Source of the DNA: Sycon ciliatum
Lineage: Eukaryota > Porifera > Calcarea > Leucosolenida > Sycettidae
Direction: 5' to 3'
NCBI RefSeq assembly: GCF_964019385.1
Contig: NC_088643.1
Location: 6,538,495 to 6,602,494 of the forward strand
Length of the DNA: 64,000 nt
Below are positions 1 to 64,000 of the stretch, piece after piece. The notes under the pieces were generated by a model. The model ran no database searches. It was not told the origin of the DNA and saw nothing but the letters and a program-made list of their open reading frames with translations. Position 1 is the first letter of the stretch. Every line of letters begins with the position of its first letter. The position numbers were made by a program, and so were the translations under genes.

Positions 1-75
1 TTATCCCGGTTCAGCGGTTTCTTTGACTTCTCTTTTCTTCTCCTCCGAGAAGCTAGGGAATATAAGAACGCACCC
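1..75. mobile_element. Right end of a Harbinger-like MITE, cut by the window edge
   Basis: Bases 1-75 match the right part of the complete MITE at 16442-16825, ending in the inverted-repeat end GAACGCACCC followed by TAA. Only the right terminus is present because the window starts inside it. Confidence 0.6.
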
Positions 76-261
76 TAAGGTCCATTTTTGCAGATCCTGG
101 GCCATATCATAAGCCTTGACGGACAAATTTGCTTTGGGGGTGCACACAGAAAACTGAGCATACGATTTTTATTCATATCCCACAACTGCGTGCACATGCA
201 TTTGAAGTGAACATCTGCGCACGCTAGTGCTAGGGATGATGGACAAAACCTAGTGTGATAG
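76..261 (+). repeat. Dispersed repeat flanking the MITE, second copy at 16826-17004
   Basis: This stretch, beginning TAAGGTCC and ending ATGGACAAAACCTA, is repeated with minor changes immediately right of the MITE at 16826-17004. MITE and flank were therefore duplicated together, or both belong to a larger repeat. Confidence 0.7.
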
Positions 262-267
262 TCCCGA

Positions 268-1154
268 CCAGGGAGTAGTAAAATACAGCGAGGTGACACG
301 CCACTAATCGTGATTTTCGATGGGTGCCTCGCGCTTGTTTTTTTTTCTTTTGCAAAAAAAGATGATCTGCTTAATCAATCTTGAGTATTTGTCGAAGAAC
401 TAATTCCGTGAAAAGGTCTATCCATCTCATGGAACAGCATTTGTTTTGCTCTTGTGATGCATCTGTGTCATCGTCATATGGAAAGGTATCACCCTTCCGA
501 AATTCGTCCCGATCGACGGCATGGAGCAATAGAACGAAGGTGATTTCCTTGAGAACAATATGTGTATGATTGGAGATGAAAAGCGAGTGCACCGATTTCG
601 AAGTCGAAAAAATCTCTAGGACACCACACGATCGGCACTAATTTCTCCTCAGTTGTGATCAACCAGTACTTCTCTACCTTCTTTGTGATGATGAGCATTT
701 CATATTATCGTATGCTAGAGATTCGGGAGTTCACATTTCGGAATGAAATGTTCCTAAGTTTGTGAAGGATTGAAATGCGGCCTACATCGTCGTAAACAGC
801 TTGTATCGACACAGGGAAAATCTACGGCGCGCAGGGATATCTCCCAAAGTGATACCACTCTTGCTGGACTTCTATCCTGACATAGTGGTAGTTTGGTCGA
901 CTACCAAACTTTGTGAAGGCAGACAATTGTTGGAAATTCTCAGCGCTGAGTTTCTACGGGCTGCAGTAGGAGTCTCTTTGGCGGTAGGTATTTTACTACT
1001 CCCTGATCGAGAGAATCCTCATCCGCGCGCGTGTCTACACACTTCGGTTCCCATAGTACCCCAATCTCACCCGCCGGGTGAAAACGGTGCTGAGGCAATC
1101 GTCAAACTGGCCGTATATGCTCGTGTCACCTCCCTGTATTTTACTACTCCCTGG
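268..1154 (-). mobile_element. Non-autonomous TIR DNA transposon, copy 1
   Basis: The element has inverted ends of about 33 bp beginning CCAGGGAGTAGTAAAATACA, one mismatch between the two ends, and is flanked by TCCCGA at 262-267 and 1155-1160. A second copy lies in the opposite orientation at 22153-23056 with a different duplication (TCTCGA). The related repeat at 21375 retains the unfilled site for this copy, which proves the boundaries. A further internal copy of the terminal motif lies near 985-1013. Because the ends are palindromic the duplication could also be read as 4 bp (CCCG). The superfamily is not recognised. Confidence 0.85.
371..698 (-). pseudogene. Frameshifted ORF inside TIR transposon copy 1
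   Basis: The minus-strand frame starting at 698 (MLIITKKVEKYWLITTEEKL) is the counterpart of the longer ORF at 22629. Here four extra bases near 560 shift the frame, so the protein is split in two overlapping frames. No known domain is recognised. It is a transposon passenger ORF or a degraded internal part of a transposase. Confidence 0.4.
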
Positions 1155-1160
1155 TCCCGA

Positions 1161-2640
1161 CACGAGCAACGCAACGAAACTATTACTTTGCTTTAGTGCG
1201 AAAAAATAATTGCGAACAACGGGATAATGCAGCAAAATTAGTAAGTTGATGTTCAAGCCTTCAGTTCAACTTACTTACCGTCCATGGTAGTGAGAGTCTT
1301 CGATCCGTCTAGCTGAGCTTCTGCCGAATTCTGCAGCCTCGTACTAGTTAGCAGAGAATTATTGGACTTTCCACTACGACAATCAGTGTATTCGCCTAGC
1401 TACAGCGGGGCAGCAACACCATCAGTAAATCTAGAGAAGAATTGAAATATGTTCAGTAGGAAGGCAAGCCTCGGGTACTCAGTCAGTACTAGAAGTAGTG
1501 TTAGCTACTGATAGTGATACTCCGCTACAACTGAAACAAATCTCTCCCAAAGCCTTTTATCCCCATGCTGTTATGTAGGCGAATCCACAACCACTGATTT
1601 TTTACACACAGCTGGTAGTGACCATGCGAACCGCTGGGGACACGTACACGCCAGCTAGCTAAAGACTAAGTCACGTGATCGAACACAATGCGCGTTATTC
1701 TTACGTGTGCAACACTGCCAAGGCCAAGTGCATGTATAATGACTATGTACTAGCCCCACGTAGATGAACACGTGATGTCATTCATAATGACTATGTACTA
1801 GCCGCACGTAGATGAACACGTGATGTAGGTCTTCGGCCCCTTTGCCTTTGGCTTCCTCTACGTCACGTGGCCACGTAGACGAAGTTCGAAGCCAAAGAGT
1901 GGCCACGTAGACATGGCAGACGAAGCCGAAGCCTGTAACCGAAGACCGACATCACGTGTACTCATTATGCATTAATCACATGTAGTCGGTCTCGACTCTC
2001 GATCGAGTCGATAAGAGGCTCGCAGTTGGCGCCCACGTCATTATTTGGACACGCCAGCTAAAGACTTGGACTTGCTCGAACAACGGCGTTACGCTTTATT
2101 GTTAGGTGTGCAGCACAGTTACACCACCAAGCCAACAGGCACCCTACGATCCGTGATCAGGCAGTCGATTCAGCTTGAATTTCGGGGCCTATTAGTTGAT
2201 TACAACATGTATTACGTGCAGACTGCACGTCATTATTATAAGTACGTACAATGACTACTGTATAATAATAGGGGAGCTAGAAGCGCAAGGAGCTGAAACT
2301 CACAAGCTGAGTCCACCACGTCCCCGACCACCACCCCGGCTATACTATGCTATGCTATCCGTGTCTTGCTTTGTATACCTTCATTGGCTTCAATTCATAC
2401 CCCCGGCTGATGCTGTGCGTGTACAGGTGTACATGTGACATAACTAGAGCAAAAATAGATGACGTGGGCCTTGTCTGAACCATACTCCTACACAGTTGCG
2501 TGACGTGTTTTTCACGTCATTAGACTCCCACACTCATTCAGAGCGCGCAAGAAGCAGTACACCTAGATCTACTGCGGCGGGTGCACTCCGAGTCTAGTCA
2601 GTGCTCTCAACTTAACTTGTAATGTCTTTTTCCTTTCTAC
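1161..2640. repeat. Dispersed repeat R, copy 1 (about 1.4 kb)
   Basis: The segment matches 21375-22146 plus 23063-23470 (copy 2, interrupted by the TIR transposon). Its right third (2275-2620) matches 31140-31525, and its left third (1200-1460) matches 32520-32815 in inverted orientation. It contains a direct repeat of ACTATGTACTAGCC around 1741 and 1790 and no plausible coding frame. On the minus strand ATGGACG followed by GTAAGTAAG (1271-1285) looks like a start codon next to a splice donor, so part of R may derive from a duplicated gene 5' end. Confidence 0.75.
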
Positions 2641-2869
2641 ATATAAATAGAATTAATAAAAATACAAAGCCAACAAAGAGTACCATACAATTGTCATCAT
2701 TCATGTGCTGTATTGAGTAAAACTCAACCAAATTCCGAAAATTTAAAACATGTTGTGGACAGACATGCTAATGCAATCGATCGTTATAATATGTAATTCC
2801 AAATGTACTAATTATGATAGACTGAGAACAATCATGTCCAAAACTAGAACTGACAAAATAAATAAAAAA
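2641..2869. other. AT-rich spacer, no gene seen
   Basis: This AT-rich sequence lies between repeat R and the BEL target site. I see no coding frame or structure. Confidence 0.5.
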
Positions 2870-2874
2870 GAGGA

Positions 2875-3382
2875 TGTTTGGATGCAAGCACCCAAACTAC
2901 CAACAATAGCTCATAAACTCACACTGGAGTTATTGTCTTACTTCCATACTTTTACAGTCTTGATAATCATGAGCAACAACAGAGAAGGAAAAAGGAATCT
3001 GACTTGAAAACAACTAAAAGCACAACAACAGCAACAGCTGAGAAAACTAAAGTCAAAAGTCCGACTCAAAACGGAACTATAAGCCGGAACTGTAGTGTAG
3101 CAACATAATGCATAGATACACGGGAAAAGAGCCGGCACACGCACGCAGCGCACGCGCAAGTGAAAGTCTAGACATCAGAGCATGAATACATGAATGCGTG
3201 ACAGCAAGCGCGCCTCAGGCACCAAGACACAAGATCACTACAGACATAACAGAGAGATGAAACGCACACAGCAGATCCTAGACAAACACAAACTGGAGCA
3301 TGCAGGCAACTGAACACAAGTCGGACAGAGCTGGATAGTAATTATAACACTGAATGCATGAGAGAGTAGAATCACCTGAACA
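2875..3382 (-). repeat. 3' LTR of the BEL/Pao element
   Basis: The 508-bp LTR is bounded by TG and CA on either strand. It is identical by eye to 9600-10104 except for one extra CAA in the CAACAACAG run. It is the downstream LTR because the ORF reads on the minus strand. Confidence 0.95.
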
Positions 3383-3395
3383 TCACCCCCTCCTT
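3383..3395 (-). promoter_or_regulatory. Polypurine tract of the BEL/Pao element
   Basis: On the minus strand AAGGAGGGGGTGA abuts the 3' LTR. This is the usual position and composition of the plus-strand DNA primer of an LTR retrotransposon. Confidence 0.8.
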
Positions 3396-3653
3396 GAGGG
3401 ACCATAAGCAGAATGGGAACGAAAACACTCTAAATCGCAATGTACTAATCGTCTGTAGCTTCACGAACAAGCAACAAAGAAGTAGAGCGTAAACAAGAGA
3501 GGTAGAGCGTAATTTTCTCTATCGCAGAATAAGAATGACCCTAAAGTTAGTTCTATAGCCTTCTATCAGACTTAACAAGTATCATGCACACAGCACAGAT
3601 TGTCATACCTAATGAGTGGTGCAAAAACGCAATAGCTGCCATAACTCTTCTGC

Positions 3654-6600
3654 TCAGGGAGTGCGCACCGCATCTATCGGGATGAGCACAGTGATAGGTC
3701 GGCGGTATTGCTTCCCTTTCACCTTCACGTCGACAACACGTGTTCTTCCGTCGGTGCCTGGGTAGATCGCTTCGATCCTCCCGAGGGGCCACTGGCCGCG
3801 AGGAGTGTGCGCGTCCAGGACAAGCACCACGTCTCCAATCCGGATGTTGGGAAGGCTCTTCTGCCATCGTTGACGTATGTTCAACTTTGGGACCATCTCT
3901 TGTAGCCAGCGCTTCCAGACCGCGGCTAAACAGCTCTGCAACACCCTCCAGGCTTTGAGGTGGTACGCCTGGCCATCTTCCTCGACCGCGGTCATCACGG
4001 TCGTCGATCCCGCTAGAAAGTGCGAGGGTGTTAGCGGCTCCGGGTCTTGTCCATCTCCACTCTGGGCCGTTAGAGGTCGACGATTGAGCTGAGCCTCAAC
4101 AGTGGTGAAGGCAGTCTGGAGCTCCTCATCAGAACACACAGCATTGTGCAAGATGCCGACCAACGCTCTCTTGGCACACTTGACCATTGCTTCGAAGACC
4201 CCGCCGTGATGCGGTGAGCGTGGCGGATTGAACCTCCACTCCACGCCTTTGCAGGCCATGGTAGCGGCAACCTGGCTGTTCTTGAGGCTTTCGATGGCTT
4301 CTCGTAGCTCACGCTCGGCTGACACAAAGTTGGTACCATTGTCGGACACGACGAGATCCGGTACACCTCTTCTCTTCGCGAACCTGGTGAATGCCAGCAG
4401 AAAGCTCTCCGTGTCCAAGCCATACGCCATCTCAAGATGAACTGCTCTGCTCTGAAGACACGTCATCAAGCAGAGATAGCGCTTTGCTCGACTTCTTCCT
4501 CTCCCTTGCTTCGTCAGAAAGGGTCCGGCGTAATCCACGCCCACCCGACTGAAAGCTCGGAAAGGCTCCTCGGTGCGGAAGTCGGGTAGTGGTGCCATCA
4601 GCTGTTGAGCAGGCTTTGCCCAAATCTTCTTGCAGGCCGTACACTGGCTCCGGTGCCTTTTCACTGCCGCTGGGCCATGTACAATCCAGAACTTCGAGTT
4701 CAGGGTCGACAACAGGTGGTTGACGCCAGCAGTGTGATTGTGAGCCGCATCCTCATGAGCGATTACAAGGGCTGTGACCGGATGCTTCGTTGGCAGAATG
4801 ACGGGCCTACGGAGGCTGCTGGGAAGGTGATGTGCCGTGCTCAACCTGCCGTCCATCCGCAGTAGCTGAGGGTTGCTGTCATCCAGAACCGGTTGTAGGC
4901 GTAGCAGTGGACTTGACGCCGGGATGGGCCGCTGACTTCTACACGCTTCAATCGTCTCATTGAACTCGTCTTGCTGAGCCTTAGCGAACCACACATCTTC
5001 AGCTGACTCCAGTTCAGTAACTGTGAGGGGCTGCACGAGAAACTTCTGCGGTTTTCTCGTACGCTGGTATTCGAGGGACACCATGGTGCCTTCCACCGCT
5101 GCCGATCCTCCAGTCTGCGGTGTGTCCTGCCTGCAGCATTTCCCTTTGCTGGCGTGCCGAAAGAACCTTCTGCACCACGCAGTGACACGCTTCAGGCGAA
5201 TCCAGGAACTGTATCGATCTGGTTGGAGGCGGTCAATGCTCGGACCGGTGGCTAGCAGGGACGATGCTTGGTGGCGCTTGGTTTCTCCAGGCAAATTCGT
5301 CGGCACAACGATGTCACGGTTCGGCCATTCTGACGGCGGCGCTTGCAAGAAACTCGGGCCTTGCCACCACTCGTCACACGCTGCGAGACTTGAAGCTGTC
5401 ATTCCGCGTGTTGGGAGGTCTGCTGGGTTTGACTTGCCGGGCACATGCTGCCACTGCTTACCAGAGGTCACTGTCTGGATCTCCGCTATCTTCACACCGA
5501 CGTCTGTGGCGAACTTGCGACTGTGAGAACGCACCCAGAACAGAACATTCATGTTGTCCGTCCAGAAGAAGTGGTGCGCTACTGGGATGTCAAGAGCTGT
5601 GGCGACCTCCGTGCTCAAACGTACGCCCAGGGCCGCTGCCTTCAACTCGAGCTTCGGAATTGACATCTTCTTGATTGGCGTTGGACGACTCTTTGCCATG
5701 CACAGCGTGACCTTCACTTGTCCGTCTGGGTAGGTGACTCGCACATACGATGCCGCAGCGAACGCTGCATCGGACGCGTCCGTGAAGGTGTGAACCTCAG
5801 TGGCACATGGTTGTGGGAGTGCTCCTGCAAGCTTGAAGCAACGGTCAACTGACACTGAGGTGAGGTCCGGTAGCTCCGCGAACCACGTCTTCCACTTCTT
5901 CACCTCTGTTGTGCTGAGAGGGTCATCCCAACCATGGCCGGCAATACAGGCCTCTTGAAACAGGATCCGCGCTCTGATGGTGAACGGTAGCAGCTGGCCG
6001 CGCGGGTCAAAGATCGTCGCCATCTTCCGCAGGACCGATCTCTTCGTGATGGCATAGTCCTCGGCTGGCGCGTTATACACAAACGTGAACTGATCCTTGT
6101 CTGCCATCCAGGTCACTCCAAGAGTCTTGGAAACAGGCGGTGCGTTGCAAGCCGCGTCTTCTAACATGACCTGGGCTTGGGGTGCTCTGTCTGCTGGTGG
6201 GATAGCGTCGAGCACGGCTGCTGAATTACTGTGCCACTTGCGCAAGTGGAAGCCGCCTTTGCTGAGTGTTGCGTCCAACTTCTGCTGAATCTCTACTGCC
6301 TGGGACTCGTCCTGGGTAGCGTGTAGAAGATCATCGACGTAGAAAGCCTTGTTGACCAGCGCTGGAATGTCGATGCTGTCGTCTCGGTCACTGCTGGAGA
6401 AATCCTCCGCCGTTTGTCGCAACGCTCTGGTGGCGAGGTAGGGCGATGCCTTCATCCCGAAAACCAGTCTGTTGAACTCAAAGACTTCGGGCTCGCTGTT
6501 GTTGTCCTTTCGCCACAGGAATCTGGTGTACTTCCTGTCGTCTGGCCGGAGGCCAACTTGAAGGAACATCTCGCTGATGTCGGCGACGATTGCCACTGGC

Positions 6601-9515
6601 TCCATACAAAACCGTAGCAGGATGTGTACAAGGTCGCTCTGCAGTGGTGGGCCTGCGTGCATCTCCTCGTTGAGGTTACATCCACTCCAAGAGACGGCCG
6701 CGTCGAACACCACCCGCACCTTGGTGGTGACCTTGTCTTGGCGAACGATGGGGAAGTGCGGAACGAACCACTGATCTTCTCCATCCGCAGCTACCTCTTC
6801 TGCTGGCACTTGCCTAATGTACCCTTTTGCCATGTGCGATACAAGGACGCGGTTGTACTCTGCCGCGATGTGCGGCTTCTGTTCAAGACTTCTTTCTTGG
6901 CTACGGAGACGGCGCTCTGCCATTGGCCGGTTGTTCCGCACCTTCGGGCCATCCGCGCTGCGCCATGGGATGCCGACACAGTACCGCCCACCGCTATACG
7001 ACAAGGTCGCGGTCGTCATGGCTTCTGCTTCCTGTTCGGCTGGCGTTCGGTACGTTGGGCTGACTCCGAGACCGACACTCTCGACATTCCATAAGTCTTT
7101 CACCAGGTCGTCCAAGCGATCGTCCGCCTGCTCCACGCTGTCACTCGGTAGACGGACAGCACAATGGGTGGCCACACGAGCTGGGTCAGCCTGAGCTGAT
7201 GTCGGGCCGTAGCACACCCAACCGAGCGGGGTGAGTCGTGCCACTGGACTGCCGGGTGGGCCACATCTCTCCTCCAGAGCCTTGTGGAGCGGCGTAGCAT
7301 TGAGGCCGATGAGGATACCAATCTTCTTACTATGGGAAACTGGGAAGTCGATCTCTCGTAGGTGGTCCCAACTACTCTTGCGCGCGTGCCACTCGATGAT
7401 GTTGGAGTCTCCAGTTACCTGTGGCAAGACCCAAGCGTCCAATGAGGAAACATAGCTCCCGTCGCTGCTGGAGATGGTGACTGTCGACTGGGTTGCATCT
7501 GTGCTGACGCTGTTCCCTCCTAGCGTCTGGACCTTCAGTGGTTGCGATGCTGGCTGGATGCCAAGAAGATCTGCAACGTCCTTCTGGATGTAGCTGGCTG
7601 TCGACCCAGAGTCGAAGAGAGCAGTACACTCGACCACTCGGTCCTCGTTCTTCAGCAATACTGGCACAGTCATGAATGAGATCCCATCATCGATGAACGT
7701 TGTGCTGCTAGACGGGTGCAGGACTGAGTCTGCACTGGCATGGTAGGTCACCTTCTCGCTTGTAGGCGTGCCGTTGGCGGACGCTCCTGCGGTGGTGCGT
7801 GTGTTGGAAGCGCTCCCTTTTTGCTCTATGTGCAGCATAGCATGATGCGTCTTCTGACAGACCGTACACTTGCCGGTGTCACACTTGTACGCTCTGTGCC
7901 CGGGCCGGAAACAGCAGATGCACAGACTACTGCTCTTGACTAGCTGCCAGCGATCAGGGACAGACATCTTCTCAAAGGCAGGACACCGCTCCAGGGGGTG
8001 ACTGCCGCTGCACTTCAGGCACTGTGCACTCTGCTTGGGGGGACCGGCAGCATACGATCGCTCCGCCCCCCTAGGGTTCCATGGTCGGTTCTGAGCTGGA
8101 CGCTGCGGTGGCTTGGACAGTGCAGGCTTCTTCTGATCTTGGTCAGACTCGGTCAGCCTGGCATCAACTTGACGCAGGGTGTGCACTCGCTTCATCAACC
8201 AGGTGGATAGTGTCTTCACGTTCGTTAAAGAATCGTCATGAGACTCGACAAACCTCGTCAACATCCCGCGGGGAAGCTTCTGCGTGATTGCGATGTAAAG
8301 ATCACGGCCTGGTGTTAAACTGGCAGTTGACATGTTCAACAGAACATTCCGCAGTCTGACGGCCAACTGCTGCAGCTTGTCGGAGTCCCTTTCTGAGGTG
8401 ATCCGTGGAAGTGCTAGAAGTTCCTGCTGTTGGCGCTCGAGCTCGCGGTCATTACTCCCATACCACTCATCTAGCTCCTTGAGCGCAGCGCTGTATGCGC
8501 CAGGGCCATCCAGCAGATCCGCAATCAGGTCATCTGCCGTGCCACCTTCTAGAGCTTCCCTTAGACGGGCCATCTTGTAATCTTCTGAGACCATGTGGTC
8601 GTCGTCCACCAGCCTCAGAAACTTCTGCCTCCACCTGATGTAGTTCTTCTGTGAACCATCAAACTTGGGTAGTTCCAGTGGCTGGATCTGATGTTGGCTG
8701 ATACCACTGAAGGGTGCACTCTGAACGCCCTGTACCCAGCTGCTCACTCTGTCAGCTTTTCCACGTGCTGTATCTGAAGCTGCCTGAGGCCACGATCTTC
8801 CCAAATGACCTTGTACTACTGGAGTAATCTCCATACTACTACCACTAGGCTTGTCAAGCCCTACAGCGACCGGAGCTGGCGTCCTGTCAACACCGACAGG
8901 GGTGGACACTTGTGTTTCAGCAGGAACGCTGTCCTGCTGTTCGGTCGCTTTGTCTGCGGTGGAGCCATCTCCATCAAGGCGAGAAACGCCACGGCTCTGG
9001 AGAGTCTCAGACTTGAGCTCCCCGTTCAACCGGTCGTCGGTTTTGAACGCTTGAGCTACAAAACCTGCAGCGGGAGGACCAGCGGAGACGCTTCGCTCCG
9101 TGACTGCCTGGTCGTCATCGTCAGTCTCATCATCAGACGCCGCCATCTTCCGCGCAAACAACGCCAGGCTCTCAGCGCAGGTCTGAAATGACGCGTCAGT
9201 GGACGGCTCCGTCTCCTCCGGACGTCCCTCTGACTCTAGTTCGTCTCCTTCAATGGAAGCCAACTCGGCGTCTAGCTCCAGCTGCAGGATTCTTTTCTGT
9301 CGCTTGAGCTGCTGGACTTCAAACTCCTGCTCCAGCTTTGCTAGCCGCACCGCCGACTTCAACTCCGCTCTGCGACGCCTGGAAGCAGTAGAGGAAGCGG
9401 ACGATGTCAGGGAAGAGACACTACTCTTCGTATCGTCTAGCTCTGCCTCAGGCTCTCTGAACCTTACTGGGGGAACACCTTTCGTGCTCCTGCTACTTTT
9501 TCCAGGTTCCGCCAT
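3654..9515 (-). CDS. BEL/Pao gag-pol polyprotein, intact
   Basis: The polyprotein is about 1953 residues from the Met at 9515 (MAEPGKSS), the first Met downstream of the primer site; the open frame extends back into the LTR, but a start there would lie upstream of the primer site. Domains in order: an acidic and coiled N-terminus; a DUF1759-type gag region around 285-445; cysteine/histidine knuckles around 500-560 (CLKC, CICCFRPGH); an aspartic protease with FDSGSTASYI near 636; reverse transcriptase with FYVDD near 1058; an RNase H region around 1250-1325 (FTDASDAAF); an H2C2 zinc site near 1600; and an integrase with DYAGPF, SDNGTNF and the glutamate in VFEAMVK at about 1660, 1726 and 1773. 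The C-terminal part (GDVVLVLD, GRIEAIYPG) is typical of Pao integrases. There are no internal stops. Fusion of gag and pol in one frame fits the BEL/Pao family. It would act in cytoplasmic particles and in nuclear integration. Confidence 0.95.
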   Translation of the reverse strand: MAEPGKSSRSTKGVPPVRFREPEAELDDTKSSVSSLTSSASSTASRRRRAELKSAVRLAKLEQEFEVQQLKRQKRILQLELDAELASIEGDELESEGRPEETEPSTDASFQTCAESLALFARKMAASDDETDDDDQAVTERSVSAGPPAAGFVAQAFKTDDRLNGELKSETLQSRGVSRLDGDGSTADKATEQQDSVPAETQVSTPVGVDRTPAPVAVGLDKPSGSSMEITPVVQGHLGRSWPQAASDTARGKADRVSSWVQGVQSAPFSGISQHQIQPLELPKFDGSQKNYIRWRQKFLRLVDDDHMVSEDYKMARLREALEGGTADDLIADLLDGPGAYSAALKELDEWYGSNDRELERQQQELLALPRITSERDSDKLQQLAVRLRNVLLNMSTASLTPGRDLYIAITQKLPRGMLTRFVESHDDSLTNVKTLSTWLMKRVHTLRQVDARLTESDQDQKKPALSKPPQRPAQNRPWNPRGAERSYAAGPPKQSAQCLKCSGSHPLERCPAFEKMSVPDRWQLVKSSSLCICCFRPGHRAYKCDTGKCTVCQKTHHAMLHIEQKGSASNTRTTAGASANGTPTSEKVTYHASADSVLHPSSSTTFIDDGISFMTVPVLLKNEDRVVECTALFDSGSTASYIQKDVADLLGIQPASQPLKVQTLGGNSVSTDATQSTVTISSSDGSYVSSLDAWVLPQVTGDSNIIEWHARKSSWDHLREIDFPVSHSKKIGILIGLNATPLHKALEERCGPPGSPVARLTPLGWVCYGPTSAQADPARVATHCAVRLPSDSVEQADDRLDDLVKDLWNVESVGLGVSPTYRTPAEQEAEAMTTATLSYSGGRYCVGIPWRSADGPKVRNNRPMAERRLRSQERSLEQKPHIAAEYNRVLVSHMAKGYIRQVPAEEVAADGEDQWFVPHFPIVRQDKVTTKVRVVFDAAVSWSGCNLNEEMHAGPPLQSDLVHILLRFCMEPVAIVADISEMFLQVGLRPDDRKYTRFLWRKDNNSEPEVFEFNRLVFGMKASPYLATRALRQTAEDFSSSDRDDSIDIPALVNKAFYVDDLLHATQDESQAVEIQQKLDATLSKGGFHLRKWHSNSAAVLDAIPPADRAPQAQVMLEDAACNAPPVSKTLGVTWMADKDQFTFVYNAPAEDYAITKRSVLRKMATIFDPRGQLLPFTIRARILFQEACIAGHGWDDPLSTTEVKKWKTWFAELPDLTSVSVDRCFKLAGALPQPCATEVHTFTDASDAAFAAASYVRVTYPDGQVKVTLCMAKSRPTPIKKMSIPKLELKAAALGVRLSTEVATALDIPVAHHFFWTDNMNVLFWVRSHSRKFATDVGVKIAEIQTVTSGKQWQHVPGKSNPADLPTRGMTASSLAACDEWWQGPSFLQAPPSEWPNRDIVVPTNLPGETKRHQASSLLATGPSIDRLQPDRYSSWIRLKRVTAWCRRFFRHASKGKCCRQDTPQTGGSAAVEGTMVSLEYQRTRKPQKFLVQPLTVTELESAEDVWFAKAQQDEFNETIEACRSQRPIPASSPLLRLQPVLDDSNPQLLRMDGRLSTAHHLPSSLRRPVILPTKHPVTALVIAHEDAAHNHTAGVNHLLSTLNSKFWIVHGPAAVKRHRSQCTACKKIWAKPAQQLMAPLPDFRTEEPFRAFSRVGVDYAGPFLTKQGRGRSRAKRYLCLMTCLQSRAVHLEMAYGLDTESFLLAFTRFAKRRGVPDLVVSDNGTNFVSAERELREAIESLKNSQVAATMACKGVEWRFNPPRSPHHGGVFEAMVKCAKRALVGILHNAVCSDEELQTAFTTVEAQLNRRPLTAQSGDGQDPEPLTPSHFLAGSTTVMTAVEEDGQAYHLKAWRVLQSCLAAVWKRWLQEMVPKLNIRQRWQKSLPNIRIGDVVLVLDAHTPRGQWPLGRIEAIYPGTDGRTRVVDVKVKGKQYRRPITVLIPIDAVRTP

Positions 9516-9579
9516 TTCTCTAATCACTGCACTGGTAGATCTACGAAATGACAACTCTCGAACCGATTCGGATCCACTG

Positions 9580-9597
9580 ATCCGGCTCGAAGGACCA
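9580..9597 (-). promoter_or_regulatory. Primer binding site complementary to tRNA-Tyr
   Basis: On the minus strand TGGTCCTTCGAGCCGGAT begins two bases after the 5' LTR. Its complement matches the known 3' end of eukaryotic tRNA-Tyr (CCGGCTCGAAGGA plus CCA), so tRNA-Tyr is the predicted primer. Confidence 0.85.
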
Positions 9598-9599
9598 GA

Positions 9600-10104
9600 T
9601 GTTTGGATGCAAGCACCCAAACTACCAACAATAGCTCATAAACTCACACTGGAGTTATTGTCTTACTTCCATACTTTTACAGTCTTGATAATCATGAGCA
9701 ACAACAGAGAAGGAAAAAGGAATCTGACTTGAAAACAACTAAAAGCACAACAGCAACAGCTGAGAAAACTAAAGTCAAAAGTCCGACTCAAAACGGAACT
9801 ATAAGCCGGAACTGTAGTGTAGCAACATAATGCATAGATACACGGGAAAAGAGCCGGCACACGCACGCAGCGCACGCGCAAGTGAAAGTCTAGACATCAG
9901 AGCATGAATACATGAATGCGTGACAGCAAGCGCGCCTCAGGCACCAAGACACAAGATCACTACAGACATAACAGAGAGATGAAACGCACACAGCAGATCC
10001 TAGACAAACACAAACTGGAGCATGCAGGCAACTGAACACAAGTCGGACAGAGCTGGATAGTAATTATAACACTGAATGCATGAGAGAGTAGAATCACCTG
10101 AACA
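9600..10104 (-). repeat. 5' LTR of the BEL/Pao element (promoter-bearing)
   Basis: The 505-bp LTR is a near-perfect copy of 2875-3382. As the upstream LTR on the minus strand it should carry the promoter. The primer site follows it directly. Confidence 0.95.
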
Positions 10105-10109
10105 GAGGA

Positions 10110-10503
10110 TAAGAAGGATCTAGTCAATCATCATCATCATTGAATACTTGAAACGGTAACAACTAGCCGTGACTAACACTGTTAGTGTTAACAAGGGCGG
10201 GTGAAGTGGACTATCAAAATAAGGAGGTATACAATCACGAAGTTCGAGATGCATAACATTGCAATATACAATGTAATGTGGGGTGTCAAATGTACCTCCA
10301 TGTGTATACGTGTCTTGGTGTGTCTGCGTGCGCGTGTGTGTCGGTGTGATCGCCATGGGAATCGGTTGTTGACACGGGGCGCTGTTTAGATGATAATCGG
10401 ACTATTCTTCGCGTTCTTCGTCTTCTTTCTTTTCGTCTTCTTGCACACATTCTGGTCTTCTTTGCTTCTCTGAAAGCGGTAGCTTTTCTGGCCGCAAAGA
10501 AAA
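10110..10503. other. Spacer between the BEL element and F-box gene 1
   Basis: It contains a short CAT repeat near 10127, a GT-rich stretch near 10315-10345 and the probable 3' UTR of the minus-strand gene. No coding frame is convincing. Confidence 0.4.
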
Positions 10504-12676
10504 CTAGTTTTTTCCAAAATTCTTCATGGCGTTCACTAGCTCCGGTATTGTCCATAGCTTCTGATCAGGCGATCCTGATATTGATGAAAGTAGATGGCTT
10601 CCCAAGCCGCTGCATAGAACTTTACGACTGGGGCGACTTGACTTAGCCAAACTCTTCCAGAATTCTTCATATTCGTTGAGAGCCATGAAGTAATTCTCGG
10701 GATTCAATGTCTTAAGCCTACCCATTATCAGCAGCTTCAGAACTGAGTGCTTTTCTGAGAGCTTGGCGGCCATGTCGACCAATGTTCGGGACATATCCAT
10801 ATCTTCGCCCAGATCATAATTGTCGTAATAGTTGATATCACAATGGTAGTAAGGGTTATACGAGTCCGTCCACTCATCATCATCGTCGATAAGGGGAAAT
10901 GCGTTGAGATCTTCAAGTTCCAGAGCTGATAACAATTTTCTGTCTTTCTGGGCTAAATTGTGCAGGGAATGCGCAATTTTCATAAGCCTCCGCGAGCGGT
11001 TAAAGTAAGGTATGTATTTGGTCATCCTTGAAACAAGTGGTTCCATCGAGTTGATAATCACTGCTTGACGCGATTTCTTCGATGCGAAACGCTTGAACAA
11101 ATCTGCCACATCTCTAAACAGGTACTGCAATGGTTCAAAGCAAAGGGAACTCAAGTCTTTGGTCGACTTAACGTTTCGGTCGATTTCCCTCAGCAAAAGG
11201 TTTGGTAGGAACTCTCGATCTTCTTGTGCATGTAGTAAATGGCGTTCGGCGAGTGACTTGAACAGGCCAGCGCTGTCCCAGCTCGTGGTATGACTCGACT
11301 GTGCTGGCAGCATCAACTCTAGGCACGACAGTGTGATAATCGACTGCTTCTTTTCTCTGCCGACCAAACCAACATCCACATCGCTGCCGTAAATGCAATG
11401 CATGGTATCGATGCACCGGCTATGATACAGGCCAGCCACACCGGTGACAATTTCCAGGTTTCTGGCAACGTCTATATATGACACGTCCAAAGCAGGACTG
11501 AGTTGATAGCGTTGCTGCACGCATGGGACAAAGAATACACAAATTGATAGTGAAAACAACTTATTTGTGCATTCGTGAGGCATATCGGTTGACAATTGGA
11601 CCTGATCATTATGATAGTACAGCCAGTTTTCCTTAGACGCTTCCGTCTGTGATTTTCTCAATTTAAATAATAGAATGGAAGTGGAAGATTCAATGGACTT
11701 CTCGTGTGCTCTGGATGGTTGTCGTGAGTCAGTCAAGTGAGAATTCCAGTCGGCAGGAATAGCGCAAGCTCACACGTAGGGAGAAACACACAATTCCCCG
11801 GGAATAGTAAAGTAGAATTGCAACGAGACGTATACGGACAAAACGGCTGCATTTCGAGTGTGAACAGGAGACGGCGTTGTGTGCCGACTCCCCCCCCCCC
11901 CCCCACAACAAAACTGCATACTAGAGTTCTTTAGCATTTCAAACACTTAGCTCCCATGATAATTCACCGAATGTCTAACATGATTCATTCTCGCCATTGA
12001 ACTTGCAAAATGCAAGCTCCGTTTCCTTATGCACCATGTTCACACCACCAGCATTAGCTCTATTCTAAAACAGTAACTCCAACATCCCAGGAACACCCGT
12101 AGTAATGACAATTGCAAATACGTTGTGCCCCTCTAACGCTGGGAACACCTGGCAACAGCTGACCATTGGTTTCCGCCGTGAAGCTTTGGAACACCCTGCC
12201 ACAGGAGATCACCTCCACTTGTCGCCATAATTCGTTAGAACTAATGCTGAAAGTGTTCGTCCATGGTTAACCTAGCCTAACATTACCTCCCTTGAGCATC
12301 TGCCCTCATTTCCCCGTTCTTGTCTGATTGTAAAGTTTGTAAAAAAAAGGCTTGTAATTCCCAGTACATGTATTTTCCCTTTATTTCTCTCATTTTCTCG
12401 AGACACTTTTCATTTTTTATTCTATCGCCATTATAATATTGGACATCAATGCCCGATTGTTTTGCAATCTAAATTAGAACTTCAAGTAAACAAACTACTT
12501 ACCCGACATAGATGTCTAAACGTGTGTTCCCAGAACAGCAGCGACGGAACCTGCCTGGAGGTTCCACACAGCCGAAAGATGTCCCGGATGGACAACAAGG
12601 GCAGTACATGTTCTACCCACACGTCGAATACAATGCTGTCCATTCCACACGCGGTTGACGTTAATTCCCTTGACAT
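10504..12676 (-). CDS. F-box-like protein, two exons (paralogue of 35107-38581)
   Basis: Exon 1 is 12503-12676 (Met at 12676) and exon 2 is 10504-11514, giving about 394 residues. The donor CGG then GTAAGTAG and the acceptor GTGCAG then CAACGC are strong and phase 0. Exon 1 carries an F-box-like motif, FDVWVEHVLPLLSIRDIFRL, followed by a conserved C, SR and FRHLC. F-box proteins usually recruit substrates to SCF ubiquitin ligases; that role is inferred only. Exon 2 has no recognised domain but shares QRYQLSPALDVSYIDV, an internal helical region and a C-terminal CSGLGSHL with the gene at 35107-38581. An acidic D/E/Y-rich loop lies about 70% along. The 988-bp intron holds a short dispersed repeat and a poly-C run. 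The upstream start is uncertain because the exon could extend further 5'. Confidence 0.7.
11688..11790 (+). repeat. Short dispersed repeat beginning TGTGCTCTGGATGG
   Basis: A segment containing TGTGCTCTGGATGG and GTCGTGAGTCAGTCAAGTG recurs at 42325-42419 and, inverted, near 26598-26645. Here it lies in the intron of F-box gene 1. It may be a SINE- or exon-derived unit; no coding meaning is seen. Confidence 0.6.
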
Positions 12677-12783
12677 GGTATCAATAGTCAATAGGTTGTT
12701 GACCCTCCGTTGCCAAGGTTCGCTCAGAGGCCTAGTCTTGTATTCCCCGTCCTCGACCGAATGACCTGGACGTCCGCACAACC

Positions 12784-12813
12784 AACAAACACACGCACAC
12801 ACACACACACACA
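12784..12813. repeat. CA microsatellite
   Basis: A short CA-dinucleotide run lies just upstream of F-box exon 1. Confidence 0.85.
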
Positions 12814-13162
12814 TATGAAGAGGAACACATGCACAAAAGCAAACATACAAGCAGTCAGGCATATAGAAACATACTTTACCAATACAGAATTGTTGGTCGA
12901 TAGTGTCATAGAGTTGCATCAACAAGCCATCATTACAACTCCTTGCACTATTTTTTGGATGGAATCATTCCTGGATCACGACCCTATAGCCGCCATCATC
13001 ATATATCTATACTATAGAAAAGAAAAAGGACAAGGGAACTACACGTTTCGCTATTATGTCCACTTTTCTTTTCCTTTCTATACATTTATCCTTGGCTCTC
13101 CATCCGAGTTCATCATAAATGGTCTCAAATTACAAAACAAAACTGGACTCATCAACCATACA

Positions 13163-13449
<287 letters not shown>

Positions 13450-13737
13450 GCTGCTGCTGCTGCTGATGATCTTGATATTTACAGCCACATATTTAATCAT
13501 CCCAGTCTTATTTGTATCTTTTCTTGCCGCCTTAGAACACAATTGGCAACCATAACACCAGAATGGTTATGTACAGATATACAATAATAAATGCTGCTGT
13601 CTGCTGTCTGATGATCGCTAAAATGGCTGATCATTTGTAGCTGTAAAGTTAATTTAGGTACGTTCGGGCCTGGTTTAAATCTGGCTTTGGAAATTCTATT
13701 GTTCATTGCTGTCAGGGTCGATCTCATTTTCTTTATG

Positions 13738-13785
13738 CTACGCTGACGAGTCCACAAAGAACGAAACATTTAGTATTTCACTCCT
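13738..13785 (+). ncRNA. Hammerhead ribozyme remnant, unit A
   Basis: CTGACGA at 13743-13749 is followed by GTCC, loop ACAAA, GAAC and GAAA. Stem II has one mismatch and stem III is decayed relative to the other copies. It retains GAAA but is probably inactive. Confidence 0.5.
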
Positions 13786-13969
13786 GCTCTTCTAGTAGTT
13801 GAGCACTCTCGTGGTGGGTAGTGCCTTTGCTGTTTGCGTTATGCAGAGCTCACTGACTTGTCGGTTTGAGCACTCTGGCATAGTGGCAAGGTGTGTTCGG
13901 GTCTGGTTTAAATCTGGCTTTTAAAAATTATTTTCAATTCAAATCAGGTCCGGCCTCATTTTCTCTGTG

Positions 13970-14013
13970 CTGCGCTGATGAGTCAACGAAGGACAAAGCA
14001 GTTCTGTCCCCGG
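13970..14013 (+). ncRNA. Hammerhead ribozyme remnant, unit B
   Basis: CTGATGA at 13975 is followed by GTCA, ACGAA and GGAC; the core GAAA has become AAAG. Stem III (ACAG, TT, CTGT) is recognisable apart from the first base, and the cleavage triplet GTC at 14006-14008 is kept. Inactive as it stands. Confidence 0.55.
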
Positions 14014-14023
14014 ATTGAGTACT

Positions 14024-14219
14024 CTAATTTCAGAAATTTTTGGTGCTCAATATTTTCGGTATGAAGGCAACAGGCCAGGTTAGGTGAACAGAAATTTTCG
14101 GTACAGAGAAGCAGTTCCCTATTGGATTATGTGTGTTAGTGTTTGTTCGGTGTATTGAAATTTTAGGTATGAACAAGACGTACCGAAAATAAAAGTACAC
14201 CGAAAATTTGAGAAATTAC
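14024..14219. mobile_element. Small MITE inserted in retrozyme unit B
   Basis: Inverted ends TAATTTCAGAAATTTTTGGTG and its near-complement at 14196-14217 bound about 195 bp absent from the sister units. TA at the left edge suggests a Tc1/mariner-type target. Confidence 0.5.
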
Positions 14220-14401
14220 AGTATTTCGCTCCTGTTCATACAAGTTGAGCACTCTCGTGGTGGGTAGTGCCTTTGCTGTTTGCGTTATGCAGAGCTCACT
14301 GAGTTGTCGGTTGGAGCACTCTGGCAAGGTGCATTCGCGCCTGGTTTAAATCTGGCTTTGGAAAATTTATTTCTCACTGCTATCAGGTCCATTTTCTCTA
14401 T

Positions 14402-14446
14402 GTTGCGCTGATGAGTCCACAAAGGGCAAAACAGTTCTGTCCGCAG
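14402..14446 (+). ncRNA. Hammerhead ribozyme remnant, unit C
   Basis: Stem I is TTGCG with CGCAG. CTGATGA is at 14408-14414. Stem II GTCC with GGGC closes loop ACAAA. Core GAAA is changed to AAAA. Stem III ACAG, TT, CTGT is followed by cleavage base C at 14441. Only the first core A (a G in active ribozymes) is missing from the canonical pattern. Confidence 0.6.
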
Positions 14447-14460
14447 ATCGAGTACTGTAG

Positions 14461-16438
14461 CTGTAAATTTGAAAAATGTACATGCCAGTTCCAAGGATTC
14501 CTTCAGAAGAAGTCATTGGAAATATGTCATATTTTCAAGGATTTTGTAAAGTTGATCTACACCCCGGAAAGAAACCTGGCTGAGGGATTTCAACATTCAA
14601 CAGCCAGCAAGGCTGATGGATTTACCGCTACGGCCTAATCTCATAGCTTACAAATGGGTCGAGTGGCTTTTAGCCTTTTTCTGACCGATTAAAGCCAGTT
14701 GTGGATTTTCCATTGTTTTCCCTAAACAAGTCAGTTTTTGGAGTTTGGAGTTGAGAAGTGAAGTTTCCCGAATGTGCAAGTGGCTGCATTGGAGTTTGTG
14801 GACAATTAGAATTTTTTTAACCAATTGGGGGTCATGACATGGGTAAAGTGTGAAGATATACTTTCGGGTAGTCTTAGGTAGATCACTACCTTGGGTAAGT
14901 TAAGTAACGTTAGAAAGCGGCATCAAGAAATAACGATTTCCTTGCGTCAAGCATAAACAGATGCTGGGAATACAAGTGCAGTAGCCGGTGTTTCTTGGCG
15001 TGCAGACTCAAAAAACACCAGCAGGTCGAGAAGAAGAATATTATTTTGAAAGATCAATTGGGGAAGTGAACTGCCTGAAAAGAGAAAAAATTCAGGCAGT
15101 TCACTTCCCCAATTGATCCTTTGAATTTGAAGTTCTCCCAATCCTTTCAAAATATTATTTTGACTAGTACTATTCTTTTAATATAGCCATGAATAGGATG
15201 AAGGCCGCAGACATTATTCTTTGTGAATAATAATATTATTCCTTGGCCCAGTAGCAGCGAGAATCGACCTACGGGTGAAAATATGTTTTGGCAGAAAAAG
15301 TCATTTTCTGCAACGGCAAAAATCTCTTGCTTCGCGATGTGCATATCCAAACAAAAATTAGTTCATTGCGACAATGAAAGCTTTTGATTGTCCTAAAAGT
15401 GTAGTAGGAGCGTTGGCTCATGATGGCCAACTGCTGTCCATCTCTGCAAGAAGTCATTGGACTCCCTAGGTAGGAATCGTCGCGTCTGGTAGAGAACGAC
15501 AACAGTTCTCACAAGATGTTTTTGTCGACACCCAATTCCTATTTTAGCAACGAGAAATTCAACTTTATTTATGCGCTCCGCCAAAGAAGCTCTTCGCTGG
15601 TGGAAGTACTTTTTGACATCTTGAAATCCTCGTAGGGCCCTTATGATTTTAGGACAGCTCCAGTCAGGAGAAATACACAACGAGGAGACACACTAGTGAG
15701 GCACCGGCGACAGAGGCGGTTCAACTGAAATGTCCTGGATCAACTCGAGTTAGGACCAAAGAGCTCTGCCGCTTATGACATGATCTGTCACCCTGAACTC
15801 CGTGCTGTACACCAAAATCCTAGCATGGGGCAAGAGCTGAACTAACCTGTGTCTGTTGTGATCTATGAACTCTCTGCGCTCAGCGCTGGAATCATGGCAC
15901 ACTGACGCGTATGCTACCACTGAGTTTCCCACAGAGATCAAATTTGAAGCAGAACCAGGATGGACTACATGTACCACAGAAGCATGTACAAGATGAAGTC
16001 CGTGCTGTTAGAATGTTGCTTCCCCTGCGGCATGCACAGATTGGGACTCCAGGTGTAGTTGTAGCTACCCTCCCTCCTGTTCTGGACTTCTGTGGGTTTT
16101 CAGCAGACTTGGGATGGTGTTCAAGCAATTTTTATTGGTCCGCAGTGATGAGGATCAAGACCATCCATGCTCTACGCCAGAGGCTGCCCGAGAGTTGTTG
16201 TGCAACAACAACTGGATGGCTGATTTATTCACTGCCTTTTGTAACACATAGTATTCTGATGTGGAAAACGCTGTGATAAATTGTTATATTTCCTGATATG
16301 TACCTATGCTTGTTTAAGAAGCTTCTGGGTCATCGATATTGATTTGTTCCGTTTAATACTTTGCCATGTGATCACTAGATACCTCTAGATGACAAAAGCA
16401 GAAAAACATTATTAATTTTTGTGAAAAAGCACCCTAAC
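14461..16438. other. No gene seen; one perfect hairpin inside
   Basis: I find no convincing gene in this 2-kb stretch. Short frames near 15393-15680 and 15911-16276 lack domains or splice support. The hairpin at 15052-15118 is listed separately. Confidence 0.4.
15052..15118. repeat. Perfect 28-bp inverted repeat with 11-base loop
   Basis: The arm beginning GATCAATTGGGGAAGTG is matched exactly by its reverse complement at 15091-15118. Outer TATTATTTTGAAA-like pieces also pair, so a longer imperfect palindrome surrounds it. Confidence 0.85.
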
Positions 16439-16441
16439 TAA

Positions 16442-16825
16442 GGGTGCGTTCTTAAATCCTCTCGGTAAAGTTGGACACTCTCCGAAAAGTTCGAAAGCTT
16501 TTCCTATTCTCTCCGACTTTTAGGAGGGTCTCCAAGCTTCAGAGGTGGTTGAAACTTGCAATGGAGATTCCCGCGATTTGGGATCAGTGCTTGCGAACTA
16601 CGACTAAAAGCCACGTGTTGATCATGAGTGTACCCATTTCCCTTTTCGCATACGCACACGTGCATATTACATTCATCACTCAAGATCGCTTCCTTTGGCG
16701 CTTCATTTTCCTTGACATGTGCAAAATATCTCCGAATTTTTTGAGACCCGTTCTTGAATTATCCCGGTTTCTTTGACTTCTCTTTTCTTCTTCTCCTAGA
16801 AGCTAGAGAATATAGGAACGCACCC
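16442..16825. mobile_element. Harbinger-like MITE (TAA target duplication)
   Basis: Inverted ends GGGTGCGTTCTTA and its near-complement bound a 384-bp element flanked by TAA at 16439-16441 and 16826-16828. A 3-bp TAA duplication with GGG-starting ends is typical of PIF/Harbinger. No transposase remains. Confidence 0.65.
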
Positions 16826-17004
16826 TAAGGTCCAGTTTTGCATAAACTGGGCCATATTATAAGCCTTGACGGACAAAATTGCTTTGGGGTGCACACAGAA
16901 AATTGAATATACGATTTTTATTCATATCCCACAAATGCGTGCACATGCATTTGAAGTGAACACCTGCGCAGTGCTAGTGCTAGGGATGATGGACAAAACC
17001 TATA
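16826..17004 (+). repeat. Dispersed repeat, second copy of 76-261
   Basis: It matches 76-261 with small indels, as described for that copy. The match ends near ATGGACAAAACCTA, where 257-267 continues into the TIR transposon target and this copy continues into unrelated sequence. Confidence 0.7.
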
Positions 17005-18662
17005 GTCCTGGAGCTGAAATCTGTAGGATGCTTTTTATTTTCGGGGTATGCCACTTCAGAGAGAGGACTTGAAACTTCGCACAGAGGTAGGTAAGGGTCT
17101 CTAGAGGACGATTTGAGAACTTGGCCGTCCCGAAGCTGTGCACCAATGCCGGTGCAAGGAGGTTTGTTTGCTCGTCGAACACTATTTCGTTGCCGTGATT
17201 TCACAGTTTTTGCGCCATTCAGCGCTTGAAAAATGGGGAAAATCAGCGGATTTCGCTGACGTAACCAGACATTTTCATGCGAATGACTCAATTTTGCTAG
17301 ATTTTCAAGAGAAACACAAAGAAACACGAAGCGAAACGCAAAGTCACACCGTCGATGAAGCATTTTTCATTCTGTTTGTATAATTGTGTCGTTCTGAGTT
17401 CTGAAGTTACATACAGTAGCTGGTTCGTCGGAGGAGGACATGACTGGTGTTCCTGAGATTGTCGTGCGTAACGGCTAAATGACTTGCCATTTGACCCTGA
17501 TGTCGACAGGCAGGTCTCGTAGGAACTGTCCGTCTCCATCGAGGTGACTCTGGATTGTTTTTACCAATAGTGTTTTGTAGATTGATCCTCACTACAAACA
17601 AGAGTACTCCTGCTACAAACGATTTCATGCTAGTCAATGAGCGGACTGACAACGTGTGTTAAAGGTGGTAAGGTACACACCATGGCAGCTGCCTTGAACG
17701 GAATCTTTGATTATACCAGTGAACGTAGAAATGCATGACTTATCTTGAATAACGTCTCTTTGAATCATTGTTTTGTTGAAGTTTCGGATGCTGCACAATG
17801 ACATGCGCGTACGTGGAAGCATTCACATTGTAGAAGATCATGGGATGATTATTTCCCTACTTCATTCAGTCCTTTGTGTGGTAAATTGAGTAGTAGTAGA
17901 CGTAGTATATTTTAGGAATTTCCGCAAACGCAATCAGTAAATGTGGCGGTAACAGGTAGATTAAAACTACAGCTACGGTGCATCATAATTATTTATGAAC
18001 AAAGGCTGAATGCAGATATGTCAACAGTGTCACGGACGCGATATGCATCGGCACCACCGCATACATCCAGGCAAGACGATGTAGCGCAATATCTGTGTTG
18101 AACGGTTTTTGATCCCTTCATCATGGAGAACAGTATCCATTCTTCATCCGGTTTGCGATCCTCTGCTCTGTGCTGCCAACGACGTCCACTTGTTGCTCAC
18201 ATGTGTAGTGCTGCTGAGCGGGTTGCCACATTCGGACATGCATCGGCGAGTACCGTAAAAGCCCGTAATAAGGCCCTGGGCGGAAGCGTTAGTGACGGTC
18301 CAGAACATGGGCGCTAATGATTGGGTTGTCACATTCGGACATGCACCAGCAAGTATAGTACAGGGTTGGGGTGACCCGTTGCACTAGAAGCATCCAGTGC
18401 TGTAACCTTTGCGATGTTTGTAGCTATGCCGAGCAGTTATCTCCTGGGTTCCGACTGCTGCTCCGTGGAGATGATAGTAGGGCACTAGACAGCGGCTTTG
18501 TAAATTGCCATTCTGGAATGCTACCTCAGAGCAGCCGATGATGGTGACGTTCTTGCACAGCATGTTGTTGGTACCACAATCACAGCAAGTTCACTGGTGA
18601 TGATTAACTTCTGGCCGCGTGTTGCATGTTTCTGAGATTCGTAGATAATGACGCGAGCGTGC
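17005..18662. other. No gene recognised
   Basis: Frames here are short and lack recognisable domains. The strings TCACATTCGGACATGCA near 18230 and 18330 form a short local direct repeat. Nothing else is supportable. Confidence 0.4.
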
Positions 18663-19205
18663 ATGAGTGTGTGTGTTTATATGTATGTGTGCGTGTGAGC
18701 ATCTGCATGTGCGCATCCACGTGTGTGTGTGCGCGTGCGCGCGTGTGTCATGCACATGTACACGTGTATGCGCGTGTGTGAGCATTTGCATGTGTGCATC
18801 CACCTGTGTGTGTGCGCGCGCGCGCGCGTGTGTCGTGCACATGTACATGTGTATGCGTGTGTGTGTGTGAGCATTTGCATGTGCGCATCCACTTGTGTGT
18901 ATGTGCGTGCAAGCGCGCACGCATGTGTGTGCGTGCACATGTACACGTGTGTGTGTGTGTGTGTGTGAGCATTGGCATGTGCGCATCCACCTGTTTGTAT
19001 GTGCGCGCGTGTGTGATGAATGCGCGCATGTTCGCACACATGTATGTGTGTGTGTGTGTGTGCGAACAGAGAGTCACATGTGTGTGTGCACTCATGCACA
19101 CTAGCACACATGTGAGTACACACACTAGCACACATGTGAGTACACACTTGCAAGCGTGTGTGGGCGTGCGCGCGTGTACACAAGCTCGCACACATGCACG
19201 TGCGC
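18663..19205. repeat. Higher-order TG/CG repeat, unit about 82-98 bp
   Basis: Alternating purine-pyrimidine DNA (TG, CG and CA steps) is organised by four copies of GAGCAT(T/C)TGCATGTG followed by GCATCCAC, starting near 18697, 18779, 18869 and 18967. Overlapping Cys/His-rich ORFs on both strands are artefacts. It is strongly Z-DNA prone. Confidence 0.85.
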
Positions 19206-19751
19206 GCATGTATGTTCTATCTTGTTATGTTGCCTATCCCATGCTCTCCTTTGGTGCTGCCACGTAGACGTCTGTCGTAGTTCCTGTCAGAAGTGCATGT
19301 GGAACTGGCAGTGATTGTCATTCTACCTTTGTTTCAAACAACATCTCGTTTTCGAGTTACATGATCTCTCACAGGATCCACAAAGTATTTTGTGCAAAAG
19401 CAGCTAGGCTCACCTGAACCAGTCAAGAACGAGTACCGGAACAAACAAGCTGGCAAACTGCAACGGAGTTGACACCACCACCAGCAGATAATTAGGCCAA
19501 GCAGAGTACCGACATGGGTGATGATGATCTTGCACGTCCGGTGACTGGTCACTGGTGCATACGGCTGTGGCACTGGCAGTCAGGACTCAGGGACGCGGAG
19601 GCCGACTTGTCAGCAAGCAACATCTCGCCTACTCTGCCGGAATCTTCGCTCGACTCGACCTCAGTCAGACCTGGAAATATACTTTTGAAACTTTGCTTGC
19701 ACGCGTTGCAGAGTTAATTGCGAGTAGGCGCGAGTATTATTGTGCACTATT

Positions 19752-20209
19752 CAGGCGCATCGGAACGACTTTGGAGGTGGGGCGGCCATGGAAGGGGGTG
19801 CGGGGGTCCTCCCCCGGGAAAAAATTTCAAAAATTAAAGCCAATTGCAAGCATTTCCGGGCATTTGGTGCCATTTCAGTGTACGGTAACTACAATGAAAG
19901 ACTTTTTGACTCTGCAAAAAAAACAAGAAGATGCTACGATCGGGGACAAACATTACCCTCCCCTGGGAAAAAAATTCAAAAATTGAAGCCAATTGCAAGC
20001 ATTCCCAGGCATTTGGTGCCATTTCAGTGTACATGGACTTTTGATTCTGCAACAAACCACGATCGGGGACAAGGATTTGCCACGTTTGCGCTGAGATCAT
20101 CGCGCTTTGTTGCAGTGTGCTAAAAAAATATATAAAAAAATAAAAATAAAAAAACGGCCGAAAAAGTGGGGCGGCCATGGCCGCCCCGGCCGGTGCGGTT
20201 CCGACGCCC
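19752..20209. mobile_element. TIR element with internal 150-bp tandem duplication
   Basis: The ends GCGCATCGGAAC and GTTCCGACGCCC are roughly inverted and lead into GGGGCGGCCATGG on each side. At the right the 20-base palindrome GGGGCGGCCATGGCCGCCCC lies at 20170-20189. Inside, a block with AATTGCAAGCATT and CATTTGGTGCCATTTCAGTG occurs twice, near 19848 and 19991. No coding frame is seen. Confidence 0.5.
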
Positions 20210-20670
20210 TTGCTATTGCTGGTACACACTCTATGTTTCGCTTTTGTCCAGAAGTGCCATGCTTCGTGACTAGTGGACCTGACGATGGCAATACTATTCT
20301 CACTTTCAAAGCCAAAATCGTAATGAAAATGTATGTCACGCTTTGAGAAAGTAAGCTTGCAGCGTCGTCATCTTCTGGACAGGCGCATAGTCACTGATTT
20401 GGAATTTTAAGCGTGCGCACCTACTTCTCAAACCGAGAAGTCGGCTGAGAACGAAAAACATTTGCGCCTAAATGCTTGACAATTATGAATTTGCTCGTCG
20501 AACAAAATGCATCCTCGCGATGTCCGTGCACAGCTTTGGGATGGCCAAGAACTCGAAAGCCCTTCTCTGATAGACCCATAACCCATTGCTGAAGAGATCT
20601 TGTACTCCATCTCGCCCGACCTGGAGCGCCACTTTTTTGAAGGTCGGCTCCCTGACTACTAGTGTGAAAC

Positions 20671-21374
20671 CTAGTTCACATTCGACGCAACGCCGATGGT
20701 ACCAGACGTAAGGGCTTGTCTGTAGGGCTGGGGTGAGCTGTAAAATCCCGTACGATTCGTACGACATGACATGCAGCAGTCGTGGCGACGTTCAACGTCG
20801 AACGGCGTGAGTCATAAGGCACGGTGCGTGACGGGGTGACTTTCGACCTAATTTCTCATTGTTCGGGACTTCTTTTCAATTATTTCTCCTTGAAAGAAGC
20901 GGAATCAAGTTCACAATACCAGTTTTTCATGAAGATCAAAAAATTAGCCCAGAAAGTTGTGACATTCAAATAATAGCCCCAGGAAATGATAGAATTGTTC
21001 GTCTGTCACGCTTCTGAACTATCCCCAAATACAATAAGTGACATGAGATCTTATGTTGCTAAAATTCAACTCAAGTCGTGCTAGCCATTCTGGGTGAGTT
21101 ATCATGGGAAGCGCAGTGTTCGAAATGCTAAAAATTTCCAAGTACGAATCGGGAGTAGTCGGCACACGACGCCGTCGTCTGTTCACGCTCGAATTGCAGC
21201 CGTTTTGGACGCTTGCGTCCCCGTCTACGCCCGTCTACGGTACGAAAAGTTGGATCGATCCAGCTCTTCCCGTCGCTTCCCGATCTGTACGGTAGTACGG
21301 TTGCGTTCCCGTTCCTGGTGTTCACATTGGACGCCGTCAAACCGTCCCGTCGCGCCCCGTCGAATGTGAACTAG
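20671..21374. mobile_element. TIR element with CCTAGTTCACATTCGACG ends
   Basis: An 18-bp inverted repeat at 20671-20688 and 21357-21374 bounds about 0.7 kb. No clear target duplication is seen, and the internal frames are not recognised. The superfamily is undetermined. Confidence 0.5.
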
Positions 21375-22146
21375 GCTTGATAGTCCCGACACAAGCAATG
21401 CAACGAAACTTTGCTTTAGTGCGAAAAAATAATTGCGAACAACGGGAAATTCAGCAAATTGAGTAAGCAGCCTTCAGTTCACCTTACCGTCCGTGGTAGT
21501 GAGAGTCTTCGATCCGTCTAGGTGAGCTTCTGCCGAATTCTGCAGCCTCGTACTAGTTAGCAGAGAATTATTTGACTTTCCACTACGACAATCAGTGTAT
21601 TCGCCTAGCTACAGCGGGGCAGCAACACCATCAGTAAATCTAGAGAAGAATTGAAATCTGTTCAGTAGGAAGGCAAGCCTCGGGAACTACTAATACTAGT
21701 AGTAGTGTTAGCTACTGATACTCGCTACAACTGAAACAAATCTCTCCCAAAGCCTGCTATATACGCGCCATTAGCCATGCTGTTATGTAGGTGAATCCAC
21801 AACCACTGATGTTTTACACACAGCTAGCTGGTAGTGACCATGCGAGACGCTGGGGACACGTACACGCCAGCTAAAGACTAAGTCACGTAATTGACGTCTA
21901 GTTCTTGGAATTGATCGAACGACGCATACGCGTTAATCTTACATGGGCAACACTGCATGCCAAGGCCAACAATTAATTACAATGACTATGTAGTAGCCCT
22001 ACGTACACGTGATGTCGGTCTTTGGCCCCTTGCCTTTGGCTTCGTCTACGTGGCCACATAGTAGATGAAGTAAGTGGAAGCCAAAGCTAAAGCCTGCCGA
22101 AGACCGATATCACGTGTACTCATTATGCATTAATCACTGTAGTTGG
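21375..22146. repeat. Dispersed repeat R copy 2, left part
   Basis: It matches 1150-1990 in the same orientation, with indels. Its start, GATAGTCCCGACAC, is the empty target of the transposon that interrupts copy 1 at 268-1154. Confidence 0.8.
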
Positions 22147-22152
22147 TCTCGA

Positions 22153-23056
22153 CCAGGGAGTAGTAAAATACAGGGAGGTGACACGAGCATGTACCATGAT
22201 GTACGGCCAGTTTCAGGCAGTTTGACGATTGCCTCAGCACCGTTTTCACCCGGCGGGTGAGATTGGGGTACTATGGGTACCGAAGTGTGGAGACACGCGC
22301 GCGGATCAGGATTCTCTTGATCAGGGAGTAGTAAAATACCTACCGTCAAAAGGACTCATACTGCAGCCCGTAGAAACTCAGCGCTGAGAATTTCTAACAA
22401 TTGTCTGCCTTCACAAAGTTTGGTAGTCGACCAAACTACCACTATGTCAGGATAGACGTCCAGCAAGAGTGGTATCACTTTGAGAGATATCCCTGCGTGC
22501 CGTAGATTTTTCCTGTATCGATACAAGCTGTTTACGACGACGTAGCCCGCATTTCAATCCTTGACAAACTTAGGAACATTTCATTCCGAAAAGTGAACTC
22601 CCGAATCTCTAGCATACCATAATATGAAATGCTCATCATCACAAAGAAGGTAGAGAAGTACTGGTTGATCACAACTGAGGAGAAATTAGTGCCGATCATG
22701 TGGTGTCCTAGAGATTTTTTCGACTTCGAAATCGGTGCACTCGCTTTTCATCTCCAATCGTACACGTATCTCAAGGAAATCACCTTCGTTCTATTGCTCC
22801 ATGCCGTCGATCGGGACGAATTTCGGAAGGGTGGTACCTTTCCATATGACGATGACACAGATGTATCACAAGAGCAAAACAAATGCTGTTCCATGAGATG
22901 GATAGACCTTTTCACGGAATTAGTTCTTCAACAAATACTCAAGATTGATTCAGCAGATCATCTTTTTTTGCGAAAGAAAAAAAAAACAAGCGCGAGGCAC
23001 CCATCAAAAATCACGATTAGTGGCGTGTCACCTCCCTGTATTTTACTACTCCCTGG
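22153..23056 (+). mobile_element. Non-autonomous TIR DNA transposon, copy 2
   Basis: The element has the same inverted ends as 268-1154 but opposite orientation, flanked by TCTCGA at 22147-22152 and 23057-23062. The uninterrupted site GGTCTCGACTCTCGATCG is preserved at 1988-2005 in repeat R copy 1. Confidence 0.85.
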
Positions 23057-23081
23057 TCTCGACTCTCGATCGAGTCGATGA
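22629..23081 (+). CDS. ORF of the TIR transposon (unknown protein)
   Basis: This frame of 150 residues opens with MLIITKKVEKYWLITTEEKL and keeps one frame where copy 1 is shifted by four bases. The last part runs through a basic lysine stretch and the element's own terminal repeat, so the natural C-terminus is doubtful. No DDE motif or zinc finger is visible. It could be a remnant of a transposase or a captured exon. Confidence 0.3.
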   Translation: MLIITKKVEKYWLITTEEKLVPIMWCPRDFFDFEIGALAFHLQSYTYLKEITFVLLLHAVDRDEFRKGGTFPYDDDTDVSQEQNKCCSMRWIDLFTELVLQQILKIDSADHLFLRKKKKTSARHPSKITISGVSPPCILLLPGLDSRSSR

Positions 23082-23470
23082 GAGGCTCGCAGTTGGCGCC
23101 CACGTCATTATTGGAACACGCCAGCTAAAGACTTGGACTTGATCTAACAAAGGCGTTACGCGTTAGGTGTGTAACGCAGTTACACTACCAAGCCAACAGG
23201 CACCCTACGATCCGTGATCAGGCAGTCGACTCAGCCTGAATTTCGAGGCCTACTACAACATGTATTACGTGCAGACTGCAGGTCATTAGTACGTACAATG
23301 ACTATTTTAGTAGCCCCACGTAGATCTACGTAGACAGTCGTAGACGAAGCCAAAGAGGCCGGATACCGACGTCACGTGTACTCTTTATGCATTACATGTA
23401 ATCACTGTAGTCGTACTCGAGTCGAGACGATGAAACGTTCGCAGTTGGCGCCCACGTCATTATTGCAATA
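23063..23470. repeat. Dispersed repeat R copy 2, right part
   Basis: It continues the match to copy 1 (about 1995-2290), including GAGGCTCGCAGTTGGCGCCC and the repeat of GTTGGCGCCCACGTCATTATT at 23440-23463. Confidence 0.75.
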
Positions 23471-24062
23471 TTGGATCCTTCTCTTAGTCTTAGCTTAGCC
23501 TGTCAAACCCTACAAATTACAATAATAACAATACTATTATTAGTATTACATGTATGTATTGGGTTGTACACCGGCTCGCAGTTTTTGATCAAGAATCGTA
23601 GCGAAAGCTCGCGGCCTCGCTGCTCCAGCTCGAGCCGCAGACCCGCGGTCACTATGGTAATGATGACGTTTCAAGTCGCGGATGACCACCAGCGGAGTAG
23701 CGGAGCCGCATTGGAGCCCGGCCCTAAGCGCGATACCACATAGCATAGGGATGGAGGTCGGGGACGTGGTGGCTGCACTTTCATTTCTACTAGACTACAA
23801 TCGAGCACGCGTACCTGGAAAACTGGATGAAGGCGAAAAGTCCTGCCCTGTCTTTGGCCCGCGTATATGGTACACCAGGTATATATTAAAGCGCGATTAA
23901 TTATTTTGACTGATCACACTCGAACTCTAGTACACGTACCTGTGTGGTATTCCTGCCTTGTTAGTATTCGATCAACTGTAGCTGACTACTAAAAAATTAA
24001 TAATAATCTCGTACTCGTACGATCGTAGTCCTTAAAGTGGATTGTTCCAACTACCAAAATAA
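23471..24062. other. No gene seen
   Basis: AT-rich and mixed sequence. Frames up to 90 residues lack domains or splice support. Confidence 0.4.
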
Positions 24063-24129
24063 CAAAAATTGGTTGTGAGCAACACTGGCTCACACTCAAA
24101 TAACTGCTTTTCACCAGAAAAATACTATA

Positions 24130-24170
24130 TTTCAACGTTTCGGTCATGAAATAACCATCATCAGGAATGA
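24130..24170 (-). ncRNA. Hammerhead-like motif at the Penelope 3' end
   Basis: On the minus strand CTGATGA (24158-24164) is followed by a GGTTA/TGACC hairpin with loop TTTCA and then GAAAC. One extra U precedes stem II and stem III is not clear. Penelope-like elements are known to carry hammerhead motifs in their terminal repeats. It is probably a degenerate or non-canonical version. Confidence 0.45.
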
Positions 24171-24519
24171 AGTGGGCACACCGGTTAGGATGGGTTAATA
24201 TATGAGGAGCGCTGCGAACTGATAACAAATCACACCTGCATGCACTATGACGAGAGAGAGAACAAAAGGACAAAACATCACCAAAAAAAACCAGGTATAG
24301 AAATAACGCAATACGCGACAACTCTAAATATGGCACAGGTACAAGCAACAAACAGAATGTACATGTGCACTAGGTGCGTGCAGACATGTAATTGCAGGCG
24401 CTAGCAACAACAGTAGTAGTAACAGTGCACTAGTGCAAGGGGTGCAAAAACCACCACTATCCAGGAAGAGCGAGTATCAGGGCCAGAAATATGTACAAGG
24501 CGGTACTTCACCAGAGAAT

Positions 24520-26061
24520 TCACAGGAGGTCCCATCCTGCGTTATTGTTTATGCTGGGACTCGTGTCGCGAATTTGTATTGCTTCGCGTATTCTCCTCCT
24601 GGCCCGATCCGACTCGGTGGCAAGGACGCGAACCTCTGTGAATGCCGACTCGCCAAGCGGCAGTACCTCGCCGCCATGGTGAAGTCGGTAGTGCTCGCCC
24701 AGGGCTTTTCCAGACGTCTTGTTGCGTGAGTTATCATTGTGTTCTTTTGTTCGCGTTGCTACACTACGGCCAGTCTCTCCAACATACTTCTCCGAGCACT
24801 TGCAGGTCAGACGATAAACCACGTTGCGTCTTGTGCATTCTACCTCGCTCGATTGGCATGCAACGCAGGCGGCTTTAGGCCTTCCTCGTCGCCTCGGGGC
24901 AGCGGGATCCACCCACTTACGGCAGCAAGGTCCAGTGAGGCTGGACTTAGTGACGCTGTTGGAAAGCCTTGCATTCTTGTAGATTATCTGTACATTTAGA
25001 TTGTATTTGTTTAGAAGACGGTGGACCCTGTAGTGGATGGCATCCGTTTTGAATGGTAACTTCAACGTGGATCGATAGTCTTTCTTTTGTTTAGCAGGTC
25101 GTCTGGCTCGTTCATGAGCAGTCGCGATAACTTTGTCAGGAAAGTTGTTGAATTTTAATGTGTCAATAACCTTTTGCTCACTTCGCTGGCGGGCTGCAGG
25201 ATCAGAGGAAAGGCGGGCCGCGCGGAGGAATTCCGAAGACGCGATGGCGAGTTTTTGCTGTTGCGGAACGCACGAGTTGAAGTCTGAGACGAGGCCACTG
25301 TGGCAAGCTTTGCGGAACAGCTCGAATGATATTGCGCCCTCGGAGGAGACATGAATAGTCGTGTCCATAAAGTCCACCGACCCAGTTTCCTCCGAAGATT
25401 GATACGTGAACTTGATGCTCGCATTGGCGGTATTGAAGTATGCAATCAGCTGGCGGAGAAGCGCGGCCCCCAGTGTCCACAGCATAATGATGTCATCAAT
25501 ATAACGCTTGTAGAGTACGGGAGCACCAGGCGAGTTTAGCAACAGCGAGGTTTCGAGGTCATGCATGAAGATAATCGCAAACGGGGGCGCTAGGTTGTTA
25601 CCCATGGCGATGCCTTCCCTCTGGTGGTAGACCTTCTCACCAAATCTGAAGTAATTGGATCTTAGAACGAAGGTTAACAGCTCTTCGATCTGCTCCACGC
25701 TTAAACCAAATGTGTCAACAGACTCGATGTGCTGCTGCAGGACTCTAGCGACCGCCTCCACCCCCTCAGCGATAGGGATACTTGGGTAAAGAGCGACCAC
25801 GTCCATTGTAACGATGATGGTCCCCGCTGGGGCTTGTAGGTCGGGATACACTTGCCGGATATCCTCCAGTGCTTCCAGCGTGTTTTTAAGATGTGCTGGG
25901 ACATATTTCAGGCATTGGTTCAGTATACGCTCCAGGACAATAGAAATATTGGTCACCGGGCTATCAACAGCTGACACAACTGGCCGAAGCGGTACCGTGG
26001 CTTTGTGGTCTTTAGGTAGGCCATACATCTCCGGAAACCTGTTGTCGGCCACCAGCTTCAT
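24520..26061 (-). CDS. Penelope-like reverse transcriptase with GIY-YIG endonuclease (5' truncated)
   Basis: The frame holds 513 residues. It enters within the RT: YGLPKDHK near 13, motif A TMDVVALYPSIP with D87, motif B GIAMGNNLAPP near 150-160, and motif C YKRYIDDIIMLW with IDD at 188-190. A basic linker with CVACQSSEVEC leads to a GIY-YIG nuclease near 413-510 (VVYRLTCKCSEKYVGETGR, with the conserved acidic REAIQI). No stops interrupt it. The N-terminal RT portion is missing, so it is not autonomous as it stands. Activity of this family: RT plus endonuclease-assisted retrotransposition in the nucleus. Confidence 0.9.
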   Translation of the reverse strand: MKLVADNRFPEMYGLPKDHKATVPLRPVVSAVDSPVTNISIVLERILNQCLKYVPAHLKNTLEALEDIRQVYPDLQAPAGTIIVTMDVVALYPSIPIAEGVEAVARVLQQHIESVDTFGLSVEQIEELLTFVLRSNYFRFGEKVYHQREGIAMGNNLAPPFAIIFMHDLETSLLLNSPGAPVLYKRYIDDIIMLWTLGAALLRQLIAYFNTANASIKFTYQSSEETGSVDFMDTTIHVSSEGAISFELFRKACHSGLVSDFNSCVPQQQKLAIASSEFLRAARLSSDPAARQRSEQKVIDTLKFNNFPDKVIATAHERARRPAKQKKDYRSTLKLPFKTDAIHYRVHRLLNKYNLNVQIIYKNARLSNSVTKSSLTGPCCRKWVDPAAPRRRGRPKAACVACQSSEVECTRRNVVYRLTCKCSEKYVGETGRSVATRTKEHNDNSRNKTSGKALGEHYRLHHGGEVLPLGESAFTEVRVLATESDRARRRIREAIQIRDTSPSINNNAGWDLL

Positions 26062-26107
26062 AAGTAAAAAATTAGTTGCTCACAACCAATTTTTTACTTA
26101 TGAAGCT
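26056..26107. repeat. Palindrome at the Penelope 5' truncation point
   Basis: AGCTTCATAAGTAAAAAATT is answered by AATTTTTTACTTATGAAGCT around the centre GTTGCTCACAACC. It looks like a snap-back at the insertion boundary. Confidence 0.8.
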
Positions 26108-26690
26108 GCGTGATGCGTCCTACAAGATTTTATACCAAAATAACAGTTTATTTAATTTATTAAATTTACTACTTCGGGACAGTCTGTTCATGGTTTTTAT
26201 TTTGGACTCGTTCTCTACGCTTGCGATAATTTAGCGGCAATTCTAATGTTGTAGCGTTGTTCCCTTGTAATTTAGTGGAATCTGTATTGAGTAACTGAGT
26301 TTTACGTTTCGTTACATTGTCGACAGATCTCCTGTGTACCGGTTTTGTGGCACAATGAATAGCCATTTGTCGTCTCCGTTCTTGTGCAATAATGCATAAT
26401 ATGTAGGTTGGTTCTCTTCATGTTATTGTGACCTACTTCATAGATGTTGGTTGCCTTGTTGCTTTCTCTCCCCTCTCCTCTCACCCTAGCCATTCTGCAT
26501 AAGCGAAGCTGTGGACCCAGCATACTGCTGCTACACTGCAACGCGGGAAATAGATTTTTAAAATAATAATGTTCCAAATAGGAACACACGCTTCTTGCCG
26601 AACTTGACACTTGACTGACTCACGACTGCCATCCAGAGCACATGAGGAGCACGTCGCACCTTCCACTCGGCAAACCTGCAAGAAAGCATC
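26108..26690. other. No gene recognised; contains an inverted short dispersed repeat
   Basis: Minus-strand frames of up to 102 residues overlap here but match nothing I know. Around 26598-26645 the sequence is the inverted counterpart of the repeat at 42325-42419 and 11688-11790. Confidence 0.45.
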
Positions 26691-26694
26691 ACTC

Positions 26695-26756
26695 CCTACT
26701 CAATACACAGTGTTTCGGGGAATTCACCCCTCATCAGGGTTGAGCTTGAGTAGGCT
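26695..26756 (-). ncRNA. Hammerhead ribozyme, complete catalytic core
   Basis: On the minus strand CTGATGA (26731-26737) is followed by stem II GGGG/CCCC around TGAATT, then GAAA, then stem III ACA/TGT around CTG, with H17 = A at 26704. The flank TTGAGTAGG (26695-26703) pairs exactly with 26746-26754, or as TTGAG with a CTCAA nearer the core after a two-base CC bulge. All core residues are canonical. The UA cleavage step is allowed but weaker than UC. No parent element is obvious. Confidence 0.7.
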
Positions 26757-26776
26757 GAGGAAGATTGTGCCTGAAA

Positions 26777-27137
26777 AGCACCACTTATAATGCTCTCCAG
26801 GCCAAACCATCACCAGGGATACAAACTTACAGGGACACTTTGTTTCCAGCGCGACAAACACCTCGTGAAGCTCCAGGTAGCAGCGTGAGTCAGAGTCGCT
26901 CATGGAGTTGTGCTAAACAAACGTGCGACTAGTTGTTGGAGGTGACAGCGTTGCGAACAGATACTGGCTCTCAACGTCTGTTTAGCACAGCTCCATGAGC
27001 GACTCTGACTCACGCTGCTACCTAGTAGTACCTGGAGCTTCACAAGGTGTTTGTCGCGATGGAAACAAAGTGTCCCTGTAAGTTTGTATCCCTGGTGATG
27101 GTTTGGCCTGGAGAGCAGTAAATAAGTGGTGCTAGCA
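26777..27137. repeat. Long inverted repeat, arms about 150 bp
   Basis: The arm from AGCACCACTTAT (26777) to about 26925 is matched in reverse by 26982-27137 with a few changes and one small insertion. The loop is about 55 bases. A transcript would fold into long double-stranded RNA. Confidence 0.85.
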
Positions 27138-27379
27138 TAATCTGTCAAGGCCTAGTCCTTGCCTTGGACAACATCTCCGACGAGGACTAAAAATTTGTCT
27201 CGCTCCTCAAAAAACTATTAATTTTACTCACTTCAGTCTTGAACGTCTGTGGGGAGACCATAATGTACCAGAAACGCCAACCGACCTTGCAGCTCGTCCT
27301 GTTTACGGCAGTGTTACGTACATAAGGGAAGCAGATCTCAACAAGTATCCGCTGTGGTGAGAAGTGACACTGATAAAAT

Positions 27380-27480
27380 CAGCTGTAGCGGAGCTGAAGC
27401 GCACGGAGCTGAAACTCACACGCTTTGAGGAGTGAGACAAAATCAGCTGTTTAATATTATTAGGGGAGCTAGCTGAATCC
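27380..27480. repeat. Fragment related to repeat R
   Basis: GGAGCTGAAACTCACACGC and GGGGAGCTAG echo 2275-2310 and 31150-31170. It is a short, diverged fragment. Confidence 0.4.
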
Positions 27481-27502
27481 GCGATATTCATGTTAAAACA
27501 AA

Positions 27503-27694
27503 ATGGCGTCACGATTTATTGAAAGTGGTATAGTTGGTGGAACGAGTGTTCAAACCCATTTGAACTTCAAACTGTTCGTCTTCTTTTTGACATGCTCCCT
27601 TTCCATCGTCCTTAGCTTTTATTTGTTGAGAGCTGTTTTGGCTTTCTCCTATACCTCTGGGGGATGCCAAGTGATGGTTTTGAGAGGCTGGTGA
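27503..27694 (+). CDS. Candidate small membrane protein (63 aa), left copy
   Basis: MASRFIESGIVGGTSVQTHL is followed by one hydrophobic segment, about residues 23-50 (LFVFFLTCSLSIVLSF). The same length frame is open at 30816-31007 in the inverted copy with a few substitutions. No homologue is recognised. Since the DNA is nearly identical, conservation of the frame is weak evidence. Confidence 0.25.
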   Translation: MASRFIESGIVGGTSVQTHLNFKLFVFFLTCSLSIVLSFYLLRAVLAFSYTSGGCQVMVLRGW

Positions 27695-27944
27695 TGGCTG
27701 TGAGCGAGAGTTTGCCGATCGGCGTCGTCCTCGCTATAGCGATGAAAATACTAGTTACTGCGCACCTGGCAGATATCACAACACGTCGGAGCGTCCAGGA
27801 GCAAAGGAATCTTGGGTTTTCACTGGAATCTAGTTCCTCCAGCATCGTGTAGCCCACCGTCGGTGAATGGCGGTCCAGAAAGGTCGAACCTGGTCTTCTG
27901 CAGCATCTCGCAGTCCTGCGAGGCACACTGAATACGCCTGTCAT
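27612..27944 (-). CDS. Candidate 110-aa ORF antisense to the above, left copy
   Basis: MTGVFSVPRRTARCCRRP opens a 110-residue basic frame that is intact at identical length at 30566-30898. It has no recognised domain. It competes with the opposite-strand frame; at most one is likely real. Confidence 0.2.
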   Translation of the reverse strand: MTGVFSVPRRTARCCRRPGSTFLDRHSPTVGYTMLEELDSSENPRFLCSWTLRRVVISARCAVTSIFIAIARTTPIGKLSLTAITSLSKPSLGIPQRYRRKPKQLSTNKS

Positions 27945-28250
27945 GTATTCTACAAATAAAAATCACGAAGTTGTGGACTTTACAGTGATGAGTCTATCCT
28001 GTATGCTGCAAAAGACGCAGGAAATGTGACTGGTGTCTGTACACTCAGTGACTGGACGCCAACACCCCAGTCTTCTCCTGCAGGATCTGTTTGACATTGA
28101 CATTATGCAGTAGGTCGGCATTGACCTGGTTTGGCAGCTATCGTTATAGTATCTGCCTGCCCTGGTTGGATGTAGCAGGTTGGTGTTTGCTCGTCGTCCA
28201 GTCCGGAATTTTCTTGTAACTCACGGTGGAGTACGCGCAGGGTTTGTGAT

Positions 28251-30229
28251 CATCCCTGTTCACTTCAATATTATCAAACACAACGTTCCCTTTGTCACTC
28301 ATCTTATCCTGAGTACTGAATTTGCTGACAATATTGCACCATACTTGTCACAACCTACCGCCACTGCTGGCGGTGGCGACTGGTTCGTCAATGGCGGTGA
28401 CCAGGCTGACTGACTAGCTTCGAGACAGCGGCCTCGTTGTCAATCCCGCGGCAGCCTAAAGGTTGATTTTATTCATCCAGCCTTAGCGCCATGTTGACGA
28501 TGCCCTAGTGACTGTGTGTCATGGATTGCCTTGCCATCAGCGGTCATTGCCGTCCACCTTGATGCAGCCCTCAACAACTGGCTCAGCCCATGGGAGTCTC
28601 AAGTGGACAAAATTGTTGCCAAAGTAGCTCAGAAGATTGGTGCATCGTGGTGTAGGTGAGCACATAACTAGGACTTCCCAGCGTCTATTTGTCCAGGCTG
28701 CGATACTATGTGACATGCTGTACTGCACATTCTTTTCAGCACTGCAAGGCCGGCAGCTGGACCGACTGCAGGGGCCGCGCACATGCAGGCCGCCTGTTGC
28801 CAGTGCAGCATTCTGGAACGTTCCTTCCTTCTGAGATCCGTGGAATAATAACTTTCTTTGCTTCAAAGCAAGTTGCTTACCTTTCTGTTGTGCTCCCAGT
28901 GTCCTTACAACAATAACCTATAGCAATGTTTTATTTTCCTTTCCATTCCCCAACCAATGAATACTACGATGTCGATTCTATTTCTTCATACTTTGGTGTG
29001 TGCCCGCGCACGCACGTGTGTGTGTATACCTCACTCGCCACTCGAAGTTCTGTTCCCCATCACTGGAACACTGCCTGTTCTTTCAGGACCTGCCATCATC
29101 TGCGGATGGGCATTCAATAATTGTATTGTGTGTGTGTTTCATTCAGAATCAGATCCGCTATCATTGCTATTAGAGAAAATCTGTGGGTTCACATCCAGTG
29201 CATTTTTAGATCTGCGTGCTTTTCTCGCCACGGGCGCATACATGGGACATTGTGTGTGTGTGCGTCTGTGTGTATGGGGATATTGTCTGTATCGGCTTTT
29301 GGTACTAATGTTCAGGTCTGTGCTTGCATGTGTGAACATGAAATTGTTCGGTTCTGTGCATGCTATTGCTATGTTGTATATTATTGTATGTATGTGTGCA
29401 TTTCCACGAACAGTGTAGACGAGCGTGGAGAGTACATTCATCCCTCATCAACCACTTCCCCTTGGGCTTACGTGAGTTTTTTCTGCGTACCTCTCTGATA
29501 CTGTATTGATGCCGGCACCTGTACCTCGATGTGTTCCTCTATCTGCAGTCGCCTTTAACCTTCGGTCAAGGTAACGTTTATTGTGCTCTATTTATCGTGC
29601 GAATCAAAATAAACAATAATAACACAAGTCGTGCTAGAGTGACGACATGTGCGTGTAGTAGGGTTGATGCGATGGGACGTTATAATTAGGTGGAACAGAA
29701 CACACATTGGGCAGATTGATTGGGCATCATTGATTGTGCTCAGTCTAAACAGTGAACATAATAATTATCTCCAGTGACAGACTGTAGCGGCTAGCCTCCA
29801 ATAGGTAGCTGGCACTAGTCGCTACTGCTTGTTTGACAGGTGCCGCCAGAACCCCTGTTGTGTCATGCTATAGATGCACATGCCCTGTTCTGGGGCATAC
29901 TGAGGTACTTTGATTTTGTTGACTGCATGTAGACAGCATCCAATAGTAGTACTCGTAGACCTTGGCTCTTTGTAGGTCAACCACCATCGCATGGATCGAT
30001 CGGTGACTATGCACTTGGAGGTTGGAATAGCCCGCGCTGAACAGATCTTGCCATGGCCCAGGGAGTGAACTCGCTTACTCGACTATCCCGGTTTTAGTTA
30101 ACCAGCATGAGTGGTGCAATTTGTCCATACCATGTTGCGAGCTCACAGTTGTTTGGGCAGGTTTTGAGCTGCACCACGAAACAAAGCGAAATAACGGCGT
30201 GACTGTAGAGCAAGGAAGCGGCGAGACGG
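28251..30229. other. Spacer of the inverted duplication, no gene recognised
   Basis: Cys-rich frames between 28926 and 29498 are in GT-rich sequence and look spurious. AATAAA at 29609-29614 and an AATAATAA stretch could be a polyadenylation end of an unseen plus-strand transcript. Confidence 0.35.
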
Positions 30230-31017
30230 CACTTCCAGGACGAGACAGGCAGTAGAGATGTGTTCACAGCACGAGCAACCTCTCAAACCCTGCCGGTACT
30301 CCACAGTTACAAGAAAATGTCGGCCTGGACGACGCGCCAATGCAAACCTGCTACATCCACCCAGGCAGATAGCTGCCAAACCAGGCCAATGTCGACCCAC
30401 TGCATACCGGTATGTCAATGTCAAACAGATCCTGCAGGAGAAGACTGGGATGATATTGGCGTCCAGTGTACGGACACCAGTCACATTTCCTGCGTCTTTT
30501 GCAGCATACAGGATAGACTCATCACTGTAAAGTCCACTACTTCGTGATTTTTATTTGTAGAATACATGACAGGCGTATTCAGTGTGCCTCGCAGGACTGC
30601 GAGATGCTGCAGAAGACCAGTTTCGACCTTTCTGGACCGCCATTCACCGACGGTGGGCTACACGATGCTGGTGGAACTAGATTCCAGTGAAAACCCAAGA
30701 TTCCTTTGCTCCTGGACGCTCCGACGTGTTGTGATATCTGCCAGGTGCGCAGTAACTAGTATTTTCATCGCTATAGCGAGGACGACGCCGATCGGCAAAC
30801 TCTCGCTCACAGCCATCACCAGCCTCTCAAAACCATCACTTGGCATCCCCCAGAGGTATAGGAGAAAGCCAAAGCAGCTCTCAACAAACAAAAGCTAAGG
30901 ACGATGGAAAGAGAGCATGTCAAAAAGAAGACGAACAGTATGAAGTTCAAATGGGTTTGAACACTCGTTCCACCAACTATACCACTTTCAATAAATCGTG
31001 ACGCCATTTTGTTTTAA
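30230..31017 (-). repeat. 0.8-kb inverted duplication, right copy
   Basis: It is the reverse-oriented partner of 27490-28250. Both candidate ORFs (30816-31007 minus and 30566-30898 plus) remain open here. Confidence 0.85.
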
Positions 31018-31039
31018 CACGCATACGGTCCATTGTTCT

Positions 31040-31125
31040 TTTATTATTATTTATTACAACATCTCAAGACTCGGCGGAAACACCGGCCAATGTTACGAGA
31101 GTGGGTGATTGCCAACCACGGCGAT
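31040..31125 (-). mobile_element. 3' tail of a LINE
   Basis: ATT microsatellite, then CAACATCTCAAGACTCGG and GATTGCCAACCACGGC, resembles 59130-59222, where the same tail follows a LINE RT C-terminus. Read on the minus strand it is a LINE 3' UTR with a simple-repeat tail. Confidence 0.5.
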
Positions 31126-31139
31126 AAATAGAAATAAGT

Positions 31140-31525
31140 AAAATTCAAGAAGCGCAAGGAGCTGAAACTCACAAGCTGAGTCCACCACGTCCCCGACCAC
31201 TACCCCTAGCCCTATTAGTATGCTACAGCCTATAGGCTATACCGTGTCTTGCTTTGTACCTTCATGTGACGTCGGCTGATGCTGTGCGTGTACACGTGAC
31301 ATAACTAGAGCAAAAATAGGTGACGTGGGCCTTGTCTGAACCTTTGCGTGAGGTGTTTTTCACGTCATTAGAGGCAGACATTAGACTCCCACACTCATTC
31401 AGAGCGCGCAAGAAGCAGTACACGTAGATCAACTGTGGCGGGTGCACTCCGACTCAGTGCTCTCAACTCAAGCAGAGTCATAATCAAGGCAAGCTTGCAT
31501 TCGAACGGACACACGTAATATAATA
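31140..31525. repeat. Dispersed repeat R copy 3, first part
   Basis: It matches 2280-2620 of copy 1 closely (AAGCGCAAGGAGCTGAAACT onwards). It is interrupted at 31526 by a TIR element. Confidence 0.8.
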
Positions 31526-32377
31526 CGGAGCATCAGCAAATCGAATTTTCGATTTGATTATTCGAATGGCAAAAAGAAAATCAGAGAGAAAATTCGAATG
31601 AAAAAGAGGTTCAGCATGTAGCGCAGTCCAGTATTTTCGAATCGAGTTTTTTTAGCTTGAGCAGTTGAGGACTGGGATTTTGGGATGTGCAATGAACGGA
31701 GTTGCTGTTGTTTCTCATTGCCTTTGGGGATGACGCGAAGCGGCGGATGCTTCATCCGATTCAGGCTATTGGCGATAGGATCTCTCTTGGAGACCCCTTG
31801 AAAAGGCGGATCTCGGCCGAGCTCCTCCGCTATCCCTTGCATATCAGGAGATTTGCGGACGAATAGGTGAGGGTGGGCCCTACACTGCCTCAGCAGAATG
31901 AGATCCATGGTAAGGTCAACCCTCAAATATTTGGCACACTTTGAGTTGCCCTCTCCCTGCGGGGAACTCACGATAGACGCAGATGCCGAGACAACGCCAG
32001 CAGGGCTACTGCAGTACTGGGAGCAGGAGGCATACCGGGGCTGGTAGTTGGTGACAAAGCCATGATTCCAGGATACTTGAAATGAAACAAAATGCACACT
32101 TGATAAAACGTTTCACAGTTCGAGAGAGAGGAAAGCGTCAAGATTGACAAGAAGTCCTGACTAGTACTTTAGTAAGAACTAGTAGCTACATGCGCAAGAA
32201 TGAGTACTCGTAGTGCGCCGTGTACTAGAGCACGCGCGGAGCATTCGAAAAGTATTCGAAAAGTATTTTCTGTTTGCGGGCATTTTTCAGTCGAACAAAG
32301 CCCTAGTTGCGACTGATTGAGTGCTTTTCGTGACGATTCTCGAATTTCATTCGAATATTCGATTTGCTGATGCTCCG
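31526..32377 (-). mobile_element. TIR element with CGGAGCATCAGCAAATCGAA ends and TA duplication
   Basis: The 20-bp inverted ends match at both sides, flanked by TA (31524-31525 and 32378-32379). At 852 bp it carries one decayed ORF. The TA duplication suggests the Tc1/mariner group, but the ORF does not look like a Tc1 transposase. Confidence 0.65.
31558..32097 (-). pseudogene. Unrecognised ORF inside the TA element
   Basis: The frame holds 179 residues with SSPAGVVSASASIVSSPQGE and MDLILLRQCRAHPHLF. No catalytic motif is recognised. It is possibly the degraded end of a transposase. Confidence 0.25.
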
Positions 32378-32519
32378 TAATTAAATAATTATTATGATGT
32401 TCGAAGGCTAGCTACACGTATAAAAGCCAGCCTTCGACAATTTATATGTTTCAGTTGGTTCGCCGTCGCGCTAGCTACCACTACAATGGTCCAATACTAG
32501 TATACGAGGTTTGCTTTGC

Positions 32520-32815
32520 CAGTGGACAGATTCCTTCGCTTCTTCTCTAGATTTGCTGATGGTGTTGTGGTCACAAAGTAGCTAGGTGAATACAGCTGTT
32601 GCCGTAGCTGAAAGCCAAATTCTTGTCGAGCCGTGCAAGGCTGAATATACTCGGCAGAATCTCACCTACACGGATAGAAGGCTCTCACTACCACAGACGG
32701 TAAGGTGGACCTTCCTTTAACATTTGCTTCTACTAATTTTGCTGCATTTTCCGGGGTAATTCCCGTTGTTGGTGCTTATTTTTTTCGCATGAAAGCAAAG
32801 TTGCGATAGACTTAT
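32520..32815. repeat. Dispersed repeat R copy 3, inverted left part
   Basis: It is the reverse complement of about 1200-1460 and 21410-21700. It contains ACGGTAAGG, the splice-donor-like spot also seen in copies 1 and 2. Copy 3 therefore carries its two ends in relative inversion compared with copies 1 and 2. Confidence 0.7.
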
Positions 32816-33490
32816 TTTTGACGGAGTTACGAATGTTTGTACCCTGATCTAACCACTGCGATGTACTGCGCAAATCTCATGACGTCTATACGTCATTTAT
32901 AATAGTCGTTTGGCGTACAGCGCGCATGACGTGTATAGACTAGTCTAGACGTCATAGGGCTTGAAAGTGCTACGTCACAGCATAGCAATAATTTCAAAAA
33001 TTCAAAAACTGGATCCACTTGGATCCAGTTTTTGTATGGATCCAAGCACATTTCAAGCGGTCTTACTCACAGCAAGGTGATGTAGCCAGTGAAACTGACT
33101 GATTTGGCTAATAGGGGCGGGGTGACACCTGGTGGCGAAGTAAAAGTCACACATGCATCGACATGAGTGGGTTGCTATGCACCCACATACTGAGGCTATA
33201 GCAAAATCACACCTTAGTGGATCCAAAATAGAACTCTGATGTCAACTTACTGCTCCCTGGCCGTTTTGACGTCATGACTTTCAAGCCCTATTAGCACGGA
33301 AAGGTTTAACCCTTTCCCTTTCCGTGCTAATGACGTCTATAGACGTCATTGTACGCAACACGCCAAACGACTAATGACGTCTATACTATAGACGTCATGA
33401 GATTTGCGCAGTACATTGCGCAGTACATCGCAGTGCATAGGTCAGTGTACAAACTTTCGTAACTCCGTCAAAAATAAGTCTATCGCGACA
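32807..33490. mobile_element. Large palindrome: two head-to-head piggyBac-like MITE ends
   Basis: The arm 32807-32956 pairs with about 33335-33490. The centre holds TTAGCACGGAAAGG, TTTAACCC and CCTTTCCGTGCTAA, so two TTAA/CCC-type ends meet. Both arms carry the palindrome family based on GACGTCTATAGACGTC. The left arm is interrupted by the TA-MITE at 32957. Confidence 0.6.
32957..33288. mobile_element. TA-flanked MITE, copy 1
   Basis: The ends GGGCTTGAAAGT and ACTTTCAAGCCC are flanked by TA (32955-32956 and 33289-33290). The 332-bp element is a close inverted relative of 51501-51840, which is also TA-flanked. Confidence 0.85.
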
Positions 33491-35073
33491 ATCGATACAC
33501 CGTTAACGTTGGAAAGGTATTGTGCTCAGCTTTCCAGCGATATAAAAGTTCTTTGCGATAGGAGAAAGATTGACGGAGCTCGAGCGGCGACAGTGTGAAC
33601 ACAAAATTCACTGCACTGAGCGATCCTCAATTTTTTGTGACTGCGTTCACAGTTTTCTGTTGCGTGCCAGGGGATTTCCCTTTGTCACAGCGCATGCGTA
33701 ATGGACACCCGCGGAAGCAAATGGATCTCAGCGTTGCAGCGCAGTTTGAATCGTGAAAATTGGCTGAAGGCTGGAGCGAGAACTGAAAAAGAATGTGAGA
33801 TCGAGTTCCTGTGCCTTTTCGAGGCATCGTGAGGTAGCTTCAAGATGACGTAGGAGTTGCACTGCTGTGCATATTGAGTTGAGAGTTACCAGAATGGATT
33901 CCCTTGGTCCTGATCTTTCCAACAAGCCCAGGATGATGAAAATCCATCAAGGTAAACTGAATTCAGAGAAAAATTCGTTCGGACCTGTGCGCGAAAACGA
34001 CACCAGGAGAGTCAGTGCGCTGGAAAGCCAGTTTGCTGGAGTAAAAGGGGCCAGCACGGCAAGGGTTAAAAAACGTTTCATCGATCAGCACTAACACTGG
34101 GCAGATATTCACTTGAAATGCATGACGTTGTGGGAAATGAGAGATCGGGTGTTCAGGTTTTTCTGTTTGCACTACCGCAGCAAATCGGTCTGTCATTGCG
34201 TGTTGTTTGGCTTGCTCTAGGTTGATCAGGTTTGCGGATTGTGGTACAACTGCTGCCGCCAAAGGCCTGATATTTGGAAGATGAAGAAGAGGTGAGTCTT
34301 GTTAACTCTATTTCTGTAACTGGCTGTCTGCCTAAGTTCAATTCGTGACAAACATAAATATTGTGTTATCATTTAAGGAAACAATTGAAGGCGTATCTGA
34401 TGTCCACTGAACTCGACTGATCACACAGCATTGAGGCCGAGGGATTGTGTTCCCAAATTTATGTTAAAGAAAATGGACCAAACAGATTGAATACAGACAA
34501 GAACACGATATGCAACAAACGCACAGGAGTGAAGCGAGAAATGGCAACTAATCTCGCAAGATGTGAGCTTCGACACTGCCAGAGTGTGGGATTCCTCATT
34601 AGCAGCAGCACGATGCCTAACCCAAGAGACACACAAACAAAACAATGCAAGGACGCAGCAGAGTAAATGAAATCGTGCACCGAATGAAAGGCGTGTCCAA
34701 TGTGGAAAGAAGTGTCAGAGCCGACGCAATCCACACCGTCAAGTAAAGGCGATTTAGTAACTGAGCGTTTTCGTTCTCTTCTCACCATGGAATATTGGAA
34801 AATGTCGAATACAGCAACTTAAAGAGCTAAAACCAAAGGAAAGATCGAAATCTCACACTATACGTCATAAGGAATTGAAAATGTTCCGTTACTAAAGTGC
34901 CTATACTTGACTGCGGATGTGTATGTGAGGGGGTGGGGGTGTAGATTAATACAAGAGTAAAGATACAATTGCACTGACCACAACTGGCAAACACTGAGGC
35001 ATCGGTTGACATTTTTCTTGGTATTGTTGGCCACTGTCAGAGAGTGGTGACTTAACGCTCAACTGTCAACTCT
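33491..35073. other. No gene recognised
   Basis: Overlapping frames of 60-110 residues occur at 33867-34094, 33963-34262 and 34459-34788 but show no domains. 5' regulatory sequence of the F-box gene at 35107 may lie here. Confidence 0.35.
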
Positions 35074-35106
35074 ATGTTCTTCCTTTTTTACTCTTGTTTT
35101 CATGGC

Positions 35107-38100
35107 ATGTTTAGAACCGTTCAATGTTGTTCGGAAGAACAGGTGGAAGAAGACAATGTTCACCTGCCCTACAGTCTTCGGGGGCGTCCTGTTGGTCTAC
35201 GTCAGTTCTCAGAAAGCCATACCGAGACGGATTGTCATCAGCCTGGGCCCGTTTCAGATAGCAATGATCAAGGTGATGTAGTGCACTCCACGGTCGTGTC
35301 CGATCTGAAAGATCTGAACACAGCAGATATGCATCACAAGTTAGTGCGCCAAAGCTCGTGTAATCTCCATAGTCTCTTGTACGATGTGTGGATCTCATCA
35401 CTTCTACCTCTCCTTGATGTCAGGTCAATTTTTCGCCTTTGCCGCGTGTCGCGGAACCTACGAGAACTGTTGATGACGGAGCAGACATTCAAGATTCTCT
35501 GTGTGGCGAGTACGAGTACTGGGTGTGAGAGGAATGACAGCACGTACACTTGCCAGAAATGATGGCATCAGTTACGGTGCTCTCGAATTTGGTGTTGCTT
35601 GCAATACAAATTATTAGTATCACATCCAGCTAGCCTACGTTTCATTATTACGTCACCGCCAACAAAGCTGTACAAATTCACAGTAACCCTGCTTCACACT
35701 TTCCATAGTAGGCTTAAGGGTTTAACCCATTGAACGCTGATGACGTCTATAGACGTCATTGAAAATGCCCCCCATGCGCGGGATGACGTCTATAGACGTC
35801 ATGGGATATATAGTGATTTCTGGCACCGTCTGATGTGTAAAAGCACTGATAGTCAGTTGGATCATGATCCTGCCTCTTGTACGATAGGTCGTTGGTACGA
35901 ATCCCGCTTGGAAACACTACGGGTCTTTTTTTCTTCTCTTTTCAGCGATCTTTCAGCTGCAATTTCACGCATTTGGCGTATTTCACGGAATATGAGCAAA
36001 CTTGCGTCCCCTATTGTAAGGCGCTGTCCTTTTTGGGGACTGTATCGATTCTGTCACCCTGTGGTTGATAGTCTTGGCAATCATTTCCAAAATATTTGAG
36101 GACCCCAGTTGCAAGAACCTTGAGTTTTAGAACTTGCTATTGGCCCTGTTTTTAGCATTTTATATGCAGAGTACCATAGGCAAGGCCCAGTAGCGCTGAA
36201 TGGGTTAATGAAAGGTGATATGCAAATGTGTTCACCGCCCATATATGAACGATTTGATTTTTAAGGATAAGTAGCAGGCGTTGGCCTTCTAAAGTTTATT
36301 CTCTATCAACCATCCCTCCAAATCTGCGCGCTCAAAGCCGATATCAACACGTTGCCACAGCACCCCATCAGCAATGCGACACATTGGTTGTTACTGAGTT
36401 CCCACATTGTGCATACAGCTGTTTCGAATGATAAACTCTCGTCGATGAGAGTTTGATATTGTTGAATGGCTATAAAATAGCCATCATGCTTTTGTAGCGA
36501 AAAGGAAAGCATCATGCGCACCTGAGGTGCAAAGATCAGGGCTAGGCAAATTGTCTAAGTTGAAAATACTTGTAAAATAGACTTAACTGGACATGTGAAG
36601 TGGTAGTGCAAATAGTAGGCTGGTGTGAATCAAATATTTGAACCTGCCATAACATCTTCTCTTGATCTACATTTACATGTACTGTAGGTAGAATAGGCGA
36701 AAGAAATCACACGAACGACTCTTTGCAAAACAAATCCTGTAAGGGAATTTTGATAATGTAAAAAAAAAAAAAAAATTTCACGGTTCGCGTGAGACTCGGC
36801 TGGAAGCCGGGTTTTCCGCATCCGTAGGAACGCCACCACCCTTCAAGGATCAAGGCGCAGATGCAGCTCCTAAAGCGGTGGGAGGTGAGTAGATCAGCTC
36901 ACCAGCAAGTGGTCAAAGACCGAAAATCCCATTCACTGCATCCATGTTATCACTGGGCGAAATTCCATTATGTATATTCTTGCAACATGGTATGTTGGAG
37001 AGAATGATAATTTACCTGACAATCATGTGAATAAACTGCTACAAAAGAGTCGATTTCTGTAATGACCACAATTTCATATCACCGAACCTGGCCAACTTTT
37101 CGACTTCATTTTAAGTCAACGAGGCTTCTTTCATCTCTGGGTGGACCTTATTCACCATACATTACAAAGTTGGATGGCCAAATATTACAAGGGAAATGGG
37201 ATTGGTGTGCGAACACAGTTGGTTTGGCTGCGCTGTACAGTTGTTGTTGAATCTTGTTTCAGTGAGTAGTTTAGTCGATTTCTTGACTTTGACTGGTATT
37301 CAAGAAACGATGGACTTTGGACCAAACTGTCAAAGTGGGATAAAAAATGTCCATCCCCGGAAATGTGGACATGTCCGCTGATATTTAGTCTATAAAGACA
37401 TTTTTTTAATGAAACATCCAAACACGGAAACATCCGACTCTACTACATCTGACCATGTCCTCCACATCAATATTGTATGCACACACAAAAGAAAATGATG
37501 ATTTTCAGTGTTACAGTTATGGCTACATTAGTTAGACCCGACTGTAGAATGAGCACTATGTTTCAATATGGTGTTTGCTGGAATATGATTGCTATGGTTC
37601 ATCTCTCTCCTGTTTATCTTACATGCACAGCGTCGCTACGGCATCAGCCCATTGTTGGATTTATCGTACATCGATATCAGCAAAACATTGTTTGCGGTCA
37701 CAACAACCATGAGATTAGATATCGCCATGTGCAGCCGAATCTACCACCTTCTACCTCCAAGGAAATATAATCACATGCCGCGTCCAAAAAAAGTCCTGCA
37801 CCTGGCTCTTCCATTGCTCTCTGCCAAAATGGAATCGTTGAAAAAGCAAGGGGAGGACTACGCCAGAATTATCTGTAATCACGACTCTCTGGACTGCTCT
37901 ATTCTAAATATTGTAGTGAAAGGCCTGCCAAAACTGGAGAAGATTGACATAGAGCAAGAGTACCCCCCGCCCCGTTCTGATGTGACAGGTAATGCACGGA
38001 TCTGCTACGATTGGTGTCATCTCAGCAACCTGAAAAACTTATCAGTTCAGCGCTGTGGTTCCGTGGAAGCCTATCAGACGGAGGTAATCGAAAAGATGAT

Positions 38101-38581
38101 GAGTTTCACTTGGCGGGTCCTTCCAATGCTTCGATACCACTATCGCGAACAAAGATTAGTGGAAGTAGCCAACGTATTGTCCGCGACTGTTGGAAAATTC
38201 CCCGAAGCACTGGGATGCCTGGGCGTGGCGTTTCCAGGAAGTAATGACCCTGTTGATGTTCGCATGGCATGTAAAGTGAGTCAGTGGCATTCCGCCTTGC
38301 AGCTTTACATTGTTAATCAGCTAGATATGTCTCTTGAGGACTACTTCGAGGTTTGCCTGGAGTACCGCAAAGTCAGTGATGCCCAGGTGTTCACAACGGA
38401 AAAGGGTTGGAGGTATTTTTACTCAGGTTTGGGCGAGCATCTGAGAACCGTGTTGAGTCCTGACCACAGCGAGAACAGAGCCAGCCAAAAGGATCTATTG
38501 GATTATTTTGCAGAGTATGCCGAGCTAGTTGACTGGGATTTGGTCATTAATATCACTGATCACTTGTGTTGCTATGATTAA
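35107..38581 (+). CDS. F-box-like protein, second paralogue, two exons
   Basis: Exon 1 runs from Met 35107 (in-frame Met also at 35074) to about 35502. Exon 2 is 37631-38581 after acceptor ATGCACAG. Total is about 450 residues. Exon 1 ends in an F-box-like stretch (LLYDVWISSLLPLLDVRSIF, then RLC and FKILC) that aligns to the gene at 10504-12676. Exon 2 opens with RRYGISPLLDLSYIDIS and ends with a YSGLGEHL motif shared with that gene. The only phase-0 donor is TGT then GTGGCGAG, which is weak, so a missing small exon or donor decay is possible. The intron of about 2.1 kb contains a piggyBac-like MITE. A role as SCF substrate adaptor is inferred from the F-box only. Confidence 0.65.
35722..36208. 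mobile_element. piggyBac-like MITE (TTAA target)
   Basis: TTAA then CCCATTGAACGCT at the left and AGCGCTGAATGGG then TTAA at the right. TTAA target and CCC/GGG ends are diagnostic of piggyBac-type transposition. Two copies of TGACGTCTATAGACGTCA lie just inside the left end. Confidence 0.7.
36209..37630. other. Intron remainder of F-box gene 2
   Basis: It contains a poly-A run near 36760-36775 and no further exon that I can support. Confidence 0.4.
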
Positions 38582-39345
38582 CATCTGCCCGTCGAATCAT
38601 TTTTGGCATTATTTCTGTAAAGTTATATTTCTCTCCGGTCGAGCGGAGCGAGTGAGGCAAGAAATGATTTCTCACGCAACAAAATTATTTCTTTTGCGAA
38701 TATGGAATCTGATGTTTTCTCGTTTTGTTGCTGTTCTTTTTGCTCGACTTCTTCAGTCAGTTGTTTGTGTCTCAACAGTGTCCCCACCCTCCCACCCTTC
38801 ATATCTGCCCATCTTCTTCCCTTCCTTTCTTGGCTGTAGATATGTTGTGCCTGTTTTTATGCTGCCATGTTGCCACTTGGGGTTATACACCCGGTTTTTT
38901 CCTTCATTCGTGCGTCCGTCGGCGCGAGGGTTTTTTCCCGGCTGGGTCGGTCCAGAAAAATTAATCTGACGGTCCCAAGTGGTGGTTGTCCTGGCCTATT
39001 ATTTTATGTTAGGTGAATGTACTCATTCTTTCTCGTTGTTTCTGTCCCCTGTTGTTGCTCCTAGTTTTCTTCTGCATTCCGGTTCACATCTGGCTGAGGC
39101 CTACTACCCTCACTCTGTGTGCTCCTGCCTCTGTTGTCTGGGTCCATGTCGTTATGTCGGTGTACGTGGAGCGAGAATGTTAGCTGCTCTATGTATTTCG
39201 CTGTCATCTGTTTGCTTGACTCCTGCTCACCATCTCAGTTCATATCGTGGGTGAAGTCCAGTAGCAATACCCTGTTTAGACAGCCTGTTCCAAGGAAATC
39301 TATTCTACACATTTGCCTGTTTGTTCTTCGAGTCTAAATAAACAA
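38582..39345 (+). other. 3' flank of F-box gene 2, probable UTR
   Basis: No coding frame is convincing. AATAAA at 39337-39342 could be a poly(A) signal for this gene, although it is 0.75 kb from the stop. Confidence 0.35.
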
Positions 39346-39502
39346 CAAACAACAACAACACCTAGTAGTAGTATACTAGTATTCTGTTATTTATAGTGGA
39401 GAAACCAAAACAGGCAGATGCCTAATAACAATGCACCCACTGTGTAGGGTGGTGGAGGGGGGGGGGGGGAGGGGGGAGAGACATGGCTAATGGAAAATAG
39501 TG

Positions 39503-39692
39503 GCGGCGAAATAGAGCAGTTCCAGCACAGCTACAGAAACATGGGCGTAAAGCTAAACGCAAGCAAGAATGTGTTGCAAAGCACTTGACTTGAAGGCGAA
39601 ATAGAGCAGTTCCAGCACAGCTACAGAAACATGGGCGTAAAAGCTAAAAGGTAAAAGTAGGCAAGAATGTGTTGCAAAGCACTTGACTTGAA
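39503..39692 (-). repeat. Tandem duplication of a LINE 3' end (about 95 bp)
   Basis: GGCGAAATAGAGCAGTTCC to GCAAAGCACTTGACTTGAAG occurs twice head to tail, at about 39505-39595 and 39594-39692. The right copy continues into the RT C-terminal coding region. It could reflect template slippage during insertion. Confidence 0.85.
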
Positions 39693-41135
39693 GGCGGCCA
39701 GTTTGGTGACGCCTTGGATATCCGCATGGAGGGAATTCCAGAGAACTGCGCCAGCATGTGTCACCAATTTGGTAGAATGTGCAGAAGCAGCGGCAGGGAC
39801 AATAAGCAGGTCACTGTTGCCTCCTCGAGTTCTTCGTGACGAAAGAGGTCGAAAAAAATTTCAAATAGTATACTTCCTGAAGAATTTAGACAACGCAATA
39901 TAAAGCAGAGCAAGTTAAGTAGAAGGGTAGCGCGCAAGGGAGAGACATGTACACGCTCAAGCAGCGTAACAGTGGGGGTCCATGGGGGCACTTTACATAC
40001 AGCATGCAGTGCGCGCTTGAAGAGCCTTTCCAGACGGAGCTCCTGGTGAACAGATAGATATGGGGCGTAAGCATAGGATGCATACAGAAACTCAGGCAGC
40101 ACAAAGCATTTGAAGTAGCAGATACAACACGTTGAACCATTGTCTGCCAGCACATTGACGTGTCAAAATGTAAGCCTAGATACTTGGCCGATGGTACCAT
40201 CGGCAGATCTTGACTATTGCATGTCACGCGTAGGGCAAAGGGTGGTGCTCTGTGAGGAGGGATTGGTAGGATTTGTGTTTTCGTTTCATTCAGAAATTAA
40301 GCCAAGCTGTCGTAGCCAGTCAGACAGGTGTTGTACTGCACCGGACAGTCGCTGAGCAACAATTGCCGGTGCCACGGCACTGGCTCGTAATGAGATGTCA
40401 TCTGCAAACTGTAACACCGTATGGCCTCACCACATGAGGTATTTCTCGAACATACACAACGAAGAGCAATGGACCCAGCACTGATTCTTGCGGAACACCA
40501 CAGCTACTGGAGTAGGCAGCACTTTTGCTTGGGCCAATCTGGACGTACTGTTGACGATCGGTCAGGTAGTGGGCCACCCACTGCAGAGCAACGCCGCCTA
40601 TGCCGAGAGCGTAGAAGTCACTAACTAGAGTCTGATGCTGCACTTAGTCGAAGGCTTTCGACAAGTCTACAAAAGCGACTCCAGTGTAGAGGCGTGCCAC
40701 TTGTGCCTGTTGAATTTGCTCTACCGTTAACACTAGGGCATCAGAGGTGGAGTGGTGGCTACGAAAACCAAATTGTTCCATTGGTAGAAGATCTTGGCTC
40801 TCCAGAAAATCAGACAGTTGCTCATGAACAATCCGTTCAAGGATCTTGGAGACCACAGGGAGTAGGGAAACTGGTCTATAGTTCTTAGGTTGGCTGGGGT
40901 CACCGGCTTTGAACAGTGGGCGGATGCATGCCACTTTCATTGATTCTGGGAATTTCCCCTCCCTCAGTGATCTGTTGAACAGCAAAGTCAGCGATGGGGC
41001 CAGGATATCCCCACACAAACGGAGAAGGACAGTTGGTATACCATCGCTTCCAGTTGCTTTAGTTGAATTCACTGATTGCAGCAGCGTAGTACTAGTACTA
41101 ACATCACGTAGTTGGGTCTGTGAAGAGAGAGGTGA
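39650..41135 (-). pseudogene. Decayed CR1/Jockey-like LINE reverse transcriptase
   Basis: Minus-strand RT motifs appear in order across frames: KATGSDGIPTVLLRL, NYRPVSLLPVVSKILERI, GFRSHHSTSDAL, motif A FVDLSKAFD, motif B GVPQESVLGPLLF (Glu where Gly is usual), FADD, and the C-terminal LWNSLHADIQGVTKLAAFK. A TAA stop directly follows SKAFD, and frameshifts occur before FADD and again further on. There is no endonuclease domain, so it is 5' truncated near 41135. Inactive. Confidence 0.85.
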
Positions 41136-41235
41136 ATGCGTGAGGTAGTAGGTGGTGTTTCTTTGGCTTCCCTTACACGTGTGAATGCTAGGCTTCGGCG
41201 GGTTTTGCCTGTGAAATCATGGAATTATGCTTTCA

Positions 41236-41252
41236 GGGGGGGGGGGGGGGGT
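41236..41252. repeat. G homopolymer tract
   Basis: A run of about 16 Gs, with similar G runs at 39455-39477 and 44598-44614. Confidence 0.8.
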
Positions 41253-41704
41253 TGCTCGCAAGGTCCTCCTATTATGCTTTGGGATGCGGGGATTCATATT
41301 CACTTTGTTGTACTTATGCAAGTTATGGAGCCTCAAAGTTCGGAAAATTGTGCCTTTTTCGTACTTGCAAGTGGCCATAAGTGCAACAACATGTTACATG
41401 AGTATTCCCATATCAAGGTGACCATGCATGCTAGCCTAGAGATCAACATAGAAAAGAGAAAACATTACTTATGGTTGATAATTATGGTGGTAAAGACACA
41501 CCTGGCAATATGGCGGTAACCACACGCCTGCCCACACACGCTCTCTAGGCTGCAAAGTTCTGGCACAGAGCTCTCCTTCTCACCACCACCACCATCAGTT
41601 CGCGCCTGGTGCCTGGTCGATGCATGGCTGGCGGTATCCGGCATAGCAGGCTGGTACATCAAGTAGCGCATGGCACATAGATGATGACACAGCAACGACA
41701 TAGC

Positions 41705-41750
41705 TCGATTGCGAAGTACGTTTCGTCCCCGCTGGACTCATCAGGCAATC
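41705..41750 (-). ncRNA. Type I hammerhead ribozyme of retrozyme family 2
   Basis: Stem I GATTGC (41745-41750) pairs perfectly with GCAATC (41706-41711). CTGATGA is at 41738-41744. Stem II GTCC/GGAC closes loop AGCGG. GAAA is at 41721-41724. Stem III is ACG with loop TA and CTT; the partner copy at 42024-42031 has the matching CGT. Cleavage would follow C at 41712. One stem III mismatch is the only defect. Confidence 0.8.
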
Positions 41751-42006
41751 TTCTTCTTGGATGTCTTCATACGGAGCTTGACTCGGGAGAATGAAATTGA
41801 AGACACCACTGCAGCTGTACTTATGGTTGATAAATATGGTGGTAAAGACACACCTGGCGATATGGCGGTAAACACACGCCTGCCCACATACGCTATCTAG
41901 GCTGCAAAGTTCTGGCACAGAGCTCTCCTTCTCACCACCACCACCATCAGTTCGCGCCTGGCGCCTGGTCGATGCATGGCTGGCGGTATCCGGCATAGCA
42001 GGCTGG

Positions 42007-42038
42007 AGTCCAGCGGGGACGAAACGTACGTCGCAATC
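42007..42038 (+). ncRNA. Truncated hammerhead copy
   Basis: Stem II, GAAA, a perfect stem III (ACG, TA, CGT), cleavage C at 42032 and the stem I 3' strand GCAATC are intact, but the CTGATGA segment is replaced at the inversion junction. It is not catalytic. Confidence 0.75.
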
Positions 42039-42324
42039 GAGCTATGTCGTTGCTGTGTCATCATCTATGTGCCATGCGCTACTTGATGTACCAGCCTGCT
42101 ATGCCGGATACCGCCAGCCATGCATCGACCAGGCACCAGGCGCGAACTGATGGTGGTGGTGGTGAGAAGGAGAGCTCTGTGCCAGAACTTTGCAGCCTAG
42201 AGAGCGTGTGTGGGCAGGCGTGTGTTTACCGCCATATTGCCAGGTGTGTCTTTACCACCATATTAATCAACCATAAGGACAGCTGCATTGGTGTCTTCAA
42301 TTTCATTCTCCCAAAACATTACTT

Positions 42325-42419
42325 GTGTGCTCTGGATGGCAGTCGTGAGTCAGTCAAGTGTCAAGTAAAGTCGGCGGAATAGCGCGAGCTCCGGTGTGGG
42401 GAGCAAACCCTTTTCTTAC
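42325..42419 (+). repeat. Short dispersed repeat bounded by AAAACATTACTT
   Basis: This 95-bp segment starting GTGTGCTCTGGATGG is bracketed by AAAACATTACTT (42313-42324 and 42420-42431), the same 12-mer that borders the retrozyme. Relatives are at 11688 and, inverted, 26598. Confidence 0.65.
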
Positions 42420-42431
42420 AAAACATTACTT

Positions 42432-42640
42432 CTTATAATTATTCTGTCGATGACTTCTTTTTTAAAGAGATGTTTTCATTGCCGAATTAGTTTGAGTTAT
42501 CTTCGAAAGTTATCATGTTCAACTGTCTTCGTAAGTGTCATACTCGTCCAACCGATGTCACCTTCACCCTGCGAATAATCAGCTCATCTCTCCCGTAGCT
42601 CCACCTTTCCTTCCATCATGACCGAACATCAAATGTACCT
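42432..42640. other. No feature seen
   Basis: Spacer without a recognisable element. Confidence 0.4.
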
Positions 42641-43118
42641 CTATTTATTCCCGTAGCTATGCAGAAGACGTTACTTAAGTAACGTCTGGCGCTAGCCAGG
42701 GTCCACACAGCTTTAATTCCCGTAGCTATGCAGAAGACGTTACTTCAGTAACGTCTGGTGCTAGCCAGGGTCCACACAGCTTTAATTTGGTGTTTGTTTG
42801 TTTGTTTGTGTGTTTGTGTGTTTGTGTCACGCCTGGCGCTATTCCGTATCTGTCCCGTACCGTACCATCAAGCACAGCTGGCCACATACAGCTGGCCGCA
42901 ATATTCAAATTGGGCTTTCAAAGGGAATATCATAACGTGAAGCAACTTGGAAGAATGAGTATGAATGCGATGGATATGGGGGAATTCATGTAGGGCGATA
43001 GTGCGGGTTCGATTCCCAGGTTATGCCTAAAAATAGGAGAATTGAAAAATGTATAGCATCCCTATGCTTTCTTTGCCTAGGTCATCAAGGCGGTAGACGG
43101 TGTCGTATTACCCTCGAC
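42641..43118 (+). repeat. SINE-like repeat S, copy 1
   Basis: It begins with a 64-66-bp tandem duplication (CCGTAGCTATGCAGAAGACG to CACACAGCTTTAATT) that contains the palindrome GACGTTACTTAAGTAACGTC. It continues through GT-rich sequence to GCGGGTTCGATTCCCAGG, which resembles a tRNA T-arm/B box, and a 3' part with CCTATGCTTTCTTTGCCTAG. It is related to 43185-43370 and 45040-45745. No clear A box is seen. Confidence 0.6.
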
Positions 43119-43190
43119 CGTACCTGTCCCGTACCTGTCCCGTACCTTTCCCGTACCCGTCCCGTACCTGTCCAGTACCGTACCGTGCCA
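43119..43190. repeat. Short minisatellite of CCCGTACCTGT type
   Basis: About six imperfect 10-11-bp units with core CCCGTACC lie at the junction between two S repeats. Confidence 0.7.
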
Positions 43191-43380
43191 TCAAAGACGG
43201 CTGGCGACAATGCATAATTCAAATAGGGCTTTCAAATGCAAGATCATGACGTGAAGCAACTTGGAACAATTAGTATGTATGCGAAATGTATCGGGGATGC
43301 ATGCAGGGCGATATTGCGGGTTCGAATCCCAGGTTATGTCTTAAAAAAAAAGGAAAAATTTATATGAATTTATAACATCC
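43191..43380 (+). repeat. SINE-like repeat S, copy 2 (partial)
   Basis: It matches copy 1 from about CATCAAAGACGGCTGG to GGGTTCGAATCCCAGGTTAT and ends in an A-rich tail. Confidence 0.6.
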
Positions 43381-43419
43381 GTATGAAATCCTGTGCTTAA
43401 GAGTTTACTGGACTTTGAT

Positions 43420-43600
43420 CTACTCAATCTGCGGACAGCATGTTGTTTTGTTCTTTGTGGACTCATCAGCGCAGCACAGCGAAAATGAAGGCGAACCTGA
43501 TAGCAATGAAAAATAATTTTCCCAGTACGAGACTTAAACCGGGCCCGAACGCACCTTGCAAGAGTGCTCAACTGACAAGTCCCTTTCACTGAACTTTCAT
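43420..43600 (-). mobile_element. Retrozyme family 1, single inverted copy
   Basis: It is the reverse-strand counterpart of the units at 13640-14460. The hammerhead at 43429-43475 has stem I CTGCG/CGCAG, CTGATGA (43463-43469), GTCC/GAAC, core AAAA instead of GAAA, and stem III ACA/TGT with cleavage C at 43434. Confidence 0.65.
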
Positions 43601-43677
43601 CTATGGATCAATTCGCATCGAGGATGGCATAAGTTTGGCCCGCGCTTAGGGTCAGTGAGTCATGGCTGTGATTGCGA

Positions 43678-44046
43678 TTATGAGTTGCGCAGATCACGGG
43701 TCACGTAGGACTTCCAAACCTGGGGCGTCAGTCGAAACACAGGGCCGCTGTTGTCATCTGCTGCACGCAAATCGTCATCTCTCTCGAGTCGTTGTTCAGC
43801 TAGTTTCAGCGTTTCCTCGGCTTCTTTGATCACTCTCCGTTGTACTTTGGTGATGTTGCTGTCGTTCAAGTTGGCTTTCAAGCTGCTTGATCCGCTGCGG
43901 TGGCGATTAATCGTTTCCACCAGGGAGTCGTAAAAATATTTTAAGCCTCCTGGTTTAATCTCGGCTCTCCAGAACTCCGCGAAACGTGGGAGTAAAGGCA
44001 CAGCCAAACTGATTCCAATTCCTCGGATGGATACTCCTACCAGCAC
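43678..44046 (-). pseudogene. Cytochrome P450-like exon fragment
   Basis: An open stretch of about 120 residues follows a plausible acceptor (CCGTTCAG). LLPRFAEFWRAEI then GGLKYFYDSLVETINRHR resembles the F-G helix region of CYP3-type P450s; the later part (KVQRRVIKEAEETLKLAEQR) does not keep the expected sequence. No other P450 exon was found nearby, so it is a fragment or a misassigned helical exon. Confidence 0.35.
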
Positions 44047-44630
44047 TGAACGGCAGCGGCTAGCAAGTCCAGTCGACTTTCCTTAGCCACGAGACTCGCG
44101 TCGGACGGACTGCAGACTTCTGAAAGAATGCATGGTCATCAGCATTCGAATCTGGGCTTCGCACAGGTTGAACAAGAACTTGAATTCAGAACTATTTCAT
44201 TGCGCCGTGCGATCGGAGCAGCTGCTTGTTCACTTCCTCATTGTGTAGGCTCGCTGCTCCGTTCCAGTGCTCTCTATCACTTTCAAACTCATGCAGTGCT
44301 AGAGTAGTAGAGAGGCCAAGCGTGCAGCGCATTATCCCCTCGGAGAAGTGTTATTTCAGTTTCCCTCGCCATGACTGTCTTCACCTATGTTACCACAGCG
44401 CAACCATCGATTCCGCTTGGCTTGTCGTGAAAGGTCGCTTTCCTTGCACCGTACCTCTTTCATGGCATGCCAGGGAAGGCTGAGAAAGTGATCGCGACTC
44501 ATTTCATGGCAGTTTGTGCGCAAATTAATCCCTCAAAAATCCATCACGAAGTTTTTGTTAACGGAGGAAGCAGGGTGTAATGTGTGTGTGTGTGTGCGGA
44601 GGGGGGGGGGGGGGACAGGGAAAGCCTTAC

Positions 44631-47247
44631 GTAAATTAGAATACGATTCTGCCAGTCTTCCTGCTCTTGGTCGAAGATGAGATCATCATCCTTGCTCATG
44701 TCACACCGAACAGTTAGCTTGAGTTGCCTGCACACAGAATGGTGGATAGACAGTCGGGCATGGACATATGGACACACGTATACCAGCAGCAGTACATGTA
44801 CACACCTATACAGGCATACTGATTGTAATTGACGCATCACAGCAATGCTAGAGCCATGAGCAATATCGGATGTAGTTTTTTCTGTGGTCACACATACACG
44901 TCATATGCAAAACAAGGACCAGTTGTCGTGATTATGCATGTATGACGAAGGCCAAACGAGGCAGTGGAGGGGAGCAGGCACACAAACCGTTTTCCCATCT
45001 ATCACACACACATGCCCACCCTATATAGATATATATTTCCGTAGCTATGCAAAATACGTCACTTCAGTAATGTCGCTGGCGCTACCCAGGGTCCACACAG
45101 CTTTAATTTCGTGTTTGTGTGTTTGTGCCGTCGGCATGCCTGGTGCTATCCCGTACTGTACCATCAAAGACAGCTGGCCAAAATATTCAAACAGGGCTTC
45201 AAATGCAAGATCATAACGTGAAGAAACTTGGAAGAATGAGTATGTATGCGAAGTGTATCGGGGGAATGCATGCAGGGCGATAGTGCGGGTTCAAATCCTA
45301 GGTTACAGGACTGCCACTTGCTCCAATTTTTCGGAAATCATCCGATTTTTGATCGCCTGCCGGACAAACCGACCGATTTTGTTCCTAAAGAGGGACAACC
45401 GATTATTTTATTTTGAGCGCTTTTAGTCCAGTTGGCCATTCGGCGCTTCCAGGTCGCATTTGGCCGGTCATTGTACATGTACATGTACACGTGGCTGTAA
45501 AATGCACGCATTCTTGCATGTGTATGGACAGTTAAAAATGTGTTCTGGGGCCCCAACAGCAAGCCATTTTCCTAAAATATTTCAACGGGGGACACCCCGG
45601 ATCCCCGTCAGATTTTTCTCCTTCCTAGTGTGGCAGCCCTGAGGTTATGTCTTGAAATAAATAGGAGAAACGAAAATTTATAACACCCCTATGCTTTTTT
45701 GCCTAGGTCATCAAGGTGGTAGACAGTGTCGTATTACCCTCGAATGCCAAGAGAAAGTTTACTTATTTCGCTCAGGGTCTTACGCTATGCTTTTTTGCCT
45801 AGCTCATCATGCATGTTATTCGAACAGACGGAATTTTTGCAATACAATAACATGCATGATGAGCTAGGCAAAAAAGCATAGCGTAGGGCCCTGAGCTTCC
45901 AAGCTCTCTCGTTCCACACGTACAAACACACACACACGAACACACGGTGATTTCACGTACCGAATGTTGTCTCCATTGGGTGTCCCACCGTTGTAAGTGA
46001 AGACTATTTGTGACGGGTTAGTAAAGTTCACAGATGAAGTCTGTCCCAGACTGTAGATATCATTGGCACCAGCTTCCTGACAAGCCTACAGACAAACAAA
46101 ATGTGAATATACGCATGGTATTTATATGTGCAGGCTTTGTGAATGTGACACTATGCACATCTGCTGGACTGTCCTCAGCCATGCCGGAGTCCAGGTGTAG
46201 AGAAATTACAACTCAAATCTGCCTTCAGCAAGGCAGGATTCAAGGGCCCTAAAACAGGTCGCGCAAGTCCACAGCTTACTTTCCTCCTTTCACTATGGGC
46301 TAGTGACACGATGTGCTAAATTCATGGCAGCAGGCAGACGCACCAGGACAATGCAAAAAAAGAAAAGAAAACCCAGTCGCGTGGTTTGAAGCGGACTTTC
46401 GGGTGGCACTGGAGTCGGTACTGGCAAAGTCTGCAGAACTGACCTGGGACTTGCCGTGAACGAATCACACAACAGCTGGTGGTCTGGCCTGAAAGATCGA
46501 GCTTAGGCGTATGTGTATAGAGGTCTAGTGTGCCGTGACAGAATTAGGTGAGATGCTTCGGCGAAGTGGGGGCACAGCATTGCACACTTGCAATAGCGGT
46601 AGCAACTCATGCTGCATACTGTGGAACCTGTTAAGGCGACCACTCGGATAAGGCGACCACCTGTCCTGGAAGACCACTGAAACCAGGACCAAGGGATGCT
46701 ATTTCCAGTCAAATGACCCTGGATAAGGAGACCACCTGGTAACAGAGACCACGTTTTGAAGGTCCCTTGAGCGGTGGTCGTCTTAGACAGGTTTCACTGT
46801 ACTTTGCGTCAGACAGCACTTCAGTATCTTCCAGTAAACAAAAGCACAGACAACACTTCCGCTGCATACCTCGCTGATCATCCCATTGCTTTGTAACTTG
46901 CTAATCCCTACCCCTTTTGTATACGTGCGTTTCTTTTCTTTTCTTTTTTTCTCTTTTTCCGTGGTTAGTCTCACCATCTCCTCAATTCAATTGGTTGCCT
47001 TGACATGCTACGAGGTGCAGAAATAAATAAATGATAACAATGATAATAGCGCCCACAAGCAAATCCGAAGGGTTATATTCCTGTGCGGCGTATATTTAAC
47101 TGCAGCTGTGCTAATGCTATGTGCGACTGTTTGCATACTTACTGCACTGTCCAGAGTGGGGCTGCCTCAGGTCCCAGATTCAGCTCAGACGTGCACGGGT
47201 TGAAGTGGTATGAATATCCGTCTGCTCCAATTATACCGTTCTTCAGC
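44631..47247 (-). CDS. Exons of a probable MRH (mannose-6-phosphate receptor homology) protein
   Basis: Three minus-strand exons with GT-AG borders are visible. Exon A, 47143-47247, has [10 protein letters not shown]. Exon B, 45961-46085, has ACQEAG, IYSLG, VFTYNGG and NIR. Exon C, 44631-44727, has LKLTVRCDM and [10 protein letters not shown]. The order of FNPC, CQ, YNGG, R and RCD follows the MRH fold of lysosomal receptors and ER lectins, where Q, R, E and Y bind mannose-6-phosphate or mannose. B joins C in phase through CG plus G. A's strong GTAAGT donor leaves phase 2 whereas B reads best from phase 0, so a small exon between them or another donor is needed. The 3' end of the domain is not found. 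It would act in the secretory or endolysosomal pathway. A 5' signal-peptide exon may be 52128-52262. Confidence 0.5.
45040..45745 (+). repeat. SINE-like repeat S, copy 3, split by a hAT-like MITE
   Basis: It runs from TCCGTAGCTATGCAAAATACG to GCGGGTTCAAATCCTAGGTTA (45305) and resumes with AGGTTATGTCTTGAAATAAA at 45642, ending near TGTCGTATTACCCTCGA. The intervening 336 bp are the MITE. Confidence 0.6.
45306..45641. mobile_element. hAT-like MITE inserted in repeat S
   Basis: Inverted ends CAGGACTGCCAC and GTGGCAGCCCTG, with AGGTTA duplicated at 45300-45305 and 45642-45647. S copy 2 shows the empty site (CCCAGGTTATGTCTT). CAGGGCTGCC-type ends suggest hAT, although only 6 bp of the duplication are identical. 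Confidence 0.75.
45772..45896. repeat. Near-perfect inverted repeat, arms about 48 bp
   Basis: The arm with GCTATGCTTTTTTGCCTAGC and ATCATGCATGTTATT is complemented by 45847-45896. The loop is about 30 bases. It reuses the 3' part of repeat S (TATGCTTTTTTGCCTAG). Confidence 0.8.
46619..46799. mobile_element. pogo/Tigger-like MITE
   Basis: CTGTGGAACCTGTTAAGGCG at the left and its imperfect complement at the right, flanked by TA (46617-46618 and 46800-46801). The AAGGCGACCACC motif recurs internally. It lies between MRH exons A and B. Confidence 0.75.
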
Positions 47248-47337
47248 CTGGCAGAGTGGGACAGGACAGCAGTCAACAGATGTCCACATATACACACATA
47301 CATGTACACACACATGTATACACATACATGTATACAT

Positions 47338-47338
<1 letters not shown>

Positions 47339-47400
<62 letters not shown>
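47339..47400. repeat. CA microsatellite followed by a 10-bp ATGTACCATG run
   Basis: About 30 CA units, then four units of CATGTACCATGTAC type up to 47435. It is in the intron upstream of MRH exon A. Confidence 0.95.
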
Positions 47401-47402
<2 letters not shown>

Positions 47403-48132
47403 ATGTACCATGTACCATGTACCATGTACCATGTATATACGCCCGTAGCAAGAGACTGAGCACGCAAATCTGCAAATGCACTGAATGTGCACCCACAGAT
47501 TTTCTCTTTATAGCAACGATAGCGGATCTGATTCTGATTGAAACAGATCAAGACAAGCGCCAGATAACTGTCTAATCCACACAACTGCGAAGCCATGTGA
47601 ATCGACCCCCTAGTGCACAACTGGTCTACACCACACGGAGCACATCGGAATAGGACGGCCAAGACAGTTACCTATGCACACCCTACACTTGCTGGGTAAC
47701 CAGTATAGACAGCATGCTCCTTTTGATAGAAGCAGACACTAGATGCACTGGTACCTTTAATTGAAATTGGAGTTACTTTACCAACCAGCCTCGGCAACTG
47801 AGTACTGGGAACCCAGAGCCAACAGACATACCAACAACCTCAGCCATAAAAGCTATATGAGCCGCAATCAGCGAAAACAACCCTTAGAGATTTCGTAATT
47901 TTTTCGAGAAAAGGTTGATTTGTGACGTTCAACGATTTTTTTGATCGCGCTGCAAGCAGCGCGACGACTTCTTGAAGTTGAACTCCTTTCTTGAAGTTGA
48001 AGTAATTTATTTTGAAGTTGAAGTGGTGACTCCAGTGTTCCTTGATCTTGTTGCGATGGCTGCGGACGCCAGAGCTGTTCGCAGAGCACACACGGCGGTC
48101 ATTGTGTACAGCTAGCTCGAGCTTGGTGGAGA

Positions 48133-48594
48133 GTGGATGCCGAAGTAGCCACTGAAGTTAGGAGTGAGGATGAGACGTTCTTTGGTTCCGACATCGATGT
48201 CGACAGCGAGGCGGAATCGCAGCCATCATCTCCTGCTGTGATGTGGCTCAAGGTGGCCGATGACTCGACAGAGTCGGAAGATGAGGAGTCGTCACCTGAG
48301 ATGAATTCTGAGTCTGGGGCTAGTGGGACAGCGACGTCGTGTCTTCAGCTGCGGATCAAGAAATGGAAGACGAGATTGCGGAACGACTCCACGCAGGATG
48401 CAGCTGCGAATATGTCGATCATTTCTCCGCACTCATCAGCTATTCTTTGTCATTATAGCTGCATACTGCACTATTTCAAAAGTAATCAAGCTGCCCACCC
48501 ACCTTCGAATGCTGATTATTCATTGTACACATACATCGTATACATACATTGCACCAGTTTGGAGTACATCTTGTATAATATGTATAGATTATAG
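48133..48594 (+). CDS. Acidic Ser/Glu-rich ORF, unknown
   Basis: The frame has no ATG at its start (GTG; the frame is open upstream to 48112) and includes SEDETFFGSDIDVDSEAESQ and STESEDEESSPEMNSES. The later part runs into AT-rich sequence. Acidic leaders of this kind occur in piggyBac-type transposases and in nuclear proteins, but no domain is visible. It could be one exon. Confidence 0.25.
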   Translation: MDAEVATEVRSEDETFFGSDIDVDSEAESQPSSPAVMWLKVADDSTESEDEESSPEMNSESGASGTATSCLQLRIKKWKTRLRNDSTQDAAANMSIISPHSSAILCHYSCILHYFKSNQAAHPPSNADYSLYTYIVYIHCTSLEYILYNMYRL

Positions 48595-48709
48595 ACCGGT
48601 TAGGAGGTCTATACAGGATATATAGACCGAGCAAAAGACCGAGGTCCCCCGAGGTCTTTTACGAGGTCTTTATATCCTGAATAGACCAACTATGAGGTCT
48701 ATAATCTAT
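48584..48709. repeat. Imperfect 126-bp hairpin built from GAGGTCT/AGACC units
   Basis: ATAGATTATAGACC at the left is complemented by GGTCTATAATCTAT at the right, with further GGTCT/AGACC pairs inside. A related smaller hairpin is at 50218-50290. Confidence 0.75.
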
Positions 48710-48837
48710 TTATTGTGTTCTCCACGCAATAGTTTCTCTTCATATACGACATATCCTTGTAATTCTAGTATTATACTACCGGTATAGCCTATACCGCATA
48801 GTACAGCATTGCAGGATCAAGGTCATTGTTTAAACTA

Positions 48838-48995
48838 GGTTCAGCATCGGTAGCACAGTGGCTGGGTGGTAAGGAAGAGTGACTGAGATTCACATGGTTG
48901 TGGGTTCAAATCCCATCTTGTGTATTTCTGCTTTCTTCAAAATTTCTTTTTCTAAGTTGGAGAGAAAATTTCTAAGTCCAAGAAATTCTAAGGAG
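48838..48995 (+). repeat. tRNA-derived SINE, copy 1
   Basis: A-box-like TAGCACAGTGG and a perfect B box GGGTTCAAATCCC about 50 bases downstream form a pol III promoter as in tRNA SINEs. A tail with TTTCTTTTTCTAAGTTGGAG follows. The second copy is inverted at 49930-50105. Confidence 0.75.
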
Positions 48996-49095
48996 TCAAA
49001 TATACGTAGTCAAATATATTGTGTATTTGACTAAGCAGTCAAATACGCGATATATTTGACCGCTTAGGTATCAGGGAAATTAGTGGGGTCAAATA

Positions 49096-49788
49096 CAGTT
49101 GCGCTCGGTGAAATCCGGCCCGAAGTGCATATCTGGCGCCCAGTACTGATGCGGCCCTTGACGCCCTCAAAGTTGTACAAGTGCTAGTGTGCACGTGTGC
49201 CGTATGAACTGTGCATGTGCTGTACTCATACGCATGCATGCATACACCAAAGTGTAAAAAACCGCGCCTAACAAAGTCAAGACTTAGTGTCATTCATTTC
49301 AGTTCAGCACAAGTAAAGAAGACGGAGATCGTTTCGAAGCAGTATAATTATTTCATACACAGAGCAGCAGGGCTTCAATATTTTGTGTGGCCACCGTCTG
49401 CTTCGATTAGGGCTTCAACACGACGTGGCATTGACTCCACATATGGGGAAACCGTGTCAGGAGCCAACGAGTCCCACTCCAGGTGCAGTGCCTGCACCAG
49501 CTGGTCAGCATTCTCGCAGCTATGTGGAATTATTCTCTCCTTCAGAAGAGCCCACACATTGGGAATGGCCATGTCCTTCTTCTCTATCTCTTCTTGATCT
49601 TGAGCTGTACTTCGTGAAGTGAATGAAAGAAAATTTGAACTATTTTTAGTATGCAACACGTGCACTCCGAACTTTTACACGAGGTGCGTACAGTTGAGTT
49701 CATACACACAAATCGCCAGTGATGAGATGGGAGCTAGCTTCGCGGCGCCGGCTTTGCACTCCGGGCCGGATTTCACCGAGCGCAACTG
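49096..49788 (-). mobile_element. Internally deleted Tc1/mariner element
   Basis: Inverted ends beginning CAGTTGCGCTCGGTGAAATC and extending about 34 bp, flanked by TA (49094-49095 and 49789-49790). At 693 bp it is far shorter than a full element and retains only the transposase C-terminus. Confidence 0.85.
49378..49665 (-). pseudogene. Tc1-like transposase C-terminal fragment
   Basis: NVWALLKERI then EWDSLAPDTVSPYVESMPRR and VEALIEADGGHTKY are the conserved C-terminal end of Tc1-type DDE transposases. The DDE catalytic residues are missing, so it cannot mobilise itself. Confidence 0.8.
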
Positions 49789-49929
49789 TACTAAGAAGGC
49801 GATAATGGTGTTTATCACTCTACTATATCGACCTCCACTAATTCTCGTGATCCTTGACTGGTCCTTTATTACCCATATCGCCGCAATATCGACCGCTTGT
49901 ATCGACCACTTAGGCATTGTAATCTTTCG

Positions 49930-50105
49930 ACTTTGGAGGGACTTAGAATTTTTCTCTCCACTTCAAAAAGAAAATTTGAAAGAAAGAAGACAAAGGAAGA
50001 GAACAAGCAGGATTCGAACCCACAACAGCATGAATCTCAAGCAACCCCTTATACCACCCAGCCACTGTGCTGCAGATGCTGAACCCTGCTGTTCTTACAG
50101 TCTTG
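49930..50105 (-). repeat. tRNA-derived SINE, copy 2 (inverted)
   Basis: On the minus strand CAGCACAGTGG is followed by GGGTTCGAATCC and a T-rich tail, matching copy 1. Together with flanking sequence it forms the right arm of the compound inverted repeat around the Tc1 element. Confidence 0.75.
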
Positions 50106-50217
50106 TACCCAACATAGGCAACGTCCTATGTACACTATAGTACAAATGCTATACTAAAAAGGTTAAAATAGCTCCTAAAGGTTCAAATTTTGGGGTTATG
50201 GCAGAGGAATCATGATA

Positions 50218-50290
50218 AATAGGATATTGACCTCGACTTCGGTCTATATGGGAAATATAGACCTCGTCTTGGTCAATATCCTATACATAC
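50218..50290. repeat. Small hairpin with GACCTCG/GGTC units
   Basis: AGGATATTGACCTCG is mirrored by TCTTGGTCAATATCCT around TATATGGGAAATATA. It is the diverged counterpart of the hairpin at 48584-48709. Confidence 0.65.
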
Positions 50291-50635
50291 ACCTGTTTAG
50301 AATCGGAATATTGAACTTTTTCTTGGCTGAGGTCCTTCAGTAGATGTGTTTCCACATATTTCTAACTAAAAAGGAATTTTGAAAATATTGACCCTATGGC
50401 TGTTTTCGCTGGTTGAGGCCCATATAGTAATGACACACTGCGTTGTGGAGCCGAAACTAGTCCAACTTCCAAATGCTTTGGCAAGAGGGTAGCCTTCCGA
50501 CAGGTCGGAACACAGACACGCGCACACACACGCACAGGCACACGTATACGACGTACATTGAGCCCCCTGCATGCAACACACAAACTCGCACTCCCTTTCC
50601 TTTCTATACATGAACACGTGCGCATGCATCCAAAC

Positions 50636-50637
<2 letters not shown>

Positions 50638-50705
<68 letters not shown>
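50638..50705. repeat. CA microsatellite
   Basis: About 33 CA units; Cys/Val and His/Thr frames across it are artefacts. Confidence 0.95.
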
Positions 50706-50708
<3 letters not shown>

Positions 50709-50922
50709 TGCACCTATAATAAAGTCCCTACCCCCACCCCAGCACCCACATACAAATACACATGCAGCATCCTTCTAAGTGATGTCATTGCTATTGTCCA
50801 TCAAATTCAACCTCAATGAGTTGAATATCTTTGTAGTGACCGTTATTGGCATTGTTTTGAATCTGATGGATTTCATATTGATATACAAAATGCTGTTGCC
50901 AGTAAAGGGCTATTTAATTAAA

Positions 50923-51498
50923 GGCAATACAGAGCCAGGCAGTACAGAGCCAGGCAATACACGGCCAGGCACTACAGAGCCAGGTAATACACAGAACCAG
51001 GCGGTACAGAGCCAGGCAGCACGGAGCCAAGTAATACAGAGCGAGGCAATACAGAACCAGGCAGTACAGAGCCAGGCAGAAAAGAGCCAGGTAATATAGA
51101 GCCAGGTTTTGCGGAGCCAGGCATTACAGAACCAGGTAATACAGAGCCAGGCATCACGGAGCCAGGCATTACAGAGCCAGGCATTACAGAGCCAGGTAGT
51201 ACAGAGCCAGGTAATACAGAGCCAGGCAGTACAGAACCAGGCAGTAGAGCCAGGCAATACACGGCCAGGCAATACACGGGCAGGCAGTGCAGAGCCAGGC
51301 AGTGCAGAGCCAGGCAGTACTGAGTCAGGCTATGCGCAATCACGCAACACTCAGCCAGTTCAATGATGAGTCAGGCATTGCACAGCCAGGCAATGCAAAG
51401 CCAGGCAATGCAAAGCCAGGCAATCCAAAGCCAGGCGATGCAAAGCCAGGCCATGCAGAGCCATACAGAACACAGCCAGGCTATGCAAAACCATGCAA
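50923..51498. repeat. 15-bp minisatellite, first block
   Basis: About 38 imperfect units of CAGAGCCAGGCARTA keep a period of 15, so ORFs are open on both strands: QSQAV-type on plus, PGSVL-type and WLCTA-type on minus. No flanking gene supports translation. Confidence 0.9.
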
Positions 51499-51500
51499 TA

Positions 51501-51840
51501 GGGCTTGAAAGTGATGACGTCAAAACGGCCAGGGAGTAGTAAGTTGACAGCAGATTTCTATTTTTGGATCCACTAAGGTGTGACTTTGCTATTGCCTAAG
51601 TACATGTATGTGGGTGCATAGCAACCCACTCATGTCGCATCCAGGTGTGACTTTTATTTCGCCACCAGTTGTAACCCCGCCCCCAGTAGCCAAATCAGTC
51701 AGTTTCACTGGCTACATCACCATGCTGTGGGTGAGACCGCTTGAAATGTGCTTGGATCCATACAAAAACTGGATCCAAGTGGATCCAGGTTTTGAATTTT
51801 TGAAATTGTTACTATGCTGTGACGTAGCACTTTTAAGCCC
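51501..51840. mobile_element. TA-flanked MITE, copy 2
   Basis: Ends GGGCTTGAAAGT and CTTTTAAGCCC with TA at 51499-51500 and 51841-51842. It is the inverted relative of 32957-33288 and splits the 15-bp minisatellite. Confidence 0.85.
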
Positions 51841-51846
51841 TATATT

Positions 51847-51968
51847 CAGCCAGACTTTGCAGAGCCAGGCAACACAGGGCCAGGCAGGGCAAAGCCAAGC
51901 AGCGCAAAGCCAGGCAGCGCAAAGCCAGGCAGCGAAAAGCCAGGCAGCGAAAAGCCAGGCAACGCACT
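51847..51968. repeat. 15-bp minisatellite, second block
   Basis: The units continue after the MITE (CAAAGCCAGGCAGCG type), so the array predates the insertion. Confidence 0.85.
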
Positions 51969-52127
51969 CTTGATAACCAGCCCGAGTGACTCAGTCAGTG
52001 ATGATGGTGGAAAAATCCTATTTTCTCCCACCAAAGTTGATAACCGATTGATGTGCCCCATGCCTCTGTCATTACAGCACATTTTTGCTCACCTTTTATT
52101 CCCGTCCAAGCCTTTCAATGAAACAAC

Positions 52128-52262
52128 CTATCCGGTGTCACTAAGTCGACATGAGCATTGGTCCACCTTCTCGCATGTTTGACCCACAGTCTCATCCACG
52201 GCGATAGCCATCGCAAGCAGGACCAGCAACAGGGCAATCCGGTGCCACTCCCCGCAAACCAT
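52128..52262 (-). CDS. Candidate signal-peptide exon
   Basis: From Met at 52262, MVCGEWHRIALLLVLLAMAI is a good secretory signal, followed by TCEKVDQCSCRLSDTG and then a stop. The Cys-rich piece resembles the N-terminal start of MRH domains, which suggests it is exon 1 of the gene at 44631-47247 (5 kb downstream on the same strand). A donor at GTGACACC (phase 1) would end it after CSCRL. An intervening exon has not been found. Confidence 0.4.
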   Translation of the reverse strand: MVCGEWHRIALLLVLLAMAIAVDETVGQTCEKVDQCSCRLSDTG

Positions 52263-52439
52263 GGATCTACGATACGCACCCATTCTCACTTTGAACTGCC
52301 GCCACGCGTACCTGCTCTGCTCGTTCGTGACGTAGCGGGATCCAAGAGGAGCGCAGCTCACGGGACGGGAAGAGTCGCTTGGAACACTGCCTCTCGTCGC
52401 GAGATAAGCCGAAACCTAACTAAATGAATCGATCTACTT

Positions 52440-54440
52440 CCTGCACGGTCTCCAGGAAATTCACCCTAAAGAATTGAGAACTGCGCTAAACGTGGCTCGA
52501 TCCTCGCCTCGAGCGGTACGTGTTGTTTTCTCCCAGCCTCACCACCAAGTTTCCGTTCTTTCAAATTCTTTCGAATACAAAAACAATCGAGAATGGCTTT
52601 CTGCACACCTTCTTGATAGTATTACAGCAACGAACTGAGACAATAATAATAATACTTGCGCTCGGTCTGGCACGAATCTTTGCAGGATCTGTGTATGTCA
52701 TAATCATCTCGGCGTCGTTGGTGCCGTCAAGCGAAAAATCTTTCACCGCGCACGAGAAAGCAGAAAAAGTGGCACAAGGACGGCACATGACTAGTCCGCG
52801 GATCCAGCCTTGCCTGACCGGTCACCTGGTCACCGTGACTCGCATGACCACGAGCCCTACACTGTCTGCATCAGGGAGTCATAACACACGACATAAATAA
52901 GGAGGGTTTAGTTTACATCCCTTGTCTGCAGCCTTGGACTAGTACTATACATACGTGACTTGTACAGCGCGAGCACGCAGAAGGCATGTGAACAGCGCTG
53001 TACGCTGTGTCATGACGTCAGTTTGGTAGACATGTAATATAATTATTATACTGCATAAAGACAGTTTAGGTGCAAATTTTTGTTTACGAAAACTTTCGTT
53101 AGATCAGTCCACCATAAAATTCCACCATGTAGATCTACCAGCAGGTTTGTTACGTACTAAATTTTGTTTATGGTCGAGGTCTGTCACCTCGAACGTCCAG
53201 AATAAAAAACTTTAGTTTGGTACAAACTTTAGTTATTTCGTGCCCCCGAACGAATTAATTCCAAACGAAACTTTATACTTAGAGCAGTAACACACGAGTC
53301 ACAGAGTACTCTGTGACTCGTGTGTTACTGCTCTGCTTCCGCATTGAGCACTCTATCAGACCGGAGTGATCATGATCACGGTGATCACAGTAATCATGTT
53401 AGTAGTATGGGCTGCACTGCACTGCACTGCATTACTGAGGTTAGGCATTTGAATACTTCGAAGTAGGACAAATAAAAATGTCGGCACACTACTATGGTGC
53501 TATGGAAGTCAGCGGGAACAAAATTAATGATTTTTTAAAACGTAATTGGCTAACCAACAGAGCTACAATGCACCGCTATTCACTCAGTGTAATTTAGATT
53601 TTTTCGGCCTCTTTTACGGGCAAATTAACACAATGTTTTAAAATGCAATAAATCATACACTGGAGAAGAAATCAGAAAGATGATTGTGTAAAATAAAGAA
53701 TTTCAAACCCAAACCAAAAAAACTTCAAATCAAGTTTGTTATAAATAAAAAATAAAACTCAATCAATCAACTCAATAAACTCAATTCAAATTCAATTCAG
53801 TGTAATTTAGTCCTTTGTGGATAATGCCGGCAGGAAAATTTGGCAGAATTTGGTACTTTTTCTGGTAAGTTTCATGCATGTTTGGTATGTGGATAAAGAA
53901 ATGGAGCAGAATTCGAGGAATTGCCTGCCATAAGGTTTGTATGGTTTTGCCAATATCACTGCTTTTCGAGCAGAATCTGCCAACTTTTCGAGCATTATCC
54001 GCCAACGCCTAGTGTAATTACAAAGTAACAGATTTAGAAATAGTTTACGATCGGCAGTGAATCTCCATCAGGGCTAATGCTGTGATGACAAATAGTTGTT
54101 CTGATTGGTACAGTTGCTTCCATCGCACAGTAATAAATGGATGCGGCCACCTGACCAAAAGGCAAGCCATGCGTTTACATCTCTGCATTATGCACACAAT
54201 GCAGAGAGCCAATATTTTTTAAAAGGTGCGAGTTCTTCACTATCATAATTGTAGGGATCTGAAAGTTGTAAATTTCACGTCTTTGTTTGAGTGGCACTAT
54301 AATGAATACTTCAATTACTAGTAGAAAAATGAGGCTCAAGTTAAGTCCAAATATTACCAAAATTTCAGTATTAACTATTGTGCTGGGTGATCTTGTACCA
54401 CTACAGCACTAGTTTGGTAGAGCATGCAGAGAATGCTGAA
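52440..54440. other. No gene recognised; contains one perfect palindrome
   Basis: Frames such as 52520-52900 have a hydrophobic stretch but no known domain. AT-rich low-complexity sequence with CAATTCAAT repeats is at 53740-53815. Confidence 0.4.
53281..53334. repeat. Perfect 54-bp palindrome without spacer
   Basis: The 27-base arm AGAGCAGTAACACACGAG onwards is followed at once by its exact reverse complement, centred at 53307/53308 on AGTACT. Confidence 0.95.
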
Positions 54441-57314
54441 CTAGTACCAATCAACCACTTGAACAGCTAAGGAAGATCGGTAGGAGTCCTTATCCAGAAG
54501 GTGTTGGTAGGCATCCGTACGGTATGGTCGCGGATAGCGCTTTATCCGAGTCACAAGATGCCGGAGAGATGTGTGCGCGTTGACGGCATGGACGAATGCA
54601 GAGACGTCACGGTCGGATACTGCCTCCTGCATCACCAAGATGCGGGCAAAATCGCAGTCCAGCTGCGCTAGATCAGGCCATGCACTGCGGAGGTTATCTG
54701 CTAGGATGTTCATACAAAGAAGCAACCCTGGCTGGAGGACGTCTAAGGATGATAAGTGTGTGGCGTGACGCAAGGCCTTGCAGATACCCTGCAAATTCTG
54801 ATCACCGATGCCCTCGCAGTGGAGAAGACGGAACACTTTGAGGCAGCGAACATCGGCAAGTGCCTCAGCCAGGAGCATTGCAGGGTTGCGATCGCCATGG
54901 TCGGTGGTTGTAGCCGTTCCACCGTGTTCAGCATGCGGCGGTTGTGTGCTGACCGGGTGTGAGGGAATACTGGCATCGGTGAGATCACAATGAATCAGCT
55001 GGATCACCGCCAGGTGCATGTGTGATTGCTTCAAAACTGCCAGGATCTGCTGCCACTGACAGGTACATCTATGGATGCTTAGCTCTGTAATATTCTGACA
55101 CTTCAGTAGTGACAGCGGAAACACCATGGGAGTAAGGGCATGTAGCCATCCACGAACGAGCACTATCTTCACGCTGGTGCAGTGCCCATCGACGGCGACG
55201 TCATAAGCACGGATGACGGCCGGATGGTAATGACCATAGATCTCTGTATTCACGCACTGAAACGCGGCAGCTAGGCTGGACATGGGTTGATGGTGATCGT
55301 CACGGTGATGGTATCGCTCGGCATAGCTGAGCACTGCTAGATCTAAGCTGCGCAAGTGGGCCATGGAGAAACGAGTGATTTCCTTGTGAAATGGACTCTT
55401 CACCGATGTTGGATTACCACCGCGCATAGGAGTATGTAGAGACTGTGCAAGGACGTCTTTGCCCATGCATCGCAGAGCATCAGCCAGTGTATCGTACGTT
55501 GCATCAGGGCAACGCTCTACCCACGTCAGCAAAGTCGCTCTCAAGAACTGTTCACCGCTATCGGGTCGGCTGTACTTGCTACGGTTCTCCACATAATGCA
55601 CGCTGCTTCTTCCGTTCAGGCTGTCGGACAGAAGCTCTTCTGCAAGACGGCGGCCTTCGTAGTCGTCCAAACCGGCACTCAACGGGTCAAGCATATCCAG
55701 TGGGAAGACAGCTTGTTCCGCGGCTGCATCATTTGGGTCATCCCATTCCTCCTCCTCGTCGTTCACAGCCGCTCCTTGTCCGTCAATGGACTTTTTCCGC
55801 GTCAGAAGACCGTTGATCAAACACTCAGCATTCTCCTTGTCCAACTGAGCTGTCAACAGCATCCAGAAAGTCCGCAAGTGGTTGGTTTCGGGGCCCAGCA
55901 ACTCCACCAAGCGGACAATCCGTGCCGGTGTTGCTGCCTTCTTCACAGCCACGTAGCGAGCTGCCAGCGATTCTTGTAACGTCAAATGGCTGAACATCCA
56001 CAGTCTGCTGTCATCGCGACTGCTACTGTCGGCTAGCACGAGAAGGCCGAGCGCTTTAGCTTCCCCGGTGATCGCACGCATCTGCAAATCAGTATCGGTG
56101 AAAATGAGTCGCCGTTGAGTGAGCATGTTGAAAGCAAAATTTCCAAGATCTAGGATTAGAGCTTGGACGCCTGGAGAAATCTCATTCCAACTCTTGTACG
56201 ACTCACCGGTATTACGCTCGGCAACTTGGATGATCATCATGTCAAAGATGTCCGAGAGGCATTTTGGCAGCATGCCATTACGGCAGTGGAACATCTTGCA
56301 CGTTTGCATGGCTAGGAATGGCGTGGCCATCATGCTAGCAAGGTGTTGATCCTGTCGTACTGCTTCTACCAGTATCGATGCTTCGTCCACTGACCTCAGC
56401 ACCTTGCCAATGTACTCCTCAACATCTTCTTGCCGAAAACCGACAAGTTCCACTCGGCGATCAAACTGCTTTTTTTCACTCAGGCTCAGCAGTTCTACAC
56501 ACGGCCGTGACGTCACCACCAGACGCAGTCCCTTCACGTTTGACCCATTGACAATATCCTTAACAAAGCCGCTGCAGTCGCCAAGGCGGATCTCGTCAAG
56601 TCCATCGAGTACAAGGCATACTCGGTGAGCTTGTTCGCGAACAAAATCATCGATGCTTTTGCGCTCCTCGTCCGTAAACACTCCTCGCTCTCCCACGCCA
56701 AGCAGAGCGCATATGTCAGTTGCTTCTCTCACCTCCCTGTTGCGTAGCTTCCGCGCTATCACCAGGTCAAACAATGTCCACATTTCATTCCGAGCCCATT
56801 TCAATGGCGCCACTCTAGTAAAGACGAACGTCTTGCCACAACCCGCGCTGGCAACAGCCACTATGCGATACGTTCGCCCACCACTGGAGAACTCCTTCAT
56901 CTGCTTCTCGTTCAGATCGAAGAGACTTTCAATTAAGATGTTCTCCAAACTATCAGCTGCCTTTGTGAAGACGTGTTCTACGCGCCACATGTCGCCTGTT
57001 GAATCGAAACCGGCATCGACGAACTCCTGCCGAAGCTCTGGTCTAGACAAGATCATCAGTCGTATTTGTACATCTGAAACGCTTGGCTCCTTCATCCCTT
57101 CCTCCACCATGCCTTCTCCCATGTCCACCGTTGCGCCAACATATTCCCTAACTAACATTTTTTTCAATCTGCGCACTGCCTCGGGAACGGTGCTGCTTGC
57201 TTCGGCGCAAGTCGCCTCTCTGCCACCGGACTCGCTAGCACTTCTCTCATCGCATCCAGTCTGGGAAAGAGCTGATAGTGCTCCGCGCACGTCAGCGGTC
57301 TCTTTGCCTGCCAT
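54441..57314 (-). CDS. NACHT-LRR (NLR) protein, intronless
   Basis: The protein has 957 residues from Met 57314. The N-terminal 140 residues are charged and helical, without a recognisable Death, CARD or pyrin domain. NACHT ATPase: Walker A VASAGCGKT at about 154-162, Walker B VCLVLDGLDEI at about 232-242, and sensor LRLVVTSRP at 263-271. A winged-helix/HD2-type motif, WMFSHLTLQESLAARYVA, is at about 439-456. The C-terminal third has leucine-rich repeat-like segments (ITELSIHRC, LKVFRLLHCEGI, LSSLDVLQPGL). NLRs are cytosolic pattern receptors that oligomerise through NACHT when ligand is sensed by the LRR. All core ATPase motifs are intact. Lack of introns could reflect retroposition or a lineage habit. 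The start could lie upstream only if another exon exists. Confidence 0.9.
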   Translation of the reverse strand: MAGKETADVRGALSALSQTGCDERSASESGGREATCAEASSTVPEAVRRLKKMLVREYVGATVDMGEGMVEEGMKEPSVSDVQIRLMILSRPELRQEFVDAGFDSTGDMWRVEHVFTKAADSLENILIESLFDLNEKQMKEFSSGGRTYRIVAVASAGCGKTFVFTRVAPLKWARNEMWTLFDLVIARKLRNREVREATDICALLGVGERGVFTDEERKSIDDFVREQAHRVCLVLDGLDEIRLGDCSGFVKDIVNGSNVKGLRLVVTSRPCVELLSLSEKKQFDRRVELVGFRQEDVEEYIGKVLRSVDEASILVEAVRQDQHLASMMATPFLAMQTCKMFHCRNGMLPKCLSDIFDMMIIQVAERNTGESYKSWNEISPGVQALILDLGNFAFNMLTQRRLIFTDTDLQMRAITGEAKALGLLVLADSSSRDDSRLWMFSHLTLQESLAARYVAVKKAATPARIVRLVELLGPETNHLRTFWMLLTAQLDKENAECLINGLLTRKKSIDGQGAAVNDEEEEWDDPNDAAAEQAVFPLDMLDPLSAGLDDYEGRRLAEELLSDSLNGRSSVHYVENRSKYSRPDSGEQFLRATLLTWVERCPDATYDTLADALRCMGKDVLAQSLHTPMRGGNPTSVKSPFHKEITRFSMAHLRSLDLAVLSYAERYHHRDDHHQPMSSLAAAFQCVNTEIYGHYHPAVIRAYDVAVDGHCTSVKIVLVRGWLHALTPMVFPLSLLKCQNITELSIHRCTCQWQQILAVLKQSHMHLAVIQLIHCDLTDASIPSHPVSTQPPHAEHGGTATTTDHGDRNPAMLLAEALADVRCLKVFRLLHCEGIGDQNLQGICKALRHATHLSSLDVLQPGLLLCMNILADNLRSAWPDLAQLDCDFARILVMQEAVSDRDVSAFVHAVNAHTSLRHLVTRIKRYPRPYRTDAYQHLLDKDSYRSSLAVQVVDWY

Positions 57315-58036
57315 GACTGCAAGCTAGAGACGCAGCAGCGGCGTTCTACTACTCAGAGGTTAGCGAAGAAAACACTATTGTCAGCTCATTCTCCCTGGCC
57401 CTGTGCATGTGTTTTCAAATAAAAATAATACAGGTCAGACCTCGCTATAACGACCCCCGATATAACATAAACCTCACTATAACGCCCTATCAGGTTGATC
57501 TCCTATTTGAACATGTGCATATGTGTGTGTATGATGTGCCCTAGCTCACTTATAATATTATTATTATTATGTTATACACGTAGATCATGTCCATGATGCC
57601 TTTCCTCTGCGCAGGTCCACCGCACTATTGTTTTTAAGATTAACATCATTATTACTTCTGCATATGCATTACATACTATGATCATGCTGGCTTCATCCCT
57701 TATCTCCTAAGCTACCGCCCCCCCCCCCCCCCCCCCCCTCCGGTGCGTCTGCCCAGTGTTGACTCCGAGACCCACGGTCGGACGAGCTGCCCAGGCCTCA
57801 CCACCACTGCCGTTTCCGTGCTGCCTTCTCGATACATACGTATGTACACTGTATATAATGTGCACATTCACATGTCTGAAGGTTTGTGGTTTTTCAATAA
57901 AATAAATAAATAAAAAATAAAAAAATAACGTACGAAATGTGAATGGCCCTGCCGAAACCGCATCACTTCCCGAGTTTATTCATGCTACGGTCTGTTTTCT
58001 CTTGCTTATTTGGCCGCAGACAGATGGAATAGCGCT
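57315..58036. other. Upstream region of the NLR gene, no other gene
   Basis: It contains a poly-C run (57718-57738) and, at 57433-57480, a pogo-like terminus (CAGGTCAGACCTCGCTATAA) without a clear partner. The NLR promoter should lie at its left edge. Confidence 0.4.
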
Positions 58037-58044
58037 CCATCTGA

Positions 58045-58525
58045 TAGGCCTTGACGGATTATGCTAGCACAATTTTTCGCATAATTCCTACCAAAATCGA
58101 ATAATCGCATAATTTGAGGCAAATTGCATACGAATCGCATAAATTGGAATAATCCGCCTGTTCGCATCAAATTCCATACAGTTATACATGTTCTACAAGT
58201 ACAAGTACAAGTTGATGCACCAGGAAGTCGTAGGTTTACGACTCCCTTAATAACATGTCCAGTCCACTACAATCAGTGACGGTCGTAGCTAGGTCGGACG
58301 GTGCGTTGACCCCGTTGAACTTTTGCTACTACAGTACAGCGCCCTCTACAAAAAAGTTCCCCTGTTATTTTGCACAGAACCATCATATACATTAGCAGCA
58401 TATGTGAGCATAATGCGGCATAATATGTATAACTTTTAGCATAAAAATAGCATAATTCTGCAATTTTTTCAGCAATGCGAAAAGCATAATTTCACGAAAA
58501 TATTAGCATAATCCGTCAAGGCCTA
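58045..58525. mobile_element. hAT-like MITE with 8-bp target duplication
   Basis: The element begins TAGGCCTTGACGGATTATGC and ends in the complement, flanked by CCATCTGA at 58037-58044 and 58526-58533. An 8-bp duplication and TAGG ends fit hAT. The interior is AT-rich with many GCATAAT copies. A fragment of the terminus is at 27132-27157. Confidence 0.8.
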
Positions 58526-58896
58526 CCATCTGATATCTCGACTGCTGCATCGCCACCCCTATTTCGCCATGCATTACTTTCATTCTTAGGGTACCCCGTA
58601 AGAAGACCTTGAGTCTGTGGGGACTGCCCTATTATTAAAATTATGAATAATACATTGTTTTGGAGCTACCCTCTCACTAATGCAGATTTTTGGTATTATG
58701 AAAAACATCTTGTGGAAACAAACAATAGGAGGACAGAGAAACACGCACTAAGCGATCATCAGAAAACAGTAATGAGAAATCTGGATCGGTATTGGTTTAT
58801 ATACTCACAAAGCAAAGTGTAAATAGCTGCAGCATGGCGCAAATCTAAAAGTTGTGAATGGCGACAGTGCAAAGCGTGAATGACTGCATCATGAGT

Positions 58897-59926
58897 GGGC
58901 CCCGACGGATAATGCTTGCATTATAATTATCTAGCATATTTAGCACTTTCTGGAAACTAGCATTGCACTAGCATAAATCAGCAGGCTTTGCAGTAAACTA
59001 GCATATTGTTGCAAAACATGGGATTTTTGTTGTTGTTATTGTATCAAAAGCGGCTTCCTATGTTGTTGCCATGTGGTGATCATGAAGTATAATGTATTCT
59101 ACCTGCACTATGCCAGCCTATTATTAGCTATTTATTTATTTATTTATTTATTCAACATCTCCTGGCCCGTCCGAAGACTGCCAATAAACATGAGAGGTCA
59201 GGTGATAGCCAACCACGGCAAGCTAAAAGGGAAAAAAAAAGAAAGATGCTGTCAGAGAGGGAAAGGAGATAGGGAGAGAAAAAGAAAGGGAGGCACATTA
59301 ATAATACATGGGATCACTTCGGATGAGACAGTGTGGAAAGCTGGACTGTGAATTTCCTGATATCCTGGCATGTCTTAATGCTAGTAGGCAGGTTAGACCA
59401 AAGGGAGTATGCTGAGAAGAAAGGGGATTTCAAAAACAGAGAGGAACTAGCTCGGGGCAGTGATAAGGCATTGCGTGTTGGTCTAGTGGTAACAAACCAG
59501 TTGTACTTGGCAATATGTTTCGGGACTTGGGCTAGGAAGATTTTTTGCACAAGGATACAAAGATGCTGCTGATGTCGGGCAAGAAGAGGGTGCGTGGAAG
59601 CAAGTTTATAAAGACAAAGGGAGGCAAATGTTTGGTCTTTTCGAAACAGAATTTTCAGAAGCTATAACGTTAGTGTTGCATGGAAAACAATGTGTACCAG
59701 GTAAAGAGAGCACCAAGTTTTTAAATTAATATTACATCCCATGAGTTTTTTTGTGGAGTTGTGTGAAGTCCATCCGTGACACTTTTTTGACCCCATATAA
59801 AGTGGCATTAAATTGAGCATAACGAGCATAACGAGCATTAAAACTAGCATAATGTGCCCCGTTTACTAGCAGCGCTACATGTAGTAGCATAATTGCCGAA
59901 AATAACTAGAATTATCCGCCGGGGCC
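58897..59926. mobile_element. Related TIR element split by a LINE fragment
   Basis: Ends GGGCCCCGACGGATAAT and ATTATCCGCCGGGGCC are imperfectly inverted and resemble the hAT-like ends at 58045. AGCATAA-rich sequence continues on both sides of the LINE piece. The target duplication is unclear. Confidence 0.55.
59130..59640 (-). pseudogene. LINE 3' fragment with RT C-terminus
   Basis: The minus-strand frame includes FFSAYSLWSNLPTSIKTCQD and IRKFTVQL, the typical C-terminal end of CR1/L2-type LINE RTs. A TTTA microsatellite at 59128-59152 is the 3' tail. The RT catalytic part is missing. Confidence 0.7.
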
Positions 59927-60230
59927 TAAGATTCATGAGGCAGATCCAAAAGTAAAAGTGTGAATGACAGCAGTGGTGAAAGGTGACAACCACTGGTTGT
60001 CTCTAAATTATTAGGTGATGGCTGTGGATGGTTTGAAGTTCCGAAGGTAGTGTACTTAGTCTCGTGGCGACATTTTGACACAAGCTCACTCCTTTTGTTG
60101 AGAGAGAGTTGCTTGTGTGCTTGCGTGATTGCCAATTTTTCCGCCAGGCACAGGTTGCACCTTTTGCTTTTGTTGCTGTAGGCCGCTGCTCTGCTGTGTA
60201 CCGCCCATTGAATGCTGTATGCCTTTCCTT

Positions 60231-60488
60231 CTATTCATCCTTCTTGGCCCAGACGTACTGCGATAGGCGGGTGTCCTTCTCGTGTTGTCTGTGACGGAAT
60301 GAGGATTGGTGGTTATAGTAGCGTTGTTTGAATGTTGTTACTGTTAATCCAGTATACTCCTTCTTCTCCATACCTGCGGTGACTCTTGCCTTAGACACGA
60401 TGCTCTCCGTTCGACACAGTATTTTTGGACAAAATTCTGACACTGTTAATTTTAGAATTGCGATCAACAGAACGAGCTGAACCGACAT
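60231..60488 (-). pseudogene. Penelope-like GIY-YIG fragment
   Basis: KKEYTGLTVTTFKQRYYNHQ then SSFRHR, DTRLSQYVW matches the GIY-YIG module of Penelope-like elements (YIG-type loop, then Arg and His). The upstream residues look unrelated, and there is no RT beside it. It is a different lineage from the element at 24063. Confidence 0.6.
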
Positions 60489-61752
60489 TTCACAAAGGTT
60501 TTATTGTATTCAAAAAACGAGTGGATACGAAGGCAGTGAAGAACATAGAAGAAAGAAAAAATGTGCAGGAAGCGTGGGTTTCGAATTCTGAAGAAAATGT
60601 TGAGCGGTCGCTGCATGCATGACGACTACCCCATAGCGTTTTGGGCAGGGAGTGGCGCATTCTTGCAGGTTTGCCTAGTGGAATCTGCGATGGCTCCTCG
60701 TGCGCGCCGGTGCGGATTGCGGTCGTGAGACTTTCACGTGTCAAGTTCGGCAGAAAGTGCGTACCAGGTGTTCTACCTACCCTACGTGTAGGAACAACCC
60801 GCTTCAATAAGACAAAAAAAAAACAGAAATAATATTGATGGTGCATAGGCATGTGTTGTTTCTTTATTGTTGTTTCTTTATTTTACTTCACCATATGAGC
60901 AGCCAAGACTTCCTTCTCACCGGGGCTATTGGCCCACGGCTCTCACAATAATGATGAACATGTTTAAAATGTGTATGAAGAAGAAAGGAACGGAAAAGAA
61001 GATGAAATGAAAGGAAAGAAAACAGTAGTCATAATTCTATGAAGGGGAGGGGATATGAAATGGGTATTATCATAGTTGACGAGAGAAGTATGATATCAAA
61101 TAGTCTTGTTCTATAGACTATTGTGAACTGTGGTGAGATGCAGCAAATGTGAGGGTGCATTTGATTGGTCGGATTCGGAACATGATCATTTAGAACAGGA
61201 GCGTTTGATTGGTCTCCACTGATTGTGGAGTGGTCGGAACATATTCTGACCACTCCGACCCCCAAAGCAGCTTAGGCTATAACAGCCAGAGCAGGTTGCA
61301 ATGCCCAATATAACCTGACGGGGTTACGCAATGCATGGTGGTCTCCACTGTCATGATTGAATTTTTAGTTGTCTTCGAAGCTTCTTCTCCGGTTGTATTC
61401 GCCTTTCAAGTTTGTTTCGCCTTTGCATCTTGAGCAACGTAAAAAACATCTTTAAACTTAGTATGTGGAAGGTTTGAAGTTCGCGGCACGATGAGCTATG
61501 ATGAGTTCCACAATAGGTATGGCAAAACTACTCGCTGTTCTGTTTGAGTTGGAACTGTGGTTCTGACTGCTCCAGTGAATCTGATCTGAATCCAGACGGA
61601 CCAGTCAAATAATTATGCCCTAAGTTACTAAAGGGGCCATCTGTAAAATACCGATATTTTTTTAGAAACGGAAACAACTGTAAAAGCCATTATTCTAGCG
61701 AGGTGCATATATAACGATTTCCCTAAATTGACTAGTTTACGCGTACCAACGG
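60489..61752. other. No gene recognised
   Basis: Mixed non-coding sequence. Short frames near 60490-60852 do not resemble known proteins. Confidence 0.4.
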
Positions 61753-62092
61753 TGTTGTGAACCCTCTAAGATTCTCTAAATTGTCAGGATCGTACGACCA
61801 CACCGCACGAGGACAACACTTTTCCTTTAGACAGTATATTTCACTTCATCGAATAATTAACAATGAACACTAATAACACCAGCTATTTATAGCATGCAAA
61901 AACAGCGTACATGCAAAACATACGCATATAAAACTGGACATAACAGCGTATACAGCAAAACGCACACAACGCATATAGCGTATGCCATGCAGCAACATCA
62001 GCGGTACGGCGGAGTCGAAATACCACATTTCAACGAATACAATGCCATAAGCGCGAAGGCCTTTCCCAATTGAGAACTGGTGGTTTACAACA
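61753..62092 (-). repeat. Probable 3' LTR of a second BEL/Pao element
   Basis: The segment is bounded by TGTTGT and ACAACA in inverted form, 340 bp, directly following (on the minus strand) a purine tract and the integrase gene. No partner LTR is in the window. Confidence 0.6.
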
Positions 62093-62103
62093 TTCTCCCC
62101 ACC
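62093..62103 (-). promoter_or_regulatory. Polypurine tract of the second BEL/Pao element
   Basis: GGTGGGGAGAA on the minus strand abuts the LTR start TGTTGT. Confidence 0.6.
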
Positions 62104-62140
62104 AAAGGGCTTCTCACCGCCGTACAACAATGCACACAAG

Positions 62141-63345
62141 TCAAAAACGATCCGGGGCTCTGACTACTCGCCCAGAACGCGTCATCTCCTGCTGCCGTGG
62201 TGGTGGTAACGGTGCTGACGGTTCATACGCTGGCTGCTGAGGGACGATAGCAGGTTGAGCGATATCGGCAAGCCCAGGAGCCACGTCCTGTGACGATACT
62301 TCTAAAGGCACTAACCTTTGGATCGGCCTCAACAGGGTACTGGTACTCAACTTAACCTTGGCAACACGACGCTTACCATCTCGACCAGGGAATAACTCGA
62401 TGATCCGTCCCAAACGCCAGAACTGTTTGCGCTTGGTATCATCGAGAACAAAGACAACATCACCCATAGCTAAAGCCAGTAAAGGCGCGACATGGTCTGT
62501 TGGTGCTTGTTCAGCTGACTTAGGTACTCCACCTCCCAACGATTCTTGACATGCTCCAGTGTCCGACTGAGGTAACGCAATCTCGATGACATCTGCGCAG
62601 CGTCCAGGGTACCTGCTGGCTTCTCTGACGACATCCAGATGTTACCCATCATCATTGCAGGGGTTACTGGTGGCTCATCCAGGCTATCAGACACATAAGT
62701 TAGCGGACGACTATTCACCACTGCTTCAACCTCATACAAGAGGGTCTCAAGCTCCTGGACCTTCAGAAACGCTGTTCCCATTACCTTTTTCAAGGCACTC
62801 TTCACTGTACCAACCATTCGCTCATAGAAGCCTTCATGCCATGGTGCAGCTGGAGGATTGAACATCCATGGCACACTCAGTTTGTCAGATGCCGCCTTGA
62901 ACGTTGTAGCGTTGTCAGACCTGATCCGAGACGGCAAACTACGTCTCGCGACAAACTTCCGAAATGCCATCAAGAATGACTCGGTACTTAAACTATCGAC
63001 CACCTCCAAGTGAACTGCTCTGGTGGTGGCACACACAAACAATGCTATCCATACCTTCGGAGATGACTCACCACGGCGCACGTACAACGGACCAGCATAG
63101 TCGATGCCGGTAGTTGCGAACGGCCTCTCGTGAACAACTCGGTCTTCTGGCAGCGGCGGGCAGACTTCTGAGGCAGCCTTAGCCTTGTAGCGGCGGCATG
63201 TAACATATCGCTGAGTAATGTTGCGTAGCGCTCGTCGACCACCGATAATCCAGAATTTCTGACGGATGAACGACAAGACTCCTTCTACACCTTGGTGCAT
63301 CCTTTCAACATCGTAATACATGGGTAAGGTGCGGATGCAAGTTTT
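62141..63345 (-). pseudogene. BEL/Pao integrase, truncated and frameshifted
   Basis: Two overlapping frames (62470-63321 and 62141-62539) make one integrase. A zinc-binding-like start (VTCRRYK) is followed by GIDYAGPLY, RSDNATTFKA and GFYERMVG, which carry the D, D and E catalytic residues. After the shift near 62500-62520, GDVVFVLDD and GRIIELFPGRDGKRR form the Pao-type C-terminus. Gag, protease and RT are missing beyond about 63345. It differs from the intact element at 2870-10109, so it is another family. Confidence 0.85.
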
Positions 63346-63404
63346 TAAGCTCCGCTTACTTTAGGTACCTGTGGCAGAGAACTTGATCTGGACACACTAG
63401 GAAT

Positions 63405-64000
63405 ATGGCATTGAATATGGACATCGACCTCGCCTTGCTGACTTTCGAAGAGCTGCGGCATCTTGCCAAACAACATCCTATTGACGGAGCCGAGTCAAAG
63501 AGCCGAGTTGATCTTGTGGTTTCCCTAAGACAAGCTGGTGTGGGTGTAACCCCGATCAAGGCCAACGAGGTCAGTACTAGTAGTAGTCTGAAGTCTCTAA
63601 ACGAGCTTGTATGTGTAGTGATAGAGCTAAGAGAGCAACTTGAGCAAGCGAAGCATGATAATGCCATTGTTTCTTCACTTCGGGATGAGGTTTCCAGCCT
63701 AAAATTGGAAGTACTAGAGCTGAGGAACTTCACTACAGGCGCACTTTCTCAAACTGCCAATGACACCCACAACCGTCGCACAAGTGCTAACGAAGTTACC
63801 GTAGAGCCCTCCCTGTATGAAACTGACACATCCATCACCACTGCACCGCAATCACAGCACACCTCCACATCGCAGCATGCACGCTCAAGTTCAAATGACC
63901 GTACTACCGGTATGCACTCGCAACCACGTGCCGCTTCCCAGTCCAGAGACACTACTCGTACAGCACCTAGACCTGCTAGCAACGGTCACGTCACTACGGA
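63405..64000 (+). CDS. Open ORF leaving the window, ORF1/gag-like
   Basis: From Met 63405 (MALNMDIDLALLTFEELRHL) the frame stays open for 198 codons to the window end. Residues about 11-47 (LTFEELRHLAKQ, KSRVDLVVSLRQAG) resemble a SAP-type helix pair. A heptad-like coiled coil follows (LNELVCVVIELREQLEQAK, VSSLKLEVLELR), then a Ser/Thr/Gln-rich linker. SAP plus coiled coil plus low-complexity linker is seen in ORF1 or gag-like proteins of retroelements. No zinc knuckle has been reached. It could also be a host gene. Confidence 0.5.
   Translation, partial: MALNMDIDLALLTFEELRHLAKQHPIDGAESKSRVDLVVSLRQAGVGVTPIKANEVSTSSSLKSLNELVCVVIELREQLEQAKHDNAIVSSLRDEVSSLKLEVLELRNFTTGALSQTANDTHNRRTSANEVTVEPSLYETDTSITTAPQSQHTSTSQHARSSSNDRTTGMHSQPRAASQSRDTTRTAPRPASNGHVTT

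What the first reader, a model, noticed from the sequence alone, without database searches (positions are those of the whole stretch)
41459..42324. Retrozyme-like element with near-intact hammerhead and 12-bp target duplication
Seen directly: a 352-bp monomer repeated head to tail (41471, 41823), an inverted partial monomer joined at 42002/42003, AAAACATTACTT at both outer edges, and a type I hammerhead with 6-bp stem I, GTCC/GGAC stem II and all core bases. The stem III mismatch in one copy is perfectly paired in the other. Retrozymes with tandem hammerhead monomers are known in plants and animals. This particular sequence, and its inverted-monomer architecture, may be undescribed.
Basis: partly seen in the sequence, partly recalled or inferred. 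Interest (0 to 1): 0.9.

Follow-up and report, generated by a model that had tools for sequence, protein, structure and literature searches.

The report
Sponge retrozyme with Penelope insertion footprint
A small non-coding jumping element with a self-cutting RNA, found in a calcareous sponge, is inserted with the same unusual two-armed footprint as the protein-coding Penelope elements of the same genome, which points to Penelope enzymes as the helper that copies such elements into DNA.

Summary
Window 41459-42324 is a retrozyme ("RZ1"): 352-bp tandem monomer, type I hammerhead, 12-bp target duplication. The genome is Sycon ciliatum, a calcareous sponge. RZ1 was mapped at 40 loci, mostly 97-99% identical; 94 of 99 hammerhead units are letter-perfect. 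The "inverted partial monomer" is the usual form: 28 of 40 loci have two head-to-head arms. Arms end outward at one of two RNA sites 36 nt apart (58 of 61 ends); of 25 two-arm copies counted, 22 have one of each, 3 have one odd end, none two alike. Inner ends are random. Units of both arms share private variants. Penelope-like elements (PLEs; RT plus GIY-YIG) of this genome, one in the window, show the same: ends 36 nt apart, one of each in 15 of 16, 12-13-bp duplications. So does a second, unrelated 479-bp retrozyme (18 of 18), whose fragment shares RZ1's target duplication in the window. Best reading: PLE protein cuts both target strands and starts reverse transcription at two fixed sites on one, probably circular, retrozyme RNA. 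Cleavage, circles and helper activity were not tested.

The parts
41459..41470 (.). target site duplication, copy 1 (AAAACATTACTT)
41471..42006 (-). RZ1 left arm (RNA sense on minus strand): full monomer 41471-41822 plus partial unit 41823-42006; outer 3' end at site A (r242)
41707..41750 (-). type I hammerhead ribozyme; predicted cut between 41713 and 41712 (after GUC in family-typical copies; this copy reads UUC)
   Evidence: family copies reach the gathering score; cut site from the established motif, not measured
42006..42312 (+). RZ1 right arm, head-to-head with the left arm; outer 3' end at site B (r280)
42006..42032 (+). truncated hammerhead of the right arm, stem III intact
   Evidence: 17.9 bits, model 12-39
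42313..42324 (.). target site duplication, copy 2, shared by RZ1 and the RZ2 fragment
42325..42419 (+). fragment of a second retrozyme family (RZ2, 479-bp monomer), single arm, about s61 to s155, 3' end at its site A
42420..42431 (.). target site duplication, copy 3
24064..26132 (-). 5'-truncated Penelope-like element of a young family: long arm 24064-26047 ending at PLE site A (376), short inverted arm 26075-26132 ending at site B (414), a 26-nt piece between them
24520..26079 (-). PLE open frame, 519 aa: GIY-YIG endonuclease (above Pfam cut-off) and reverse transcriptase (RVT_1, E 9.6e-5, below its cut-off)
24117..24164 (-). minimal hammerhead-like motif of the PLE pseudo-LTR (CTGATGA...GAAACGTTG); no Rfam match
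24052..24064 (.). PLE target duplication (13 letters, the last shared with the element)
26133..26145 (.). PLE target duplication, other copy
26602..27133 (.). older, diverged RZ2 insertion, head-to-head arms 26602-26906 (-, 90%) and 26924-27133 (+, 79%); decayed RZ2 hammerhead at 26697-26737 (-)

Best explanation
The element is one insertion of a non-autonomous, non-coding retrozyme that uses Penelope-like (PLE) reverse transcriptase/endonuclease in trans. Shown from sequence: arrays of a 352-nt monomer with an intact type I hammerhead; dispersed young insertions, most with 12-14-bp target duplications; head-to-head arms whose outer ends lie at two fixed RNA sites (A, about r242; B, about r278), one of each in 22 of 25 two-arm insertions; random, independent inner ends joined with microhomology; variants shared by the units of both arms; the same anatomy in a PLE family of this genome and in a second retrozyme family. 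Inferred: transcripts cut themselves and are closed to 352-nt circles; a PLE protein (perhaps a dimer) makes a staggered double cut with 12-nt 3' overhangs, and each overhang primes reverse transcription, one at A and one at B, on one circular RNA; each polymerase may run round the circle many times (longest arm 4914 nt, about 14 rounds), and the two cDNA ends are then joined.
For: Hammerhead: (94 of 99 units letter-perfect). Dispersal. Outer ends: 58 of 61 at A or B (two spans chosen after seeing the ends, 13.6% of the monomer; binomial P 1.5e-46); two-arm insertions 22 of 25 A/B, 3 of 25 with one odd end, none A/A or B/B. Inner ends uniform (61 ends, KS p 0.68); the two inner ends of an insertion are unrelated (27 insertions, KS p 0.80), against snap-back; shared letters at 25 joins 2.04 nt on average against 0.67 by chance, 0 of 2000 simulations, 2 further joins have 3 and 9 extra nt. 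Target duplications: 23 of 36 are 12-14 bp. One template per insertion: r269C in all units of 13 arrays, in none of 20, mixed in 0; a deletion at r269 in 18 of 18 covering units of both arms of L026 and in no other locus. PLE family 1 of the same genome: ends near 378/414, A/B in 15 of 16 two-arm insertions, duplications of 12-13 bp in 5 of 14 copies tested, 6 more in TAA microsatellites, window PLE among the 5. RZ2: 18 of 18 A/B, 35 nt apart, 12-13-letter duplications in L086 and L088. Published: a purified PLE protein cuts and extends both strands and starts at two adjacent internal sites that correspond to the genomic 'tail' (PMC11167929).
Against: No sequence similarity between RZ1, RZ2 and the PLEs was found, and the letters round sites A and B are not more alike than chance, so how PLE protein would recognise retrozyme RNA is not shown. 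13 of 36 RZ1 insertions lack a clean 12-14-bp duplication; 3 of 14 PLE copies gave none (for one, L066, the wrong left edge was tested). One PLE (L071) and three RZ1 copies have an odd outer end. Single-arm RZ1 copies exist (11 of 36). Some variants are mixed within arrays. In the published assay starts did not differ between strands, and hammerhead mutants did not affect insertion. No RNA data: circles and cleavage are inferred. A homogeneous multimeric transcript could also give homogeneous arrays. The predicted circular fold of RZ1 is not more stable than shuffles (z +1.7). Ends of LINEs in this genome were not examined as a control.
Confidence: 0.85

Rival explanations
1. Retrozyme moved by PLE machinery, but from a linear multimeric (uncleaved) transcript; the hammerhead plays another part.
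For: In the published PLE assay hammerhead mutants did not affect insertion and unprocessed RNA was taken to be the main substrate (PMC11167929). Homogeneous source arrays would give homogeneous copies.
Against: Variants are mostly all-or-none within arrays: over the non-CpG variants seen in 3 or more loci, 26 homogeneous and 13 mixed cases against 2.2 and 71 in shuffles; 6 of the 13 mixed cases are one length change in a GGT run, counted twice.
Confidence: 0.2
2. Insertion by a LINE-type element with twin priming, not PLE.
For: L1 twin priming also gives inverted parts (recalled); a LINE-like RT fragment lies in the window (40644-41216).
Against: L1 twin priming, as I recall it, inverts the 5' part of one RNA and gives no second fixed 3' end. 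Two ends 35-36 nt apart, one of each, occur in the PLEs themselves. LINE insertion ends in this genome were not examined.
Confidence: 0.06
3. Palindromes made by snap-back self-priming of one cDNA (proposed for PLE inverted repeats in bdelloids, PMC3846280).
For: Head-to-head arms; the published proposal (passages).
Against: Snap-back predicts matching inner ends; the circular distance of the two inner ends has mean 85 where chance gives 88 (27 insertions), and each arm has its own fixed outer end.
Confidence: 0.03
4. Satellite DNA or foldback DNA transposon without RNA intermediate.
For: Tandem arrays, inverted arms.
Against: 12-14-bp duplications at dispersed sites, two fixed outer ends with random inner ends, intact ribozyme in 94 of 99 units.
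Confidence: 0.01

Closest known systems
Metazoan non-LTR retrozymes (Cervera and de la Pena 2020, PMC7229834; abstract, outline, passages and Discussion read)
   Same: Type I hammerhead in a short tandem monomer, dimers to multimers, duplications longer than 4 bp, no protein gene.
   Different: G+C above 50% (52.6%) where below 50% is described; head-to-head arms with two fixed ends; 'inverted' and 'head-to-head' do not occur in that paper's main text, nor do 'sponge' or 'porifera'.
Penelope-like elements (Frangieh 2024 PMC11167929, parts 1-2 of 4 read; Arkhipova 2013 PMC3846280, passages read)
   Same: Head-to-head arms, a 30-40-bp tail in one of them, both target strands extended, hammerhead, partial tandems.
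   Different: RZ1 and RZ2 have no protein gene and no sequence similarity to the PLEs of Sycon; duplications in the rotifer passages were 8-10 bp, here 12-13 bp.
Plant LTR retrozymes (PMC4918200, search listing only; description from passages of PMC7761336)
   Same: Hammerhead-bearing, non-autonomous, circular RNA.
   Different: Type III hammerhead, LTRs, primer binding site, 4-bp duplications.

Membership tests
metazoan non-LTR retrozyme | canonical type I hammerhead | tested here: met
   (RZ1); RZ2's motif is complete by eye but has no Rfam match at E 1 or less
metazoan non-LTR retrozyme | short tandem monomer (150-450 bp), dimer to multimer | tested here: met
   RZ1 352 bp, about 18 units in the longest insertion; RZ2, 479 bp, is slightly longer
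metazoan non-LTR retrozyme | target duplication longer than 4 bp | tested here: met
   12-14 bp in 23 of 36
metazoan non-LTR retrozyme | no protein gene | tested here: met
   longest stop-to-stop frame in a tetramer 164 aa (RZ1) and 90 aa (RZ2); these frames were not compared with protein families
metazoan non-LTR retrozyme | no LTR, primer binding site or polypurine tract | not tested
   no search for these was run
metazoan non-LTR retrozyme | low G+C (below 50%), a described trait rather than a criterion | tested here: not met
   RZ1 52.6%, RZ2 54.1%, window 47.2%
metazoan non-LTR retrozyme | self-cleavage and small circular RNA | not testable with these tools
   no RNA data
mobilised by PLE (works like a PLE insertion) | head-to-head arms with a tail of 30-40 nt in one arm | tested here: met
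   36 nt, 22 of 25 two-arm copies counted
mobilised by PLE (works like a PLE insertion) | same duplication length as PLEs of the same genome | tested here: met
   (5 unambiguous PLE cases)
mobilised by PLE (works like a PLE insertion) | shared RNA signal at the initiation sites | tested here: inconclusive
   no similarity above chance; AC-rich hairpin loop CAACC at r236-240
PLE (is itself one) | RT plus GIY-YIG open frame | tested here: not met
   no frame longer than 164 aa; no similarity to PLE

The most novel reading that the evidence does not exclude
PLE protein acts as a dimer on one small ribozyme-made RNA circle: the two target-strand ends each prime at their own fixed site 36 nt apart, run in rolling-circle fashion round the same circle and meet head-to-head. 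This would be the general way in which animal retrozymes, of any sequence, are copied into genomes.
Probability: 0.5. Interest if true: 0.88.

Novelty: new variant of a known kind. Interest (0 to 1): 0.77.

Why it matters
Which enzyme moves animal retrozymes has been open: the 2020 papers name PLEs as strong or likely candidates, and one says that the repeats show no conserved motif to deduce the helper (PMC7229834 and PMC7761336). The footprint found here (two fixed ends 35-36 nt apart, one per arm, 12-bp duplication) is shared by two unrelated retrozymes and a PLE family of one genome. It gives a test that can be run on any animal genome and in an existing in vitro PLE assay. It also adds a sponge to the hosts of retrozymes, as far as the searches go.

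Tried and rejected
Genome-wide count of the hammerhead by pattern: asked, never answered, so no total copy number is given. Sequence similarity between retrozymes and PLE: none; A/B site windows not above chance (best RZ2 against PLE1 site A, 14 of 28, fraction 0.065). Rfam: no hammerhead match for the PLEs and none for RZ2 at E 1 or less, although RZ2's motif has a 6-bp stem I, a 4-bp stem II and all core letters in 12 of 12 units found in four loci. Rfam miRNA hits in palindromes and microsatellites were set aside as chance. Structure of the circle: no excess stability. Solved structures for the PLE protein by sequence: none at E 0.001 or less.

Rows dropped: of the 40 RZ1 loci mapped the end count used 36; left out were L017 (same flanks as L016, a duplicated segment), L021 and L045 (one end beyond the fetched stretch) and L039 (two pieces on one strand). 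In one search L017 stands in place of L016. Extra pieces in L013, L027 and L033, which belong to neighbouring copies or were not placed, were not counted. In one search the PLE L071 (one end B, the other at 267) was not in the list of pairs; it is counted here as the miss in 15 of 16. PLE copies with only one outer end in hand (such as L051, L052, L053, L059, L067, L069, L073) are not in the 16. Only PLE family 1 was counted; of the other three families single ends were looked at by eye. Tables come from a limited number of scored candidates, and those of 15, 95 and 100 were also cut, so counts from them are of listed rows. In one search two of 53 listed RZ2 ends were neither A nor B; 16 insertions had two listed ends, all A/B, and 21 had only one listed end (2 of these odd); L085 and L088, read from letters, make 18.

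Full report
What is there. The stretch 41459-42324 holds a 352-bp monomer in tandem (one full and one partial unit), joined head-to-head with an inverted arm of 307 nt, between two copies of AAAACATTACTT. On the minus strand of the left arm lies a type I hammerhead, 32.6 bits against Rfam's 34-bit threshold, E 3.3e-4 for the whole window. The window copy has one private change in stem III; the copy in the inverted arm is intact there but truncated. In six other loci 36 units reach the threshold, each with 35.4 bits, and of 99 units found in the arms of the 40 loci (up to 7 differences allowed) 94 are identical letter for letter.

Whose genome. The held genome has 538 Mb. Lengths of its contigs equal those of records that carry Sycon ciliatum proteins similar to the window's NACHT gene (best 79% identity). 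It is a calcareous sponge. A literature search for hammerhead ribozyme plus Porifera plus retrotransposon gave no paper, and the main text of the 2020 retrozyme paper has neither 'sponge' nor 'porifera'.

The family. The monomer has 182 matches; 40 of 1327 candidates were scored, so this is a lower bound; listed matches are mostly 97-99% identical, some less. I fetched 39 further loci and mapped all 40 in RNA-sense coordinates, r1 being the first base after the predicted cut. In 28 of 40 there are two head-to-head arms. Each arm has one outer (3') end and one inner (5') end. In the 36 insertions counted, 58 of 61 outer ends lie at r230-250 (site A) or r273-287 (site B); medians of the paired ones are 241.5 and 278.5. 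Of 25 two-arm insertions 22 have one A and one B end, three have one odd end (L013, L041, L046), none has two of a kind; 11 insertions have a single arm, 6 with B and 5 with A. Inner ends are spread evenly (61 ends, KS p 0.68), and the two inner ends of an insertion are unrelated (27 insertions, KS p 0.80). They are joined with more shared letters than chance (25 joins, 2.04 against 0.67; two more have 3 and 9 extra nt). Exact flanking duplications are 12-14 bp in 23 of 36 insertions, which fits a 12-bp stagger plus 0-2 shared letters (a few of the 23 lie in simple repeats); one of 17 bp lies in a microsatellite, seven are shorter (7-11 bp), five have none of 7 or more.

One template per insertion. 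Units of one arm differ by 0.57% on average (191 pairs), units of opposite arms of an insertion by 0.81% (129), units of different insertions by 1.43% (7434). The variant r269C is in all units of 13 arrays, in none of 20, mixed in none; seven of the 13 have it in both arms. A one-base deletion at r269 is in 18 of 18 covering units of L026, both arms, and in no other locus; L043, L040 and L044 have private changes in all covering units of both arms. Not all variants behave so: r267G, r231A and r236G are each mixed in two arrays, r240A in one, a GGT-run length change in three and a CpG site in four. Both arms were therefore most likely copied from one kind of monomer, most simply one circle; a homogeneous multimeric transcript is not excluded.

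The protein-coding elements. An open frame of 519 aa lies in the window at 24520-26079, with a GIY-YIG domain and a weak RT match below Pfam's cut-off (the same for a 906-aa frame of another copy). It belongs to a young family (up to 99% identity, several open frames of about 906 aa), and groups at about 73, 65 and 55% identity also occur (83 of 3262 candidates scored). A hammerhead-like motif lies in the pseudo-LTR of all four groups: CTGATGA...GAAACGTTG in three, CTGAAGA...GAAACGTTG in the 73% group; Rfam does not recognise it. Mapping 30 loci of family 1 (the window's copy among them) showed the retrozyme's anatomy: head-to-head arms, outer ends at 376-384 (A) or 412-417 (B), medians 378 and 414, i.e. 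36 nt. Of 16 two-arm insertions with both ends in hand 15 have one of each; L071 has one odd end. Of 14 copies tested for duplications five have 12-13 bp outside microsatellites, among them the window's own PLE (24064-26132), six lie in TAA repeats and three gave none, one of these because the wrong edge was tested.

A second retrozyme. The 95 bp between the second and third AAAACATTACTT belong to another tandem family with a 479-bp monomer. Its own hammerhead is GCUCAA-CUGAUGA-GGGG UGAAUU CCCC-GAAA-CACUGUGUA|UUGAGC, identical in 12 of 12 units found in four loci; Rfam does not list it. It has no similarity to RZ1 or to the PLEs. Its arms end at s154 or s189, 35 nt apart, one of each in 18 of 18 two-arm insertions with both ends known. 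L086 and L088 have 12-13-letter duplications; L085 and L090 lie in microsatellites. In the window a single-arm RZ2 fragment and RZ1 share the same 12-bp duplication, which suggests that the same staggered cut was made twice.

How it works. Frangieh and colleagues (PMC11167929, parts 1-2 of 4 read) showed for a lizard PLE protein that both target strands are cut and extended and that reverse transcription starts at two adjacent internal sites in an AC-rich stem-loop, which explain the genomic tail. Arkhipova and colleagues (PMC3846280, passages) described head-to-head pseudo-LTRs with a 31-bp tail on one of them. The retrozymes show this footprint without any PLE sequence. Site A of RZ1 lies at an AC-rich hairpin loop (CAACC, r236-240), a resemblance only. 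I infer that PLE protein works on retrozyme RNA in trans, most likely on circles, with two primers on one template. Circles, cleavage and binding are not shown here.

What is new. Cervera and de la Pena proposed PLEs on grounds of shared hammerheads, tandem form and co-occurrence, and wrote that the repeats show no conserved motif that could help to deduce the helper. In the listings of searches, and in the passages read, I saw no report of head-to-head arms, paired ends or a PLE tail in retrozymes. Only an open-licence library was searched; of the earlier papers on PLE hammerheads the 2014 one is not held and the 2017 one was not looked up. G+C above 50% departs from the published description of metazoan retrozymes.

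Noticed in passing
42325-42419 and 26602-27133: Fragments of a second, 479-bp retrozyme family with its own hammerhead that Rfam misses; the copy at 26602-27133 is an old head-to-head insertion.
   Followed up: yes
24064-26132: Young 5'-truncated Penelope-like element with 13-letter target duplication and one A and one B end.
   Followed up: yes
3654-9635 (-): Open frame of 1993 aa that by eye looks like a BEL/Pao-type retrotransposon polyprotein (recalled motifs, no family search).
   Followed up: no
39761-41216 (-): LINE-like reverse transcriptase remains (RVT_1, 4.5e-13 for 40644-41216; the rest by eye).
   Followed up: partly
54441-57323 (-): NACHT-domain gene, 960-aa frame; 79% identical to a Sycon ciliatum protein, one of a large family.
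   Followed up: partly
42644-42781: Two tandem 69-bp units with an internal palindrome; their AAGACGTTACTT is 2 letters from the retrozyme's target duplication.
   Followed up: no
L054, L061, L062, L063, L074, L076, L085, L090: Many PLE and RZ2 insertions lie in TAA microsatellites, as if these were favoured targets.
   Followed up: no
L016 and L017: Two retrozyme copies 258 kb apart on C8 share flanks and structure: a duplicated segment rather than two insertions.
   Followed up: partly
48853-48924 (+): Weak tRNA match (29.8 bits, threshold 29), perhaps a tRNA-derived repeat.
   Followed up: no
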